A stretch of DNA of 64,000 nt from Methylobacter sp. (GTDB lineage: Bacteria > Pseudomonadota > Gammaproteobacteria > Methylococcales > Methylomonadaceae): positions 1 to 64,000 of the forward strand of contig JAPLRU010000117.1 in NCBI GenBank assembly GCA_026399025.1, given 5' to 3'. Of this stretch, positions 1 to 64,000 are shown piece after piece. The position numbers and the translations under genes were made by a program. How positions within the stretch are numbered: position 1 is the first letter of the stretch; the number at the start of each line of letters is the position of its first letter. Below the pieces are notes generated by a model. It was not told the DNA's origin. It did not search any database and saw nothing but the letters and a program-made list of their open reading frames with translations.

Positions 1-123
1 CGGTCGGAAGATTATGCCAAGGCCTATTGCCGCATTTCAAGCTATTTGCAAACTATGGCAAATAAGGGATATAACCCGCTCATTGCTGTGCAATTGGCTT
101 TGGCGGGTAAGTTTGATATTTAG
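1..123 (+). CDS. C-terminal fragment, possibly a transposase
   Basis: An open frame enters from the left edge and stops at TAG 121-123, giving about 40 residues ending in LALAGKFDI. The pattern (SEDYAKAYCR, SYLQTMANKGYNPLIAVQ) resembles the C-terminal tail of IS66-like transposases, where a helix with 'K-Q/K-G' precedes the end. This is recognition from memory and not a search result. It runs convergently into the next minus-strand gene and overlaps its 3' end by about 44 bases, so one of the two may be decayed. It could also be the tail of an unrelated protein. Confidence 0.4.
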   Translation, partial: RSEDYAKAYCRISSYLQTMANKGYNPLIAVQLALAGKFDI

Positions 124-901
124 GGGGCGAGTAGTTACAATTTTCTATAACATCAGGCCAATGTTTAATTAAATATGGGAAGGTTTGAGTATCTCCAGGT
201 ATTTTTTCAATGATTTCTGTCAATGCAATCCGATAAACACTAAGTCGTTCACTGGCATGGATATTATTGCTAGTATGGTGTTCTTGCAAAATAGTGCTAA
301 GCAAAGATATATCCGGCTGTTCTGCCAGCAAAATATCATCGGTTAGTTGTGTTTCAATAATAACGGGGCGATAAACCTTATCGTCTTTATCAGGAACAAC
401 AAACACCAAGCGATAAGCTTGATTAGAGCCTTGTTTTTCATCGTGATAATGAGCCAACTCGCTCAATTGTTCGATCAACAGACAAGTCTTTCGAATTTTG
501 GCAACTTCCTCATTATCCGGCTCCTCATCAACAATCAGGTCTTCGTCAATCAGATAGGTGTTAGCTGCAATCCGGCCTTTTTTTAAAGATCCGGCTAAGG
601 CGATCCATTCCGAGACATTCTTATAAAAAAAGCCTCTTTCATTTTGAGATACAGTGACTTCTATATGTAGCGATTGATTTTCTGTCAGACTAGGAAAATC
701 GTCTCCCATTTCCGTTGCATAGTTAGTCTCATCAACCGTTAATTCAATCGTATATTGCTTGCTTAACCATAAAGCACTCAGCAGATTGTTCAAATCAAGA
801 GAACAAATAGCTGTCGTTTTAAACGTCTTGTTTTCAAACGCTGGACACCGCAACAGCCGGTATAGCGTTATCAGTTGTTTAAAATGGTTACTGGCTTGCA
901 T
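80..901 (-). CDS. Hypothetical protein, partner of YejK-like gene
   Basis: A 273-residue soluble protein that I do not recognise. No signal peptide or membrane segment is visible. It is acidic in the middle (around residues 120-135, rich in D and E) and ends in a proline/tyrosine-rich tail. Its ATG lies inside the last codons of the upstream YejK-like gene (14-base overlap), so the two are almost certainly translationally coupled and probably act together. The neighbourhood (transposase-like tail, HigBA pair) is accessory, which makes a defence or mobile-element role possible, but nothing in the protein itself shows it. Confidence 0.7.
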   Translation of the reverse strand: MQASNHFKQLITLYRLLRCPAFENKTFKTTAICSLDLNNLLSALWLSKQYTIELTVDETNYATEMGDDFPSLTENQSLHIEVTVSQNERGFFYKNVSEWIALAGSLKKGRIAANTYLIDEDLIVDEEPDNEEVAKIRKTCLLIEQLSELAHYHDEKQGSNQAYRLVFVVPDKDDKVYRPVIIETQLTDDILLAEQPDISLLSTILQEHHTSNNIHASERLSVYRIALTEIIEKIPGDTQTFPYLIKHWPDVIENCNYSPPKYQTYPPKPIAQQ

Positions 902-1975
902 TTTGCCTCAATTGAGCCTCGATTTGCTTCTTAAGGTCTTCTGAACATCGGATGGTTAATGAACCAGTATTCTCGACATAGCGTAATTCACTGTTTTCAT
1001 CAGTACCCAAAGCATTTCTTTGAAAACTAAGCTCCCAGTTTGGGGTTTTTGAAATGATTCGGGTGTAAGTTTTAAGTTTAGCAGCATTAACTCCAAAGGC
1101 TTCAGGTAATTGATGCTCATCGCTGTTAGCAAACTGTATAAATCCTTCCAGTAATTCGTGGTCTTCGGCTGGCACTATTTGGCGGAGTGAGTGCTCTATC
1201 CCCGTGAGGGTTGCAGGTTTCTTATTTTCTACACACCATTCAAAATACTTAATTAGCGAGTCTTTTGCTTTTGGTCTAAGCTGCTTTAACTGCGGAATAG
1301 ATTGGCAATAGGCATCGACTGTATCAAAAGCATTTTTTGTTGCTCTTGCCGCAGGGACTCCGTCTGAACAGTCCAATGCTTTAATAAAATAGCCGGAAAC
1401 CTCATGGTTAGTTCTTGGGCTTACAAAACTTAAATAGCACTTTGCTTCATCATTTTCTAAGGTTTCTTCACTGTTTGAGTCATTCGCGTATAAATTTAGA
1501 TTTATGCGAGCCGCTTGATGAATTTTAGACAAATCAATTGACGTAATACCCACAGGTTCTAGATCATCATTAACTTGCAATCCTCGTTTGTCTTTTATCA
1601 TCGCAATTAACAAAAAATCATCCTTTTCTTTGTAGCGCGCAAAAACAATATATCCGCCCGTAGAGAATTGCTCAGCGCTGGCTTCCCTAGCAAGCTCATC
1701 CAGACATCTTGCGCTTAAAGCCAAGAACCGATCATCCAACTCATTTTCAAGGTAGTGATCTGTGTAACTTGGAAATTCATTAGTTACATTTTTTCTGGAA
1801 AAGGTACCGTAAATGGAATTATTACCTTTGCTGCCATAAAGCTTGTCGAGCTCGACAACCAACTCAGTAACAAAAGGCGAATTAATACTTAAAAGCTTGC
1901 CAGCTGGCTTTGTGTCAACGGTTTTCGTACCCGATTTTTTTTTAACTCATGAATAATTGCTTGCTTAATGTCCAT
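888..1975 (-). CDS. Nucleoid-associated protein, YejK/NdpA family, 5' frameshift
   Basis: The main frame (888-1862) gives 324 residues of the NdpA/YejK family (PF04245), proteins that bind the nucleoid. It lacks a good start: the first usable codon is a TTG at 1862. An ATG at 1975, preceded by AAGGA at good spacing, opens MDIKQAIIHELKK, a typical family N-terminus, but this frame leaves the main frame at a run of nine A (T at 1935-1943 on the plus strand). One more A would join them into about 362 residues (…HELKK then SGTKTVDTKPAGKLL…VVELDKLYG). So the gene is either frameshifted, misread in a homopolymer, or expressed by slippage. It overlaps the following unknown gene by 14 bases. Confidence 0.8.
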
Positions 1976-2159
1976 TAAATATCCTTAAGATCTCAGAGAT
2001 GTTGATTATTTGTAAATCAACTGAGCCTGTAAGTATACATATAACTCTGTATTTTGTAACGCGATGAGGCTGCTCTGTAGAGCAATAACGTAACGGGCCG
2101 CATGAAAGAGCCATCGTATGTGTTTCACTCAATAAAGCGCATCATTCGAGATTGATGAG

Positions 2160-2513
2160 CTAAGCCGCTTCCGAGTTGTATTGATGAATGTTCAAGAGAA
2201 TATCCTTTAGAGCTTGCTTAGCTTTCCTGGTGTCGTAATTAAGCTGTAAACCGGTCCAAAACCCGTCGCTCATACCAAAATAGCGGGATAGTCTTAAACC
2301 GGTGTCTACGGTGATTGATCGTTTACCGGCAATAATTTCACCAATACGGCGCTGAGGTACGCCGATTTCTTTGGCTAAGCGATATTGCGAAATACCCATG
2401 GGCTTTAGGAAATCATGCAGGAGAGTTTCACCCGGTGTAGGGAATGGTATTTTTTCTCCGGTGGAAATGTCGGAAAAGTCCATGTTTTCCAGATCTTGTA
2501 CAGGTATTGCCAT
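2160..2513 (-). CDS. higA: HigA-type antitoxin, XRE/HTH domain
   Basis: A 117-residue antitoxin of the HigA family (VapI-like helix-turn-helix). It binds the HigB toxin and represses its own operon. Visible features are PTPGETLLHDFLKPMGIS at the start of the HTH, then QYRLAKEIGVPQRRIGEII and the recognition-helix region GKRSITVDTGLRLSRYFG. I chose the ATG at 2513 (MAIPVQDLEN), not the longer frame to 2597, because TAAGGAG sits just upstream and contains the stop codon of higB. The gene follows higB by about 10 bases, the usual toxin-first order of hig loci. Confidence 0.9.
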   Translation of the reverse strand: MAIPVQDLENMDFSDISTGEKIPFPTPGETLLHDFLKPMGISQYRLAKEIGVPQRRIGEIIAGKRSITVDTGLRLSRYFGMSDGFWTGLQLNYDTRKAKQALKDILLNIHQYNSEAA

Positions 2514-2523
2514 TGTTGTCTCC

Positions 2524-2805
2524 TTAGTGGTAATCGACGATCTCGACGTCATAAGCGTTGCCATCAACAAATCGGAAGCATAGCCGCCATTGGTCATTGA
2601 TACGGATGCTGTATTGCCCTTGTCTGTCTCCCGAGAGTTTTTCCAGCCGGTTGCCTGGAGGAATCAACAATTCGTTGGCGCTTTGAACGGCGTCGAGTTG
2701 CGCCATTTTCCGCATTGCAGTTGATAAGCCATTGAGAGCAAACCGGCGAGGACGTTCACCCATAAATACGGCGGCCGTTTCTTTGTTGGCGAAGGTTTTT
2801 ATCAT
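2524..2805 (-). CDS. higB: HigB-type toxin (RelE superfamily mRNA interferase)
   Basis: A 93-residue RelE-superfamily toxin, normally a ribosome-dependent mRNA endonuclease. It opens MIKTFANKETAAVF and closes with DQWRLCFRFVDGNAYDVEIVDYH, the classic HigB end. The C-terminal His and the Arg/Phe strand are intact, so it looks functional. It is transcribed with higA just downstream. A second, damaged HigB of the same family lies at 62.8 kb, so the two loci may be related. Confidence 0.9.
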   Translation of the reverse strand: MIKTFANKETAAVFMGERPRRFALNGLSTAMRKMAQLDAVQSANELLIPPGNRLEKLSGDRQGQYSIRINDQWRLCFRFVDGNAYDVEIVDYH

Positions 2806-2815
2806 TAGCAGATGA

Positions 2816-2830
2816 TAACGCGCTACGTTA
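2816..2830. promoter_or_regulatory. Candidate HigA operator
   Basis: Inverted repeat TAACG-CGCTA-CGTTA, 11 bases upstream of the higB start codon. HigA proteins bind such short palindromes over their own promoter. Position and symmetry support this, but the assignment is inference. Confidence 0.45.
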
Positions 2831-2879
2831 GCATAAACAAGCGGTTCAAATAGGCCAATTGTTAGGAGTAATGTTTTAT

Positions 2880-4325
2880 TTAAGCAATATAGGAAGTCGA
2901 TGCAGTCTTACCGCCGCGTCCGGTCCAATCGCTATGAAAAAATTGGCCTCTGGGCCGGTCTAAGCGCTCATAACTATGCGCGCCGAAATAATCCCGTTGC
3001 GCCTGCAATAAGTTAGCCGGTAATTTTTCACTGCGATAGCCGTCGTAATAGGCTAGGGCGGAAGAGAAGGCCGGGGTCGGGATAGCCAGCTCAATGCCTG
3101 CGATAACCGCTTTGCGCCAACCTGCATCGGCTTGTTTGATCGCATCGACAAAAAAATCGGCCAGCAACAGGTTGTCTAAATCCGGATCGGTATCGTAGGC
3201 TTGCTTGATGTCGTTTAAAAACCGGCTGCGGATAATGCAGCCGCCGCGCCACATCAGCGCAATATCGCCGTAATGGAGCGCCGGCTTATATTCTTTCGAG
3301 GCTTCTCGCATCAAACTGAAACCTTGCGCGTATGAAATAATTTTGGCGGCATAGAGCGCATCGCCAACGGCTTTAACCATGGCTTCCTTGTCGCCGCTAA
3401 ACTTCCGGATCGGCTTAGGTAAGATAGAAGCCGCCTTCACGCGTTGTTCTTTTTGCGCGGATAAACAGCGGGCGAAGACCGCTTCGGCGATCAAGGTTAA
3501 CGGAATGCCCAAATCCAACGCGCTAATGCCGGTCCATTTGCCGGTGCCTTTTTGCCCGGCGCTATCGAGAATTTTGGCCAGCAGCGGCTGCCCGTCTTCA
3601 TCTTTGTAAGTCAAAATCGCGGGCGTAATTTCAATCAGGTAAGAGCTTAACGGGCCTTGGTTCCATTCGCTAAATACCGCCGCAGTTTCATCGGCGCTTA
3701 AACCCAAGCCCTCGGACATTAACTGATAAGCCTCGCCGATCAATTGCATGTCGCCGTATTCGATGCCGTTATGCACCATTTTGACGTAATGTCCGGCGCC
3801 GTTATCGCCAACCCATTCGCAGCAAGGTTGGCCGTCAACCTTGGCGCTGATGGCCTGAAAAATCGGTTTAACGATAGGCCATGCGGTTATGTTGCCGCCG
3901 GGCATGATGGACGGCCCGTGTCTTGCGCCTTCCTCGCCGCCGGAAACGCCGGCGCCGATATAAAGGATATTTTTTTCTTTTAACGAAAGCGTGCGGCGGT
4001 CGGTGTCGGTGAATAACGAATTGCCGCCATCAACAATAATATCGCCGGGCGATAACAGGAGCACTAACTGCTCGATAAGCCGATCGATAACTTCGCCCGC
4101 TTTAACCATCAGCATAACGATACGCGGCGATTCGAGCTTATCGATCAGCTCTTCCAGCGAATAGGCGCCGATAATTTGAGTGTTTTTGGCGGGACCGTCC
4201 AAAAATTCATCGACTTTACTCAGTGTGCGGTTATAGACCGCCACTTTAAAGCCATGGTCGTTCATATTAAGAACCAGGTTTTGACCCATGACCGCCAAGC
4301 CGATTAAACCGATGTTTGCTTTCAT
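2880..4325 (-). CDS. gnd: 6-phosphogluconate dehydrogenase, decarboxylating
   Basis: Converts 6-phosphogluconate to ribulose 5-phosphate with CO2 release and NADPH production. The 481 residues match the long (dimeric, about 470-residue) form. The N-terminal Rossmann motif is GLIGLAVMGQNL, the substrate/catalytic region is GAGHYVKMVHNGIEYGDMQ (Lys and His/Asn), VDGGNS is intact, and the C-terminal tail ends in FHSDWTGRGG. In RuMP-cycle methylotrophs it can serve dissimilatory formaldehyde oxidation and NADPH supply. It stands alone, with no zwf neighbour in the window. Confidence 0.97.
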   Translation of the reverse strand: MKANIGLIGLAVMGQNLVLNMNDHGFKVAVYNRTLSKVDEFLDGPAKNTQIIGAYSLEELIDKLESPRIVMLMVKAGEVIDRLIEQLVLLLSPGDIIVDGGNSLFTDTDRRTLSLKEKNILYIGAGVSGGEEGARHGPSIMPGGNITAWPIVKPIFQAISAKVDGQPCCEWVGDNGAGHYVKMVHNGIEYGDMQLIGEAYQLMSEGLGLSADETAAVFSEWNQGPLSSYLIEITPAILTYKDEDGQPLLAKILDSAGQKGTGKWTGISALDLGIPLTLIAEAVFARCLSAQKEQRVKAASILPKPIRKFSGDKEAMVKAVGDALYAAKIISYAQGFSLMREASKEYKPALHYGDIALMWRGGCIIRSRFLNDIKQAYDTDPDLDNLLLADFFVDAIKQADAGWRKAVIAGIELAIPTPAFSSALAYYDGYRSEKLPANLLQAQRDYFGAHSYERLDRPRGQFFHSDWTGRGGKTASTSYIA

Positions 4326-4527
4326 ATGTGCCTTCTTAAAAAGTGATTCCGTTAAACGACGATTGCTGCATGAAAGAGACGAGGCAAAGCCTGCTCACCT
4401 TTTGACTAACGAGAGGCTAGAGGAAACACGGTGGATAAACAATGAGTAACACCACCTAATTCAATGGCTCAGCGTGGCTTGCCACGGAAAACGCAAGTTT
4501 TAAATTGGCTTCAAGATCGAAAAAACT

Positions 4528-4580
4528 CACCACGAAGGCACGAAGTTTTATTGCTTCGTGTCCTTCGTGCCTTCGTGGTG
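4528..4580. repeat. Inverted repeat element, CACGAAG family (copy 1)
   Basis: Perfect 18-bp arms (4528-4545 and 4563-4580), each built from CACGAAG/CTTCGTG units, flanking a 17-base centre containing TTTTATTGC. A second member with the same core and the same downstream GAATAAAAG lies at 45.5 kb. It fills most of the 303-base gap between gnd and the membrane protein gene; no gene is visible in the rest of that gap. It is a REP/MITE-like dispersed element and could form a hairpin in RNA. Confidence 0.85.
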
Positions 4581-4628
4581 AATAAAAGCTTTTTAAGCCG
4601 CAATCCAGGTTTATGATGGATAACGATA

Positions 4629-5132
4629 TTATTCGGAACTCGCTTTGCTCATAGTGACTCTGGCGCGAATCAACGCGGTAATGACGATAACCAACAAAGC
4701 CGCCAAGGAAAGCTCCAGCACCACGAACGCGGCAATTTTAAAATAAGCGAATAGCGGGTGCACAAACCTGACCAACCAGCCGCCCGCTTCATCGGCCAGC
4801 GCCGCTCCGTAAGTCAGGCCGCTCAACCAGATTTTCAGCCGTACCGAGAATTCGGTCATCAGCATCAAATGGGTTAAGGTTAATACCAGCATACCCATTG
4901 AGAACAGATGAAAATGCGACACTTCCAACATGCCCTGATAACTGCGCGGCTGGGTAAATTGTTCTTCAGATCCCAGATAATAGGCAATGACAGAGTTTGG
5001 CGTTAAGTCCATGTGATGAAAATACATCATGCCGTTACTCAGCCATAACAACGCGATATACACTAAAAACATCAACACCAACGCGTTTATCAAAGACTTG
5101 CGATGCTGCTCGCCGGTAACAAAATAACGCAT
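4629..5132 (-). CDS. Small integral membrane protein, partner of FMN-binding protein
   Basis: A 167-residue membrane protein with about four hydrophobic helices (around residues 17-36, 72-92, 97-112 and 132-155). Histidines lie near membrane edges (MMYFHHMDL, VSHFHLFSM, LTHLM), which could bind haem or metal, though this is unproven. Its start codon overlaps the stop of the upstream FMN-binding gene (TAATG), so the two form one translation unit. The likely role is as membrane anchor or electron partner of the flavoprotein. I do not recognise a named family. Confidence 0.75.
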   Translation of the reverse strand: MRYFVTGEQHRKSLINALVLMFLVYIALLWLSNGMMYFHHMDLTPNSVIAYYLGSEEQFTQPRSYQGMLEVSHFHLFSMGMLVLTLTHLMLMTEFSVRLKIWLSGLTYGAALADEAGGWLVRFVHPLFAYFKIAAFVVLELSLAALLVIVITALIRARVTMSKASSE

Positions 5133-5686
5133 TAATTTTTACCTTGCTCTTTTACCATCACTTGGTACACCGCCATCACTTTGCGCACACTACTGACTGT
5201 GGCTCGGGTGCTTAAGGTTGCGCCGCTGATGCCGTCGACGCCTTTATTAAAATCCATGTCGGCTAACGGACGCTTATAGAGTTGTTCAAACCAGCGCTCG
5301 GGCGGCTGATATTCCGGCGGCTCATGGAAAGCCAAGGTATAAACGTTGCGTAATTCGCCGTCCGCGGTCAGCACGATCATCAGGGTTTCCGGTTTGGTCC
5401 TGACGGTGACGGTCTCGATCGCGGCATAACTTTGCACCTTGCCCTGGACTTTGCCGACATAAAAGGTAAATAAACCGGACTCCAGTTTAACCTTGGCCAA
5501 TTCCTGAATTTTGGCGGCTTGTTGCTCATCGGGAAATAACGCTAATTGCTCAACCTGCGCTTCTTTGCCGAAGGCCAGTTCCAGCGCTTCATTTTTGCTG
5601 TAAAAGATGGTAGCGAAGCTTGGGGTTACTGCGCTGAGCAGCAATAAAAAGAGAATAAAGCATCCCCCTTGCCTGATTGTTTTCAT
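5132..5686 (-). CDS. FMN-binding domain protein (RnfG/NqrC-like)
   Basis: A 184-residue exported or membrane-anchored protein. An N-terminal hydrophobic segment (residues 10-26, ending SFA) looks like a signal peptide. The C-terminal domain is an FMN_bind domain (PF04205) with DGISGATLST at about 151-160; Thr157 of the DxxSGAT motif is the expected site of covalent FMN attachment by an ApbE enzyme. By analogy with RnfG and NqrC it would carry electrons on the periplasmic side. No rnf/nqr genes and no apbE are in the window, so it seems to be a stand-alone flavin carrier working with the downstream four-helix membrane protein. Confidence 0.85.
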   Translation of the reverse strand: MKTIRQGGCFILFLLLLSAVTPSFATIFYSKNEALELAFGKEAQVEQLALFPDEQQAAKIQELAKVKLESGLFTFYVGKVQGKVQSYAAIETVTVRTKPETLMIVLTADGELRNVYTLAFHEPPEYQPPERWFEQLYKRPLADMDFNKGVDGISGATLSTRATVSSVRKVMAVYQVMVKEQGKN

Positions 5687-6030
5687 AGTACGTCTCGTTT
5701 TTTAGAATTTAGTAAAATTTATGGATAAGGGGAAATAGTTTAACACCGCCCGCAAGCAATAGATTTTACTTAATTTACCGTAAAAAATACCAACAGTTAC
5801 ATCCCTATAGCCGGACGCTGTGTTCATGCCCGACAAACAGCTGCTCTTATTGAACTTTAAGGACAGGATAAAACGAAAGCTTTGCCTATACTGTAAGCTA
5901 ACTATGGCAGGCCTTTCGTTAATTAATTCAGGCTTGCTGGTTTGCCCTAATATAAGCAAATAGAGATAATGCGCGGCTGAACTAGCGTTTTAAACCGAAG
6001 CTTACCTATACCACAACAAATAAAACTGAA
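5687..6030. other. Intergenic, divergent promoters expected
   Basis: About 340 bases between divergent genes (FMN-binding protein and GGDEF-EAL protein). I see no convincing gene, RNA or repeat. A short minus-strand open frame (5702-5959) has no protein-like features. Promoters for both flanking genes should lie here, but no clear -35/-10 pair stands out. Confidence 0.5.
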
Positions 6031-9000
6031 TTGAAAATAAATCTTCTTCCTCGCCTTCAGCGTATGAAAGTATGGCAGTTGCGGCTGTTCTCAGTCATTC
6101 TGTCGGTAGTGATGACCGAGGCTGTCGTCGCCGTCATGGGGCTATTGCTAAAAGGAGAGGTGTCGCCCGATTATCTGCTTACCGGCTTGGTTGCCTCCTG
6201 TTTGGTCGCCTCTCTGATTGTCGCCATGTTGAGTTATTTTCTTGAACAACTCACTGAAAGCCGGCTGCAACTCCATGCCATTATCGAGGCCGAGCCTGAA
6301 TGCCTGACGCTGATGGACGTCAACGGAACGTTGTTACAAATCAACCATGCCGGACTTAAGATGATAGAAGCGGAGTCGCCGGAGCAAATCATCGGACAGC
6401 AGCTACCGCCATTGGTGCTGCCGGAATATCGAGAGGCGTTCAGGGCGTTAACCGGGCGCGTGTTCGCAGGCGAATCCGGCAATCTGAAGTTCGAAATTTA
6501 CGGACTCAAAGGCGCGCACCGTTGGCTGGATACACATGCGGTGCCGTTGCGCGACGCCCACGGTCATATCACCGCATTGCTCGCGGTGACTCGCGACATT
6601 AGCGAGCATAAAGCATCGGAAACGGCGTTGCAGGAAGCGCTGGATCGTCTCAAGAAAATTGCAGGCCGCTTGCCCGGCTTGATCTTTCAATTTCAGCTAC
6701 GCCCCGACGGCAGTTCCTGCTTTCCTTTCGTCAGCGAGGCTATTCGCGACATTTATCGGGTCAGCCCGGAAGAGGTTCGGGAGGACGCCGCGAAGGTGTT
6801 CGCCACGCTGCATCCCGACGACTATGCCGGCACTGTCGCGTCGATTCAGGCATCGGCACGAAACTTGACGCCTTGGCGTCATGAATATCGGGTGAAGTTT
6901 AAAAACGGCACGGTGCGCTGGCTGTTCGGCAACTCATTGCCGCAACGGGAAGCCGACGGCTCGGTGCTTTGGCACGGCTTTATCACCGATATTACCGAAC
7001 GCAAGCGGGAAACCGCGTCGCTGCTGGAGAGCGAAGCCCGTTTCCGGACCATGGCGGATAGTGCGCCGGTGCTTATCTGGATCGCCCGGCCGGACAAGTT
7101 TTTCCACTATTTCAACAAAGGCTGGCTGGAGTTTACCGGACGGACCATGAAACAGGAAATAGGCAATGGCTGGATTGCCAATATACACCCGGAAGACTTT
7201 CAACGGTGCTTCGCTACCTACGCAAGCTCTTTCGATGCCCGGAAGGAATTCAGCATGGAATATCGTTTGCGCCGCTTCGACGGCGAATACCGCTGGCTGC
7301 TCGATCACGGCGTGCCGCTTTACGACCAGCAAAATAACTTCCTGGGCTATATCGGCTCCTGCATCGATATTACGCCGCGTAAGCTGGTGGAGGCGGATCT
7401 GCGGATCGCGTCCACCGCTTTCGAATCTCAGGAAGCGATGGCGATTACCGATAAAAATAAAATCATTCTGCGGGTTAACCAGGCTTTTGTGCGGGTGACC
7501 GGTTATAGCGTTGAGGAGGCGGTCGGTAAAACGCCTTCCTTGCTCAAATCAGGCCGTCAGGATGACCGCTTCTATCAGGCTATGTGGGAAAGCCTGTGTC
7601 GCGATGGACACTGGCAAGGTGAAATCTGGAATCGGCGCAAGAACGGCGAAATCTATCCGGAATGGCTCAACATCACCGCCGTCACCGATGAGAGCGGTCA
7701 GGTCACCAATTATGTGGCTTCTTTTTCCGATATTACCGCACGTAAAATGGCGGAGCACGAAATTCAGCATTTAGCCTTTTACGATCCCTTGACCCAATTG
7801 CCTAATCGCCGCTTGTTGCAGGAACGCTTAAAGCACGGCATTGAGGTGGAGCGGCGCGAAGGCAAGCACTTGGCCTTGCTGATGCTCGACCTGGATCGTT
7901 TTAAAGCCGTCAACGACAGTCTCGGCCATCAGGCGGGCGATGCGTTATTGCAGCAAGTCGCAGCCAGAATTACCGGTCGTTTACGCGAGGTGGATTTGGT
8001 CGCCCGCTTGGGCGGCGATGAGTTTGTCGTGTTGCTGGAAGATATTGCTCATCCGGATGATGCGGCACGGGTTGCCGAAGACATTATCGCCGACTTGAGC
8101 AAACCCTTCAAACTGGTCCAGAACGACGATGTGCGGATTGGCGCCAGCATCGGTATCAGTTTGTATCCGCAACACGGCGACAGCGCCGAAATGCTGCTGG
8201 ATCACGCCGATGCCGCGTTGTATCACGCCAAAGATCAAGGCCGCGGTTGCTTTGCCTATTTTTCCGAAGATTTGACGCTGGCTGTGCGTGAGCGCATTGC
8301 GTTGGAAGTGCGCCTTAGAAAGGCGATTAAACAGCAGGAACTGCGTGTGTTCTATCAGGCGCAAATCGATATTGCCGGCGACCGCATTGTCGGCGCGGAA
8401 GCTTTAGTGCGCTGGCAAGATCCTATCGAAGGCTTGATTCCGCCCTGCCGTTTTATTCCTATTGCCGAAGAAACCAACTTGATTGCGGAGATAGGCGAAT
8501 GGGTGTTGCGCGAAACCTGTCGGCAAGGTCGGCAATGGCTGGATCAAGGGCTGCCGCCGTTAACGCTGGCGGTTAATGTGTCGCCGCATCAATTCCGGCG
8601 TAGCGATATTAATGCGTTGGTTGCCACGGTACTGCACGAGACCGGCTTTCCGGCGGAGTATCTGGAATTGGAGATAACCGAAAGCGGGCTGATGGAAAAC
8701 CAGAACAAGACCACGCATATTTTGAACAGCCTGCATAAGCAAGGCATCCGTCTGGCCATTGACGATTTCGGTACCGGTTATTCGTCGCTGACCTATCTCA
8801 AACATTTCCCGCTGGATGTGCTGAAAATCGACAAGAGTTTTATCGACGACATTCCACATAATAAAGACGACATGGAAATTGCCGCCACCATTGTCGCGAT
8901 GGGTCATATTTTAGGCTTTAAGGTGTTGGCGGAGGGCGTCGAAACGCTGGAGCAACTGGCTTTTTTGCAAACCCAAAACTGCGATTTATATCAAGGCTAT

Positions 9001-9075
9001 CTTAAAAGCCGTCCGCTACCGGCCGATGCTTTTATCGAGCTGCTTCAGGCGGACGGCTTAGATCGCGAAAGATAA
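6031..9075 (+). CDS. PAS-PAS-PAS-PAS-GGDEF-EAL cyclic-di-GMP enzyme
   Basis: A 1014-residue membrane sensor for cyclic-di-GMP turnover. Two N-terminal membrane helices lie at about 15-40 and 48-70, followed by four PAS/PAC domains (about 75-200, 205-325, 330-450 and 455-575). The GGDEF domain has GGDEF near 661-665 with an intact inhibitory RxxD site five residues before it. The EAL domain has EAL near 790, NVSPHQF, ELEITES, DDFGTGYSS and EGVET. Both catalytic domains keep their key residues, so both cyclase and phosphodiesterase activity are possible. The frame opens with TTG at 6031; an ATG at 6064 (MKVWQL) is an equally good start, and neither has a clear ribosome site. It is monocistronic. 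Confidence 0.93.
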   Translation: MKINLLPRLQRMKVWQLRLFSVILSVVMTEAVVAVMGLLLKGEVSPDYLLTGLVASCLVASLIVAMLSYFLEQLTESRLQLHAIIEAEPECLTLMDVNGTLLQINHAGLKMIEAESPEQIIGQQLPPLVLPEYREAFRALTGRVFAGESGNLKFEIYGLKGAHRWLDTHAVPLRDAHGHITALLAVTRDISEHKASETALQEALDRLKKIAGRLPGLIFQFQLRPDGSSCFPFVSEAIRDIYRVSPEEVREDAAKVFATLHPDDYAGTVASIQASARNLTPWRHEYRVKFKNGTVRWLFGNSLPQREADGSVLWHGFITDITERKRETASLLESEARFRTMADSAPVLIWIARPDKFFHYFNKGWLEFTGRTMKQEIGNGWIANIHPEDFQRCFATYASSFDARKEFSMEYRLRRFDGEYRWLLDHGVPLYDQQNNFLGYIGSCIDITPRKLVEADLRIASTAFESQEAMAITDKNKIILRVNQAFVRVTGYSVEEAVGKTPSLLKSGRQDDRFYQAMWESLCRDGHWQGEIWNRRKNGEIYPEWLNITAVTDESGQVTNYVASFSDITARKMAEHEIQHLAFYDPLTQLPNRRLLQERLKHGIEVERREGKHLALLMLDLDRFKAVNDSLGHQAGDALLQQVAARITGRLREVDLVARLGGDEFVVLLEDIAHPDDAARVAEDIIADLSKPFKLVQNDDVRIGASIGISLYPQHGDSAEMLLDHADAALYHAKDQGRGCFAYFSEDLTLAVRERIALEVRLRKAIKQQELRVFYQAQIDIAGDRIVGAEALVRWQDPIEGLIPPCRFIPIAEETNLIAEIGEWVLRETCRQGRQWLDQGLPPLTLAVNVSPHQFRRSDINALVATVLHETGFPAEYLELEITESGLMENQNKTTHILNSLHKQGIRLAIDDFGTGYSSLTYLKHFPLDVLKIDKSFIDDIPHNKDDMEIAATIVAMGHILGFKVLAEGVETLEQLAFLQTQNCDLYQGYLKSRPLPADAFIELLQADGLDRER

Positions 9076-9335
9076 TTCGGCCGATTTTACCGGCACGCGA
9101 CTAAGCCCTCTGTACTGCCGATTTTTTGAAGGCTTGAGCACAACATTGGCAGGATTGCCGACAAATTGTTCGAAAAAGCACCAAGCCTTGTCTTTCAAGA
9201 TCGTTAATTACCTTAATATTCAATATATTAACCGTAGTAATTGCGTGGCATTTTAATTGCTAGTTGAAAGCCGGGTAACCAACATCGGTTCGATGTTGTA
9301 CTTGACGTTTTTTCAAACACTAGCGAGGTATTGAT

Positions 9336-9638
9336 ATGTTCGAAGTTATTCTGTTGCTCTTTGTGATGCTTTTAATTGCCGCATGCGCTTTTTTTCCATT
9401 GGGTTGCCGTATGCTGTTCTCTCCCGAATCGTCTCAACGATCCGACATCGACGGCTCGGATTCAGAACCGAGCGTCTCTGAGGACGCGGCACTAAAACAG
9501 AGTTTTCTGTCCCATTTGCAAAATGAAATCGAATCCACTCTTTTTCCACGCCCTACCGACTCTATTTTGCAGCGCCATTACGATACTTTGGTCAACGCCG
9601 AACTGGAGAATCGCCTGGCGGCAATGCCGGATTCATAA
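9336..9638 (+). CDS. Small single-span membrane protein
   Basis: A 100-residue protein with one strongly hydrophobic N-terminal helix (residues 3-24, VILLLFVMLLIAACAFF), then a Ser/Asp/Glu-rich soluble region with a likely amphipathic helix (LKQSFLSHLQNEIEST). GCGAGG precedes the ATG at usual spacing, which supports translation. No family is recognised. The 259 bases before it show no gene. A long palindrome follows directly. Confidence 0.6.
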   Translation: MFEVILLLFVMLLIAACAFFPLGCRMLFSPESSQRSDIDGSDSEPSVSEDAALKQSFLSHLQNEIESTLFPRPTDSILQRHYDTLVNAELENRLAAMPDS

Positions 9639-9644
9639 TTAAGA

Positions 9645-9715
9645 AGCTCGGTAGCATGATGGGAGAAGCGGTGTGCAAACTACGCGGTCATCATCTCCAG
9701 TCATCCTACCGAGCT
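9645..9715. repeat. 71-base stem-loop element
   Basis: Ten-base perfect outer arms (AGCTCGGTAG at 9645-9654, CTACCGAGCT at 9706-9715) with a nested GGAGA/TCTCC pair inside. It sits between the converging small membrane gene and yejF. There is no T-run, so it is not a classic terminator. It is more likely a REP-like element, or a bidirectional transcription block or RNA stabiliser. Confidence 0.6.
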
Positions 9716-9766
9716 GCTGACACCTGAGATTTATGGGCGGTTTAGCGTTGCGAGACCGCCCTCGTT

Positions 9767-11430
9767 CTACACCGTCAATCGCGGCACCGCCGCCAGCAAT
9801 TCCTGAGTATAAGGATGTTGCGGTCGTGTACAAACCTGCGCGGTTTCGCCTTGTTCCACAATCTTGCCTTTGTACATCACCACCGTCCGGTCGCTTAAAT
9901 ATTCCACGACCCCGATATTATGGGTAATGAACAACAAGGTCAGGTTACGTTGCTGACGAATGCTCAGCAGCAATTGCAAAATTTCCGCCTGCACCGACAC
10001 ATCTAATGCGCTGGTAATTTCATCGCAGACAATAAATTTTCATCGCAGACAATAAATTCAGGGTTCAATGTCAACGCGCGCGCCAGACCGATACGCTGAC
10101 GCTGTCCGCCGGAAAACTCATGCGGATAGCGCCACAAAAAATCGCGTTTGAGCTGTACGCTTTCCAAAAGCCGACCCGCGAGTTCGATACGTTCTTCTTG
10201 ATTTGCGCCTATGCCGTGAACTTTCATCGGTTCGGTTAGCGTTGTTTCGATCAACAGGCGCGGATTCAGCGACGATTGCGGGTCTTGAAAAGCAATCTGC
10301 ATCTTCCGCCGCAACGGCCGCAATTCGCGGGCGGAAAGCCCGGTCAGTTCTTGGCCTTGAATCCGAATGCTGCCGGATGTTGGTTTTTCCAATTGCACGA
10401 CCGCGCGGCCTAAGGTGGTTTTGCCGCAGCCGGACTCGCCGACCAAGGCTACGATCTGGCCTTGCGGAATATCCAGTGTCACTTCGTCTACCGCGCGGAC
10501 ATAGCCGACAGTGTGGCGAAACAAGCCTTTTTTGATCGGAAACCACACTTTCAAATCACGGATTTGCAGTAGCGGGGTTTGAGCTGTGCTTTGTTTTTCT
10601 GTTGCCTGTTGAGCCTGCACCGATACCGGTTTAGCCAAATTCTCCGGCAGCGCGGCCAATAACTGCCGGGTATACGAATGCTGCGGCTTACGCAACACTT
10701 CGGCGCAAGAGCCGACTTCAACCATCTTGCCCTGCTGCATCACGCCAACCCACTGCGCCATCCGCGCCACGACGCCGAAATCGTGGGTAATAAACAACAT
10801 GCTCATGCCGGTGTCGTCCTGCAATTTGCGCATCAATCGTAAAATCTCGGCCTGCACGGTTACATCCAACGCAGTAGTCGGCTCGTCGGCAATCAGCAAT
10901 TGGGGCTCGCAAGCCAAAGCCATCGCTATCATCACCCGCTGCCGCTGACCGCCTGACAATTGGTGCGGGTAATCGCGGAAGCGGCCGGAAGCATGCGGTA
11001 TCTGCACCTGCTCCAAGGCCATGATGCTGCGCTGTTCGGCCTCGGCATCGCTCATCGCCGGATGGTGCAGTTGCAATGCTTCGGTGATTTGTTCGCCGAT
11101 GGTCAATACCGGGTTTAATGAGGTCATCGGCTCCTGGAAAATCATCGCGATTTGCGCACCGCGAACCGCTCTTATCCCCGGATCGTCCAGTTTTAATAAA
11201 TCGTGGCCGTTGAACAGTATTTCCCCGCTCGGATGCGAGGCTATGCCATCCGGCAATAAACGGATCACCGAGAGCGCGGTCACCGATTTACCGCTGCCGG
11301 ATTCGCCGACCAGACAAAAAATTTCGCCTTTGGGGATATTGAAACTGATGCCGTCGACAGCCTTTACTTCGCGGCTGTCCGCCTGCAAGTAAGTGCTTAG
11401 ATTGCGAACTTCCAACAACCGGTCGCTCAT
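9767..11430 (-). pseudogene. yejF: yejF, peptide ABC transporter dual ATPase, disrupted
   Basis: This would be the energising subunit of the YejABEF oligopeptide (microcin C-type) importer, with two ATPase domains in one chain. The first domain is intact ([26 protein letters not shown]). The second has GESGCGKTT and FSGGQRQRIG, but at Walker B the frame reads FIVCDE then NLLSAMKLPAH and stops at 10003. The rest of the domain (DVSVQAEIL…, beginning in the 9767-10000 frame) continues in another frame. The cause is a 20-bp tandem duplication; removing 20 bases restores a 547-residue protein, close to the normal length. The start ATG at 11430 overlaps the yejE stop (ATGA). The 475-residue product lacks part of its second ATPase domain and may be inactive. 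Confidence 0.92.
10018..10058. repeat. 20-bp tandem duplication inside yejF
   Basis: A 21-base word (TTTCATCGCAGACAATAAATT with one shared base) occurs at 10018-10038 and 10038-10058, a period of exactly 20. Since 20 is not a multiple of three it shifts the yejF frame at the Walker B Asp-Glu. Both copies are identical, so the event is recent or an assembly fault. Confidence 0.95.
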
Positions 11431-12608
11431 GTATTGACCCCCGCCTCGCGCGACAGCTTCGGATCGATTGCATCGCGGAATGATTCGCCGATCAGGTTAT
11501 AAGCAAACACGGTCATGAAAATCGCGCCGCCCGGAAATACCGCCATCCACCAATTGAAGGTCGACGATTTGACCGCTTGGTCCAGCATTTGCCCCCAGGA
11601 AGGCGCATCGACAACGCCCAAGCCCAGAAAGCTCAAGGTCGCTTCCGACAAAATCGCCCCGGCCACGCCGAAACTGACAGCCACCAGCAACGGCGCTATG
11701 CCGTTCGGCAACATGTGCCGAAACAAAATCGAACTGAGCGGCAAGCCGCTAGCGACGGCGGCTTGCACATAATCCTGTTTACGCAATTTTAAAAACTCGG
11801 TGCGCACATAGCGTGCATAACCCGACCAGCCGGTGACGCCGATAATGACCATCATCATGTACAGACTGCGGCCGAAGAAAGCCACGAAAGTCAGCAATAA
11901 AAACAGCGTCGGAATGTCTTCGAAAATTTCCACTAAGCGCATACCCAGCATATCGACAATGCCGGAAAAATAACCCATCAAGCCGCCCACCACCACGCCG
12001 ATCAGCAAGGCAATGCCGGAAGCGATCAAACCGATGCTCAATGAAATCCGGCAAGCATGTAGCATTCGGCTTAACACATCCGCGCCGTTTTCTTCGGTGC
12101 CCATCAGGTGCGTATGCCCTTCCGATGCGAAAGGCGCTTCCAGGCCTTTGCTGCCCAAATCGCGCAAGTAATCGGTCGGCGCATACGGAATCGGCGGCAT
12201 GATCCGCCAATCCACTTCGGTATAAGCGGCGCTGCGAAAATCGTCATAAATAACCAGCACCGGAGGCTTAATGAACAGATTAACCAGCACCGCGGCAATC
12301 GCGCTGCCCAGCAAAAACAGTAGGATGCGTTTGGCGGCGCCAAGCCGTAGCCGGTAAACAGCCGCTGCGATAAAAAAAGACGCCAATATCCACGCATCCT
12401 CCAAAGACAAGTAGTGCAGTACAGGCGCGGAAATCTCGCCGTTTTTGCTCATCAATAACGGCATCGAATTCGCCAGAAACGGCGCAAACACGGCGGCGAA
12501 CACCAGCAGCCCGACCCAGGCCAGACCGACTTTTACGCCCGCGCCTTTCAGCGTTTTAAGCCAGATGCGGGCGGCGAAAGATTCGCGGCTAACAATAGGC
12601 TCAATCAT
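11427..12608 (-). CDS. yejE: Peptide ABC transporter permease YejE
   Basis: Second permease of the YejABEF importer, of the OppC/DppC type. I use the ATG at 12608 (MIEPIVSRESFAARIW), giving 393 residues; a longer frame to 12650 is mostly overlap with yejB. There is an N-terminal helix at about 20-40, extra helices, a periplasmic segment, and a C-terminal BPD_transp_1 domain containing GVTGWSGYARYVRTEFLKLRKQDYVQAA, which carries the EAA loop that contacts YejF. It overlaps the yejB 3' end by 8 bases and the yejF start by 4 bases, so one operon is clear. Confidence 0.95.
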   Translation of the reverse strand: MIEPIVSRESFAARIWLKTLKGAGVKVGLAWVGLLVFAAVFAPFLANSMPLLMSKNGEISAPVLHYLSLEDAWILASFFIAAAVYRLRLGAAKRILLFLLGSAIAAVLVNLFIKPPVLVIYDDFRSAAYTEVDWRIMPPIPYAPTDYLRDLGSKGLEAPFASEGHTHLMGTEENGADVLSRMLHACRISLSIGLIASGIALLIGVVVGGLMGYFSGIVDMLGMRLVEIFEDIPTLFLLLTFVAFFGRSLYMMMVIIGVTGWSGYARYVRTEFLKLRKQDYVQAAVASGLPLSSILFRHMLPNGIAPLLVAVSFGVAGAILSEATLSFLGLGVVDAPSWGQMLDQAVKSSTFNWWMAVFPGGAIFMTVFAYNLIGESFRDAIDPKLSREAGVNT

Positions 12609-13677
12609 AGCTGACTCGCGGATCGGCCAAGGTATAGCAAAAATCGGCAATCAAATAGCCTATCAAGGTCAAAAAACCGCTGACCCAGGTAATCGACAAC
12701 ACCAATTCGCGGTCGCGGCCTTTGACCGCTTCCACCGCGAGCTGGCCCATGCCGTTGATGCTGAAAATGTTTTCGACGATCAAAGAACCCGCCAACAGGC
12801 TGGGCAATAATCCTGCGGATATGGTAATCAGCGGCAGCAGGCTGTTGCGGAACACATGCCGCCATAACACGTCATTTTCGGCCAAGCCTTTGGCGCGGGC
12901 GGTGCGCGCATAATCGGAATGCAGGTTTTCCAATATCGAGGTTCGCGTTAATTTCGCTAATGCTGCAAAGCCGCCGTAGGATAAGCAAATCACCGGCAAC
13001 ACCAAATGCCAGATTCTATCCAACAGAAAACCGCGAACAAAACCGCTGTCATCCCAATGCGGCATAAACGGCATATCCTGCGCCTCGCGACTGCTGATGC
13101 CCGAAGTCGGAAACCAATGAAAATGCTGGACGTTGGCGAAAAAACCCAGCAGCAACACCCCGGCCAGCATGGTGGGTATGGACCATAAAGCCAGCATCGA
13201 CATACTGGTTCCCACGTCGAACGCGCTGCCGCGCTGCGTCGCGGACTTCATGCCGACCATGATGGCAATCAAATAGGTGAACGGAATGGTGACCAGATTA
13301 AGCAATAATGTAATCGGAATCCGTTCGGCGAGAATATCCGACACCGGCCGTCCGTATTGGAAGCTGGTACCCAAATCCATGCCCTTGCTGAAAGAAAATT
13401 CGCCGCGCTTGCCTTGTTCGTCGGTCACAAAACCGATCGGCGAAACATTATTTAACCAGCGTAAATATTGCACCGGCGCGGGCTGGTCGAGCCCGTAGCG
13501 CTTGTTGTAGTAATTCAGCAGCGCCTGCTTTTCCTGCGGCTTCATATCCATGCCGCCGATCAAGGTTTGCGCGCTGATGCCGCCCGGCGACATTGCCATC
13601 ACGGTAAATACCACGACGGTAATGCCCAGCAGAGTAGGAATCATCAACAGTAAACGACGCAGCAGGTAAGTCAACAT
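12601..13677 (-). CDS. yejB: Peptide ABC transporter permease YejB
   Basis: First permease of the importer (OppB/DppB type), 358 residues. It opens MLTYLLRRLLLMIPTLLGITVVVFTVM, the usual first helix of this family, and has the EAA loop region LTRTSILENLHSDYARTARAKGLAENDVLWRH. It ends with a late helix and DFCYTLADPRVSYD, typical of YejB/OppB C-termini. It lies 15 bases after yejA and overlaps yejE. Confidence 0.95.
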   Translation of the reverse strand: MLTYLLRRLLLMIPTLLGITVVVFTVMAMSPGGISAQTLIGGMDMKPQEKQALLNYYNKRYGLDQPAPVQYLRWLNNVSPIGFVTDEQGKRGEFSFSKGMDLGTSFQYGRPVSDILAERIPITLLLNLVTIPFTYLIAIMVGMKSATQRGSAFDVGTSMSMLALWSIPTMLAGVLLLGFFANVQHFHWFPTSGISSREAQDMPFMPHWDDSGFVRGFLLDRIWHLVLPVICLSYGGFAALAKLTRTSILENLHSDYARTARAKGLAENDVLWRHVFRNSLLPLITISAGLLPSLLAGSLIVENIFSINGMGQLAVEAVKGRDRELVLSITWVSGFLTLIGYLIADFCYTLADPRVSYD

Positions 13678-13692
13678 GGCGCGCTCCTTTGT

Positions 13693-15537
13693 CTATTGAG
13701 TATATTTCTGTTGGGCGACAGGCACGTAGGTTTCCAGCGGCAACGAACCCAGATTCAAACCCAGCTTGGTCATTTGCAGGTTGTGGATGCGCTTATCGAC
13801 AAACAGCAAACTTTTGCGCCGCATTAAAAAGGTATAAGGCTGGTCCTCATAAATGATCCGCTCAGCCTGTTGCCATAACGGCATGCGTTTGCCTTCATCG
13901 ACCGTGCGGCGGGCTTCAACGATCAGTTTGTCCAGCGCCGGGTTTTTGTAGCCGGTGAAGTTATCGCCATTGCTGATGGCCTGCGCACTGTGGAATATCT
14001 GGTATAAATCGGTTTCAATGCCGCTGGTCCAGCCCAGCGTAATCGCATCGAAATCTTTTTTATCGAGGTTTTCCAACATCACCGGCCATTCCTGCGGAAA
14101 CGGGATCATCCGCACTCCGGCGCGGGCATACAAATCTTTCAACAGCAGCACCATGCGCTGGGTGTCTTCGTTCGATTGGAGATAGGTCAGTTTGAATTCG
14201 AACGGCGCGCCCGCTTTGTCTTCCAACACGCCGTCGCCGTTACGGTCTTCATAGCCGACTTCTTTCAGCAGGGCTTTGGCTTTATCCAGATTGAACGGAT
14301 AAGGTTGCAAAGCGCTGTCGTGCTGCTTGCTGACTGTACTGAACGGACTGAGCGCAGGCTCGGCGTAATCCAGAAAAACGTCTTTAATAACGCGGTTGAC
14401 GTCGGTTAGATAAGTCATCGCCTGTCTGACCCGCTTGTCGGCAAAACGCGTCGGCTTGCCGCCGCGCTCCTGGTTCCAGCCGATATAGCTGTAACCCACT
14501 ACCGGCGGCATATATTCGAAGTCTTGGCTCTTGGCCGCGATTTGAGCATCCTTTTTCAGCTCTTGGTATTCGACCGGGCGCGCGGAGTAAGAATCGATGT
14601 CGCCGTTACGATAGGTGGTCAAGCGGGCGCTGTCGTTTTGGATGATTTTCCACAGAATGCGGCTATAAGAGGGCTGCACGTCGCCCCAGTAATGTTCATT
14701 GCGGACCAATTCGACATTGCCTTTGTCCGGCGTCCAGTTTTTGGCGTCGAGCAGGCGATAAGGACCGCTACCTAACAACAAGCCTTTGGACTCGTTAAAC
14801 TTTTGCGGTTCTTTTAAATAGGCGGCATAAAAATGCTTGGGAAGAATCGACATGCCGCCGGCCAATGACAGCGCTTCGAAATACGGTTCCTTGAAAGTGA
14901 ACACCACTTCATACTTGCCGTTGACTTTCACCTCCTTGATTTTTTCCAGATACGCCCGGTCGCGCGGCGCTTGAATGGCATCGGTCATAATAAAGCCGAA
15001 GGTAAAAGCCACATCCTCAGCCGTCAACGGTTCGCCGTCGGAAAAACGCACATCCTCGCGCATCTGGAAGCTGATCACTAAACCGTCCTCGCTGATCGTC
15101 CAACTTTTCGCGATCAAGCCTTCCCATTCCAAGGTATCGGGATCGCGGCTAATCAGGCTTTCCAAGACGTAGCTTTGCACATTGGCGGCATAGGCATCGG
15201 TGGAAACCAGCGGCGTGATGGTTTTCAGGTTGGTGCCGAAGGCCTCGACACTCCAATCGCCCTGCGCATAATCAGGCAAACGGCCGGCTGCATAAGCTCG
15301 TTTAAAAGCTGGGGCAATGTTTTGGGCCGTTGCGGAACTTGCCGCCGGTACAACGCCGGAAGCCAAGGTGCTGCGCAATTCGCGCAGAGTCTTGGCCTGT
15401 TCGGACAATGCCGTTTGCATCTCGGTGAGTTTCAACCACTGCCGGTCGATCTGGTACATGGTCAGCACCAGCAGCACTATCAGCAAGCCAAGCAGTGAAT
15501 AAAGTATCCAGTCTCGGATAGTCAATTGTTTTTGCAT
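13693..15537 (-). CDS. yejA: Extracellular peptide-binding protein YejA
   Basis: Solute-binding component of the importer (SBP_bac_5 family). I use the ATG at 15537 (MQKQLTIRDWILY), giving 614 residues. It has an N-terminal membrane helix (about 13-33, LLGLLIVLLVLTMY) and no obvious cleavage site or lipobox, then a short heptad-like stretch (LTEMQTALSEQAKTLRELRSTL). That suggests a membrane-tethered binding protein and not a free periplasmic one. The binding domain runs from about residue 90 (WSVEAFGTNLKTITPL) to the end. First gene of yejABEF; it diverges from fabI across about 227 bases. Confidence 0.93.
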   Translation of the reverse strand: MQKQLTIRDWILYSLLGLLIVLLVLTMYQIDRQWLKLTEMQTALSEQAKTLRELRSTLASGVVPAASSATAQNIAPAFKRAYAAGRLPDYAQGDWSVEAFGTNLKTITPLVSTDAYAANVQSYVLESLISRDPDTLEWEGLIAKSWTISEDGLVISFQMREDVRFSDGEPLTAEDVAFTFGFIMTDAIQAPRDRAYLEKIKEVKVNGKYEVVFTFKEPYFEALSLAGGMSILPKHFYAAYLKEPQKFNESKGLLLGSGPYRLLDAKNWTPDKGNVELVRNEHYWGDVQPSYSRILWKIIQNDSARLTTYRNGDIDSYSARPVEYQELKKDAQIAAKSQDFEYMPPVVGYSYIGWNQERGGKPTRFADKRVRQAMTYLTDVNRVIKDVFLDYAEPALSPFSTVSKQHDSALQPYPFNLDKAKALLKEVGYEDRNGDGVLEDKAGAPFEFKLTYLQSNEDTQRMVLLLKDLYARAGVRMIPFPQEWPVMLENLDKKDFDAITLGWTSGIETDLYQIFHSAQAISNGDNFTGYKNPALDKLIVEARRTVDEGKRMPLWQQAERIIYEDQPYTFLMRRKSLLFVDKRIHNLQMTKLGLNLGSLPLETYVPVAQQKYTQ

Positions 15538-15764
15538 GTTTTTTGTCTGTCTAAAGAATTTTAACGGAAGCTTGCGCAGCATCTTTGCGGATCCGGCGAG
15601 GATATAGCACAACAGCGGAGCCAACAAGCCTTATCCTAACGAACATCATAATAGCCGAAGCCCGAACCCATGACAGCCGGAGATCGACAAAATACTGGAC
15701 ATCATTAGATGGGTCATAGATACTTAAAATTCTATTGTAACAATAAAAATATGGGGAGATAACA

Positions 15765-16547
15765 ATGGGTTTTATGCAGGGCAAACGGGTTTTGATTGTG
15801 GGCTTAGCCAGTAATCGTTCTATCGCATGGGGTATTGCCCAAGCCATGCATCGGGAAGGCGCTGAACTCGCCTTTACTTTTCAAAATGAAAAGCTGCAAA
15901 GCCGGGTCGAGGAAATGGCGGGACAATGCGGTTCCACTATTACGATTGAATGCGATGTCAGCATCGATGAGCATATCGACACGGTCTTTGGCAAGCTGGG
16001 CGAACATTGGGACGGTTTGGATTGCATTGTGCATTCGGTGGCTTTTGCTCCCCGCGATGCGCTGAATGGCGATTATGTCGACGTCACCACCCGCGAAAAC
16101 TTTAGAATTGCGCACGATGTCAGTTCTTACAGCTTTACCGCATTGGCAAAAGCCGGGCGCGCGATGATGCAAGGCCGTAACGGCTCGCTGTTAACCCTGA
16201 CTTATTTGGGCGCCGACCGGGCGATTCCTAACTATAACGTGATGGGCGTCGCTAAAGCCAGCCTGGAAGCCAATGTCCGCTATATGGCCGTAGCCTTAGG
16301 CGCTGAAGGTACGCGCGTTAACGCGATTTCCGCGGGGCCGATCAGAACGCTGGCCGCTTCGGGCATTAACGATTTTAAATCGATGCTCAGCAAAGCGGCC
16401 GATACCGCGCCGTTAAAGAAAAACGTCACCATTGAAGAAGTCGGCAATGCGGCGGCTTTTATGTGTTCGGATTTGGCTTCGGGCATTACCGGCGAAGTAA
16501 CCTTTGTCGATTGCGGCTATAATATTGCCGGTTTAGCGGCGTCTTAA
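15765..16547 (+). CDS. fabI: Enoyl-ACP reductase FabI (NADH)
   Basis: Last reduction step of each round of type II fatty acid synthesis. The 260 residues match FabI. The nucleotide site is [13 protein letters not shown], and the FabI-specific catalytic set is Tyr in [17 protein letters not shown] plus Lys in VAKASLE. It also has [13 protein letters not shown] before the substrate loop and the C-terminal [14 protein letters not shown] precedes the ATG. It is the only enoyl reductase in the window. Confidence 0.97.
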
Positions 16548-16583
16548 CCAAAAAAATTCGTAACTGTTCAGCGAAAAAAGAAA

Positions 16584-16679
16584 TGGAACACGGATGACGC
16601 GGATAGGACGGATTTACACAGATTTTTTAAACTGTATCCATGCTCTTAATCAGTGATTATCCGTTTAATCCGTGTTCCA
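16584..16679. repeat. Inverted repeat element, ACACGGAT family (copy 1)
   Basis: Perfect 12-bp ends (TGGAACACGGAT / ATCCGTGTTCCA) with internal CGGATTTACACAG and ATCAGTGATTATCCG. A related element at 39.0 kb shares ACACGGATGAC and ATCAGTGATTAT. It is about 96 bases and non-coding, placed after fabI, and is MITE/REP-like. Confidence 0.8.
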
Positions 16680-16725
16680 TTAATCATTTCCAGCATACGA
16701 TGAATTGTTACAAAAATTCGGAAAT

Positions 16726-16754
16726 AAAAAAGGGAGCTTGACGCTCCCTTTTTT
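16726..16754 (-). terminator. Rho-independent terminator of ppiD
   Basis: Stem GGGAGC-TTGAC-GCTCCC (16732-16748) with A-run before and T-run after, so it can work on both strands. It lies just beyond the ppiD stop and also beyond fabI. Confidence 0.85.
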
Positions 16755-16769
16755 ATTTCCGGTTAACCG

Positions 16770-18632
16770 TTATTTAGGCGCATTCACCGATACGTCGGCA
16801 TCGGCCTGCAAACTGTTGACCAATGCATTGAACTCAGTCTGACCAAACGCTTTGGCGATATTCTTGGTCGCCAAATCCAGCTGTTTTTTATCATCTTCCG
16901 TCATTACACCGGCTGTTACTTTGGTCAGGCTTACAACCGCTTGTTCGCCTGCGGGTAATTCGGCAATAAACACGCTCGGTTTTCCGGCTACCGGCTTGGC
17001 CGCCTTAAAAATAGCCTGACTCAGCGCTAAAGGTAGGTCTTCTTTGTTGCGCGTTAATCCCGTAGAGGTCTTTACTTGCAGCTTGTTTTCAGCGGCAACC
17101 GCTTGAATCGATTCGCCGGCCTGTAAGCGGGTCTTGATTTGTTTGGCTTTTTCGAGAGCCTGCTGCTTGGCTTTATCGGCTAACAAGGTGGCGGCGATGT
17201 CTGGTTTGACATCTTTAATATCTCGCGCAGCTGCGGCCTTATGCTCCAGCAGTCGCAACACAACCAGACGGTCGGTTCCCAATTCTACCGGTGTGCTGTT
17301 GTTGCCTTGCAGAACTTCTTCAGTGAAAGCCATGTTCCGAACTTTTTCGTCGGTGGCAATGCCGTCGCCTTTATCCTTGGTGAATAAGGCCGACTTGTTA
17401 ACGGTAAGTCCCAAATTATCCGCTACCGTTTTCAAACTATCCGGGTGTTCGTAACTCATTTCAGTGAGTCTTTCACCCTTTTCGTAAAACGCGTTTTCCG
17501 CCTGGGCTTTCTGATAAGCTTTGGTGACTTCATTTTTAACCGCATCGAACGGTTTGACTTCGCCCGGCATGAGTTCGGTGACTTTGATCAAATGATAACC
17601 GAAGGCCGATTTAACGGGATTCGAGACTTCACTCAATTTTAAAACGCTGGCGGCGTCTTCAAAGGATTTTTCCATGACGCCTACGTTGAACAAGCCTAAA
17701 TCTCCGCCTGTTTTAGCGGTTAATTTATCATCCGACACTTCGGCAGCCAGAGCGGCAAAGTCTTTATTGGCCAGTTCTTGTTTGGCTTTTAAGGCTTTTT
17801 CTAAAGCTGTTTTTTCGTCGGTTTTGTCATTAATCGCAAACAGAATATGGCTGATTTTTCTGCGCTCTGCGGTGGTATATTGATCTTTTTGCTCTTCGTA
17901 GAAAGCTTTTAATTTGTCGTCGGTTACCGCTATAGTCTTGGCTATGTCTTCCAGCGACAGCTCTACGTACTCGACTGAAACTTGCTCAGGCGTTTGGAAT
18001 AAGTCCTGATGCTGTTGGTAATAAGCCGTTATTTGCTCATCCGAAGGTTGTTCGGCCGGTTTTTGTACATCAACCGTAACATAATCCACATCACGCTGTT
18101 GATTTTGGATTTTGAAAAAGCTTTCTACATCGTATTTTGTTGAAAAACTGCTATCGATAATGCTGCGCTGAAACTGTTCCATGATCAGTGCATTCTTGAT
18201 TCTGTTTACAAACTCCACTGAGGACATTTTTTGTAAATTGAGCATGGTTTTATAGCGCTTTTCGTCGAATTTGCCGTCTACCTGAAAATAGGCCAGGGAT
18301 TGGATAAAGTCACGCGCGGTATCGTCAGTAGTGACCAGGCCTTTAGCGCGCACGTACTGCAATAAAACTTCGTCTTTTATCAGCTTTTCCAGCGCTTGCG
18401 CTTTCAGGCTTTGTTCGTCTATGGTCATTCCTTGAAGGTTTTGGGCGTATTGTTCATAAGCCCTGTTAACATCGCGCTGAAAAAAATCCCTATCGCCTAC
18501 GGAAGCCACTGGAGCTTCTTTTCCGGTGTCCAGATAATTCTGAATACCCCATAAAGCAAAAGGCACACAAATTATTATCAAAATACCCCATGCAAAAGCG
18601 CCTTGTGCTTTTTCTCTAATTTTTGTCAGCAT
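16770..18632 (-). CDS. ppiD: PpiD-type periplasmic chaperone / peptidyl-prolyl isomerase
   Basis: A 620-residue inner-membrane-anchored folding factor acting on proteins leaving the Sec translocon. It has one N-terminal helix (about 12-32, AFAWGILIIICVPFALWGI), a SurA_N-like domain (about 35-190), and a parvulin domain at about 265-360 (RRKISHILFAIND…FNVGVMEKSFEDAA…SAFGYHLIKVTEL). A C-terminal segment of about 250 residues follows. Both length and layout match PpiD. It sits next to tRNAs and hup, the common gammaproteobacterial order clpX-lon-hup-ppiD. Confidence 0.93.
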   Translation of the reverse strand: MLTKIREKAQGAFAWGILIIICVPFALWGIQNYLDTGKEAPVASVGDRDFFQRDVNRAYEQYAQNLQGMTIDEQSLKAQALEKLIKDEVLLQYVRAKGLVTTDDTARDFIQSLAYFQVDGKFDEKRYKTMLNLQKMSSVEFVNRIKNALIMEQFQRSIIDSSFSTKYDVESFFKIQNQQRDVDYVTVDVQKPAEQPSDEQITAYYQQHQDLFQTPEQVSVEYVELSLEDIAKTIAVTDDKLKAFYEEQKDQYTTAERRKISHILFAINDKTDEKTALEKALKAKQELANKDFAALAAEVSDDKLTAKTGGDLGLFNVGVMEKSFEDAASVLKLSEVSNPVKSAFGYHLIKVTELMPGEVKPFDAVKNEVTKAYQKAQAENAFYEKGERLTEMSYEHPDSLKTVADNLGLTVNKSALFTKDKGDGIATDEKVRNMAFTEEVLQGNNSTPVELGTDRLVVLRLLEHKAAAARDIKDVKPDIAATLLADKAKQQALEKAKQIKTRLQAGESIQAVAAENKLQVKTSTGLTRNKEDLPLALSQAIFKAAKPVAGKPSVFIAELPAGEQAVVSLTKVTAGVMTEDDKKQLDLATKNIAKAFGQTEFNALVNSLQADADVSVNAPK

Positions 18633-18679
18633 AGTTTTGTCCTAAAGAAACAACTTGGATTTAATCAATAAATCTTAAT

Positions 18680-18719
18680 CAAAAAAAAAGCCCCGAACCA
18701 ATCGGTCCGGAGCTTTTTT
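18680..18719 (-). terminator. Terminator after the tRNA pair
   Basis: Imperfect hairpin (AAGCCCCGAACC / GGTCCGGAGCTT around AATC, two mismatches) followed on the minus strand by a run of nine T. It ends transcription from tRNA-Val/tRNA-Asp (and perhaps hup) before ppiD. Confidence 0.8.
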
Positions 18720-18724
18720 GATTT

Positions 18725-18801
18725 TGGCGGAGTGGACGGGGCTCGAACCCGCGACCACCGGCGTGACAGGCCGGTATTCTAACCAACTGAACTACCACTC
18801 C
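18725..18801 (-). tRNA. tRNA-Asp (GTC)
   Basis: A 77-base cloverleaf with CCA encoded. The acceptor is GGAGTGG/CCACTCC with discriminator G, the anticodon stem-loop reads CGGCC-TGTCACG-CCGG with anticodon GTC, and the T-arm is GCGGGTTCGAGCCCCGT. It lies six bases after tRNA-Val on the same transcript. Confidence 0.97.
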
Positions 18802-18807
18802 AAAGTC

Positions 18808-18883
18808 TGGTGGGTGCTGAGGGGTTCGAACCCCCGACCCTCGCCTTGTAAGGGCGATGCTCTCCCGGCTGAGCTAAGCACCC
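18808..18883 (-). tRNA. tRNA-Val (TAC)
   Basis: A 76-base cloverleaf with CCA encoded. The acceptor is GGGTGCT/AGCACCC with discriminator A, the anticodon loop is CTTACAA with anticodon TAC, and the T-arm is GGGGGTTCGAACCCCTC. It starts 13 bases after the hup stop codon, so cotranscription with hup is possible. Confidence 0.97.
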
Positions 18884-18896
18884 GACTAAAGAAAAA

Positions 18897-19169
18897 CTAG
18901 TTTACAGCATCTTTTAAAGATTTACCAGCTTTAAATGAAGGAATTTTTGCAGCTTTAATCGTAATCTCTGCACCGGTCTGTGGATTACGTCCTTTGCGCT
19001 CCGCTCTTTCTTTTACCGCGTAAGTTCCAAACCCAACTAAAGCCACTGAATCGCCATTGCTTAATGCTTTTGTAACGGCGCCAATAAAACCATCCAATGC
19101 GCGACCTGCATCCGCTTTAGTTAAATCAGCAGACTCTGCTATAGCGTCAATAAGTTCCGATTTATTCAT
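18897..19169 (-). CDS. hup: DNA-binding protein HU
   Basis: A 90-residue histone-like protein of the HU/IHF family that bends and compacts DNA. It shows the full HU pattern: [50 protein letters not shown] at the DNA-binding arm and [15 protein letters not shown] at the end. AAGGGGG precedes the ATG. Its place directly downstream of lon is the usual hupB context. Confidence 0.96.
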
Positions 19170-19361
19170 TATTCCCCCTTAGGAAGTTATTTTTTAAATT
19201 ATTTTGTAGAAGACCAGCATGATAATTCTTATGCCCATCGTCAGCGACACAAAAACACCGGTATTTATAACAACTGCACTCACGCAGTGTCAAGCATTAA
19301 CCGCCCTGGAAGCCGTGATTTTTGCGGTTTCGCCGGCTCTACCGACAAAACCGCGGCTTAA

Positions 19362-21794
19362 TTAATGTGCGGTTAAACTTTGTTTTCTTGCTTTAGTCGA
19401 TTCGGTTTCATTTTTTCCCGCTTCTTCAGCTTCTATTTTCTCAATCGGCACGGGCATATATTGCAAAGCGACTTCCAGTACTTCGTCTATCCAATGAACG
19501 GGTCTTATGTCCAAGTTTTGCTTGATGTTTTCCGGTATCTCAGCCAAGTCTTTTTCATTTTCGGATGGGATGAGGACTATGGTTATTCCTCCGCGATGAG
19601 CCGCTAAAAGCTTTTCTTTGAGTCCGCCGATAGGTAATACTTCTCCGCGCAAGGTAATTTCCCCGGTCATAGCCACACAAGCTCGAACCGGTATCTTAGT
19701 TAAAGCCGAAATAATAGCGGTACACATACCTACGCCGGCGCTAGGGCCGTCTTTCGGTGTTGCGCCTTCCGGAACATGGATGTGAATATCGTTCTGCTGG
19801 AACAGCTCATTACTAATGCCCAAGATTTCCGAACGACTTCTGACTACAGTCATCGCTGCTTCAATAGATTCCTTCATCACCTCGCCGAGCTTGCCGGTTG
19901 CCGAATGCTTGCCTTTTCCGGGAATTACCGCCGTTTCGATGGTTAATAGTTCGCCGCCCACTTCGGTCCAGGCCAAACCGGTAACTTGTCCGATCTGATC
20001 CTTCTCTTCCGCAAGTCCGTAATGGAAACGTTTAACGCCCAGATATTTGTCCAAACTTTCGGAATTAACCACAACTTTGGTTTTTTCCGGTTTCAACAGC
20101 AAATCTTTAACCACTTTGCGGCAAATTTTCGAGATTTCCCGCTCAAGACTTCGAACTCCCGCTTCGCGAGAGTAATAGCGAATGACATCTCTGACAGCAT
20201 CTTCAGTGATCTGCATTTCCCGCTCGTTAAGGCCGTTATTTTTAACTTGTTTGGGGATTAAATAACGGAGTGCGATATTGATTTTTTCGTCTTCCGTATA
20301 GCCGGCGATGCGGATGACTTCCATTCTATCCAGTAGCGCCGGAGGAATATTCATGGTGTTGGCTGTCGCGACAAACATTACATCGGATAAGTCAAAATCC
20401 ACTTCCAGATAATGATCAGAAAAAGTATGGTTTTGCTCGGGATCCAGCACCTCTAATAACGCCGACGCCGGGTCGCCTCGAAAATCGGCCGCCATTTTAT
20501 CGATTTCATCGAGCAAGAACATCGGGTTGCGCGTTTTAATTTTGGACAAATTCTGTAAAATTTTGCCCGGCATTGAACCAATATAAGTTCGACGATGGCC
20601 GCGAATTTCAGCTTCATCGCGTACTCCGCCCAAGGCCATGCGCACATATTTGCGATTGGTTGCCCTGGCAATGGACTCGCCCAAAGACGTTTTTCCTACT
20701 CCTGGAGGGCCTACCAAGCACAAAATCGGTCCTTTGAGCTGCTTAACCCGTTGCTGAACGGCAAGATATTCAAGAATACGTTCTTTAACTTTATCCAAGC
20801 CGTAATGCTCGGCTTCCAAAACCTGTTCGGCAACTTTTAAATCATGGCGTACCTTGGTCTTTTTCTTCCAGGGCACATTGACCATCCAATCGATATAATT
20901 GCGCACTACTGTGGCTTCGGCCGACATCGGCGACATCTGCTTAAGTTTATTAAGCTCGGCATCCGCTTTTGCCTTGGCTTCTTTTGACATGCCTGCGTTT
21001 TCTATTTTTTTCGCCAGCTCTTCAATTTCATTAGGCACATCATCCATTTCTCCTAATTCTTTTTGAATCGCCTTCATCTGTTCGTTCAGATAGTATTCCC
21101 TTTGATTTTTCTCCATTTGCTGCTTGACGCGAACTCGAATTCGTTTTTCCATCTCCAGAAGATCAACTTCCCCTTCCATTAAGGTCATTAAATCTTCAAG
21201 ACGCTTTTCAATGTCCGCCGTTTCAAGAATAACTTGCTTTTCATGGACCTTTAAGGCCATATGAGCGGCCATTGTATCGGCAAGTCGGCTGGGATCGTCA
21301 ATGCCGGACAGCGAATTGAGGACTTCCGGCGGAATCTTATTATTTAACTTAACATATTGATCGAACGAATTAATGACTGTTCGTTGCAATACGTCCTGTT
21401 CTTGTTCGGTTAGTTTTAACGTGTCGTAAATTTCCGTTACCACCGCGGAAAAATAGCCGTCTGTTTCTTTATATTGCGAGACCTTGCTGCGCTGAATTCC
21501 TTCAACCAGAACCTTGACTGTTCCGTCAGGCAATTTCAGCATCTGCAAAATATTGGCCGTAGTGCCCACGTCATAAAGATCGGCAATATCCGGTTCATCG
21601 ATTTCCGCTTCTTTTTGCGCAACCAATAGAATCTGTTTATTGTCTTTCATCGCCGCATCTAAAGCATCAATCGATCGTTCCCTACCGACAAACAAGGGAA
21701 TTACCATGTGCGGATAAACGACGACATCTCTGAGCGGCAGCACCGGAATCAGTACATTGGTTTGTTGTAAATCTGTCATTTTGTGCGTTTCCAT
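19362..21794 (-). CDS. lon: ATP-dependent protease Lon
   Basis: An 810-residue cytoplasmic AAA+ serine protease degrading damaged and regulatory proteins, including many antitoxins. Its N-terminal domain begins [24 protein letters not shown]. It has Walker [10 protein letters not shown], Walker [10 protein letters not shown], and the proteolytic Ser-Lys dyad in [15 protein letters not shown] (Ser) and [15 protein letters not shown] (Lys). The start ATG at 21794 has AAGG upstream; a second ATG five codons later is possible. Gene order clpP-clpX-lon-hup is conserved in Gammaproteobacteria. Confidence 0.98.
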
Positions 21795-21888
21795 AAATGG
21801 AACCTTCTAACTGTTTCTTGGAAAAGAAGATTATTGGGACATTAATTAAAATAGCAAGGATGTAGGCCTAAAATAATATCTATAGCAC

Positions 21889-21927
21889 AAAAAAAGGGAG
21901 CTTTAAAAAATAAAAGCTCCCTTTTTT
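21889..21927 (-). terminator. Terminator of clpX
   Basis: Stem GGGAGCTTT / AAAGCTCCC around AAAAAAT, with a run of T on each strand's exit side. It lies between the clpX stop and the lon start, so lon needs its own promoter, which should sit in 21795-21888. Confidence 0.88.
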
Positions 21928-21951
21928 ATCATCCGGCAAAAATTTTAAAGT

Positions 21952-23229
21952 TTAAGATTCGGCGGCAATTTTTTTCTTTTCGGTTCCATACACCAAAATA
22001 GGTTCCGACTCACCTAAAATAACACCGCCGTCAATCACCACTTTGCAGATATTATCCGCGGACGGCAGCTCATACATGGTGTTCAGCAGGACATTTTCAA
22101 CAATAGTCCTAAGGCCTCTTGCGCCTGTTTTTCTTTCCATAGCTTTACGCGCAATCGCAATCAGAGAATCATCCCTGAACTCAAGCTCAGCACCTTCCAT
22201 TTCAAATAAATGCTTATATTGTTTGATTAGTGCATTTTTAGGCTCAGTCAATATCTGCACCAGAGCACTCTCATCGAGCTCTTCCAGTGTCGCAACGACC
22301 GGCAGCCGGCCAACAAACTCAGGAATCAATCCGTATTTAATCAGATCTTCAGCTTCGACTTCAGCAAACAGTTGTCCGATATTTTTGGATTCATCCTTGG
22401 TTTTTATTTCGGCCGAAAAACCGATGCCGCCTTTTTCGGAGCGATCTTTAATCACCCGATCCAAGCCGGCAAAAGCGCCTCCGACTATAAACAGGATATT
22501 AGCGGTATTAACCTGTAAAAACTCCTGCTGTGGATGCTTGCGCCCGCCTTGGGGCGGAACCGAAGCAATAGTTCCTTCAATCAACTTCAATAAGGCCTGT
22601 TGAACGCCTTCGCCCGAAACATCACGGGTAATTGACGGGTTGTCCGATTTTCTCGAAATTTTATCGATTTCATCGATATAAACAATGCCGGTTTCAGCCT
22701 TCTCTACATCGTAATCGCATTTTTGCAGAATCTTTTGAATGATGTTTTCTACATCCTCACCGACATAGCCGGCTTCCGTCAGCGTCGTGGCGTCGGCGAT
22801 AGTAAAAGGTACATCCAGTAGGCGAGCTAAGGTTTCCGCCAGCAAAGTTTTCCCGGAGCCGGTAGGGCCGATCAATAAGATATTGCTTTTTGCCAACTCA
22901 ACGGTATCTTTTTTAGACTTGCTGCGCAGGCGTTTGTAGTGATTATAAACAGCGACCGCCAAAATTTTTTTCGCATTTTCCTGTCCGATAACATAGCTAT
23001 CAAGCTCTTCTTTTATCTCTTTCGGCTTCGGTAATTCGCCGCCGCCAAAAGAAGAGGAAGAGTCTTCCTGCAATTCGTCTTTGATAATATCGTTGCAAAG
23101 ATCGACGCATTCATCACAGACGTACACTGACGGTCCTGCAATAAGCTTTCTGACTTCATGCTGACTTTTACCGCAAAAAGAACAATAAAGCAGCTTATCG
23201 TCATCTTTGCTGTTTTTGTCATTACTCAT
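21952..23229 (-). CDS. clpX: ClpX, ATPase subunit of ClpXP protease
   Basis: A 425-residue unfoldase that feeds substrates to ClpP. It has an N-terminal zinc-binding domain (CSFCGKSQ…CDECVDLC), Walker A GPTGSGKT, Walker B VYIDEIDK, the IGF loop for ClpP docking (KGGIGFSAE) and sensor regions. I use the ATG at 23229 (MSNDKNS) because GGAG stands eight bases before it; an upstream in-frame ATG at 23250 overlaps that site. It follows clpP by 90 bases. Confidence 0.98.
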
Positions 23230-23319
23230 AAATTGGACTCCTGCAAACATCCGGAAATGATGTTTTTACTTTCGATAAAGCTAAAGAATATATCGAAATA
23301 CCAAAAAAAATACCAACCG

Positions 23320-23967
23320 TTATTTAGTAGCAACAGTTGCTCGGCTCGACAGAACTTGATCAATTAAGCCATAGCTAACCGCATCGTTTGCACTTAAAAA
23401 GTTATCTCTGTCGGTATCTTGCTGAACCTTTTCTATCGGCTGGCCAGTGTGATCGGAAAGAATTTTATTCAGTTTTTCTCTAATTAACAGAATTTCTCTG
23501 GCATGAATATCAATATCGGAAGCTTGTCCTTGATAGCCGCCTAATGGCTGATGAATCATCATTCTTGAGTGAGGTAAACAATAACGCTTGCCTTTTGCTC
23601 CGCCGGTCAGTAGTAATGCTCCCATGCTGGCGGCCTGGCCGATACACATGGTACTGACATCAGGTTTAATAAACTGCATGGTGTCATAAATTGACATGCC
23701 TGCCGTTACCGAGCCGCCGGGCGAATTAATATATAAGTGAATATCTTTATCCGGATTTTCAGATTCGAGAAAAAGCAACTGGGCAACAACGAGATTGGCC
23801 ATGTAATCTTCAACCTGCCCAACCAAAAAAATTACCCGCTCTTTTAATAGCCTGGAATAAATATCGAAAGAGCGCTCGCCTCGAGCCGTCTGTTCAATAA
23901 CAATAGGAACCAAGCCGCCTGCTGCTTCCGGGGCTGTCATTTGATTTTTCATATAATGGTTGTACAT
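23320..23967 (-). CDS. clpP: ClpP, protease subunit
   Basis: A 215-residue serine peptidase forming the ClpXP chamber. The catalytic Ser is in [11 protein letters not shown], His in [14 protein letters not shown] and Asp in [27 protein letters not shown] is also conserved. The short N-terminal propeptide region ([18 protein letters not shown]) leaves room for several in-frame starts. It lies nine bases after tig. Confidence 0.98.
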
Positions 23968-23976
23968 TTAAACCTC

Positions 23977-25272
23977 TTACCTTTGCTTACTCATGGCATC
24001 ACTAAAAGATATGGCCTCATCAGATACTTTGACTTGCGCAATCAACCAATCGACAGCCTGATTCTCCAAAACCATCTGCCGCACATCGTTCAAGCGGCTT
24101 TCATCGGAATAATACCAATCAACAACATCTTTAGGGCGCTCATAACTTTTCGACATATCTTCAATAGTGGATCGCACTTTATTATCGTCCACTTTCATGC
24201 TGTTTTTCTTAATAATATCATTTAAGATCAATCCCAGTGCCACACGGCGCTTGGCCTGCTCTTCAAATGTGTCCCTGGGTAGCTTCAAGTCATCCAGTTT
24301 CACTTTCTGTCTTTTGGCTGTCTCAATATACGGCTTCATCAGGCTTTCAATTTCCTCATCAACCAATGCATTGGGAGCGGTAATCGGAAATTTTTCATAT
24401 AAAGCATTCAGCGTAATATCTTTCAGTTTGCTCCACAACGCTTGCTCAAGCTCGACTTCTAAATTGCTTTTAATATCTTCGCGGAACGTATCCAAAGTGC
24501 CGTCAATGCCGTAAGCTTTGATGAAAGCCTCATCAATTTCCGGCAACACAGGTTCTTCAACGCTAATAACTTCAACATCAAACTCTGCTATTTTGCCGGC
24601 CAGTTTTTCATTGCCGTATTGTTCAGGAAAAGTGACTTCAAACGTTTTATTAGTGCCTGCGTTGAGTCCAATCAGATTTTCTTCAAAGCCTGGGATCATT
24701 TGCTTTGCGCCGATTTCAACTTGATAGTTTTCCATTTTCCCATCGGTAAAATTTTCACCTTCGGAAACACCCGAAAAACTGATCGTTACGCGATCATGCT
24801 CCTGGGAGGCGCGTTCAACAAGCGCCCAACTTTTCTTTTGAGCTCTTAGTTTCTCGATTATGTCGTCAATATCGACATCTTGAACGCTGGAGACAGGGCG
24901 CGATACTGCAATTTGCTCAATACCTTCCAATGATATTTCAGGATAGACCTCAAACTCAGCGGTGTATTTAAAACCTTCGGCTTCATTTACGGGATGAATA
25001 TGCGGATAGCCGACCGGGTTTAAATTCTGTTCTTTCAATGCTTCAATATAAGTAGTCTCGATCAGATTGCCGGCAATTTCACCGCGAACTCGCTCTCCAT
25101 ACATTTTCTTAATGACATGCTGGGGTGCTTTACCCGGACGAAAGCCATCAATTTTAACTTCGCGTGCTAACGACTTTAAACGTGCCGCCATTTTTTCCTG
25201 AATAACCTCTTCAGGCACGCTAACAGTCATCTTTCTGCTTAATTCTGATGTCTTTTCGACAGAAACTTGCAT
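23977..25272 (-). CDS. tig: Trigger factor
   Basis: A 431-residue ribosome-bound chaperone and prolyl isomerase. The ribosome-binding signature is GFRPGKAPQHVIKKMYG, followed by the FKBP-type domain (about 150-240, DRVTISFSG…MIPGFEENLIG) and the helical substrate-binding C-domain. First gene of tig-clpP-clpX. Confidence 0.98.
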   Translation of the reverse strand: MQVSVEKTSELSRKMTVSVPEEVIQEKMAARLKSLAREVKIDGFRPGKAPQHVIKKMYGERVRGEIAGNLIETTYIEALKEQNLNPVGYPHIHPVNEAEGFKYTAEFEVYPEISLEGIEQIAVSRPVSSVQDVDIDDIIEKLRAQKKSWALVERASQEHDRVTISFSGVSEGENFTDGKMENYQVEIGAKQMIPGFEENLIGLNAGTNKTFEVTFPEQYGNEKLAGKIAEFDVEVISVEEPVLPEIDEAFIKAYGIDGTLDTFREDIKSNLEVELEQALWSKLKDITLNALYEKFPITAPNALVDEEIESLMKPYIETAKRQKVKLDDLKLPRDTFEEQAKRRVALGLILNDIIKKNSMKVDDNKVRSTIEDMSKSYERPKDVVDWYYSDESRLNDVRQMVLENQAVDWLIAQVKVSDEAISFSDAMSKQR

Positions 25273-25379
25273 GTCTTTACCTCAACTAAAATTTAAATAT
25301 TAAGAGTTTTTATAGAATACCGGTAAACGGCTCGAAAGAGAAAGTCAGCGCGGAGCCGCTAACTCTTAGATGAATTGGG

Positions 25380-25464
25380 TGGTGCGAATGGAGAGACTCG
25401 AACTCTCACAGGATAACCTACTGGAACCTAAATCCAGCGCGTCTACCAGTTCCGCCACATTCGC
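25380..25464 (-). tRNA. tRNA-Leu (TAG)
   Basis: An 85-base class II tRNA with CCA encoded. The acceptor is GCGAATG/CATTCGC, the anticodon stem-loop CTGGA-TTTAGGT-TCCAG gives anticodon TAG, a long variable arm follows, and the T-arm is GAGAGTTCGAGTCTCTC. It lies about 100 bases upstream of tig on the same strand. Confidence 0.96.
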
Positions 25465-25669
25465 ATTTTTAATGAACTTGTAATTATATCTGTAGTTATA
25501 CCATAACAACAAGCTATAAATTTTAAAAACCTATCTTACTTAAATTGTTCATGGTTATAAAAGCTTTATTATCTCCATTTCCAGGCTAAAATTACAACTC
25601 AATCTTTGCATATTGCCCATATGAATGTAATATTAACCTGAAGCCAAATTAATATATAAGAGGCGCGAC

Positions 25670-25921
25670 ATGAACATTACACCTACCAGCAGCGCGATTA
25701 ACTTAATCAATACCGCTCAACACAAGTCAGCGGATGCCGCTCAAGTAATCGCTAAACTGCCTATACAAAACGATGAAGTCGGCAGCTCAGAGTTCAATTC
25801 CGGGGACATCATTAAACCGGTACTCAGCTTGAAAGAAGCTGAACTTGAAACCTCTGCCGCCGTTAAGTTACTTGAGGCCGATAAAAACACAATTGGATCT
25901 TTGCTGGATATCAAAGGCTAA
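25670..25921 (+). CDS. Small hypothetical protein with flagellar-rod-like C-terminus
   Basis: 83 residues, no membrane segment. AAGAGG precedes the ATG at good spacing. The C-terminal half (LKEAELETSAAVKLLEADKNTIGSLLDIKG) resembles the C-terminal helix of flagellar rod/hook proteins (pattern E…N.K.I..AD.M…LLDI), but no flagellar gene is near. It may be a small helical export or motility-associated protein; the likeness is weak. The 200 bases before it, up to tRNA-Leu, show no gene. Confidence 0.6.
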   Translation: MNITPTSSAINLINTAQHKSADAAQVIAKLPIQNDEVGSSEFNSGDIIKPVLSLKEAELETSAAVKLLEADKNTIGSLLDIKG

Positions 25922-25929
25922 GACATCGC

Positions 25930-26781
25930 TCAAACACACACCGAAACCTCAAAACCCAAAAGCCTGATTTCCTCAGCAAATGCATTCAGCGTTTCCATCG
26001 ACAACCTCTCCAGTCGTCCGGATTCCGGCTGAAGAGATTGTCTTGCAATCGTATACAACATCACATGTTTCAACGCATAACCTTTTGTTTTAATGCTCTT
26101 TAGCAACTCAAGCAATGCATCTTTTTCTTTCGAGGATAATCCCTGTTTGTCGAAGTCCAATAAACAGGTTTGTAGTTTGGTCGGACAAAGCTTTGCCGAA
26201 AGTAACAGATTGTCCACGCTCGCCTGAAGACTTTGACCTGCATTGTTCATTAAGCTCCGGCCCTCTTCGGTAGCGCTATCCAACTTAAACCATACTTCTC
26301 CGCCATATTCGTTTAATATTTTTAAGCCGTTTTGCACAGCGGGCCGATGCAGCAAGCTCCCATTGGTAATCAAGACAAAATGACTTTGCGGTAAAACTCC
26401 GGCTTCTGTCGCCACTTTGCCGATCAAAGCTATCGCCCTATCAAAGTCTTTTAGACTGGTCGGTTCGCCGTTACCGGAAATGGCGATATCCTTAATCACT
26501 CGTTTGTCGTCATCTACATGGAAACGTTGATAAAAATCGCCATTTAATACGTCGTCCAGGAAAAATCTCAGTTCCTCTTCCAACAGCTGAAAATCCAAAT
26601 CCGGCGCCGTGCCGATTTTTAAATCAGGCACTTGGCAATAGACGCAACGCCAGTTGCAAGCATTATTGGTGTTAAAATTGATGCCGATAGACAAGCCTCC
26701 CGCTCGCCTGGACAACACGGGGTAAAGGTATTTTAATCCGGCAATGTCCCGGCTATGATTAGTTGTCGTTAGTATCGTCAT
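25930..26781 (-). CDS. Radical SAM protein
   Basis: A 283-residue radical SAM enzyme. The cluster motif is CNWRCVYC (Cys42, Cys46, Cys49), followed by IAISGNGEPTSLKDFDRAI, the glycine-rich SAM region. There is no C-terminal SPASM or TRAM domain, so it looks like a compact member of the wybutosine-like/activase-like radical SAM group; substrate unknown. It lies just past the fhc terminator on the same strand, so read-through could link it to methanofuran metabolism, but position is the only evidence. Confidence 0.85.
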   Translation of the reverse strand: MTILTTTNHSRDIAGLKYLYPVLSRRAGGLSIGINFNTNNACNWRCVYCQVPDLKIGTAPDLDFQLLEEELRFFLDDVLNGDFYQRFHVDDDKRVIKDIAISGNGEPTSLKDFDRAIALIGKVATEAGVLPQSHFVLITNGSLLHRPAVQNGLKILNEYGGEVWFKLDSATEEGRSLMNNAGQSLQASVDNLLLSAKLCPTKLQTCLLDFDKQGLSSKEKDALLELLKSIKTKGYALKHVMLYTIARQSLQPESGRLERLSMETLNAFAEEIRLLGFEVSVCV

Positions 26782-26810
26782 GACTACAAGTAGTATATGA
26801 ATGAATCCAT

Positions 26811-26842
26811 AAAAAAAGCCCCAGCTTTTATACTGAGGCTTT
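26811..26842 (-). terminator. Terminator of the fhc operon
   Basis: Hairpin AAAGCCCCAG / CTGAGGCTTT (one mismatch) followed on the minus strand by seven T. It lies 29 bases after the fhcC stop codon and before the radical SAM gene. Confidence 0.85.
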
Positions 26843-26870
26843 CGCTGATCCTTAACCTGGGATTGTTCGA

Positions 26871-27686
26871 TTAGCTTATTCTAACCAAAACCTCGCCGCG
26901 CCCCATTTCCGACATATCGCCGGCATACCGCTGCACGCGGTTAAAAGATGCCGATCCCTCTGCAAACTTGGAGTTAAGTTTTTTAAACGATGTAAACAAT
27001 ATCGGCAAAAACGCCAAAGTATGCGCGCCGCAATCATTAAAACGTGCCGATGCCAGCGGTGGATTCCATAATAATAATGTACCCCGGCGCATCGCAAAGC
27101 CCAAATATCTGCCGGTTTGCCCCATGACCGCAATCGTACCCGCCGTCATTCGGGAGCCGCAATAATCGCCCGCGTTGCCCTCAATCAGGATATTGCCGCG
27201 ACGCATGTGGTCGCCGGCTCTTTCGCCCACATTGCCTTTGACCAGAATGGTTCCGCCCTTCATGCCCATCTTGTTGCCGGGCAAGGCCGCGCCCAAAAAA
27301 TCCCCGGCATTACCGTTAATGCTCAAAAAGCCTTTTTTCATTTCGCAAGCCGCATAAAGCCCGACATCGCCCGAGACTGTAATCTCGCCGGATTTCATGC
27401 CTAAGCCCAGATAAGCGCCGGCATCGCCTTCAACCGTTATACGCCCGCCCTCCAGCTCCTTGCCGATAAAATCAAGTTTATTAAAGCTGTTTTTTATCAC
27501 GATGTTTTGCGTATCGCTACCGGCCATGCCGAACAACTCATCTACTCGGACCTTGCGTTTACCATTCTGCAACGTAAGCGCGGCAATTTCAGCAAACTCC
27601 AAATCAGCCAATTTCTGACAGACCAGCGGCGACATATCCACGCGTTGATCCGGCCTGTGTTTCAACGTAAAGGTTAAAGCGCTCAT
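26871..27686 (-). CDS. fhcC: Formyltransferase/hydrolase complex subunit C (FhcC)
   Basis: 271 residues homologous to formylmethanofuran dehydrogenase subunit C. It is a right-handed beta-helix made of repeated G-x-x-G-x-x-x-G turns (GDAGAYLGLGMKSG, GNAGDFLGAALPG, GNVGERAGDHMRRG, GNAGDYCGSRMTAG), like the last domain of glutamate synthase. It binds and organises FhcA/B/D. In methylotrophs the complex does not oxidise formyl groups but hydrolyses formyl-methanofuran to formate. Its ATG overlaps the fhcD stop (ATGA). Confidence 0.96.
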   Translation of the reverse strand: MSALTFTLKHRPDQRVDMSPLVCQKLADLEFAEIAALTLQNGKRKVRVDELFGMAGSDTQNIVIKNSFNKLDFIGKELEGGRITVEGDAGAYLGLGMKSGEITVSGDVGLYAACEMKKGFLSINGNAGDFLGAALPGNKMGMKGGTILVKGNVGERAGDHMRRGNILIEGNAGDYCGSRMTAGTIAVMGQTGRYLGFAMRRGTLLLWNPPLASARFNDCGAHTLAFLPILFTSFKKLNSKFAEGSASFNRVQRYAGDMSEMGRGEVLVRIS

Positions 27687-28579
27687 GCCATGATCTCCTG
27701 TAAGTGAAAGTGGAAGGGCCCCAATTTGCCGCCGTAATTACCCGCGCTAATGCGTTTAATGCCTGCCGTAGCACCTAAATCACAGACCGCCTGAATACCC
27801 ACGCGCATGGCTTTATCAATATCCTCTTTGCTTAAGCCGTCGATAACGATTTCCATGACCGATTCGATTTCCGGCGACAAATCGGTTTGGGTCATGCCTT
27901 TTAAAGTCGGGCAAAACGCATCATTAGTCGATGCGCCTAATGAGGCATATTTTGAACCGACTTTGGAACCGGAACGCACAACGCCGCCGGGGAACGGCAT
28001 AATCACATTGGGGATCTTACGCATTTCTTCAATCGCCGCTTCGCAGGCCGCTAAAGCTTGCGGTTGCGATTCGGCCAGCACCAGAAAATTGCCGCCGCCG
28101 ACCGCATCGACTTGAGCGGTGGTCGCTTCGGTTAAAAACTCGCCATCCATTACAGGAATACGCCAATAACGCTTGCCGTCGATCAGTTTAGACACTTGAA
28201 AACCGTCGCCGAAATAGCGCAGATTTTTACCCAAGGCGATACGCGTGCCACCGTCAATTCCTGCAAACAAAGCCGAAGTCGGCGATGTCAACACGCATTG
28301 CCCGGCGCGCGTTTCAAGCTGCTTGGCTAAGCCTTTACCGCCCATCGCAAAAATCATGATAGACACGCCGGGACGTCCGTCGGGCGTTTCCGAAGGCTCC
28401 AGAACCCGTTCAATCCCGGCCTCACAGCCGCAGGCAATTACCGAAGTGGCAAAACCGGTCATGGCTTGAGCTGAAATCATCGCCCATTTTTCGTTTTGCG
28501 CCGTGATGATGGCGCGAGTGGCTTTCATCGGAAACGCTTCGGCAAACGTAGCGTCTATGGTTACACCGTTAATAATCAT
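27683..28579 (-). CDS. fhcD: Formylmethanofuran:tetrahydromethanopterin formyltransferase
   Basis: Moves the formyl group between formyl-H4MPT and methanofuran, the step before formate release. With the ATG at 28579 (MIINGVTIDATFAEAFPMKATR) it has 298 residues, the normal Ftr length. A longer frame to 28669 would run back into the upstream toxin gene and is rejected. Conserved stretches include the Cys-rich VIACGCEAGIERVL and FPGGVVRSGSKVGSKY. It lies 55 bases after the RelE-like gene and is translationally coupled to fhcC. Confidence 0.97.
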   Translation of the reverse strand: MIINGVTIDATFAEAFPMKATRAIITAQNEKWAMISAQAMTGFATSVIACGCEAGIERVLEPSETPDGRPGVSIMIFAMGGKGLAKQLETRAGQCVLTSPTSALFAGIDGGTRIALGKNLRYFGDGFQVSKLIDGKRYWRIPVMDGEFLTEATTAQVDAVGGGNFLVLAESQPQALAACEAAIEEMRKIPNVIMPFPGGVVRSGSKVGSKYASLGASTNDAFCPTLKGMTQTDLSPEIESVMEIVIDGLSKEDIDKAMRVGIQAVCDLGATAGIKRISAGNYGGKLGPFHFHLQEIMA

Positions 28580-28634
28580 GTCGTTAAACTCATTGTTAAT
28601 ATTTTTTTCTGGTGTTGAAATTTGCAGATTCAGT

Positions 28635-28919
28635 TCACAGCCGTTTTGCCGCCATCTTGTACACCGCATTCCGCTCTCGCTTACCCATTGCGACCACCAA
28701 TATTACCAATTCTTGGTCACGCACTTCATAAACGAGCCTATACCCGACTTTGCGAAGTTTTATTTTATAACAGTTTTTCATGCCACCGAGGCCAGCACTT
28801 GTAACACGCGGATTGTCCTTTAATGCGCGTAATTTTTTAGCGAACTGCTCACGAATAGTATGATCGAGACTATGCCACTCTTGAAGCGCCTGCTCTTTAA
28901 AGCGGAGTTTAAAGCTCAT
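28635..28919 (-). CDS. relE: RelE/ParE-family toxin
   Basis: A 94-residue mRNA-interferase-type toxin (start MSFKLRFKEQALQEW at 28919). It keeps the RelE pattern: LDHTIREQFAKKL, LKDNPRVTSAGLGG, NCYKIKLRKVGYRLVYEV and GKRERNAVYKMA (Arg/Tyr near the end, the usual catalytic area). It overlaps its antitoxin gene by 11 bases, antitoxin first, as in relBE/stbDE. The pair is inserted between fhcA and fhcD on the same strand. Confidence 0.92.
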   Translation of the reverse strand: MSFKLRFKEQALQEWHSLDHTIREQFAKKLRALKDNPRVTSAGLGGMKNCYKIKLRKVGYRLVYEVRDQELVILVVAMGKRERNAVYKMAAKRL

Positions 28920-29157
28920 CCCAAGCCACGTCGATTTCGGCCTGAGATTTTCTCGATTCAATCATTGCCGCCAATTCGACATCTTCCAGCTTATCCATCA
29001 ATATTTCATAAGCTTTGGCCGGAATACAATAAAAAGCAGGTTCATCATGGTCAAAAATAGCCACCGGAAATCCATCACCTGCCGCTACAGTCGCAATAGG
29101 ATCATTTTTCAGCTCCGAGAGACTCGCAGCCGTCTCTGCAAAAATAGTCGTAGGCAT
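28909..29157 (-). CDS. Phd/YefM/StbD-type antitoxin
   Basis: An 82-residue antitoxin partner of the RelE-like toxin. The N-terminal DNA-binding half shows the StbD/Phd pattern (ETAASLSELKNDPIATVAAGDGFPVAIFDHDEPAFYCIPAKAYE), and the C-terminal half is a charged helix that should wrap the toxin (LEDVELAAMIESRKSQAEIDVAWDEL). It starts 65 bases after the fhcA stop; that gap may hold its own promoter. Confidence 0.92.
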   Translation of the reverse strand: MPTTIFAETAASLSELKNDPIATVAAGDGFPVAIFDHDEPAFYCIPAKAYEILMDKLEDVELAAMIESRKSQAEIDVAWDEL

Positions 29158-29222
29158 GTTATTTGTCCCGATGCGTTGTTTATGTCAGCTAATTATCGTA
29201 ATAAATTCAAAACCCACAGCAA

Positions 29223-30890
29223 TCATGCGACAGTCCCCTTAAGCGGATGCACCGTCAAGCTGCCGCGCCCATCCTCTGTTATTTCATCATCGCTGATTTT
29301 AAAGTTGCCGAGTTTCATGGTCAGGAAGCGGTCAAAATATTTCTGCAAATCTTTTTCTACCGACGCATCATAATCCGGCTTAACTACATGAGTCGTACCC
29401 CATTTGGTGTGAACGACCTTACCGTCAACCACCACCAGTTCGCCGTCTTTAAACACATAATCCGGTTTTTCGAACATAAGCTGCCGATCCGCATTGTCGG
29501 TATAAACGGTAATATCCGCCCAGTTACCGGCGCTCAAGCCGCCGCGGTCTTGCAAGCCGATCAATCTGGCCGCACCGGCCCGAGTCATAATCGCAATTTC
29601 CTGCAAACTGTATTGGCGTTCAATCGATGCCAGCGTGGTCATTTTTTGCGCTTCAGGATGAATCGTTGACAGCATATCGTTACGGAAACTTCTATCCATC
29701 AGCAAGCGGATCAAATGCGGATAGCTGGTGAATGGCGCACCGTTCGGATGGTCCGTGGTCAGAAAAATGCGCCAAGGGTCGTCGACCAACAGAAACGTTT
29801 CCAGGCCAATCGCCCATTGCAATGCATTAACGAAGTTTTGGTCCTTGTATTTAAACGGCACCACGCCGCAGCCCGCATCGCATTCAATATCCATGGTCAC
29901 CCATTTATTCGGGCTGGCATGTTTATGATTGGCATGTTGGCGCATATTGTCGCCGGACGCAGTGACGGTTTGGCCGAACAGAATCTGGCCGACATCGATA
30001 GTGATATTTTTGTTAAGATTGACGGCCTCGGCGATCTGCGCCGCGCCCGATGAGAACTTGAAATCGCCTTCCTTGCCGTAACTATGGAACTGGATATGAG
30101 TCAAATGCATCGGCAAACCGCCGATGCCCTGAATAGTATCCAGCGTGGTATTCATGTTGCCGGGTACGCCCAGATTACAGCCATGCACATGCAAAGGATG
30201 GGTAATGCCCAACTCTTTAACCGCCGTTGCCAATACCCGCAGAATTTCGCGCGGGGTCACTCCGTAATGGCTGTTTTGCTCATCCAAATCCAGCTTGCGC
30301 TGATTAAATTTGAACGCATTGATGCCACCCGGATTAACGACTTTAACGCCAATGGCTTTCGCAGCTTGCATAGTGAAAGCGACGTAATCGTTAATCGCTT
30401 TCTGATCTTTTTTGGCGGTCAGCATCCGCAGCAAATAATCATCGCTGCCCAATAGCACATAACCGCCTTTATCCAAAATCGGAATATCGGCCATTTCCAT
30501 ATGCGCCTGACGTGCGTTAATCGGCAATACCGCAGGTTCAAAACCGGCGGTATAACCCATTTCGGCGTAACGGTAGCCGGTCACAAAAGTGCTGGGCATC
30601 GCATGACCGCAGCCGGAGCGGGTAATGTCGGTACGTGCAACGGGATCGGCGCGATGATCTTCCGGCAACAAGGTTCTGGCAATATTGCCTTTGCCGCCGC
30701 CGATATGGGTGTGCATATCAATCGCCCCGGACATCACCACTTTGCCTTTTAAATCGTAGTCTTTATCGACTTGAACGTCACCGATGGGCTTGTTGACGAT
30801 GCGTCCGTCCTGAATATAAATGTCCTGTTTAGCGCCATCAACCCCGCTCGCAGGATCATAGACCGCTCCACCTGTTAACTTTATCAACAT
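29223..30890 (-). CDS. fhcA: Formyltransferase/hydrolase complex subunit A (FhcA)
   Basis: The metal-dependent amidohydrolase subunit that releases formate from formyl-methanofuran. 555 residues from the ATG at 30890 (MLIKLTGGAVYDP); an 18-base longer GTG start is less likely. Metal-site motifs include AIDMHTHIGGG (His-x-His) and further His residues in HPLHVHGCNLG and LTHIQFHSYG. LTTDHPNGAPF supplies the late Asp. It follows fhcB after a 157-base spacer that carries direct repeats. Confidence 0.97.
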   Translation of the reverse strand: MLIKLTGGAVYDPASGVDGAKQDIYIQDGRIVNKPIGDVQVDKDYDLKGKVVMSGAIDMHTHIGGGKGNIARTLLPEDHRADPVARTDITRSGCGHAMPSTFVTGYRYAEMGYTAGFEPAVLPINARQAHMEMADIPILDKGGYVLLGSDDYLLRMLTAKKDQKAINDYVAFTMQAAKAIGVKVVNPGGINAFKFNQRKLDLDEQNSHYGVTPREILRVLATAVKELGITHPLHVHGCNLGVPGNMNTTLDTIQGIGGLPMHLTHIQFHSYGKEGDFKFSSGAAQIAEAVNLNKNITIDVGQILFGQTVTASGDNMRQHANHKHASPNKWVTMDIECDAGCGVVPFKYKDQNFVNALQWAIGLETFLLVDDPWRIFLTTDHPNGAPFTSYPHLIRLLMDRSFRNDMLSTIHPEAQKMTTLASIERQYSLQEIAIMTRAGAARLIGLQDRGGLSAGNWADITVYTDNADRQLMFEKPDYVFKDGELVVVDGKVVHTKWGTTHVVKPDYDASVEKDLQKYFDRFLTMKLGNFKISDDEITEDGRGSLTVHPLKGTVA

Positions 30891-30930
30891 ATTATTTTTC
30901 CGAATCACATGGATTTAATGAGTGCAGTTG

Positions 30931-31047
30931 TGCAAGGGCAATTTTCTGCAAATTACAAGGAAGTAATGAAAGCGGAAGCTGCAAGAGCAATTCTCTGCAA
31001 ATTACAAGGAAGTAATGAATGCAGAGAATGCAGGAGCAATTCTCTGC
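30931..31047. repeat. Direct repeats between fhcB and fhcA
   Basis: A 40-base unit occurs at 30931-30970 and 30980-31019 (38 of 40 identical), and a third, shortened copy (19 bases) at 31029-31047 ends at the fhcB stop codon. Spacing is 49 bases in both cases. The last copy forms an inverted pair with GCAGAGAA at 31021-31028 (partner TTCTCTGC at 31040-31047), a weak hairpin just after fhcB. Confidence 0.85.
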
Positions 31048-32358
31048 CTACAAAGCATGTTCAATGGCATTAAGCACGTCAGAGGTGCTCGGCAGGCCGG
31101 AATCGCGTAATTTTTTCAGCCGAATCGCAACCACGTTATCCATGCGATAAGCATGCCCGGCATGATCAATACCCGGCGTGCCGACAGGTATAAACACATC
31201 AGGCTCTTTTTCGAAGGTCATCCCGGAACGCCCCAGCACAATAGTCGGTAATGTGGTTACCGGCGGCACGGCTTTAACATTGAAGGCTTGCACCCAAACC
31301 AAAGCGTCAGCCTCGCCATTTTTCAGCAAGAGATTGGTGTCATTTAAAAACGGATCGTATTCGGGGAAGCCGCTGGAAAAACGGGTGCGCGCGGGATAAC
31401 CGGTCGTCCATCCGCACACTTGATTAGCGGTTTGGTCGCCTTCTTTACCGCCTAAGGGCAAGCCCGAGCTACGGGTGTTTTGGTTGTTAATATCCTTAAC
31501 CATTTCGGAAAGGGTCTGTACCGTCAATTCGGCTTGGCTGTATGCCAACGCACCGGCCGCCCAAGTCACTACGCTATAGCTTGCGGCTTTTAATTTATCG
31601 GCAATATCTTGCAAATCGGCGACCGCCACGGATGGTGGAAGTGTCGCAACCGGTACGGAACCGGTGCGACCAACGGCAATGCCGCCGACTGAATCAATCC
31701 GAATCGGATTGCCTTTAACCAGCGCCCTTAATACGGCAACAACATCCGGTAAATCTTCGTTTGCACAGTCAAAGACCAGCGCCTTTTGGCCGTTCGGTGA
31801 AGTAGAAGCGCTACCGGAAGGCGCTTTACCCAAATAGATAACCTCACGTTTGCCGGTGTCCTCTAAAAACATGGATTGTTCATTCCATAAATAACGCTCA
31901 AAGAAGCGCGGCGAAAAACCTTCAAGATCGACGCCGACCACCAGCAGCACATCACAGCGGTTTTTTACCTCGGCCAGCGTCGTATTCATCCAGCCGGAAT
32001 CCTGCAAAGCCAGAAAATTATTCCGTGCACCGGTAAAATTCATATTATCGACCACCGCGCCGCTACGGTCGGCCAATGCCAGCAACGCCCGCATCCCGTT
32101 GACATCGGTTGCGCAGCCGCCGATAACGGGCTGATTGGTGTTTTTTAACAACGCCGCCGCCTTTGCTACCGCCACCTCCAGACTGACTTCCTTGCCATCA
32201 ACTCTTGGACGGGTATCGGTTATCGCCTGTTCAAAAGCGGGCGTATTAACCGCACAGCCGTGTTCAACCACCTTAAGCGCTACGCCGTCAACCTGAATGC
32301 TCAAGTCATCGGTGCCGATACCGCAAAAAGGGCTGGGTACTTCAATTATCTCAGCCAT
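31048..32358 (-). CDS. fhcB: Formyltransferase/hydrolase complex subunit B (FhcB)
   Basis: 436 residues homologous to subunit B of formylmethanofuran dehydrogenase. In archaea this subunit carries the Mo/W-pterin site; in methylotrophs the complex is known to lack formate dehydrogenase activity and FhcB acts as a structural part. Recognisable stretches are CGIGTDDLSIQ, GGCATDVNGMRALLALADRSGA and NQVCGWTTGYPARTRFSSGFPEYDP. First gene of the minus-strand order fhcB-fhcA-(TA)-fhcD-fhcC. Confidence 0.96.
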   Translation of the reverse strand: MAEIIEVPSPFCGIGTDDLSIQVDGVALKVVEHGCAVNTPAFEQAITDTRPRVDGKEVSLEVAVAKAAALLKNTNQPVIGGCATDVNGMRALLALADRSGAVVDNMNFTGARNNFLALQDSGWMNTTLAEVKNRCDVLLVVGVDLEGFSPRFFERYLWNEQSMFLEDTGKREVIYLGKAPSGSASTSPNGQKALVFDCANEDLPDVVAVLRALVKGNPIRIDSVGGIAVGRTGSVPVATLPPSVAVADLQDIADKLKAASYSVVTWAAGALAYSQAELTVQTLSEMVKDINNQNTRSSGLPLGGKEGDQTANQVCGWTTGYPARTRFSSGFPEYDPFLNDTNLLLKNGEADALVWVQAFNVKAVPPVTTLPTIVLGRSGMTFEKEPDVFIPVGTPGIDHAGHAYRMDNVVAIRLKKLRDSGLPSTSDVLNAIEHAL

Positions 32359-32930
32359 AAAGCTGTCCTATGTGAGTCACAATATGGGCGATATTGTGAC
32401 AGATGACCACTCTTCGTACAACTTTGGACATTCAAGGCCTTATTGCTCCGACAGGCTTTACCGCTCAGGGGCATAAGTATCTACACAAGTTTCTGCCTCT
32501 TCTCCTTTGAGAAAAAAAGGTTGAGATAAGTAAAGTGTAAGTAGTTGATTTTGTTCTCCTCACCCCAGCCCTCTCCAGCAGGAGAGGGCGCTATATCGAC
32601 TTATAACTCCTTGTATTCATAATACAAAAAGTTGTGTGGATAGTTATGGCTCAGGGGGACGTGGTGGAGTCGAAACAATACAAGTGAAGTGTTAGTTTCC
32701 GCTGTTGGCCATTAGAAACGAAGCGGGAGAGAGAAGTAAAAACGAATAACGCTTGGAGGGTTGTTTCACAAATAACAACAACTTTATTGTTTTATAGTAC
32801 AGCTTAGCGAGTTAATCTGTAATATTTTGATAATCAAAGAAGTATTGACATGCGGTTTGCGGGATTAAAACCAGCGGTGCCGCACCATATCGAGAACCGC
32901 CGGTCGTTTAAAATACCTGAATCAATAGCG
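32359..32930. other. Gene-free region upstream of fhcB
   Basis: About 570 bases without a supported gene. It should contain the fhc promoter close to 32360-32450, though no clear box is visible. It holds one hairpin repeat (listed separately). Confidence 0.5.
32569..32588. repeat. CCCTCTCC hairpin element
   Basis: CCCTCTCC-AGCA-GGAGAGGG, preceded by CTCCTCACCCCAG. This is the core of a dispersed element common in many proteobacterial intergenic regions ('CTCACCCCAGCCCTCTCC'). Non-coding; only one copy is seen here. Confidence 0.65.
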
Positions 32931-33239
32931 CTACTTGGCTTTTCCGTCTACCTTTTTATCGGCTTTTGGTTCCGTATTTACAGCATCGCTTAACAAGACA
33001 TCATTTTTGATTTTTTCGACCGTTTTCGGACCGATACCTGCCACGTTAACCAAATCGTCCGCGGTTTTGAACGGGCCTTTTTCGTCCCTATATTTAACGA
33101 TGGCTTCGGCTTTTTTCAAGCCTATTCCTGACAGAGACTCCCCGATAGTTTTTGCGTCGGCGGTATTGATATTTACCGGTGTGGCGATGACATTAAATGA
33201 GCACAGGGAAGCGAATAATACGATCAATAATTTTTTCAT
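32931..33239 (-). CDS. ComEA-like helix-hairpin-helix protein
   Basis: A 102-residue periplasmic DNA-binding protein. The signal peptide (about residues 1-19, LLIVLFASLCSFNVIA) is followed by VNINTADAKTIGESLSGIGLKKAEAIVKYR and a second hairpin (LVNVAGIGPKTVEKIK). This is the ComEA core, which draws incoming DNA through the outer membrane. The short Lys-rich tail is extra. No other competence genes are near. Confidence 0.9.
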   Translation of the reverse strand: MKKLLIVLFASLCSFNVIATPVNINTADAKTIGESLSGIGLKKAEAIVKYRDEKGPFKTADDLVNVAGIGPKTVEKIKNDVLLSDAVNTEPKADKKVDGKAK

Positions 33240-33563
33240 CTTTAATTTTCCTATTATAAAAAATATTGTAATTATGATTCGTGAATAGTCTTATATCGCC
33301 CACTAAGGCAATTTTAACCATTCGCGCCTGAGTTTATCCGTTCTGTTGATAAATACAATTTTTATTTTTCATTATTGCACGGTAAATCAAATGGCTACAT
33401 TTAAAGTTGTCGGCCTATGCTTACAAGGTTCATCAAAACATGATTCTTAAAGCGATTTATCAGTATCATCAACTAAAATGGCTTTCCGTTTAAGATGGCG
33501 AGCGCAAGGCTTAACCTTAAACCATCCTGTTTTAAACGGGAAGTCATCTTAACTGTGAGTACG
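33240..33563. other. Intergenic, nothing recognised
   Basis: About 320 bases upstream of the ComEA-like gene and downstream of the Rpn gene. I see no gene, RNA or clear repeat. The ComEA-like gene's promoter should lie in its first part. Confidence 0.4.
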
Positions 33564-34421
33564 CTATTCGATCTGTGCTAGTACAGCTTCAACCTCTGCA
33601 GCCGTCAACTGCACAATCTGCGCAATGGTATCGACAGATAAACCGGCTTGATGCGCGTTAATAATGGTTATGCGCCGGGATTGCTCTATACCCTGCTTAA
33701 TGCCCTGCGCTATGCCTTGCTTAACGCCCTGTTCTACCGACGCTTTCTGGATCATGATAAAGTCGCGCTTACGGTGTTGCAGATCCAGCTCTTCGCGGCT
33801 GAGGTTGCCTTCGTTGGCAATCGTAAAAGCCTTTTCAAGCTCCTGTTCCATATTTTTGGGAACGTAATCGAGTTTTCCTGCATTTTTAATAAAATACAGC
33901 CACTTGTCTTGTATATTTGCTAATTCAAGTTCGGATTTTGTGAATTTGGGCAGTTCGACAAACAACAGTTCAATATCGCCGCTGTACTCGATGAAGCGTT
34001 CCTTTTCCAACAACTTAAAGCTGTTAATTAACGGTTGCTCCGGAAACAGCACAAAATCGGTCAGCGTCAACGCGATAACCGGGTTTAACAGGTTAAAAGC
34101 CTCGCCCTGATTAAGTTGCGTAGAATAATTTTTCGCCGCGTTGTACAAAATGCGTTTTTCAAAACCTTCGTGGTTTAATACCTGCATTTCGATAATGACC
34201 CGGCTGCCGTCGTTAAGCTGTGCTTTAACATCGACAAAGGTGTCTTTCATGCCTTTGAGCATCGGGATATTGTACGGGTCGACAATAGTCAAATCGGTAA
34301 TGCAACGCCCACCGGCAAAGTCAATCAAGGCATTGAGAAAACTCAGCAGGATGTCTTTGGAATCTTCACTGCCGAAGACTTTTTTAAAGGCGAAATCGGT
34401 ACGGATGTCGAGAAACTTCAT
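33564..34421 (-). CDS. Rpn family PD-(D/E)XK nuclease
   Basis: 285 residues of the recombination-promoting nuclease / 'putative transposase' PD-(D/E)XK family. The N-terminus (MKFLDIRTDFAFKKVFGSEDSKDILLSFLNALI) and the active-site strand (DTFVDVKAQLNDGSRVIIEMQ) are typical, with D and E-x-Q in place. A glycine/glutamine repeat (GVKQGIAQGIKQGIEQ, about 233-248) links to a C-terminal helical tail that may be an HTH. It may act on DNA during mobile-element transfer or defence. Confidence 0.9.
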   Translation of the reverse strand: MKFLDIRTDFAFKKVFGSEDSKDILLSFLNALIDFAGGRCITDLTIVDPYNIPMLKGMKDTFVDVKAQLNDGSRVIIEMQVLNHEGFEKRILYNAAKNYSTQLNQGEAFNLLNPVIALTLTDFVLFPEQPLINSFKLLEKERFIEYSGDIELLFVELPKFTKSELELANIQDKWLYFIKNAGKLDYVPKNMEQELEKAFTIANEGNLSREELDLQHRKRDFIMIQKASVEQGVKQGIAQGIKQGIEQSRRITIINAHQAGLSVDTIAQIVQLTAAEVEAVLAQIE

Positions 34422-34533
34422 GGCATTAGGGGATGAAAGACAACGAATGCCGTCGCATCTACCGAAACGACGGGACTGAAACCGGTGTATAAAGAAGCTT
34501 GGGCAGCCGGGTTAAAATACACTTTTTAGTTTC

Positions 34534-34860
34534 TTACTTAAATTTATATGTGTACTTCCAGTTATTCCATGGTCGCCCGTTTGAAATGATTGGATTTGTG
34601 GTAACCATGGTTTCTCCTACATTTACAGAGTCGAAGATATGGTTCGTCATGCCAACGCGATTTTCACCATCGTAGACTAAAACCTCGATATACAGCATGT
34701 TAATGAACTTGCCGCTGTTTTTCCGAACAGTGATGTCGCTATATCCCCTCGCAACCTTTTGCACATGAAGACCAATTGGCGACCTTGTAAGATTTGGTTC
34801 TTTTGTGGGGTCGCTCTTGGCAAGAATGCCACATCCATTAAGGGATGATGCGTTTTTCAA
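34534..34860 (-). CDS. Hypothetical small protein
   Basis: 108 residues starting at TTG 34860, supported by AAGG seven bases upstream and an in-frame stop just before. No recognised family. The N-terminus contains LNGCGI, which recalls a lipobox but lacks the hydrophobic stretch a lipoprotein needs, so it may be a truncated lipoprotein. The rest is beta-rich (VARGYSDITVRKN, MLYIEVLVYDGENRVG), compatible with an extracellular beta-sandwich. Confidence 0.45.
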   Translation of the reverse strand: MKNASSLNGCGILAKSDPTKEPNLTRSPIGLHVQKVARGYSDITVRKNSGKFINMLYIEVLVYDGENRVGMTNHIFDSVNVGETMVTTNPIISNGRPWNNWKYTYKFK

Positions 34861-34988
34861 AATACCTTATTTTTCGAAATGTAAGACTGATCTGTTTTGC
34901 AAAAATACCATTATGATGGGATTTTTAGGTCTGCGGCATCCCTAAGAAGTATTGAAATCAGCATTAATATAAAAAATTTCATGACCAT

Positions 34989-35237
34989 TCACCCTTTGAT
35001 TAATTCTTGCACTTTTATATTCACTCGCTGGTAATCATCAGTACCTAGCGGATAAGACGGACTACGACGACCTGCTATTTCTCCGTCATAAACCATTTGA
35101 ATTTTAACAATCTCATGATTTTGTCCACCCCAAATTTCAGAACCAATTGAAATTTTATATTGGGTTTTAGGTGGATGCGGTTCACTGGCATCCACATATA
35201 CCGTTTTATTTGCATGGGGGAAAAACGTTTTAGCCAT
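34989..35237 (-). CDS. Hypothetical small protein
   Basis: 82 residues from the ATG at 35237 (MAKTFFPHANK), chosen because AAAGGTG lies just upstream; a longer frame to 35291 lacks such a site. No recognised family, no membrane segment; it contains YKISIGSEIWGGQNHEIVKIQMVYDGE. It lies about 130 bases upstream of the previous orphan on the same strand. Confidence 0.5.
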   Translation of the reverse strand: MAKTFFPHANKTVYVDASEPHPPKTQYKISIGSEIWGGQNHEIVKIQMVYDGEIAGRRSPSYPLGTDDYQRVNIKVQELIKG

Positions 35238-35341
35238 TAGTTTCACCTTTTCTTTGCTAATTAAGTGCCAGTAGTCTACTCCAAAGGACACCTTTAGTAA
35301 ACCTTTAGAATTACACAGGTAAAAAACAATAATTACTAAAT

Positions 35342-36661
35342 TTACCGTCCTATCGCGTAATAGGCCAATCCGCTCCGTTTAACCCGGTTCGGTTCATACA
35401 TATTCCGGCCATCAAAAATCACTTTATCCCGTAGCTGTTGACTCAATGCATCGAAATCGGGGCTGCGAAATTGCTTCCATTCGGTAACAATGATCAACGC
35501 ATCGGCCAGGGCTAAGGCGTCTTTGGGCGAATCGCAAAGCGTAAGGCCCGGTTTGGCGCCATAAAGCCGCCGCGCCTCTTCCAGCGCTTCAGGATCGAAA
35601 GCCTGAACCGTCGCCCCGGCTTCAATCAAGGCTTCCAGCACCACTCGGCTGGGTGCGTCGCGCATATCATCGGTATTGGGTTTAAACGCCAGCCCCCACA
35701 AAGCAAATACTTTGCCGGATAAATTGCCTTGATAATGCAGGTTAATTTTTTCGAATAGACGGTGTTTTTGCCGGTTATTGACATTCTCGACCGCATTCAG
35801 CAATTCGGCATGATAGCCTTGCTCTTTTGCCGTTCTTTCCAGCGCTTTGACGTCTTTGGGAAAACACGAACCGCCATAGCCGCAACCCGGATAAATAAAG
35901 CTATAGCCGATGCGGCTGTCGGAGCCTATGCCTTGTCTTACATGCTCAATATCGGCGCCCAAGCGCTCGGCCAAATTCGCCAGTTCGTTCATAAAGCTGA
36001 TTTTAGTCGCCAGCATCGCATTCGCAGCGTACTTGGTTAGTTCAGCCGAGCGTATATCCATGGTAATGACCCGTTCGACACTGCGATTAAACGGCGCATA
36101 CAGCGCTTTAAGCAATTCCGCCGTCCGTGGATTATCGGTACCGATAATGATTCGGTCCGGTTTCATAAAATCATCCAGCGCCGCGCCTTCTTTCAGGAAT
36201 TCGGGATTGGACACTACATCAAACTCCACGTCTTTGCCGCGCCGGGCTAATACCTCTTGCATAACGGCTTTAACTTTATCCGCGGTCCCGACCGGCACCG
36301 TCGATTTGTCAACAATGACGCGATACTCCTCCATATGTTCGGCAATACTGTTGGCGACCGCCAACACGTACTGTAAATCCGCCGAACCGTCTTCATCCGG
36401 CGGCGTGCCCACGGCTATAAATTGAAATACGCCGTGATCGACAGCCAGCTTCACATCGGTGGTAAATCTTAAGCGTCCTTCGGCTTGATTTTCCTTGATC
36501 ATAGCTTCAAGTCCCGGCTCGAATATCGGAATAATGCCTTGCTGTAGTTTGGCGATTTTAGCTTCATCAATATCGATACAGATCACCTCATTGCCGACTT
36601 CCGCCAGACAAGTTCCTGTCACTAAGCCCACATAACCACTTCCGAATATCGTAATTTTCAT
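35342..36661 (-). CDS. ugd: UDP-glucose 6-dehydrogenase
   Basis: Oxidises UDP-glucose to UDP-glucuronate for polysaccharide synthesis. 439 residues from the ATG at 36661 ([24 protein letters not shown]). The catalytic Cys is in [36 protein letters not shown] and [14 protein letters not shown] are also family marks. No exopolysaccharide genes are adjacent. Confidence 0.96.
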
Positions 36662-36854
36662 TTTTTTCAACTTTAAGTTATTGGTTAAAAATATGACGCC
36701 GTCCCGTAAGCCCAACTATCATAAATTTATTTAACGATATTTCAACGAGATAAAATACTTATTGAACGGATTAATTTTTCCGACAATGAAGGCTTGTTAC
36801 CTTTACCGGCATTAACCTATTATAACTGCCACGTTTTCGAATTATTGACTGTCG

Positions 36855-39005
36855 ATGCAAAAGAACACCGAACCGAATAAACAACTGTTTAGCGGATTTT
36901 CCGCCCCCGACACCGAGCAAATAAATCGGGCTCTGGCGATTATCGCGCAAATTCCTGAAGACCCTCATTATTATCGTCCCAAAGGCGTTGAGGTTGCGGC
37001 CATCTTGATGGACTTTAATACCGACCTGAAAACCATCCTCGCTGCAATATTAAGCGACCCGCGTCTGGCTAACCTCAATCCAAAACCCAATATTAAAGAA
37101 CAGTTCGGCGAAACCGTCGCCGCGCTGGTTAAGGATGTCAACTGGCTGAACAAGCTGACCGTTTATTCGCTGGAAATGACCGATCAGCCCAGTCAAGCGG
37201 AAACCTTGCGCCGTATGCTGTTATCGATGACTCACGATGTTCGCGCCGTGTTAATCAAACTGGCCTACCGGATTCAACGGCTGAAGGTTTTACCCAAAGA
37301 ATCCTATGAACTCAGGCGTTTTATTGCCCAGGAAACGCTGGATATTTATGCGCCGATTGCCAACCGTATGGGCATTCACCAGTTAAAATGGGAATTGGAG
37401 GACATGGCTTTTCGTTACCTGAAGCCCCAATCCTATCGCCGCATTGCCAAATCGCTGAGCGATAACCGGGTGCAACGGGAAAACTGCATCAATAACTTTA
37501 TCGCCCTGCTGCAAACCAAGCTTGGCGAAGAAGGCATTTCCGCCAAGATTTACGGCCGCCCCAAGCATATTTACAGCATCTGGAAAAAGATGCAGCGCAA
37601 GCAATTGGACATTGACGAGCTTTACGACCTGTTGGCGGTGCGTATTATTGTCGACAACCTGACCACTTGTTACGCCACCTTGGGTATCGTACACAGCCTG
37701 TGGCAAACCGTGCCGAAAGAATTTGACGATTACATCGCCAACCCTAAGGAAAACGGCTACCAATCCTTGCATACCGTCATTATCGATGCCGGCGGCAATC
37801 GTATCGAGGTGCAAATCCGCACTCAACAAATGCACGACTTTGCCGAACTCGGGGTGGCTGCGCACTGGTCTTATAAAGAAGGCGGCAAGCATGATTCCGC
37901 TATCGAAAAAAACATTGCGTCTTTACGCAAGCTGCTGGAAGAAACCAGCCCTGAGCGCAAGGAAGAAAGCGATGATGTGCTGTCCGAAAACTTTCGTAGC
38001 GAATTATTTAATGACCGGGTCTATGTGTTAACGCCGGCCGGAAAGTTAATCGATCTGGTTAAAGGCTCTACGCCCTTGGATTTTGCTTACGCCATTCACA
38101 CCGAAATAGGCCACCGTTGTCGCGGCGCGAAAGTCAACGGCCGCATTGTGCCGCTGACCTATACCTTAAAATCCGGCGAGCAGGTAAAGATTTTAACCGC
38201 GAAAGACGGCGGCCCGAATCACAACTGGATCGATTTGAATCTGGGCTATTTAAAAACGTCGGCGGCTATCGGTAAAGTTAAAAGCTGGTTTAGAAACCAG
38301 CAGCAAGCCCAGAATATGGCCACCGGCAAGGCCATTTTGGACAAAGAAAGTCAGCGATTGGGCTTAAAAACGGTGAATCTGGCGGAGTTGGCCAAGCATT
38401 TTAATCAGCCCGATACCGACAAGTTACTCGAAGCCATAGGCCGCAGCGACATTAACAGCCGCCAGCTTGCGGCGTTTTTTAAGATTCCTGAACTGGAAGC
38501 GGCCTCATCGGCCCTTCGGCCCCGCTCGGAGCAAACCGTTCAGGGCAAAAAAACGGAGGCTAAATCGGTCATTTCCGTGGACGGTATCGATAATGTGCTG
38601 ACGACGCTGGCTCATTGCTGCGAGCCCATTCAGGGCAATGACATTATCGGCTATATCTCCCATAAAAAAGGCATCACCATCCACCGTAAAGACTGCGAAA
38701 ACATTTTGCATCTGAGCCCCGAAAAGCAAAACCAGCTTATTGCGGTGAACTGGGGGGCAAAGAAAGCCAGCTATGCGGTGCCTATCGTTATTCGCGCGTT
38801 TAACTCGCAAAACCTGCTCAGTGACGTGACCCAGATTTTAGCCCAGGCTAAAATCCATATTTCCAATGCCGGGCTGGATACGCATCCCGATTTTTCGGCG
38901 CTGCTCAATTTGACCATTCAAATCGAAAATACCGGTCAATTAAGCCAAGTGCTGAATAAAATAAGCCAATTGCCTAATATCGTCGATGTTAAGCGCAAAA
39001 CCTGA
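36855..39005 (+). CDS. relA: GTP pyrophosphokinase RelA
   Basis: 716-residue ribosome-associated (p)ppGpp synthetase. The N-terminal HD region has lost its His-Asp pair (ILAAILSDPRL in place of an HD motif), so it should not hydrolyse ppGpp, as in RelA. The synthetase domain (about 220-340) keeps GRPKHIYSIWKKMQ, DELYDLLAVRII, NPKENGYQSLHT and VQIRTQQMHDFAELGVAAHWSYK. TGS (about 385-450, VYVLTPAGKLIDL) and a C-terminal ACT domain follow. It could sense starvation and so raise toxin activity through Lon, which is encoded 15 kb away. Confidence 0.95.
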   Translation: MQKNTEPNKQLFSGFSAPDTEQINRALAIIAQIPEDPHYYRPKGVEVAAILMDFNTDLKTILAAILSDPRLANLNPKPNIKEQFGETVAALVKDVNWLNKLTVYSLEMTDQPSQAETLRRMLLSMTHDVRAVLIKLAYRIQRLKVLPKESYELRRFIAQETLDIYAPIANRMGIHQLKWELEDMAFRYLKPQSYRRIAKSLSDNRVQRENCINNFIALLQTKLGEEGISAKIYGRPKHIYSIWKKMQRKQLDIDELYDLLAVRIIVDNLTTCYATLGIVHSLWQTVPKEFDDYIANPKENGYQSLHTVIIDAGGNRIEVQIRTQQMHDFAELGVAAHWSYKEGGKHDSAIEKNIASLRKLLEETSPERKEESDDVLSENFRSELFNDRVYVLTPAGKLIDLVKGSTPLDFAYAIHTEIGHRCRGAKVNGRIVPLTYTLKSGEQVKILTAKDGGPNHNWIDLNLGYLKTSAAIGKVKSWFRNQQQAQNMATGKAILDKESQRLGLKTVNLAELAKHFNQPDTDKLLEAIGRSDINSRQLAAFFKIPELEAASSALRPRSEQTVQGKKTEAKSVISVDGIDNVLTTLAHCCEPIQGNDIIGYISHKKGITIHRKDCENILHLSPEKQNQLIAVNWGAKKASYAVPIVIRAFNSQNLLSDVTQILAQAKIHISNAGLDTHPDFSALLNLTIQIENTGQLSQVLNKISQLPNIVDVKRKT

Positions 39006-39021
39006 GGCGCTTAATACTAGA

Positions 39022-39131
39022 ACACGGATGACACTGATTTAGACGGGTTTAAACGGACCTTAAATATAATTTTACCTGTGCATCCTTTAAAAAAAATCAG
39101 TGATTATCAGTCAACTCCGTGTCATCCGCGT
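39022..39131. repeat. Inverted repeat element, ACACGGAT family (copy 2)
   Basis: About 110 bases with 13-base ends (ACACGGATGACAC / GTGTCATCCGCGT, one mismatch) and internal ATCAGTGATTATCAG shared with the element at 16.6 kb. It lies between relA and polA. Confidence 0.75.
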
Positions 39132-39193
39132 ACTATTTTCCCCACTGCCGAATAGTTACACTCCTTTAACCTTATACTTTCAACCTTAATCCT

Positions 39194-42001
39194 ATGTCCC
39201 AACACACACAAACCTGTTCCGCCCCTAGCCAAAGGGAACGCTTGATTCTGGTTGACGGTTCCTCTTTTTTATTTCGCGCCTACCATGCCGTTCCGCCCTT
39301 AACTAACGCTAACGGCGAACCCACCAATGCGGTGTACGGCGTCAGTAATATGCTGCGCAAACTGATCGCAGACTATCACAGCGATTACATCACCGTGGTC
39401 TTCGATGCGCCGGGAAAAACCTTTCGCAATGAGCTTTACGATCAGTACAAAGCCCATCGGCCGCCGATGCCCGATGATTTGCGGGTGCAGATTGCGCCGT
39501 TGCATAAGTTGATTCGGGCGATGGGTTTACCGTTAATTATCGAACCCGGCGTGGAAGCCGACGACGTATTGGGCGCACTGGCCCAACATGCCGAACAACA
39601 AGGCTACGATGTGATTATTTCTACCGGTGACAAGGATATGGCGCAACTGGTCACCGAGCATATTATCCTGGAAAACACCATGTCTAATACCCGCATGGAT
39701 ATTCAGGGCGTTATCGATAAATTCGGCGTCAAGCCGGAACAGATTGTCGATTACCTGGCCTTGATCGGCGACACTGTCGACAATATTCCCGGCGTACCCA
39801 AAGTGGGCCCCAAAACAGCGGCAAAATGGCTGGAGCAGTATCAGACTTTAGAAAGCCTGATTGCCCACGCCGATAAAATTGCCGGTAAAATCGGCGAGAA
39901 CCTGCGCGCCAGCTTGGACTATCTGCCTTTATCGAAACAACTCACCACTATTAAATGCGATCTTGATTTGCCCTATGGCATCGACGACTTGAAACAGCAG
40001 CCGATGGATAGGGCGGAACTGAAAGACTTACTGGCCGAATTGGGGTTTTCATCCTGGTTAAAAGCGCTGGATACTTCAACTGTGAATAACCTCGGCCCTG
40101 ATAAAGTTAAATCGGCGCCTGCCGCTGCCGCCCTGACTGATTTAGTTCCCATCGAAGAAGGAGATAGCGCAAATTTACCGGGAACAACCGGAACCCAATT
40201 GTATGAAACGATATTAACCGAAGCGCATTTTAACGAATGGCTGGAGCGCTTGGACAAGGCCGACTTATTCGCCTTCGATACCGAAACCACCAGCCTCGAT
40301 TACAGTAAAGCGCGGATAGTCGGGGTGTCCTTTGCGGTTACCCCCGGCTTTGCCGCTTACCTGCCTTTAGCCCATGACTATACGGGCGCGCCGGACCAGC
40401 TGGATCGGACCGAAGTGCTGGAAAAACTGCGGCCTCTGCTGGAAAACCCGAACCAGCCCAAGCTCGGGCAAAATATGAAATACGATATGCATGTCCTGGC
40501 AAATCACGGCATTGTCCTAGCCGGCATTGCCCACGACACCATGCTTGAATCTTACGTATTAAACAGCACCGCGACCAAACATAATATGGACGATCTGGCC
40601 AAGGAATACCTAGGCGTCAGCACCATCCATTATGAAGACGTGGCCGGAAAAGGCGCAAAGCATATCGGCTTTCAAAAAGTGCCGATAGAGCAAGCCGCGC
40701 CTTATGCGGCCGAAGATGCCGACATTACTTTGCAATTGCATCGCGTGCTCAATGCAAAACTGGCGCAACAACCGAAATTGCTTGAGCTGTATAGCGCAAT
40801 GGAAGTCCCACTGATTAGCGTACTGACGCGCATTGAAGACAACGGCGTGTTAATCGACACCGGGATGCTTGCGCAACAAAGCCTTGAACTTTCCAGCCAG
40901 ATTATTTCGCTTGAACAACATGCTCACGATTTGGCCGGACAGGTCTTCAATTTGGGCTCGCCGAAGCAAATCCAAGATATTCTCTACGACAAGCAAAACC
41001 TGCCGGTGTTGAAGAAAACGCCGAAAGGCCAGCCCTCGACCGAAGAATCGGTATTGCAGGAATTGGCTCTCAATTACCCGCTGCCCAAGTTGATTCTGGA
41101 ACATCGCAGTTTAAGCAAGCTGAAATCAACCTATACCGACAAACTGCCGCAGCAGGTCGATAGCAAAACCGGGCGAATTCATACCTCTTACCATCAGGCG
41201 GTGGCCGCAACCGGCCGGTTGTCGTCTTCCGATCCCAATTTGCAAAATATTCCGATACGCAGCAAAGAAGGCCGAAAAATCCGGCAGGCTTTTATCGCTC
41301 CGCAAGGCAGAAAAATAGTCGCGGCAGATTATTCGCAAATCGAGTTGCGCATCATGGCGCATTTGTCGGCTGATGACGGCTTGTTAAAAGCGTTTAGCAA
41401 CGGCGAAGACATTCATCGGGCCACTGCGGCTGAAGTCTTCGGGGTGGCTCCGGAACAGGTCACCACCGATTTACGCCGTTCCGCCAAGGCTATTAATTTC
41501 GGTTTGATTTACGGCATGTCGGCCTTCGGTTTGGCGCAGCAGTTAGGCTTGCCGCGCAACCAGGCGCAAGCGTATATCGATTTATATTTTGCCCGTTATC
41601 CGGGCGTTAAAAATTATATGGACAGCATCAGGGAGCAAGCCCGCGAACAAGGTTATGTGGAAACCCTATTCGGCAGACGGCTGTATTTACCGGAAATCAA
41701 CTCACGCAACGCGGCGCGCCGCCAATACGCCGAACGCACCGCCATCAATGCGCCGATGCAAGGCACGGCGGCCGACATTATTAAACGCGCGATGATTGCT
41801 GCCGACCGCTGGCTGTACCAAGACCAACCGGATGCCAAAATGATTATGCAAGTGCATGACGAGCTGGTGTTTGAAATTGCCCAAGACCAGCTGGAGGAAT
41901 GTACGCGGACTATCAGAACCCTAATGTGCGCGGCCGCCGATCTTGATGTGCCGCTGCTGGTCGAGATAGGCATAGGCAATAATTGGGATGAAGCCCATTA
42001 A
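39194..42001 (+). CDS. polA: DNA polymerase I
   Basis: 935 residues; repair and Okazaki-fragment processing. The 5'-nuclease domain (LVDGSSFLFRAYHAVP, DAPGKTFRNELYDQYKAHRPPMPDDL, GVEADDVLGAL) is followed by a 3'-5' exonuclease with active carboxylates (FAFDTETTSLDY, LVGQNMKYD-like LGQNMKYDMHVL, YAAEDADIT). The polymerase domain has DYSQIELRIMAHLS, RRSAKAINFGLIYGMSAFGLA and QVHDELVFE. All three activities appear intact. Confidence 0.98.
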   Translation: MSQHTQTCSAPSQRERLILVDGSSFLFRAYHAVPPLTNANGEPTNAVYGVSNMLRKLIADYHSDYITVVFDAPGKTFRNELYDQYKAHRPPMPDDLRVQIAPLHKLIRAMGLPLIIEPGVEADDVLGALAQHAEQQGYDVIISTGDKDMAQLVTEHIILENTMSNTRMDIQGVIDKFGVKPEQIVDYLALIGDTVDNIPGVPKVGPKTAAKWLEQYQTLESLIAHADKIAGKIGENLRASLDYLPLSKQLTTIKCDLDLPYGIDDLKQQPMDRAELKDLLAELGFSSWLKALDTSTVNNLGPDKVKSAPAAAALTDLVPIEEGDSANLPGTTGTQLYETILTEAHFNEWLERLDKADLFAFDTETTSLDYSKARIVGVSFAVTPGFAAYLPLAHDYTGAPDQLDRTEVLEKLRPLLENPNQPKLGQNMKYDMHVLANHGIVLAGIAHDTMLESYVLNSTATKHNMDDLAKEYLGVSTIHYEDVAGKGAKHIGFQKVPIEQAAPYAAEDADITLQLHRVLNAKLAQQPKLLELYSAMEVPLISVLTRIEDNGVLIDTGMLAQQSLELSSQIISLEQHAHDLAGQVFNLGSPKQIQDILYDKQNLPVLKKTPKGQPSTEESVLQELALNYPLPKLILEHRSLSKLKSTYTDKLPQQVDSKTGRIHTSYHQAVAATGRLSSSDPNLQNIPIRSKEGRKIRQAFIAPQGRKIVAADYSQIELRIMAHLSADDGLLKAFSNGEDIHRATAAEVFGVAPEQVTTDLRRSAKAINFGLIYGMSAFGLAQQLGLPRNQAQAYIDLYFARYPGVKNYMDSIREQAREQGYVETLFGRRLYLPEINSRNAARRQYAERTAINAPMQGTAADIIKRAMIAADRWLYQDQPDAKMIMQVHDELVFEIAQDQLEECTRTIRTLMCAAADLDVPLLVEIGIGNNWDEAH

Positions 42002-42135
42002 CGGTGAGTTATTAGTTTTCGGCATAGTAACGGTATTGTATTATAGCGATTGCCTGGCTTCTGATTGCCCGTCCGATTACTGACAACCATTTTCTCAGCT
42101 ATGCCCCTTAATCGATTATTGTTTAATAACGCACA

Positions 42136-42984
42136 ATGCCAAACTCAAAAAACGAAAAACTCATCGTCCTGGTTGAAAAAATGCCCGCTTTTCCTAAAAG
42201 CGTCCAGCAGGTCGTGCAATTAACTTCAGATATCAACGCGTCGGCGAAAGATATTGTCCGCGTTATCGAATGCGACCCGGTGATGACCGTTAAAATCCTT
42301 AAGGCCATTAATTCGCCTTTTTACGGTTTACCTCAAAAGATCACTTCGGTACAGCGGGCGGTCGTACATATCGGCCTGAATACCATAAAAAATATAGCCT
42401 TAGGCGTGGCCGCGATGGGCATGCTGAACGCCACTAACAAGGCCCATTTCAATACCGCCAATTTCCTGTTGCACTCATTGACCACTGCGGCGCTCAGCAA
42501 GATGCTGGCCGAGCGCATCAACCTCTGTTCGACAGAGAGTAGCGATTGTTTTGTCGCCGGCTTGTTGCATGATTTCGGTAAAGTGGTGTTTGCCGAATTT
42601 ATCGCGGATGAATTTAAACTGGCGTTGGAAAAAAGCCGGGAACAACAATTGCCGCTGCATCAAACCGAACTCGAATTTATCGGTCTTAATCATTCTCAAG
42701 CCGGTAAAATGCTGGCCGAAAAATGGGAGCTGTCGGAACCGTTAATCGACGCAATCGCTCATCATCATGAGCCTGATTCCAGCCAAAATGTGTTGCGGGA
42801 CTGCGTTTTCGCGGCCAATCAAATCAGTAAATACATGAGCTTCGGCGATGGCGGCAATCCCGTGATAGAAACCTTTCCTGACGCCATTGTCAGCCGCTTT
42901 GGCCTGGATCTTCCCGCCCTGTGCGAGGCCTTAGGGGATTTAGAGACGGTCAAAACAGAAGCTCAATCTTATATTAATTTGTAG
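42136..42984 (+). CDS. HDOD domain signalling protein
   Basis: 282-residue HDOD protein, a non-enzymatic HD-like signalling module. It has PAFPKSVQQVVQLTSDINASAKDIVRVIECDPVMTVKILKAINSPFYGLP at the start and VAGLLHDFGKVVFAEF and AIAHHHEP later. Those HD-like residues are partly kept, but the fold is the regulatory HDOD type. Its partner and target are unknown. Confidence 0.9.
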   Translation: MPNSKNEKLIVLVEKMPAFPKSVQQVVQLTSDINASAKDIVRVIECDPVMTVKILKAINSPFYGLPQKITSVQRAVVHIGLNTIKNIALGVAAMGMLNATNKAHFNTANFLLHSLTTAALSKMLAERINLCSTESSDCFVAGLLHDFGKVVFAEFIADEFKLALEKSREQQLPLHQTELEFIGLNHSQAGKMLAEKWELSEPLIDAIAHHHEPDSSQNVLRDCVFAANQISKYMSFGDGGNPVIETFPDAIVSRFGLDLPALCEALGDLETVKTEAQSYINL

Positions 42985-43067
42985 TGCCGGGCTTGTGCTC
43001 CTGCATCGCCTAAAAGCGCCTGTTCCGGTTACGCTACCTCCTACATCCATGCCGTCGAAGGACAACC

Positions 43068-43949
43068 ATGAAATTTAAATTTTGGGGCGTTAGAGGGTCC
43101 ATCCCGACGCCGGGACCTCATACCGTTAAATACGGGGGCAACACCACCTGCATAGAAATCAGAACCGATGACAATGATTTGATTATTCTTGACGCGGGCA
43201 CCGGCATCCACGCGCTTGCGCAAACCCTGCTGAAAGAAATGCCGGTCCATGCGCATATTTTCATTACACATACCCATTGGGACCATATTCAAGGTCTGCC
43301 TTTTTTTATTCCCATTTTTATCCCGAACAATCGGATTAATATCTACGGCGGCATTGATCCGGTCACCAATGAAACCATTAATAGGGCGCTTTCCGTGCAG
43401 CTGCAATACAGTTTCTTTCCGATACGGGAAGCCCAGCTCAATGCCCGGATCGAATACACCACCGTTAAGCCCGGCGTGCCGGTTAAAGTAGGCAGCGCCA
43501 CCATTACCCCCATCGTGCTGAGTCATCCGGTACTCAATTTCGGCTATCGCATCGATTGCGACGGCCAATCGATTTTTTTTACCGGCGATTACGAACCGCA
43601 GCTCAATATTTATGATCCGGACGATGATGAATACGCTGAATTCCAGTCCTTTGTCGATGCTAAATGGGATGAGGTCGTGCTGGCGATGAAAGGGGTCGAT
43701 GCGTTGATTGTCGATTCGTCCTATACCACGGAAGAATATGCCTCCAAACAAGGTTGGGGGCACGGCACTTATGCTTCGGGGATTAAACTGGCCACCGCCG
43801 CAAAAGCCAAAAAACTGTTTCTCACTCACCACGAACCCACCCGCAGCGATACCGCTCTTGAAGCTATTTATCAAAACCTGCTGCAAAACCATTGCAGTGA
43901 CGGTTGCGAGTTATTACTCGCTCAGGAAGGTGTCGATATTCAATTATAG
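43068..43949 (+). CDS. Metallo-beta-lactamase-fold hydrolase
   Basis: 293 residues. Zinc motif THTHWDHIQGLPFF (H-x-H-x-D-H), further His in LSHPVLNFGYRI, Asp in FFTGDYEPQ, and a late His in LTHHEPTRSD. The pattern is close to PhnP/RNase Z-like phosphodiesterases (MKFKFWGVRGSIPTPGPHTVKYGGNTTC). Substrate unknown, probably a cyclic or phosphodiester compound. It lies 83 bases after the HDOD gene; both are plausible signal-transduction proteins. Confidence 0.9.
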   Translation: MKFKFWGVRGSIPTPGPHTVKYGGNTTCIEIRTDDNDLIILDAGTGIHALAQTLLKEMPVHAHIFITHTHWDHIQGLPFFIPIFIPNNRINIYGGIDPVTNETINRALSVQLQYSFFPIREAQLNARIEYTTVKPGVPVKVGSATITPIVLSHPVLNFGYRIDCDGQSIFFTGDYEPQLNIYDPDDDEYAEFQSFVDAKWDEVVLAMKGVDALIVDSSYTTEEYASKQGWGHGTYASGIKLATAAKAKKLFLTHHEPTRSDTALEAIYQNLLQNHCSDGCELLLAQEGVDIQL

Positions 43950-44102
43950 GCTCACGGCCGGTTCCCCCGATTGCGCCTCAATGCCTGGATCAAAGGCGGC
44001 AAGTGAAAACTCAAGCAACGCCAAGGTTTGAATCCGCACGGCATTTTTTTGCGCTGAATACTCATCGTTTGCCCGCGCCTCATACTTAATCTGTTCTTAA
44101 TA

Positions 44103-45515
44103 ATGCTCTCGTTATACTGGCTGAGTATCAACCTACCCGCGCTTATGCCTATGACGATCAGCGAAGAACATGTCAACCTCAAAAAAACCGCCCTGCTGCT
44201 CATTTCGGTCCTGGGCTTAACGCTGCTTAGCGGCTGCCAAACCCTGTCAACGTTATTTGCCGAAAAACCTGCAAGCCTTGAGTTTTTGCAGCCTCAAGCG
44301 GAGGCCGTCGTCGCCACCCACGAGTTCGAACTGGCTGACGGCGACAACATGGTCGGCACGGTTGCCGCGATCAGCACTCAAGAAAACGACGCGTTGCCGG
44401 ATATTGCCCGCCATTTCGGTTTGGGTTTTAACGACATCAGTATCGCCAATCCCGCCGTCTCGCCGTGGACGCCGCAGCCGGGCAGCCGTGTGCTGCTGCC
44501 TTTGCAATTTATCCTGCCCGATTCGCCGCACAAAGGCATAGCGCTGAATTTGGCTAACATGCGTTTGTTTTATTACCCGCAAAAACACTCTGACAAGGTT
44601 TATACCTATCCGGTCGGCATCGGCCGCCAAGGTTGGAATACGCCGATGGGACTGACCAGCATCGTCGCCAAAAACGCCAATCCAAGCTGGTACGTGCCCG
44701 AGTCCATTCATCGCGAACATGCCGAAAAAGGCGACGCCTTGCCCAAGGTCGTCGGTTCCGGGCCCGATAATCCGCTGGGGCTTTATGCAATGCGTCTGGC
44801 TATTCCGGGCTATTTAATCCACGGCACCAACAAACCCTACGGTATCGGTATGCAGATCAGCCACGGTTGCGTACAGCTTTATCCTGAAGATATTGAAGTG
44901 TTGTTTAAAAAAGCTACGGTCGGGATGCCGGTGCGCATTCTTCATCAGCCTTATCTGACCGCATGGCATCGGGATATGCTCTATCTTGAAGCGCATGAAC
45001 CCTTATCGAAATGGGCCCAGGATAAAGCCGGCTTGAAAAAACAAGTCACGGAAAAATTGCATAAAATCAGTGCGCAAAAAAGCGTGAGCGTCGATTGGGA
45101 CAAAGTCGAGCGCATCCTGCAACGTGCCGACGGCATGCCCACGCCGATATTGATGCAAAGCCCCGATGTGGCGGACATAGCGGCAAACGCGTTGCAGATG
45201 AAACATCCCGAGCAGTTCTACGATCAACCCGTCGTTGAAGACTTAAAAGACAGCGACTGGTCCATTTTGGTGAGCAGTTTTAATGACGAAACCAAAGCGC
45301 AACAATTAGCCACGATGTTAAATCATCAGGGGCCGATTATTCCGGCGCGTAAAATTCGGAAAAACGACGCCTATCAGGTTATCGCCGGACCCTTTAAAAA
45401 CAAAACGGAAATGAAAGCGGCGGCCAAACGCATCAAAATGGATTTCGAACTGGATGGCGAGCCGTTGAAGCCTGGTTTAACAGCATTGGATCAGGCTGAG
45501 TTACGCTCAAATTAG
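44103..45515 (+). CDS. L,D-transpeptidase (YkuD) with SPOR domain, lipoprotein
   Basis: Cell-wall cross-linking or lipoprotein-attaching enzyme. It has a hydrophobic signal and lipobox (KKTALLLISVLGLTLLSGC), a LysM-like segment (ALPDIARHFGLGFNDISIANP), and a YkuD domain with HGTNKPYGIGMQISHGCVQLYPEDIEVLF (His and catalytic Cys). A C-terminal SPOR domain follows (WSILVSSFNDETKAQQLATML…YQVIAGPFKN). The start is unclear: in-frame ATGs at 44103, 44145 and 44151 give odd long leaders. ATG at 44170 would give the natural MSTSKKTALLL if the A-run at 44181-44187 had one more A. Confidence 0.9.
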   Translation: MLSLYWLSINLPALMPMTISEEHVNLKKTALLLISVLGLTLLSGCQTLSTLFAEKPASLEFLQPQAEAVVATHEFELADGDNMVGTVAAISTQENDALPDIARHFGLGFNDISIANPAVSPWTPQPGSRVLLPLQFILPDSPHKGIALNLANMRLFYYPQKHSDKVYTYPVGIGRQGWNTPMGLTSIVAKNANPSWYVPESIHREHAEKGDALPKVVGSGPDNPLGLYAMRLAIPGYLIHGTNKPYGIGMQISHGCVQLYPEDIEVLFKKATVGMPVRILHQPYLTAWHRDMLYLEAHEPLSKWAQDKAGLKKQVTEKLHKISAQKSVSVDWDKVERILQRADGMPTPILMQSPDVADIAANALQMKHPEQFYDQPVVEDLKDSDWSILVSSFNDETKAQQLATMLNHQGPIIPARKIRKNDAYQVIAGPFKNKTEMKAAAKRIKMDFELDGEPLKPGLTALDQAELRSN

Positions 45516-45540
45516 GCAGGTTTAAAAATTTAAAGAATTT

Positions 45541-45592
45541 GACCACGAAGACACGAAGAGCACGAAGTTTTATTTTTTCGTGCTCTTCGTGG
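45541..45592. repeat. Inverted repeat element, CACGAAG family (copy 2)
   Basis: Perfect 15-bp arms (45552-45566 and 45577-45591) with extra CCACGAAG before; followed by GGTGAATAAAAG as in the copy at 4.5 kb. It lies between the L,D-transpeptidase and the sterol-desaturase gene, which converge here, and may end transcription of both. Confidence 0.85.
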
Positions 45593-45609
45593 TGAATAAA
45601 AGATTTTAA

Positions 45610-46632
45610 TTAGCAAAAACCTTGTAATGAAGAACACTCTAATGCGTTGACATGTTTTTTTACGGGCTTATCGCCATAAACCATCCGGATAATTTCCCTT
45701 TTGGCTTCCAGCCAATCGCACAGCTCATTGCCCGGCATAAACGCGCGTTTTTCCGCTTTGTAATAGGCCGCTTCGGCGATCATCGCTTTAAGATCCAACT
45801 CCGCTTCGTAGACAGGAACCGGCGTTGCCGTGGTAAAGCCGAACTTCACCAAGCCCAAAACGGTTTGCGGCGAATCGTTGTTAATGCCGATTTTTACCGG
45901 TTCCGCTTCTATCCAGGTGCCGAAAAGACGATCCCATAGCGAAAACACCGCGCCATAATTATTGTCGTGCTCGTTACGTTCGGTTGAATGATGCGCGCGG
46001 TGCAGATAGGGCGTAATAATGACTTGGCCCAATCGTTTTTCGCCGGGAAATGAAATATGGCTGTGATGAAACATAATGAACACGGTCAAAACGGTTTCAT
46101 GAGCGAGCACCGTCGTTGTTTCCACACCGAGCAAAACAATATAAGCCGATTTCAGTACAGTGATGATTAACAGCTCCACGCCGTGAATCCGAAATGCGGT
46201 TGAAACGTTTAAATAAGGATCGTTGTGATGCACTTTATGAAACATCCACAAGCTTTCAAAACTGTGGCCGGCTCTATGCCAGAAATAGAGCAGTAAATCG
46301 AGCAATACGAACGACAGCAAGGCTCTCCAGCCCGGATTGGCAATATAATTGAGCAAGCCCGGATGCCGGGCATGTTCGGCCACGATGAGCAAGGGCGTTG
46401 CCGTTAAAAACGAAACAACAAGGCTGTTAAAAATGAACAGGCCGATATTGGTTTGATAAGACTGCCGCAACTGTTTAAGGGACAAGCTGCGTTTAGGATA
46501 ATTAAGCTCAAGAGCCGATAGCGCGACAAATACAATCAGCAAGGTAAATGTCGCCAATTCTCCCGATAAATGTGACAGCCACGTTAAATAGGCTTCAACA
46601 AAGGTGATGAGTGACGTAATTTCGCTAGACAT
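45610..46632 (-). CDS. Sterol desaturase / fatty acid hydroxylase family protein
   Basis: 340-residue integral membrane di-iron enzyme. Four or more hydrophobic helices in the first 150 residues, then the His boxes HRAGH, HKVHHN, HHSH and HRAHH of the fatty-acid hydroxylase superfamily (PF04116). Substrate unknown; it could act on lipids or sterol/hopanoid intermediates, both of which occur in some methanotrophs. Not assigned to a specific reaction. Confidence 0.9.
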   Translation of the reverse strand: MSSEITSLITFVEAYLTWLSHLSGELATFTLLIVFVALSALELNYPKRSLSLKQLRQSYQTNIGLFIFNSLVVSFLTATPLLIVAEHARHPGLLNYIANPGWRALLSFVLLDLLLYFWHRAGHSFESLWMFHKVHHNDPYLNVSTAFRIHGVELLIITVLKSAYIVLLGVETTTVLAHETVLTVFIMFHHSHISFPGEKRLGQVIITPYLHRAHHSTERNEHDNNYGAVFSLWDRLFGTWIEAEPVKIGINNDSPQTVLGLVKFGFTTATPVPVYEAELDLKAMIAEAAYYKAEKRAFMPGNELCDWLEAKREIIRMVYGDKPVKKHVNALECSSLQGFC

Positions 46633-47235
46633 TGACTTTACCTCTCAACAAAGCTAGGTGAACTTAGACAACAACATCTTAAGTAAAGGCAGTGACAATT
46701 TAATGAAAAAGCTTGACCGGCAATCCGGTTAAACTCAGCGTCATTACTTAAGCGTGTTTGATTAAATAACAGCAAAACCCGCGCCATAGGTTACTTTTTT
46801 AACCGCTATGAGCCGGAATACCGGCTTTTGGTAAATTATAATGTATTGATATTACGGTATTTTTGTGTTTTTTTGAGATGAGGCAAGGCAGTTGCCGGCC
46901 TTGATCAATGTTTATTTTAGGCGGCCAAGTTGCATCGGTTGGGTGCAAGTCTGCCTTTTTTCGCACTGATTTTGTTAGCGCTATACAACATATATTAGCT
47001 TTATCGCCACTTGAGTCAGCGTGAAGGCGAAAAGCACACCGTGTTTATGTTTCTTTCCGATAAATAGACTATTTACCAAATACTATCTAATTTCTTTAGC
47101 TTTTTACTGGGTAAATTCACGCATAGCACGTAACATAAAGACACTCCATAATTTATCGGGAAAAAGCGAATACCTTCACCGTCTCAGCTGGTAAGAGACC
47201 ATCCGCCACATTGACCACTCCGGGTAAGATTAACC
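46633..47235. other. Gene-free divergent region
   Basis: About 600 bases between divergent genes. It contains a small GC-rich hairpin (AGCCGG-AATA-CCGGCT at 46811-46826) followed by TTTTGG. I see no open frame with protein-like character and no known RNA. Promoters for the two flanking genes are expected. Confidence 0.5.
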
Positions 47236-50200
47236 ATGTCGCCAACCACTTTAAGAACCGAAGCCAGTTCTACGATAAGCATTCCCAGAGGCTACCGGGA
47301 AATTCCATTCAACTACACTTCCGCCGACGATTGGCAGGTGGTGTCTTTTCTGCTGGGCTCGGAAATCGCCCTGATTCTGGAAGAATTACGCGACCGCCGC
47401 GTAACCGGTCGTTCCGCCCGTTTACTGATGCGTTTTTTCGGAGAAATCCTGATTTACCGCCGTAATCCTTATTTGTTCCAAGAGCTGGTCAGTTCGGCCG
47501 ACAGGCGCAAACGCATGTTCGACAATGCCGAAAAACATCTGAGCATCATCGAACAAAATATCGGCGACGAAGCCCGCGTGCATAAAGTACTGGTTGCGTC
47601 CCGCCAATTGCTGAAAGATTTTCGCAAGGATGTCGAAAGCGTGCCGGGCTTGCGCCGCCGCATGAAAAGAGAGCTGGGCGCGGTTACCGGCGTCAGCAAC
47701 GTATTGTTCGATCCGTTCACCTTGGTCTCTCATGCCACCGACGCGACTGACTGGCGTTTGTACCTGCCGGTCGCGGTGATCATGCCGGACAAGGAAGAAC
47801 AAATTGCGCCGCTGTTGATCGCCATTGCGAAGATGGGCCTGAAAGCCTTGCCGCGCGGCGGCGGTACCGGCTTGACCGGCGGTGCGGTGCCGCTACGCCC
47901 CGACTGCGTGGTGATTAACACCGAAAAGCTGGATCATATTCGCGGCCTGCGCGATATGGAATTCAAGCTTTGGGACGGGCAAACCGCGGTGGCTCAAGTG
48001 CTGGAAGTTGAAGTCGGCGTGATTACCGAAAAAGCCCATCAATACGCAAGCAGCCGTGGCCTGGTGTTTGCGACCGACCCGACCAGCGCCTGGGCGTCTT
48101 CGATCGGCGGCAACATCGCCGAAAACGCCGGCGGCAAATGCGCGGTGCGCTGGGGTACCTGCATCGACAACCTGATTTCCTGGCGCATGGCAATGCCCGG
48201 CGGCAAACGTTGGGAGGTGCGCAGAACCGACCATCAATTGCGCAAAATCCTGCCGGAAGACGATGTGACTTTCGAAGTGTCCGACCAAAAGAGCGGCGAG
48301 TCGATCAAGACCATTGTTTTAAAAGGCAGCGAAATCAGAAAAAAAGGCCTGTGGAAAGACATCACCAACAAAGCCTTGGGCGGCGTTCCGGGCTTGCAAA
48401 AAGAAGGCACCGACGGCCTGATCACCTCGGCGGAATTTATCCTTTATCCTAAATTCGAAGCTACGCGCACGATTTGTCTGGAATTTTTCGGGCAGGACAT
48501 GGAAGAAGCCAGTCGCGTGATTGTCGAACTGTCCAAAGCCTTCCCGTTTCCCGATCAAGGCGAAGACACCTTGGTCGCGCTGGAGCATTTCGATGACGAA
48601 TATGTGCGCGCGATCGACTATCAAGTCAAATCGAGCCGTTTTAAAACGCCGAAAGCCGTTCTATTGATTGATATTGCCGGACATTCTTTAGAACAAACCC
48701 AGCGCGGCATCGACAAAATCCGCGCGATTCTGGACCAATACCCCAATAGCGAGTTGTTCGAAGCGCACGATGCGCACGAGGCGGAACGCTACTGGGCGGA
48801 TCGCAAAAAATTCGGCGCGATTGCCCGGCGCACCAACGCTTTTAAGCTGAATGAAGACGTGGTCATTCCTTTAGAAACGCTGGCCGAATTCGCCCGCTTT
48901 ATCGATGAAGTCAATTTACAAGAAGAGCTTTACGCGCAGATGAAATTTCTGGATCGTGCGGCCACCCTGTTTCGCCAACCGCCGGATGAAGGCAATACCG
49001 ATTCATTTAAGGCCCGCTCCAGTTTTGCCCAGTATCTTTATACGACCGCCAAAAATTCATTGCCTCTGGCCGATGAAAAAACCTTACGCAGCTTGTCTAT
49101 CATCAACGACTTCAGGCAGGAATTCGCCGAGCTGGCCCGCGGCTTTCCCAAGATTATCGCCGCCGTAGACCTTGCCTATCAGGAAGTGCGCGACCGGCGC
49201 ATCGTGCTGGCGACGCATATGCATGCCGGAGACGGCAACGTGCATGTGAACTTGCCGGTGCTGTCCAATGACCGGGACATGATGGAGCGTTCCGGCGAAG
49301 TCATCGATACGGTCATGTTTAAAGTTATCGAACTGGGCGGCGTGGTGTCCGGCGAGCACGGCATCGGAGTCACCAAGCTCAAATACCTGGAGCCGGAACG
49401 TATTGCGGCGCTGAGTGCCTATCGCCGCGAAGTCGATCCGACCGGGCTGATGAATCCCGGCAAGCTCGAAGATTTCGACGTGCTGGAGCATATCTTCACG
49501 CCCTCGTTCAATTTGCTCGGTTTGGAAGCGCGCATCCTGCGCCACGGCCAGTTGGAAGAACTGGCCAACAAAATCGCCCATTGCGTGCGTTGCGGCAAAT
49601 GCAAACCCGATTGCGGCGTTTTTCATCCGGCGGGCAGCTTGTTTTATCATCCGCGTAACAAGAATTTAGCTATCGGCGCGATTATCGAAGCCTTGCTGTT
49701 TGACGCGCAGCGCGAATATTCGACAAAGTTCGAACTGCTGCAATGGCTGGAAGACGTGGCGGATCATTGCACCACCTGCCATAAATGCGCCAAGCCCTGT
49801 CCGGTCGACATCGATTCCGCCGACGTCTCGGTGCTGGAGCGCCGGATTCTGGCGGATTGGGGGTATAAGCACATGCCGCCGGCGACCAAAATGACGCTAC
49901 GCTATTTGCACAGCGAATCGCCGGCCTTCAATAAAGTGTTCCGTTTCGGCGTACTTCGGGCCGGTTTTGTCGGACAGCAGTTGGGTACGCTATTAGCCAA
50001 GCCCCTGCAACCGAAAAAAGGCCAGTCCAAGCATTATCCCTTGCAATTGCTGAGTTCGCCGATGCCGACCGTGCCGTCGCTTACCTTGCGCGACCTGTTG
50101 CCCGACTGCAAGGAGGATCAGGTGTTGGTGTTTGAACCCGATCAGGAAGCCGAGCGCACCGTATTTTATTTTCCGGGTTGCGGTTCCGAGCGTATGGTGT

Positions 50201-50910
50201 CCAACATCTCCATGGCGGCCATTCACGTTTTGATGGGGCTGAAAACGCGGGTGGTACTACCGCCGCCGTTTTTATGCTGCGGGTTTCCGGCCTATGCCAA
50301 CGGACAGGCCGAAATGCATTCGCAAAACGGTTTGCGCGTGACCATCCTGCTCAATCAAATCCGCGATATGTTTACCCATCTGGATTTTGACGGCTGCGTA
50401 CTGACTTGCGGAACCTGCCGCGAAGGCTTGAACGAGATGGAAGCGGCCAAGCTGTTCGGCGGCAGGTTGGTTGATATCACCAAGTACGCACTGGAGCGGG
50501 ACCTGCATCTGGCCGGCACCGGCAGCGAAACTTATCTGTATCACGCCCCTTGCCATGATTCTTTAGACGGCAAAGCGCTGGAGGTGCTTGATGAATTAGG
50601 CGGATTCGGTAACGTTACCACCGTGCCTAATTGTTGCTCCGAGGCGGGAACCTTATCGCTGTCGCGGCCCGACATTTCCGCCGCGATGCTGCATCGCAAA
50701 CGCGAATCGCTGGCCGAAGTGATGCCGGAAAAGGGCCGCGCCACCATTCTGACCAACTGCCCGTCCTGTATGCAGGGCTTGGGCCGGAACAAAAGCATGG
50801 GCGTCGATCCGCAGCATTTGGCCGTGGCATTGGCTGAGAAATTGTCCGGGAAAGCCTGGTTGAAGCGGTTTAAAGTGCAGGCGGCTAAGGCTAAGGCGTT
50901 TAATTTTTGA
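47236..50910 (+). CDS. Large FAD-linked oxidoreductase with Fe-S and CCG domains
   Basis: 1224-residue fusion flavoprotein of the 'DUF3683' FAD/FMN-oxidoreductase type. It has an N-terminal DUF3683-like region (about 1-170), an FAD_binding_4 domain (PRGGGTGLTGGAVP, DPTSAWASSIGGNIAENAGG), and a lactate/glycolate-oxidase-like C-domain (THMHAGDGNVHVNLPV, GVVSGEHGIGVTKL). Two 4Fe-4S sites follow (CVRCGKCKPDC and CTTCHKCAKPCP), then two CCG repeats (PGCGSERMVS…LCCGFPAYANG, CGTCREG, HAPCHDS…CCSEAG). It probably oxidises a 2-hydroxy acid and passes electrons to quinone; the substrate is unknown. Confidence 0.92.
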   Translation: MSPTTLRTEASSTISIPRGYREIPFNYTSADDWQVVSFLLGSEIALILEELRDRRVTGRSARLLMRFFGEILIYRRNPYLFQELVSSADRRKRMFDNAEKHLSIIEQNIGDEARVHKVLVASRQLLKDFRKDVESVPGLRRRMKRELGAVTGVSNVLFDPFTLVSHATDATDWRLYLPVAVIMPDKEEQIAPLLIAIAKMGLKALPRGGGTGLTGGAVPLRPDCVVINTEKLDHIRGLRDMEFKLWDGQTAVAQVLEVEVGVITEKAHQYASSRGLVFATDPTSAWASSIGGNIAENAGGKCAVRWGTCIDNLISWRMAMPGGKRWEVRRTDHQLRKILPEDDVTFEVSDQKSGESIKTIVLKGSEIRKKGLWKDITNKALGGVPGLQKEGTDGLITSAEFILYPKFEATRTICLEFFGQDMEEASRVIVELSKAFPFPDQGEDTLVALEHFDDEYVRAIDYQVKSSRFKTPKAVLLIDIAGHSLEQTQRGIDKIRAILDQYPNSELFEAHDAHEAERYWADRKKFGAIARRTNAFKLNEDVVIPLETLAEFARFIDEVNLQEELYAQMKFLDRAATLFRQPPDEGNTDSFKARSSFAQYLYTTAKNSLPLADEKTLRSLSIINDFRQEFAELARGFPKIIAAVDLAYQEVRDRRIVLATHMHAGDGNVHVNLPVLSNDRDMMERSGEVIDTVMFKVIELGGVVSGEHGIGVTKLKYLEPERIAALSAYRREVDPTGLMNPGKLEDFDVLEHIFTPSFNLLGLEARILRHGQLEELANKIAHCVRCGKCKPDCGVFHPAGSLFYHPRNKNLAIGAIIEALLFDAQREYSTKFELLQWLEDVADHCTTCHKCAKPCPVDIDSADVSVLERRILADWGYKHMPPATKMTLRYLHSESPAFNKVFRFGVLRAGFVGQQLGTLLAKPLQPKKGQSKHYPLQLLSSPMPTVPSLTLRDLLPDCKEDQVLVFEPDQEAERTVFYFPGCGSERMVSNISMAAIHVLMGLKTRVVLPPPFLCCGFPAYANGQAEMHSQNGLRVTILLNQIRDMFTHLDFDGCVLTCGTCREGLNEMEAAKLFGGRLVDITKYALERDLHLAGTGSETYLYHAPCHDSLDGKALEVLDELGGFGNVTTVPNCCSEAGTLSLSRPDISAAMLHRKRESLAEVMPEKGRATILTNCPSCMQGLGRNKSMGVDPQHLAVALAEKLSGKAWLKRFKVQAAKAKAFNF

Positions 50911-51127
50911 TGGGGATTAGGAGATAGGTTGTAGTGGCTCCGCAAACACAATAAAGGTAGGCGAGGCTTTGCTACTTTCATGAGCCGAAATGTTGGGTAT
51001 AACAAAGATCCCGGCATTTCGGCATTCTGTTGGAGGCGATCCAAAAGCTGTCGCTATATCCGAAATATTCAGTAACGTCTCATTAATCACAGGCGATGAT
51101 CTTAGAGCATGTTTTAAAAGCTCATAG

Positions 51128-51460
51128 CTACATTATCCTCAGACAAGACAATTCGGGGTCTTGCTCAAACGCCATGATAACGGCGGCTTTGTTTCTCAAG
51201 AGCAGCTGAATTTGCCGATTTGAGCAGTTGCCGCGCCGAATCCAAATAACCTTTGGCGGCTGCCCATACAGTGCGCTTTTATCGTAGAAATCAGAATCCT
51301 TGCTTGCCAAAATGAAGCCCTGAGCTTTGGCATATTCCCAAACGTCGCTGTCTGGCACGCTACCCAGTCCCACGCGGTCTACATGCGCGGAATCCGGGAA
51401 AACATCAGCCAAAGCGGCAACCAGCTTAGGAGATAGGTTTTCGTCAAATAGCAACCTCAC
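51128..51460 (-). CDS. DUF5615 PIN-like protein (putative toxin)
   Basis: 110 residues starting at a GTG that overlaps the upstream stop by four bases (GTGA). The N-terminus MRLLFDENLSPKLVAAL and ASKDSDFYDKS are marks of the DUF5615 PIN-like family, with acidic residues in place for metal-dependent RNase activity. It pairs with the DUF433 gene just upstream, a common toxin-antitoxin-like pair. Confidence 0.88.
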   Translation of the reverse strand: MRLLFDENLSPKLVAALADVFPDSAHVDRVGLGSVPDSDVWEYAKAQGFILASKDSDFYDKSALYGQPPKVIWIRRGNCSNRQIQLLLRNKAAVIMAFEQDPELSCLRIM

Positions 51461-51687
51461 GAACTAATAACCAGCGAATGTTTTTCACGGTCGGCGGCAT
51501 AGGCAAAACAGGCTCTAATGTCGTCTTGAGTCAGATAATCAAAGTCTTCAAGTATTTCTTGCTCGGTCATGCCTGAAGCAAAGTATTCGAGAATGTCATA
51601 AACGGTAATCCGTAAGCCGCGAATACAAGGCTTGCCGCTACGTTTGCCGGGTTCTATGGTGATGATGCTGTGATAGTCGATAGTCAT
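51457..51687 (-). CDS. DUF433 protein (putative antitoxin)
   Basis: 76 residues from the ATG at 51687 (MTIDYHSIITIEPGKRSGKPCIRGLRITVYDIL). This is a typical DUF433 winged-helix protein, and ASGMTEQEILEDFDYLTQDDIRACFAYAADRE completes it. It probably binds the PIN-like partner and its own promoter. Confidence 0.88.
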   Translation of the reverse strand: MTIDYHSIITIEPGKRSGKPCIRGLRITVYDILEYFASGMTEQEILEDFDYLTQDDIRACFAYAADREKHSLVISS

Positions 51688-51796
51688 GATCTTACTCACT
51701 GGGTAGTGATACCGTGTGCAATTGTACGGGCCCAAAAAAGCCGCGAAGTTCGCAGCTTGTATGGGATGTTGAGACGGGGTGATACGGCTTGAGAGA

Positions 51797-52663
51797 TTAC
51801 TCTATATTTTGCACCTGCTCACGCATCTGCTCAATCAGCACCTTAAGCTCAATAGCTATCCGGGTCATTTCTTTATCGGTCGACTTAGATCCCAAGGTAT
51901 TGGCTTCCCGGTTCAGCTCCTGCATTAAGAAATCCAGCCGTCTGCCGACCGGGTCTTTTTGTTTGAGTACCCGCAACACTTCATTAATATGGGTTTCCAG
52001 CCGATCAAGCTCTTCGCTGACATCTAGTTTTTGCGCCAGCAACACCAATTCCTGCTCCAGACGGTCAAAATCGGGCTGGACGACCAGTTCGGTAATGCGG
52101 TCTTTGAGTTTATTGCGGATTAACAGCAGGACTTCCGGCAGTCGCTTACCCGCTAAGGCGGCAAAACTCAACATTTTTTCGCAGCGATCTTCAATTAAAA
52201 GCTTAAGTTGAGCGCCTTCTCTTTCCCGCGCTTCCAGCAGCTGGAGCAGTGATTGATTAACCAAGGTTGCGATGCTTAAATTAAGTTGCTCTTTGTCGAT
52301 ATCCGGCTCTTGTTGGATACCGGGAAATGCCAGCACATCCAGCGCCGAAAAGGACAAGGGGCCGAGCATTTGCCGTTCTATGCCGGCGGCTGCGGCAAGC
52401 AGTGTCGCTACGGCATCGGTATTAATGGTGAAATTTTGCCCGTTTTTAGCCTGTTTTTTATAGCTCAGTGAGCATTCGACTTTGCCCCGATTGATTTTGG
52501 CGGCGATGGCTGAACGCAAGTCGGCCTCGGCAAAACGCAGACGATCCGGCAACCTCAAGCTAATGTCGCAGTAACGATGATTGACTGAGCGCAACTCGCA
52601 GCTGATGGTTAAGTCGCCTATTTCTGTTTCATTACCGGCAAACGCGGTCATGCTTCTAATCAT
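51797..52663 (-). CDS. yicC: YicC family protein
   Basis: 288 residues, YicC-like N- and C-terminal (DUF1732) domains: MIRSMTAFAGNETEIGDLTISCELRSVNHRYCDISLRLPDRLR and GRRLDFLMQELNREANTLGSKSTD. YicC has been linked to stress and RNA decay (endoribonuclease). AGGTG precedes the ATG. It is divergent from the kinase gene across 46 bases, a common arrangement in Gammaproteobacteria. Confidence 0.95.
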   Translation of the reverse strand: MIRSMTAFAGNETEIGDLTISCELRSVNHRYCDISLRLPDRLRFAEADLRSAIAAKINRGKVECSLSYKKQAKNGQNFTINTDAVATLLAAAAGIERQMLGPLSFSALDVLAFPGIQQEPDIDKEQLNLSIATLVNQSLLQLLEAREREGAQLKLLIEDRCEKMLSFAALAGKRLPEVLLLIRNKLKDRITELVVQPDFDRLEQELVLLAQKLDVSEELDRLETHINEVLRVLKQKDPVGRRLDFLMQELNREANTLGSKSTDKEMTRIAIELKVLIEQMREQVQNIE

Positions 52664-52709
52664 TTTTCACCTATAATGGACGGGCTTATACAGATATATA
52701 ATCAACCCA

Positions 52710-53609
52710 ATGGCTGAATACTACGATCCGCAGACTTACCCGAAAGAGTGGAATTATCTGCAAACAGGCACAATTATAGACCAGTATGTCATTGAGAGGG
52801 AGTTGGCGCACGGCGGCTTCAGTTCGGTTTACCTGGCCAGACAGATAGCGGATCAGATCCAGGTTGCGATTAAAGAGTATTTGCCCCGGAAATTTGCCCA
52901 CCGAACCTGGAACAATGTGGTTGTCGCCAACAGCGAAGAGGCGGCGGCTTTTTTCAAGCGCGGCAGGGTGCTGTTTTTTGAGGAAGCCAAAGTTTTATCG
53001 ACATTAAAGCACCCCAATATTGTCGAGGTGATCGGTTTTTTCAAGGCCAATTCTACCGTTTATATGGTAATGACTTATGACTATGGCCTTACCTTGGATA
53101 AGCTGTTAAACACTAAAACACTGTCTGTTTCCGAAGATTTCTTATTGACCTTATTCAACTCGTTGTTGGCGGGGCTGGGTCATATTCACAGCCAACAATT
53201 CATTCATCTTGACATTAAACCGTCCAACATTTTGGTGCGGCCGGGCAATGACGCGTTATTGCTCGATTTCGGCGCGATTCAGAGCTTCCCCAAATCGCAT
53301 CTGGGCAAGCAAAGTAAGGTGCTGACCAAAGGCTACTCGCCAATAGAACAGCATGATTTAAGCGCTCAACTAGGCCCGTGGACGGACATTTATGCGGTGG
53401 GCGCGAGTATGCGCAATTGTCTGGAGCATAAGATCCCGGTTCCCGCATTGGACAGATTGAAACAGGATACGCTGGTTCCCGCAGTTAAAGCCTTTAAACG
53501 AAAATATCCCGAACATTTGTTAAAAGCCATCGACTGGGCCATGGCGGTGCAGCCGGAAAATCGTCCGCAATCGGTTGCCGAATTGTTAAAGGCGTTGGTC
53601 GGCGCTTGA
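52710..53609 (+). CDS. Serine/threonine protein kinase
   Basis: 299-residue Hanks-type kinase without membrane segments. It has the glycine loop AHGGFSSVYLAR (about 33-44), Lys55 in VAIKEYLP, the catalytic loop HLDIKPSNIL (Asp168), DFG at 186-188 and KGYSPIEQ after it. All catalytic residues are present. In this neighbourhood (yicC … rph) a kinase is often accompanied by a PP2C phosphatase; none is seen here. Its substrate may be encoded by the genes directly downstream, but no evidence beyond position exists. Confidence 0.92.
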   Translation: MAEYYDPQTYPKEWNYLQTGTIIDQYVIERELAHGGFSSVYLARQIADQIQVAIKEYLPRKFAHRTWNNVVVANSEEAAAFFKRGRVLFFEEAKVLSTLKHPNIVEVIGFFKANSTVYMVMTYDYGLTLDKLLNTKTLSVSEDFLLTLFNSLLAGLGHIHSQQFIHLDIKPSNILVRPGNDALLLDFGAIQSFPKSHLGKQSKVLTKGYSPIEQHDLSAQLGPWTDIYAVGASMRNCLEHKIPVPALDRLKQDTLVPAVKAFKRKYPEHLLKAIDWAMAVQPENRPQSVAELLKALVGA

Positions 53610-53870
53610 TTAATCGAAAATCAGGATTTTTCTGTAGTCTACCTCAGCCTACAAGAAAATGGCCAAATAGCCATCGGGGTTAAAGTGTCGGCCGAGCAAA
53701 CGCGTGAACCGGTGCAAAATATAAGGTAACATGGAAATAGACCATAGAAATCGGACAGATAAAATGCCCCGCTTGGAAAAAATCTTAGTGGAAACCGGAT
53801 TCAAGGCTTCCCTGTTTTCAGCGGATTATCTTTAATGGTGAGTCACCTTACAACTTTAAGGAAAAAATTA

Positions 53871-55154
53871 ATGAGTAACACCCTAAAAAAAGCGTCGACA
53901 TTGAAAGAAGCTTACTTTTCATTTGACCCTGTGCGTGATCTAAACACCAAAGAAGAATTGGAAACACTGTATGTTGATCGGAATAGCCATGTCCGCGAAC
54001 AAATCATGTTGTCTTTAGACAGTGACTTGGAACTGGAAAGGCCGGTGCATTTGTTATTTACCGGACACCGGGGCAGCGGTAAATCGACGGAAATCAATAA
54101 ACTATGTGTTGAGCTCGACGATAAATTTTTTATCGTCAAAGTTTCATTCAGTAATCGGCCTGACGTGGATTATGTCGATATGTTATTAAAAGCGGCAATG
54201 ACCTTGTTTAAGACTGCCACCGATGAAGACGTGATTAAAAAAGCCCCCGCGCAAATCGTGCAAGGATTTTGGCAAGACCTTAATCAGTTCATTGAAAACA
54301 AACTGTTCGGCGGCATGATTATCAGCAAGGATTTAAATGCGACAGCCTCTTTGAGCGCTAAAGTGAATTTGTGGGCTGTTGAGTTCGAAGGTAAATTTGA
54401 ATCGGAACCCGCTTCGCGTCAAGAATTTAAAGACAAAGGCGAAAAATTACTCGCGGAAATAATCGACAAGATTAATATGCTGTCTGAGCGGATACGGAAA
54501 AGTTACAACCGCCCGGTATTATTTATTTTTGAGGATGCCGACAAAATCGACCTGAAAAATGCCAAAGAGATCTTTTATCAACACTGCAACACCTTGGTTA
54601 ATATCCGCGCATCGGCGATTTATGTGATCGATATTAGCTTGCGCTACAACCCCGATTTTAATGCGACCAAAGCCAGTTTCTCGGAATTCCTGTGTTTGCC
54701 CAATATCAAATTATTAACCAAAGACAGCCAGCCCGTTCAGGCAAACAGGGACTTATTGGAAAAAATCATTGATTGCCGGGCGGAACCGCAGTTGTTTGCC
54801 GATGATGCCAAGGAATTGTTGATTGACGCCAGCGGCGGTTTAATCCGTACCTTAATCGGTTTGATACAAAGCGCGGCTTCCAGAGCCATTATCGAAAAAA
54901 GCGACAAAATTAATAAAGAGCAGGTTGAGCATGCGATCAACCGGCAAAAAGGCGACTTTATCGCGATGTTGGAAAGCAAGGATTACCCGCTGCTATCCAA
55001 TCTACACAAGGATAAACAACTCACCAGCGATAACGACACCCAAACCTTATTGCAATCCCTAGCCTTATTGGAATATGACAACGGCGAATTATGGTGCGAT
55101 GTGCATCCTATTATTCTGCCTGAAGTGAAAAAACGCGTTTTGCCGGTTTCATAA
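53871..55154 (+). CDS. P-loop ATPase of an ATPase-TPR module
   Basis: 427 residues from the ATG at 53871 (MSNTLKKAST), preceded by AAGGA; an ATG at 53835 lacks one. Walker A GHRGSGKST (about 65-73) and Walker B-like VLFIFEDADKID; the C-terminal part has SGGLIRTLIGLIQSAASRAI, like ORC/AAA+ and STAND ATPases. No specific family is recognised. The next gene starts six bases after its stop, so both act together. It may be a sensor ATPase of an immunity or regulatory module. Confidence 0.85.
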   Translation: MSNTLKKASTLKEAYFSFDPVRDLNTKEELETLYVDRNSHVREQIMLSLDSDLELERPVHLLFTGHRGSGKSTEINKLCVELDDKFFIVKVSFSNRPDVDYVDMLLKAAMTLFKTATDEDVIKKAPAQIVQGFWQDLNQFIENKLFGGMIISKDLNATASLSAKVNLWAVEFEGKFESEPASRQEFKDKGEKLLAEIIDKINMLSERIRKSYNRPVLFIFEDADKIDLKNAKEIFYQHCNTLVNIRASAIYVIDISLRYNPDFNATKASFSEFLCLPNIKLLTKDSQPVQANRDLLEKIIDCRAEPQLFADDAKELLIDASGGLIRTLIGLIQSAASRAIIEKSDKINKEQVEHAINRQKGDFIAMLESKDYPLLSNLHKDKQLTSDNDTQTLLQSLALLEYDNGELWCDVHPIILPEVKKRVLPVS

Positions 55155-55160
55155 TGCCTT

Positions 55161-56696
55161 ATGACCGTTTTCCCGGAAGAAATCGAAAAAGAATACCAAG
55201 AAATGGCGTTTGCCGTGGAACATGCACAACGCGGCTGTTGGCTGTTTGCGGTTTATAATCAAGCCACCGCTAGAGAACAAATCATTGAGCGATTGCAAAC
55301 CGAAACAAAGCTGCCGATTTTTGCTTGGCAATATGATGAGAGCAAGCCTTATCCTGTCGATTATTTACACGACTTAACCGGACAGCAACAACAGCAACGT
55401 GCTGTGGTGATGTTTATCAATACCGCCGATGGCGGCGAAAAAATCATTAAGTCCCTGGATTTTAACCGCGAAAAATTTGCCAGGTATCCGCATAGCTTGA
55501 TTTTTTGGGTGACGGAACGTGAACGCGGCGAAATAGCCAGACAAGCGGGGCATTTTTGGGCGCAACGTCGGGGAACTTTTGATTTTTCAGCCTTAGTATT
55601 AGCCGCGACTACACAAAATAATTCATACGGTAGCGGTAACTGGCTTAATAATTTATTGAATATTGGTAATTACCAGGAAGCCTTGCGGCAACTGGATTTC
55701 TATCGGCAAATATTCAGCGAATACCCACCGGTAGAGCAAGCCTCACCAAACATTCAGCGGCTTATTGCCGAAACGGCCGATAAAATCAGTTACTTATTGT
55801 ATTACCTGGGGCGTTATTCCGAAGCTGTCGATTATTGTCGGCAAGCTTTGAGTCTTTATCGATCATTGTCAGGTGAAAACGATTACTCGGTTCTTGCGGC
55901 CTGCAATAATCTTGCGTTGCTGTATCTTCGCAGTGGACTTTATGCTGAGGCGGAGCCGCTCCTGCAAAAAACCTTGTCGATTTTAGAGCGACGCTCCGAC
56001 TATGTTTCTGCAATGGCGACAGTATTAAACAATTTGGCTGAGCTTTATAGAGCACAAGGCAAGTACCCAAAAGCCGAACCCCTGTACCAAAAAAGTTTGG
56101 CGATAAGGGAGCAAGCATTAGGTAAAAACCATCCTGACGTCGCCGCCAGCTTAAACAATTTAGCGGGGCTTTATTATGTCCAAGGCAATTATGCAAAAGC
56201 CGAACCCTTATACCGTAAAAGCTTGACGATTAGGGAACAAGTGTTAGGGCAAGACCATCCCGAAGTTGCCAGCAGCTTAAACAATTTAGCGTTGCTTTAT
56301 GGTGCGCAAGGCAAGTACGCACAAGCAGAACCCTTGTACCAAAAAAGTTTAGCTATTTGGGAAAAATCATTAGGCGCAGAACACACCGAAGTTGCCAGCA
56401 GCTTAAACAATTTAGCGTTACTTTATGGTGCGCAAGGCAAGTACGCAAAAGCCGAGTCTTTGTGCCAAAAAAGTTTAGCTATTAAGGAAAAAGCATTAGG
56501 CGCAGACCACCCTAAAGTTGCTACCAGCTTAAATAATTTGGCAGCGCTTTATTCTGTCCAAGATAAATACGCACAAGCCGAACCCCTGTATCAAAGAAGC
56601 CTAGCTATTTTGGAAAAGACATTAGGCGCGAACCACCCGGACACAAAACAAGGCAAAGCGAATTATGAGCAACTACTGGCAAAAAAAGCCATGTAA
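55161..56696 (+). CDS. TPR protein with STAND-like N-terminal region
   Basis: 511 residues. The N-terminal part (1-165) lacks a visible P-loop, but DFNREKFARYPHSLIFWVTERERGEIARQAGHFWAQRRGTFDF matches a pattern found in STAND-type NTPases just after Walker B. A middle helical region (about 170-285) has irregular TPRs. Five 42-residue kinesin-light-chain-type TPR units (286-495) follow, each like ASSLNNLALLYGAQGKYA-QAEPLYQKSLAI-EK-LG-H-V. It forms a tight operon with the ATPase, a layout like split innate-immune sensors (ATPase separate from the repeat sensor). Function is inferred only. Confidence 0.85.
   Translation: MTVFPEEIEKEYQEMAFAVEHAQRGCWLFAVYNQATAREQIIERLQTETKLPIFAWQYDESKPYPVDYLHDLTGQQQQQRAVVMFINTADGGEKIIKSLDFNREKFARYPHSLIFWVTERERGEIARQAGHFWAQRRGTFDFSALVLAATTQNNSYGSGNWLNNLLNIGNYQEALRQLDFYRQIFSEYPPVEQASPNIQRLIAETADKISYLLYYLGRYSEAVDYCRQALSLYRSLSGENDYSVLAACNNLALLYLRSGLYAEAEPLLQKTLSILERRSDYVSAMATVLNNLAELYRAQGKYPKAEPLYQKSLAIREQALGKNHPDVAASLNNLAGLYYVQGNYAKAEPLYRKSLTIREQVLGQDHPEVASSLNNLALLYGAQGKYAQAEPLYQKSLAIWEKSLGAEHTEVASSLNNLALLYGAQGKYAKAESLCQKSLAIKEKALGADHPKVATSLNNLAALYSVQDKYAQAEPLYQRSLAILEKTLGANHPDTKQGKANYEQLLAKKAM
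56016..56645 (+). repeat. Five 126-bp TPR-coding repeats
   Basis: Five units of 126 bases, each coding a 42-residue TPR. Units 3 and 4 are nearly identical at DNA level (AGCAGCTTAAACAATTTAGC and following), suggesting recent duplication or conversion. Confidence 0.85.
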
Positions 56697-56832
56697 GACA
56701 CATGTTGCGATACAGTCAATTAACATCCCCCGCGTTTCATTCTCTTCGATAGTGCCGAATAGTAGCAATTGAACCGCCGGACAACGAGCCGTTCAGGTAT
56801 ACTGTGCGGTTTTTCATTTTAGCGGAACAACT

Positions 56833-57555
56833 ATGAGACCAAGCGGACGTAACCCGGATCAACTAAGAGACATCAAATTTACCTGCGGTTTTACCAAACA
56901 TGCAGAGGGCTCTGTTCTGGTTGAATTCGGCGATACCCGAGTGCTGTGTACCGCCAGTGTCGACCGGAGTGTCCCGCGCTTTCTTAAAGGCAAGGGCGAA
57001 GGCTGGATTACCGCCGAATACGGCATGTTGCCGCGTTCGACCCATACCCGGATGGGACGCGAAGCCAGTAACGGCAAACAGGGCGGACGAACCCTTGAAA
57101 TTCAGCGTTTGATTGGCCGTTCGCTACGCGCGGCGGTTGATTTAAAAGCCTTGGGCGAGCATACCATCACCATCGATTGCGATGTGTTGCAGGCGGATGG
57201 CGGAACCCGTACCGCGTCGATTACCGGCGGCTTTGTCGCGCTGTCGCTGGCCGTGCAAAAAATGCTCAAACGCAAGCAAATCAAGACTAATCCGCTGCAC
57301 GGACAGATTGCTTCGGTTTCTGTCGGTATTTATAACGGTGTGCCGGTGCTGGATCTGGATTATGCCGAAGATAGCAACGCCGAAACCGATATGAATGTGG
57401 TGATGAACGATGCCGCGGCGTTTATTGAGGTGCAAGGTACGGCCGAGGGGCATGCGTTCAGGAAAGATGAGATGGACGCGATGCTGGAACTGGCCAGTTC
57501 AGGCATTAAAGACTTATTGGAAAAACAACGGCTGGCAATAGAAGAGCATAAATGA
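56833..57555 (+). CDS. rph: Ribonuclease PH
   Basis: 240 residues; phosphate-dependent 3' trimming of t[46 protein letters not shown] at the start, [19 protein letters not shown] and [19 protein letters not shown] follow. Length and motifs are full. Its stop overlaps the rdgB start by four bases. Confidence 0.98.
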
Positions 57556-58163
57556 GTTTTGCAACATATCAACAAGTTGTCCTGGCCAGCGGCAATCCCG
57601 GTAAGATCAGGGAAATTCAGGCAATACTGGCCGACCATCCCATCGTTCCGCAGTCCGCGTTTAATGTTGCCGACGCTGAAGAAACCGGTACGACGTTTGT
57701 GGAAAACGCGATTTTAAAAGCCCGGAATGCGGCATTGCATTGCAAATTGCCGGCGATAGCTGACGACTCTGGACTGGTTGTGGATGCGTTGAACGGCGCG
57801 CCGGGCGTGATTTCCGCCCGCTATGCCGGAGTCGGCGCCGGCGACCGGGATAATCTGGACAAGTTGTTGCGGGAGCTTGAAGGCGTTCCGGATGAACTGC
57901 GCACGGCCCGGTTTATCTGTGTGATGGTGTTTATGGAACACGCGAACGATCCTTGTCCGGTTATCGCTCAAGGCGTTTGGGAAGGCAGGATTTTGGATCA
58001 TGCCGTCGGGGAAAACGGTTTCGGTTATGACCCGGTATTTTGGGTGCCGGAGCAGGGTTGCGCCTCGGCGCAATTACCGGCTGCGCTTAAAAATGCGTTG
58101 AGTCACCGCGGACAAGCGTTAAAGCGTCTGAGCGCATTAATTAAGGCCAGAAAAAACGGCTGA
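57552..58163 (+). CDS. rdgB: XTP/dITP diphosphatase (RdgB/HAM1)
   Basis: 203 residues; removes non-canonical purine nucleotides. [68 protein letters not shown] and [11 protein letters not shown] are family marks. It is translationally coupled to rph (ATGA). Confidence 0.98.
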
Positions 58164-58287
58164 TGTTCGGCAAAAAATAAAGCCGGCTGCACCGGTTTAC
58201 ATAGTCGTCTACTTGGGATTTAGCGGAAATTAGCCGTCTTAAAATTTTCGGACGAGGTCATTTGCCCGACTGGCGTATTTCTCGGCA

Positions 58288-58863
58288 TCAAACCGTTACC
58301 ATAAACGACCAGTCTATGCTCAGCTCCGGGAACCGTTGCACGACGGTAGGCTCATCCATGCCGAAGACGCCGGGCTGTCCGTAGCGTCCCTGCGCATCCA
58401 GTGTATAAATCAAGGTCCAGCGATCTTCCGGATGGATAATCCAATATTCCTGCACACCATGCCGCTGGTAAAGGCCGCGTTTGGTGTTCATGTCTTTGAG
58501 CGCGGTGGAAGGTGAAAGCACCTCAATAATCCAATCTGGTGCGCCGCGGCACCCTTGTTTGTCCAATTTGGACGGGTCGCAAATGACGCTCAGATCGGGC
58601 TGCACTACCGTTTCCACTTTCGCATCGGCTTCATCTTGGCGCGGTAAGCGCACGTCGAAGGGGGCGACATAAACTTCACAAGGCTTGCCTTGCAAGTAGT
58701 TACCGACTTGCCTGCTCAATTCGGACACTATTTTCTGATGCAAGCGTTGCGGAGCGGTCATCGCATACGGCACACCGTCAATCAGCTCCCAGCGCTCATC
58801 TTCAGGCCATTGGGCATAATCGGCATAAGTGTATTTTTGTTGCAATTGTTCTGCGGTATTCAT
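58288..58863 (-). CDS. Uma2 family endonuclease (copy 1)
   Basis: 191 residues from the ATG at 58863 (MNTAEQLQQKYTYADYAQWPEDERWEL), supported by GGAG. Uma2 (DUF820) proteins have a PD-(D/E)XK fold; here PDLSVICDPSKLDKQGCRGAPDWIIEVLSP and TALKDMNTKRGLYQRHGVQEYWII give the D…E-x-(K) region. The frame to 58899 is only a run-through. It is a tandem copy of the next gene, differing mostly at scattered positions. Confidence 0.92.
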   Translation of the reverse strand: MNTAEQLQQKYTYADYAQWPEDERWELIDGVPYAMTAPQRLHQKIVSELSRQVGNYLQGKPCEVYVAPFDVRLPRQDEADAKVETVVQPDLSVICDPSKLDKQGCRGAPDWIIEVLSPSTALKDMNTKRGLYQRHGVQEYWIIHPEDRWTLIYTLDAQGRYGQPGVFGMDEPTVVQRFPELSIDWSFMVTV

Positions 58864-58895
58864 CGTTTTGTCTCCAAAGTGAGAAATTTTAAGCA

Positions 58896-59471
58896 TCAAA
58901 CGGCCGCCATAAACGACCAGTCTATGCTCAGTTCCGGGAACCGCTGCACCACTGTAGGCTCATCCATGCCGAAGACGCCGGGCTGCCCGTAGCGGCCCTG
59001 CGTATCCAGCGTATAAACCAAGATCCAGCGGTCTTCCGGATGGATAATCCAGTATTCCTGCACGCCATGCCGTTGGTAAAGGCTGCGTTTGCTGTCCATG
59101 TCTTTGAGCGCGGTGGAAGGTGAAAGCACTTCCACAATCCAATCCGGCGCACCGCGGCAACCTTGCTTGTCCAGCTTGGACGGGTCGCAAATGATGCTCA
59201 GATCGGGCTGCACCACGGTTTCCACCTTCGCATCGGCTTCATCTTGGCGCGGCAAGCGCACGTCGAAGGGGGCGGTATAACCTTTACAGGGCTTGCCTTG
59301 CAGGTAGTTGCGGACTTGTCCGCCCAATTCGAACACAATATCCTGATGCAAGCGCTGCGGCGCGGTCATCGCATAGGGTACGCCGTCAATCAGTTCCCAG
59401 CGTTCATCTTCAGGCCATTGGGCATAATCGGCATAGCTGTATTTTTGTTGCAAGTGCTCTGCGGTATTCAT
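58896..59471 (-). CDS. Uma2 family endonuclease (copy 2)
   Basis: 191 residues, MNTAEHLQQKYSYADYAQ…, very similar to copy 1 over the full length; the ribosome site (GGAG) and short leader are also duplicated. The stop lies 32 bases before the copy 1 start. Both copies keep the PD-(D/E)XK residues, so both may be active. Confidence 0.92.
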   Translation of the reverse strand: MNTAEHLQQKYSYADYAQWPEDERWELIDGVPYAMTAPQRLHQDIVFELGGQVRNYLQGKPCKGYTAPFDVRLPRQDEADAKVETVVQPDLSIICDPSKLDKQGCRGAPDWIVEVLSPSTALKDMDSKRSLYQRHGVQEYWIIHPEDRWILVYTLDTQGRYGQPGVFGMDEPTVVQRFPELSIDWSFMAAV

Positions 59472-59502
59472 CGTTTGCTCTCCGAAGTGAAAAAATTCTG
59501 AT

Positions 59503-60816
59503 CTAACCCGCTAACCGCTCCCGCCATTCGGCGATTTTCAGCTTCAACTCGTCAATATTAACCGTCGTCAGGTGACGTTGATTTAACAGGCGTTTACCCG
59601 CGACCCAGACATCGGTGACTTGCTGACGGCCGGCCGCGTAAACAATCTGCGAAACCGGGCAATATAACGGCTGGGTTTCCAACGGCGATAAATCAACAGC
59701 AATCACGTCGGCGGCTTTGCCGATGCTTAACGAGCCGGTTTCATGCTCCAAACCCAAGGCCTTGGCGCCGTTAATGGTCGCCATGCGCAACGCGGTCATG
59801 GCCGGAACGGCGCTGGCGTCACCGGCAACGGCTTTGCCGAGCAGCGCCGCGGTGCGCATTTCGCCGAACATATCCAAGTCATTGTTGCTGGCCGCGCCGT
59901 CGGTGCCCAAAGCCACGTTAATACCCGCGGCAAGACATTTGGCAACCGGGCAAAAACCGCTGGCCAATTTTAAATTGGATTCGGGACAATGCACGATATG
60001 CGCGCCGGATTCGGCAAACAGGGCGATTTCGTCATCGCTTAATTGGGTCATGTGGACCGCGATGAACGACGGATCGATTAAGCCGAGTTCATGTAATCTT
60101 TGCAAGGGCCGCTGTCCGGTTTTTTGCTGTTCCTGCTCGACTTCGTGCAGCGTTTCGTGGACATGCATATGGATCGGCAGTTCCAATTCATCGGCAAAAG
60201 TTTTAATTTTTTGCAACGGTGGGTTCGATACCGTATACGGCGCATGAGGTGCAAACGGCGTGGAAATTAATGGGTGGTGCCGCAGTTGCTCATGCAAGGC
60301 TAAGCCTTTTTCAATATAGGCGTCGCTGTTTTCGGCCCAGACGGTCGGGAAATCGATCACAATCAAGCCGACACTGGCGCGGATGCCGTGATGTATCGCT
60401 TGCGCTGCGGTAATTTCCGGAAAAAAATACATGTCGTTAAAACAAGTCGTTCCGCCTAAAATCATTTCCGCTATCGCCAAATCGCTGCCGTCTTTGACAA
60501 ACGCTTCGCTCATCCATTTTTGTTCCAGCGGCCAGATATGGTTTTGCAACCAATCCATCAAATGCAAGTCGTCGGCAATGCCGCGCATTAAAGTCATTGC
60601 GGCATGGGTGTGGCTGTTGATCAAACCGGGCAGCAGCGCGTGGTCGTCCAGGTTTTCTGTGGTCGTACCCTGATATTTTTGCCGGGCAAGTTCGCTAGGC
60701 AGTAAATCGATAATCCTGCCCCCGTCGATAACCAGCGAGTGCTGTTCCAAGGTTACGGATTCCGGTTCAACGGGTATAATCCAGCGGGCGTGAATCAGGG
60801 TATCGACGATTATCAT
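59503..60816 (-). CDS. mtaD: 5'-methylthioadenosine/adenosine-type deaminase (TRZ/ATZ family)
   Basis: 437-residue amidohydrolase that can deaminate 5'-methylthioadenosine and S-adenosylhomocysteine. Metal motifs are INSHTHAAMTLMRG, HMHVHE, FIAVHMTQL and ALGTDGAASNNDLDMF. It is divergent from mtnA across about 140 bases. In Pseudomonas a related deaminase lies beside mtnA and starts a methylthioinosine route of methionine salvage; the same seems likely here. Confidence 0.88.
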   Translation of the reverse strand: MIIVDTLIHARWIIPVEPESVTLEQHSLVIDGGRIIDLLPSELARQKYQGTTTENLDDHALLPGLINSHTHAAMTLMRGIADDLHLMDWLQNHIWPLEQKWMSEAFVKDGSDLAIAEMILGGTTCFNDMYFFPEITAAQAIHHGIRASVGLIVIDFPTVWAENSDAYIEKGLALHEQLRHHPLISTPFAPHAPYTVSNPPLQKIKTFADELELPIHMHVHETLHEVEQEQQKTGQRPLQRLHELGLIDPSFIAVHMTQLSDDEIALFAESGAHIVHCPESNLKLASGFCPVAKCLAAGINVALGTDGAASNNDLDMFGEMRTAALLGKAVAGDASAVPAMTALRMATINGAKALGLEHETGSLSIGKAADVIAVDLSPLETQPLYCPVSQIVYAAGRQQVTDVWVAGKRLLNQRHLTTVNIDELKLKIAEWRERLAG

Positions 60817-60957
60817 GAGGTATTCCTATATTTAAGTTGCCGAATTATAACTTTTTAATAGGTGTTCAGCACCAAGGCTTGGCAAGAATCAAAGATGAAA
60901 ACCTGTGCCTTTCGCCTCCGGAAAAACGCTGAATAATGACATTTACTTTATAAATTA

Positions 60958-61998
60958 ATGACTATGCAAAACAAATTAACCGTACAAGCTCTGCAATGGA
61001 CCGGCGAGACTTTAAAAGTGCTGGATCAACGGCAATTGCCGGAAACCATCGTTTATGACGAATACACCGATGCGGTCGGCGTCACCGAAGCCATTGCCAC
61101 TATGCGCGTTCGCGGCGCACCGGCCATCGGCATTGCCGCAGCTTACGGTGTAGCGCTGTCGGTGCGCAAGCACTACGCCCAGTCCAACCATTGGCGGCAA
61201 AAAGTCAGCGCCGATATAGCGATGCTGGCCAAGTCCAGGCCGACGGCGGTTAACCTGTTTTGGGCCTTGGACCGGATGACGGCGGTATTAACCCAGCAGA
61301 CCGATAACCCGATAGCGGCGGTTCTAGCTTGCGCGGAAAAAATCCATAGCGACGATATTGCCGCCAATCACACCATGGGCGAATTGGGCGCGGATATTCT
61401 GGCCGACGCTAAAGGCGTGATGACGCATTGCAATGCCGGCGCCTTGGCGACCGGCGGTTACGGCACCGCGCTGGGCGTTATCCGCAGCGCTTATCAAAGA
61501 CAACGCCGCAACGTCTATGCGGGCGAAACCCGGCCTTGGCTGCAAGGCGCACGATTAACCGTTTGGGAACTGGCGCAAGACGGCATTCCGGCGACTTTGA
61601 TTGCCGATTCGGCGGCCGCATGGTTGATGAAATCCGGCGCTATCGATTGGATCGTGGTCGGCGCAGACCGCATTGCCGCCAACGGCGATGCCGCCAACAA
61701 AATCGGCACCTATTCGTTGGCCGTGTTAGCCAAGCAGCATGGTGTGAAATTGATGGTGGCCGCACCGACCTCGACCATAGACTGGACGATGCCTAGCGGC
61801 GATCTGATAGAAATCGAACAACGCAACCAGAACGAATTATTGCCCGCTTGTTATATCAAAGAAGATTCCTTGGTCAGCGCCTGGAATCCGGTTTTTGACG
61901 TGACCCCGGCGGAACTGATTTCGGCAATTGTGACCGAGCGCGGCGTGATCTTGAACCCTGCCGGGCAAGGCGTGGGAGGTTTAAAAAATGCACTTTGA
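60958..61998 (+). CDS. mtnA: Methylthioribose-1-phosphate isomerase
   Basis: 346 residues; converts methylthioribose 1-phosphate to the ribulose form in methionine salvage. The catalytic Cys is in MTHCNAGALATGGYGTALGV and Asp in VVGADRIAANGDAANKIGTY; MRVRGAPAIGIAAAYG and AAPTSTIDWTMPSG are also conserved. Its 3' end overlaps the next gene by 11 bases. Confidence 0.97.
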   Translation: MTMQNKLTVQALQWTGETLKVLDQRQLPETIVYDEYTDAVGVTEAIATMRVRGAPAIGIAAAYGVALSVRKHYAQSNHWRQKVSADIAMLAKSRPTAVNLFWALDRMTAVLTQQTDNPIAAVLACAEKIHSDDIAANHTMGELGADILADAKGVMTHCNAGALATGGYGTALGVIRSAYQRQRRNVYAGETRPWLQGARLTVWELAQDGIPATLIADSAAAWLMKSGAIDWIVVGADRIAANGDAANKIGTYSLAVLAKQHGVKLMVAAPTSTIDWTMPSGDLIEIEQRNQNELLPACYIKEDSLVSAWNPVFDVTPAELISAIVTERGVILNPAGQGVGGLKNAL

Positions 61999-62707
61999 TA
62001 AAAGAGGCAACAATCCGATAGTAGCTGTCGGCTTTTTGTTTAAGGGGCTGAAATTGCTGGCCCGTCCGGAATTGCGCAAGTTTATTATCATTCCTATGTT
62101 AATCAACGTGGTGCTGTATAGCGTCGCCTTAACCTTGGGCTATTTTTATATTTCGGATCTGATCGATCAATTTATTCCCGGCTGGCTGCAATGGCTAAGC
62201 TGGGTATTATGGCCGCTGTTTTTTATCAGCTTTTTTATCGGCGGCTTTTTTACTTTTACCGTCGCGGCGAACCTGCTGGCCGCGCCTTTTTACGGCCAAT
62301 TATCGGCAAAAACCTTGGCGATGGTTAGCGATCAAGCTTTTGCAACTGCCGAACAGCCGTTGCCGAAAGTCCTGCTTGCGGAAACCAAGCGCATCGGCTA
62401 TTTGGGAAGCCGAGCTTTCCCTTTACTGATCTTGTCGATTATCCCTGGCCTTAACGTTATTGCGCCTTTTTTATGGGCGCTATTCGGGGCTTGGGGCATG
62501 GCGCTGGAATATTTGGCTTATCCGCTGGAAAATCAGGGCGTATTATTTTCCGAGCAGAAGGCGTTGGTTAAGAGTGTAAGATTGGGCGCATTAAGTTTTG
62601 GCGGGCTGGCGGTGTTGGGGCTGACCGTTCCTGTGCTGAATATCATCGTTGCGCCTGCGGCGGTGATTGGGGCTACGCTTTATTTTCATGAGATTAAGCG
62701 GGAGTGA
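61988..62707 (+). CDS. CysZ/EI24-like membrane protein
   Basis: 239 residues with several hydrophobic helices (around 35-55, 70-95, 140-165 and 200-225). It matches the EI24/CysZ type, which includes sulfate permease CysZ. The overlap with mtnA points to joint expression; a sulfur link is plausible. Assignment as CysZ itself is uncertain. Confidence 0.8.
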   Translation: MHFDKRGNNPIVAVGFLFKGLKLLARPELRKFIIIPMLINVVLYSVALTLGYFYISDLIDQFIPGWLQWLSWVLWPLFFISFFIGGFFTFTVAANLLAAPFYGQLSAKTLAMVSDQAFATAEQPLPKVLLAETKRIGYLGSRAFPLLILSIIPGLNVIAPFLWALFGAWGMALEYLAYPLENQGVLFSEQKALVKSVRLGALSFGGLAVLGLTVPVLNIIVAPAAVIGATLYFHEIKRE

Positions 62708-62763
62708 AATACACCTAAAAAGATGTCTATATTATAGGTAGGCTTTGCATGACCTTTGTATTA

Positions 62764-62782
62764 TGTAACTTAAGTGGTTACA
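62764..62782. promoter_or_regulatory. Candidate operator of the higBA fusion locus
   Basis: TGTAAC-N7-GTTACA, perfect 6-base arms, nine bases before the HigB start codon. Likely HigA binding site by position and symmetry. Confidence 0.5.
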
Positions 62783-62791
62783 ATTTGGCGC

Positions 62792-63367
62792 ATGATTAAA
62801 AGCTTCGCGCACAAAGGCTTGGAAAAATTCTTTGCCACAGGCAATCAAAGCGGTATTCAAGCGATTCACGCCAAACGTTTGCGTTTAATTCTAGCGCTAC
62901 TGAATGATGCCAATCAATTAGGCGACTTGGAGTCTCCCGCCTTGCGTCTGCATTGCTTGAAAGGAAACCTTGAAGGCTTTTGGTCTGTTACAGTGCAAGC
63001 GAATTGGCGGGTTATATTTCGCTTTGAGGACGGCATGCGTATGTTGTCGATTATCTGGACTACCACTAACGAGGCATTGTTAATGCGAATGTACAATCCC
63101 CCGCATCCGGGCGAAATACTTTATGAGCTCTGGCTGCAACCTCTAAATTTGACCATTACCCAAACAGCCCAAAAGCTGAATGTCACCCGGAAAACCGTTT
63201 CTGCGTTGGTCAATGGTAAAACGGGTGTCAGCCCTGAAATGGCTTTACGGCTGGAGTTGGCATTCGGCAAAAGCGCCGAATCGTGGCTTGCCGCTCAAGC
63301 GGCTTATGATTTGTGGCAACTGGAAGCAAAACGTGAAAGCTTGGGCGTTCATCGCGTGGCGGCTTAA
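62792..63367 (+). CDS. HigB-HigA fusion (toxin joined to antitoxin by 1-base loss)
   Basis: One 191-residue frame from ATG 62792 ([14 protein letters not shown]). Residues 1-80 are HigB; the normal end (…FRFEDG[15 protein letters not shown]) is readable one base out of frame, with TAA at 63067-63069. A single base missing near 63034-63036 lets the frame run through to HigA, whose own ATG (63083, [17 protein letters not shown]) has GAGG upstream. Restoring one base gives a 92-residue HigB, like the 93-residue copy at 2.5 kb. HigA (94 residues, [22 protein letters not shown]) is probably still made separately; the toxin part has lost its C-terminal Tyr/His end. Confidence 0.88.
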
Positions 63368-63491
63368 GTCAATCTTTGAGTTAGCTCCCTAGGCGGGGCG
63401 GGGTTTGCAACCCCACTTCTAACGTTTTTATGATGCCTAAGCGTGCCCTACATGACTAACGACTATATTTTTAATTACCGGAGTTTTCCGT

Positions 63492-63776
63492 ATGGAGCAA
63501 ATTATTAATCTTCATATTGAAAAACTATCCGAAGGCGTTTATTTAGCCACCTCAAACGATATTTCCGGTTTGATAGCCCAGGGACAGACAATAACCGAAA
63601 CTTTGGAAATCGCTCGTGATGTGGCCAAGAAGCTTTTGGAGGCGAAAGCTGAGCGCCACTTAGATACCGAAAATGCCAAATTAAATCCAGAACAGTTTTT
63701 TGGTCTCAGTCATATAGAGAATGTTGATCAATTGCTTGAAGCTATGCGTGACGAGTGGGAACACTCCAAAGTATGA
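63492..63776 (+). CDS. HicB-like antitoxin (DUF1902 type)
   Basis: 94 residues. The HicB-like core is IEKLSEGVYLATSNDISGLIAQGQTITETLEIARDVAKKLLEAK; the tail (LDTENAKLNPEQFF…LLEAMRDEWEHSKV) is longer than usual. The ATG is preceded by a GGAG-like site (CCGGAG). An ATG overlaps its stop (ATGA at 63773), where hicA often begins, but the frame there is not HicA-like. Confidence 0.75.
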   Translation: MEQIINLHIEKLSEGVYLATSNDISGLIAQGQTITETLEIARDVAKKLLEAKAERHLDTENAKLNPEQFFGLSHIENVDQLLEAMRDEWEHSKV

Positions 63777-63843
63777 AATATTATTGTGCTAGTTCCCAAA
63801 CTCCAGCTCTCATTGTTATAAATAACGCAGTCCAAGAGTCGTC

Positions 63844-63960
63844 ATACCGGCATGGATGCCGGTATCTAGTGCCATGGACGGTAACTTGGGGGCTTTACAG
63901 ATACTTGAGTAATACGATGTTTCACCTCCTTGTGTCTGGGTTCCGGCATCCCTGCCGGAA
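63844..63960. repeat. REPIN-like pair of palindromes
   Basis: Two palindromes: ATACCGGCAT-GG-ATGCCGGTAT at 63844-63865 and TTCCGGCA-TCCC-TGCCGGAA at 63941-63960, about 75 bases apart, of the same GCCGG type. This is the shape of a REP doublet (REPIN). The last 220 bases of the window hold this and no supported gene; an open frame from 63773 to the edge reads through it and is likely spurious. Confidence 0.75.
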
Positions 63961-64000
63961 CGACGGTGTCTCGAAGAAACTTGTGTATAACGACGATAGC

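Follow-up and report, generated by a model that had tools for sequence, protein, structure and literature searches.

A candidate two-chain NTPase switch with a separate repeat sensor, encoded between a kinase gene and rph in a Methylobacter genome

Described systems that couple an NTPase to a sensor

The nSTAND2 two-gene operon (Kaur et al. 2021, PMC8195603) is mobile and combines an active NTPase with a variable partner that lacks nucleotide-binding motifs; there, each chain is recognisable from its sequence as a STAND NTPase, and the inactive member comes mostly with GT4 or HEPN effectors. The same paper covers nSTAND1-WD40 and other STAND sensors as well as KAP ATPases in STAND position, and mentions Npun2340/2341 (MNS) as a STAND family. 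MoxR-vWA ternary systems of the VMAP and iSTAND types (Kaur et al. 2020, PMC7159879) follow an NTP-switch logic with a separate sensor, and the authors suggest that chaperone ATPases set thresholds in conflict systems. Avs and bNACHT are single-chain STAND/NLR-like sensors made of a P-loop NTPase and a repeat sensor (PMC10907252), and iSTAND/BrxB of BREX is a small, fast-evolving, Walker-less proposed sensor in an ATP-dependent defence (PMC12839542).

The ATPase–TPR gene pair analysed here shares with the nSTAND2 operon its mobility and the combination of an active NTPase with a variable partner free of nucleotide-binding motifs. The N-terminal domain (N-domain) of its partner, however, gives no clear evidence of an NTPase by sequence, and the partner carries TPR repeats or nSTAND1-WD40. 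In content the pair does not fit the nSTAND2 operon: no NTPase, GT4 or HEPN match and no other effector domain occurs among the families listed for the window partner and eight other partners in the phylum. With the ternary systems the pair has in common the switch logic and, in one cyanobacterial locus (L012), an ATPase family member fused at the vWA position; no MoxR, vWA or VMAP gene was found in the window between 50500 and 60000 (seven proteins scanned with Pfam, the rest by eye). Cyanobacterial partners that unite N-domain, helical repeats, nSTAND1 and WD40 on one chain resemble the nSTAND1-WD40 sensors, and the L012 ATPase passes the Pfam KAP_NTPase cut-off (34.4 versus 20 bits), whereas the window partner consists of N-domain and TPR only, and its separate NTPase stays below that cut-off (15.9 bits). 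Unlike Avs and bNACHT, the pair is split over two chains, has no N-terminal or other effector domain that Pfam detects, and sits mostly among housekeeping genes in its phylum. The likeness to BrxB is one of description and implies no sequence homology; no BREX gene was recognised by eye in the listed window stretch. No description of the pair came up in the literature searched, the supplementary gene lists of Kaur et al. lying outside that search.

A low-GC gene pair beside a conserved kinase gene

The window is a 64,000-nucleotide stretch of a contig from a probable methane oxidiser. The ORF list and Pfam bear out the initial annotation in placing a Ser/Thr kinase gene at 52710–53609 (Pkinase, 2.3e-33) and a TPR protein gene at 55161–56696, both on the forward strand like the ATPase gene between them. 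From sequence conservation, we judge the kinase to be an old core gene neighbouring the module and no part of it: it was found in 37 of 41 genomes (own included) and, among 22 genomes of the same genus, is conserved without the pair at 87–93% in 21 and at 81% in the remaining one. PD-T4-6-like proteins are lone defensive Ser/Thr kinases of patchy distribution; their models match the kinase domain (best 1.3e-37), yet such an assignment was rejected for a kinase this widely retained. MADS was likewise discarded, as mad6 (2.9e-44) spans only 266 of 659 positions, mad8 reaches 5.1e-5, and NCBIfam MAD6 scores 101.5 bits against a cut-off of 460.

Between kinase and ATPase lies a degenerate second yicC 3′ end (53638–53729, forward strand), found by local alignment to the window's yicC end and by blastn to the yicC of relatives, which is probably an insertion scar. 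The pair is a low-GC insertion in this genome and foreign-looking (43–46% GC versus 47–56% around it), present once, at a site where relatives of the same genus have no such pair. Both reading frames are unbroken, and the inserted stretch holds no other ORF of at least 80 aa save those antisense to the pair. In 15 of the 22 same-genus loci the kinase is followed directly by rph, with a gap of about 80–340 bp and no pair; five have other genes in the gap (by eye: copper-oxidase-like, peptidase-like, argS-, Lon- and DHFR-like), again without the pair, and two (L036, L050) are cut by contig ends. On these counts, the gap was rejected as a defence hotspot.

The ATPase gene probably extends from 53871 to 55154 (forward strand, 427 aa). 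Although ATG 53835 is also in the open frame, we prefer 53871, the start shared by the Methylovulum homologues. Homologues found in MAGs of Methylovulum and Methylobacter are 76–84% identical, and the two with a complete 5′ end start at this position, which leaves more than 220 bp to the kinase. The Walker A motif GHRGSGKST, noted before, lies at 54063–54089, and all 17 family members aligned agree in its glycines, its lysine and the final threonine. FIFEDAD (54522–54542), which we take to be the Walker B-like strand, aligns with VVIVDNLD and similar segments in the family; the window ATPase therefore has both motifs expected of a STAND P-loop domain, Walker A and an acidic Walker B strand end. 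The conserved GGxxR segment SGGLIR (54831–54848; both glycines invariant, the arginine kept in 90% or more of 17 sequences) presumably belongs to a helical, sensor-2-like lid, and the C-terminal region contains a conserved W and P. Matches to AAA_7, ATPase_2 and AAA_16 are weak, and the protein stays under every Pfam gathering score; among the 17 family members, six match NACHT and seven nSTAND5 (E up to 0.01), and PADLOC returns mad8 for eleven and PDC-S20 for three, all weakly. An AlphaFold model of the window ATPase has a pLDDT of 34, too low to be of use, and a PDB search with the ATPase profile gave mainly generic P-loop proteins among the 60 of 212 matches listed.

Six bases past the ATPase stop, as stated in the initial annotation, begins the 511-aa partner (55161–56696; TPR_12, 5.5e-101). 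Its solenoid is modelled confidently from about residue 171, with kinesin light chain TPR as the top Foldseek matches; SNAP, MIT, ANAPC5 and plant viral coat models inside the repeats of other partners were taken as cross-hits. The absence of a P-loop, also noted earlier, is borne out by Pfam, as none of the 25 families listed, of 26 matched, is of the P-loop kind. The N-domain (55161–55640, ~160 aa, P-loop-less and family-defining) aligns with 15 distant partners at 99.0% hhalign probability (E 5.8e-18), against 1.7% for the best of 60 column shuffles and 0.2% for the reversed control, and by these alignments we consider it real and conserved. It matches no Pfam family beyond noise (18 members checked), is mostly below pLDDT 60 in the full partner model, and retrieves a single PDB chain at chance level. 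With no Pfam model of its own, it is a new, directly searchable family marker.

The proposal that this N-terminus corresponds to the segment following Walker B in STAND proteins was not confirmed, the domain having no Pfam match. Against the ATPase profile it scores 27.3 (E 0.0046, probability 7.6%) in an alignment that is out of register; this weak match exceeds 150 column shuffles (best 18.3) but is little better than the reversed control (24.7, E 0.011), and without the window group the values were 12.5% and E 0.0023. A dead ATPase copy was rejected on these values, and an iSTAND identity finds no support in the Pfam models and the ATPase profile compared. A link to STAND proteins exists by fusion in cyanobacteria, as described below, but profile searches do not bear out the Walker B argument.

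Between sister Methylovulum copies, one of which (L027) ends after 355 residues, dN is 0.092 for the TPR part versus 0.019 for the N-domain and 0.011 for the ATPase (~5–8×), with dN/dS well below 1. In the more distant comparisons the two parts of the partner differ little in rate (dN of the N-domain 0.18 versus 0.25 for the TPR part with L028, 0.23 versus 0.24 with L027; dN/dS below 1). Fast TPR drift is what a sensor might show; it could also be explained by repeat turnover.

Obligate pairing and conflict-domain fusions

Searching 398 genomes of the phylum (own included) with both profiles recovered the ATPase in ten and the N-domain in eight, all eight falling within the ten. The two genes are adjacent in each of the eight, although in one of them a contig end leaves only the C-terminal part of the ATPase, and the two remaining ATPases run into contig ends. 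A search of 369 genomes had matched ten, of which two (G369, G403) were dropped because neither profile matches their loci. In a set of 61 genomes (own included), the ATPase was matched in three and the N-domain in the window genome only. Among 34 loci scanned, 32 contain the ATPase, and in 30 of these the N-domain gene adjoins it on the 3′ side in the same orientation, L012 with its fused ATPase and L097, where the contig ends inside the gene, being the two without. As 17 of the 32 loci had built the ATPase profile, they are not independent, and the pairs counted include L086, with a frame break in the partner, and L026, with an in-frame stop in the ATPase. The spacer measures 6 bp in the window and L028, and 4 bp in L027. 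ATPase and partner trees agree (r = 0.79 for 25 pairs, r = 0.75 for 19 less redundant ones; 0 of 5000 permutations as high in either case) after leaving out truncated ATPases (L028, L095) and broken or partial pairs (L084, L086, L025); congruence is also expected from plain co-inheritance of linked genes. Across the genomes searched, ATPase and TPR protein thus belong to an obligate two-gene family whose members are adjacent and have congruent trees, and the split layout suggested at the outset, with the ATPase on one chain and the repeats on another, is recurrent and co-inherited. No relative was found in viral contigs, no ATPase match in phage records, and two plasmid searches with the N-domain returned 0 and 1 record.

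The suspected link to defence islands is absent in the window's phylum, where a scan of 20 flanking genes, selected across 14 loci, gave one toxin- or defence-like product (a PIN protein), and neighbours are mostly housekeeping genes (SmpB/FolB, lipoyl ligase/radical-SAM, DXP synthase/DEAD helicase, fumarase and others). It reappears in part on some cyanobacterial plasmids, with HicAB, NACHT, TIR or NNH3-type genes near L008, L009 and L007; the plasmid copy L011 has metabolic and regulatory neighbours only.

On plasmids of cyanobacteria, members of the two protein families are joined to immune-type parts. One ATPase is fused to TIR_2 (1.5e-33), one relative neighbours a CHAT-TIR gene, and partners are fused to nSTAND1 with WD40 (8.6e-35 in L007, 8.3e-32 in L009), the N-domain lying some 300–400 residues or more upstream of the true nSTAND1 NTPase in the three partners scanned. 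In L012 (Nostoc C057), an operon that also encodes VMAP-C (1.1e-33) and a MoxR-annotated protein has the ATPase as part of its third gene; the fusion protein holds the vWA position only, no vWA Pfam match being returned. Such fusions would give the NTPase half different outputs (TIR, the place of vWA in a MoxR system) and the sensor half different recognisers (TPR, WD40, a second STAND NTPase).

A putative switch and its rivals

Because its cyanobacterial relatives are joined to such parts, the pair may be an unnamed defence or stress switch. That its two chains work as an NTP switch whose repeat sensor is a protein of its own, much as in STAND-type conflict systems, is a reading to which we assign an even balance of probability; a defence role is plausible by analogy. 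The ATPase, with its P-loop, GGxxR and C-terminal W/P region, would act as motor or oligomerising part, to which the N-domain would dock the partner. The TPR solenoid (WD40 and an added nSTAND1 in cyanobacteria) would recognise a protein or peptide ligand, and binding would alter the N-domain/ATPase contact, drive nucleotide exchange and assembly, and turn the output on. The complex, docking, ligand sensing, assembly and defence outcome are what we infer; a counter-invader or stress conflict as the setting is suggested by relatives with TIR on the ATPase, nSTAND1-WD40 on the partner and a VMAP/MoxR-type operon. Counting against this reading are the mostly housekeeping settings in the phylum, the metabolic and regulatory surroundings of L011, the absence of effector domains, of viral-contig relatives and of phage matches, the sub-threshold Pfam scores and poor model of the window ATPase, and the similar rates of N-domain and TPR part in the more distant comparisons.

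The pair might instead belong to normal physiology, as a regulatory module passing on a stress signal via, for example, partner-switching or two-component proteins, with no part in defence. In Methylovulum it follows, on the same strand, STAS and hybrid histidine kinase genes (L026) or hybrid histidine kinase and response-regulator/phosphatase genes (L027; both named by eye), the L094 pair has a response regulator gene on one side and a histidine-kinase gene on the other, and other loci have housekeeping neighbours. Such signalling neighbours were noticed in these two settings only and look like chance insertion, because most others scanned are metabolic and unrelated; together with the patchy distribution and the cyanobacterial conflict-domain fusions, this makes the proposal rather unlikely in our view. 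Decidedly doubtful is a chaperone-like assembly pair, an AAA-type ATPase whose TPR adaptor remodels client complexes without sensing invaders: AAA-family matches and the resemblance to kinesin light chain, a peptide binder, speak for it, while sporadic presence argues against a general chaperone, and the TIR and nSTAND1 fusions point to a switch. The chaperone and conflict readings overlap, given the thresholds proposed by Kaur et al. 2020.

Single copy, an empty site in same-genus relatives, low GC and scattered insertion sites would suit a passively mobile cassette under no selection for a host function here, an improbable account given the intact window frames, the Methylovulum dN/dS, the lack of further non-antisense ORFs in the insert and the retention of the pair by three related MAGs (one with a stop in the ATPase). 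That the kinase controls the other two proteins, as initially proposed, is largely refuted and highly improbable. It is adjacent on the same strand, and PADLOC ranks mad6 first for the kinase and mad8 for the ATPase, on generic domains in both cases; yet the kinase is conserved without the pair, the yicC-tail scar parts it from the ATPase, and no kinase relative (tblastn, E ≤ 1e-3) was found in the available stretches around 31 other family loci, some of them short and that of L028 lacking the upstream side.

Returning to the two-chain switch, we tentatively propose, at somewhat below even confidence, an unnamed, widely scattered family of two-chain NLR-like switches with a new docking N-domain and swappable outputs and recognisers, which in the window's phylum would be a minimal two-gene immune module outside defence islands that island-based searches would therefore miss. 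If true, NLR-type immunity would also come in a modular version built from two chains, with switch and sensor evolving in genes of their own and fusions swapping the output. The pair would then offer a clean system for how a repeat sensor gates an NTPase, and a concrete candidate outside defence islands, where gene-neighbourhood discovery is blind.

The gene pair and its insertion site

As the initial annotation had reported, a kinase (52710-53609; Pfam Pkinase), an ATPase (53835-55154 as an open reading frame; weak AAA matches in Pfam) and a TPR protein (55161-56696; Pfam TPR repeats) are encoded in succession on the forward strand, the latter two genes being separated by six bases. Since the Methylovulum homologues begin at 53871, this is probably the true ATPase start rather than 53835. 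The gap between kinase and ATPase exceeds 220 bp and harbors, behind the kinase, an inverted and degenerate duplicate of the 3′ end of yicC (53638-53729; ~75% identity to the window's own yicC across 63 bases).

The kinase had been proposed as a part or possible controller of the module, and this proposal is not supported. Counting the window's own genome, 37 of 41 genomes have the kinase; within the genus its identity is 87-93% in 21 of 22 genomes and 81% in the remaining one. The available sequence flanking 31 further family loci contained no relative of the kinase. At the 22 same-genus loci, the kinase is followed by rph without the pair (15/22), by other genes (5/22) or by a contig end (2/22). 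The kinase is thus a neighbor of the pair, not a component. Among 61 genomes (own included), ATPase matches were confined to the window genome, G013 (in three places) and G060, and an N-domain match—to the ~160-residue N-terminal part of the TPR protein—to the window genome. Because the kinase is widespread, rph lies next to it without the pair in 15/22 loci and the pair is patchy, the presence of the latter between kinase and rph most likely reflects an insertion, and the degenerate yicC copy is probably the scar of this event. GC content over the pair is 43-46% versus 47-56% in adjacent windows.

Elsewhere in the window, a PIN-like DUF433/DUF5615 gene pair of the toxin-antitoxin type adjoins yicC (51128-51735), and two tandem, closely similar open reading frames lie near rdgB on the reverse strand (58288-59471); the first encodes a Uma2-family protein (putative restriction endonuclease) and the second was assigned by similarity to it. 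The window's genome contains two AMO/PmoA family genes above the Pfam cut-off, and the organism is therefore likely a methanotroph.

A two-gene family and its shared N-terminal domain

In cyanobacterial plasmid matches, the ATPase gene precedes that of a large protein, in most cases bearing WD40 repeats, with an N-terminus similar to that of the TPR protein; in gammaproteobacterial matches it is likewise followed by a protein with the same kind of N-terminus. From these relatives we built profiles of the ATPase (A7; 17 rows) and the N-domain (A8; 18 rows). When 398 genomes of the phylum were searched, scoring the first few candidates per genome (so that genomes without a match may still carry the genes), A7 matched ten genomes and A8 eight, all eight among the ten. 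The two genes were adjacent in 8/8, although in one of these the ATPase is represented by a C-terminal fragment at the edge of a contig; contig ends truncate the other two ATPases. Of 34 loci scanned, 32 had an ATPase—17 of which had gone into building A7—and in 30/32 an N-domain gene adjoined it 3′ on the same strand. Trees of 25 pairs were correlated (r = 0.79, exceeding 5000/5000 permutations; maximum 0.42), as were those of 19 less redundant pairs (r = 0.75). G013 (L003, L005, L006) and G233 (L014, L022, L024, L025) carry three or four diverged or partial copies.

A scan of species genomes uncovered three close relatives, all MAGs labeled Methylovulum or Methylobacter tundripaludum, each with an ATPase (76-84% identity across the aligned region; cut at the 5′ end in L028) and then a TPR protein. 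Upstream of the pair, locus L026 has genes for a STAS protein and a hybrid histidine kinase, and L027 has genes for a hybrid histidine kinase and for a response-regulator/phosphatase, the last of which is missing from L026 (all named by eye). The L026 ATPase (3969-5240), from a Methylovulum MAG, has an in-frame stop near codon 396, its sister copy in L027 being intact.

The TPR protein's N-terminus had been described as STAND-like. That it is a conserved domain was borne out, as hhalign matched the window group to 15 distant partners at 99.0% (E 5.8e-18), with 60 column shuffles reaching at most 1.7% and a reversed profile 0.2%. Its pattern runs from an LN..RE-like stretch through a proline and a hydrophobic strand ending in tryptophan to a DFW.WR-type block; such a pattern is known from TPR/STAND proteins, apparently the resemblance that the initial annotation had noted. 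No Pfam model covered the domain, and a sequence search of solved structures gave no convincing match. The relation to NTPases was not sustained: against the ATPase profile the N-domain scored above 150 column shuffles, but its score was near that of the reversed control and the alignment was out of register. In cyanobacterial partners, a true nSTAND1 NTPase follows well downstream of it within the same polypeptide. We therefore did not adopt a dead NTPase as its identity, and refer to it as a putative docking or adaptor domain.

The nearest described system is the nSTAND2 two-gene operon, which divides an active STAND NTPase and an inactive one between two chains (PMC8195603); the window pair does not fit this layout on the partner side. 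The literature searched (supplementary gene lists being outside the search) held no description of the pair.

Genomic context and conflict systems

A link to defence islands, raised by the initial annotation, was not supported in the window's phylum. There, the pair is flanked by SmpB and FolB, lipoyl ligase and a radical-SAM protein, DXP synthase and a DEAD helicase, a dehydrogenase and a DsbD-like protein, a response regulator and a histidine kinase, fumarase, and others. Pfam scans of 20 flanking genes at 14 loci gave one PIN protein and no match for two genes, most others being of housekeeping type. An effector domain was found neither in the window pair nor in eight other partners, viral contigs yielded no relative, and phage records no ATPase relative. 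At L094 (5817-11042), a two-component system flanks the pair, with the response-regulator gene on one side and the histidine-kinase gene on the other.

Links to conflict systems were found in cyanobacteria. The Calothrix NIES-4101 plasmid encodes tandem ATPase paralogues (L010, 6288-8378 and 8531-11203), the second fused to TIR_2 (1.5e-33), and the following gene encodes two N-domains and the start of an nSTAND1. The partner extends into nSTAND1 and WD40 in Nostoc UHCC 0302, where an NNH3-pentapeptide gene precedes the copy, and in Acaryochloris Moss Beach, where a CHAT-TIR gene lies nearby; the neighbors of the ATCC 53789 copy include no conflict-type gene such as these. On a Nostoc C057 plasmid (L012, 592-5762), the ATPase, which reaches the KAP_NTPase cut-off, makes up the C-terminal portion of a protein whose annotation reads SAV_2336 N-terminal-domain-related, encoded third behind the genes for VMAP-C and for a protein annotated as MoxR. 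Kaur et al. 2020 (PMC7159879) describe a ternary system with this gene order; the fusion protein had no vWA match in Pfam, and the locus no N-domain match.

A candidate two-chain switch

The TPR part was modeled with confidence, and the model resembles the peptide-binding kinesin light chain. When the sister Methylovulum copies were compared, dN was 0.092 in the TPR part versus 0.019 in the N-domain and 0.011 in the ATPase, a difference that repeat turnover may explain; in more distant comparisons, dN of N-domain and TPR part was similar, and dN/dS was below 1 throughout. For the pair, we infer complex formation, a ligand, an assembly and an output. The evidence best supports a two-chain switch, in which the ATPase would act as the switch, the N-domain would couple the two chains and the TPR or WD40 repeats would serve as the recognizer.
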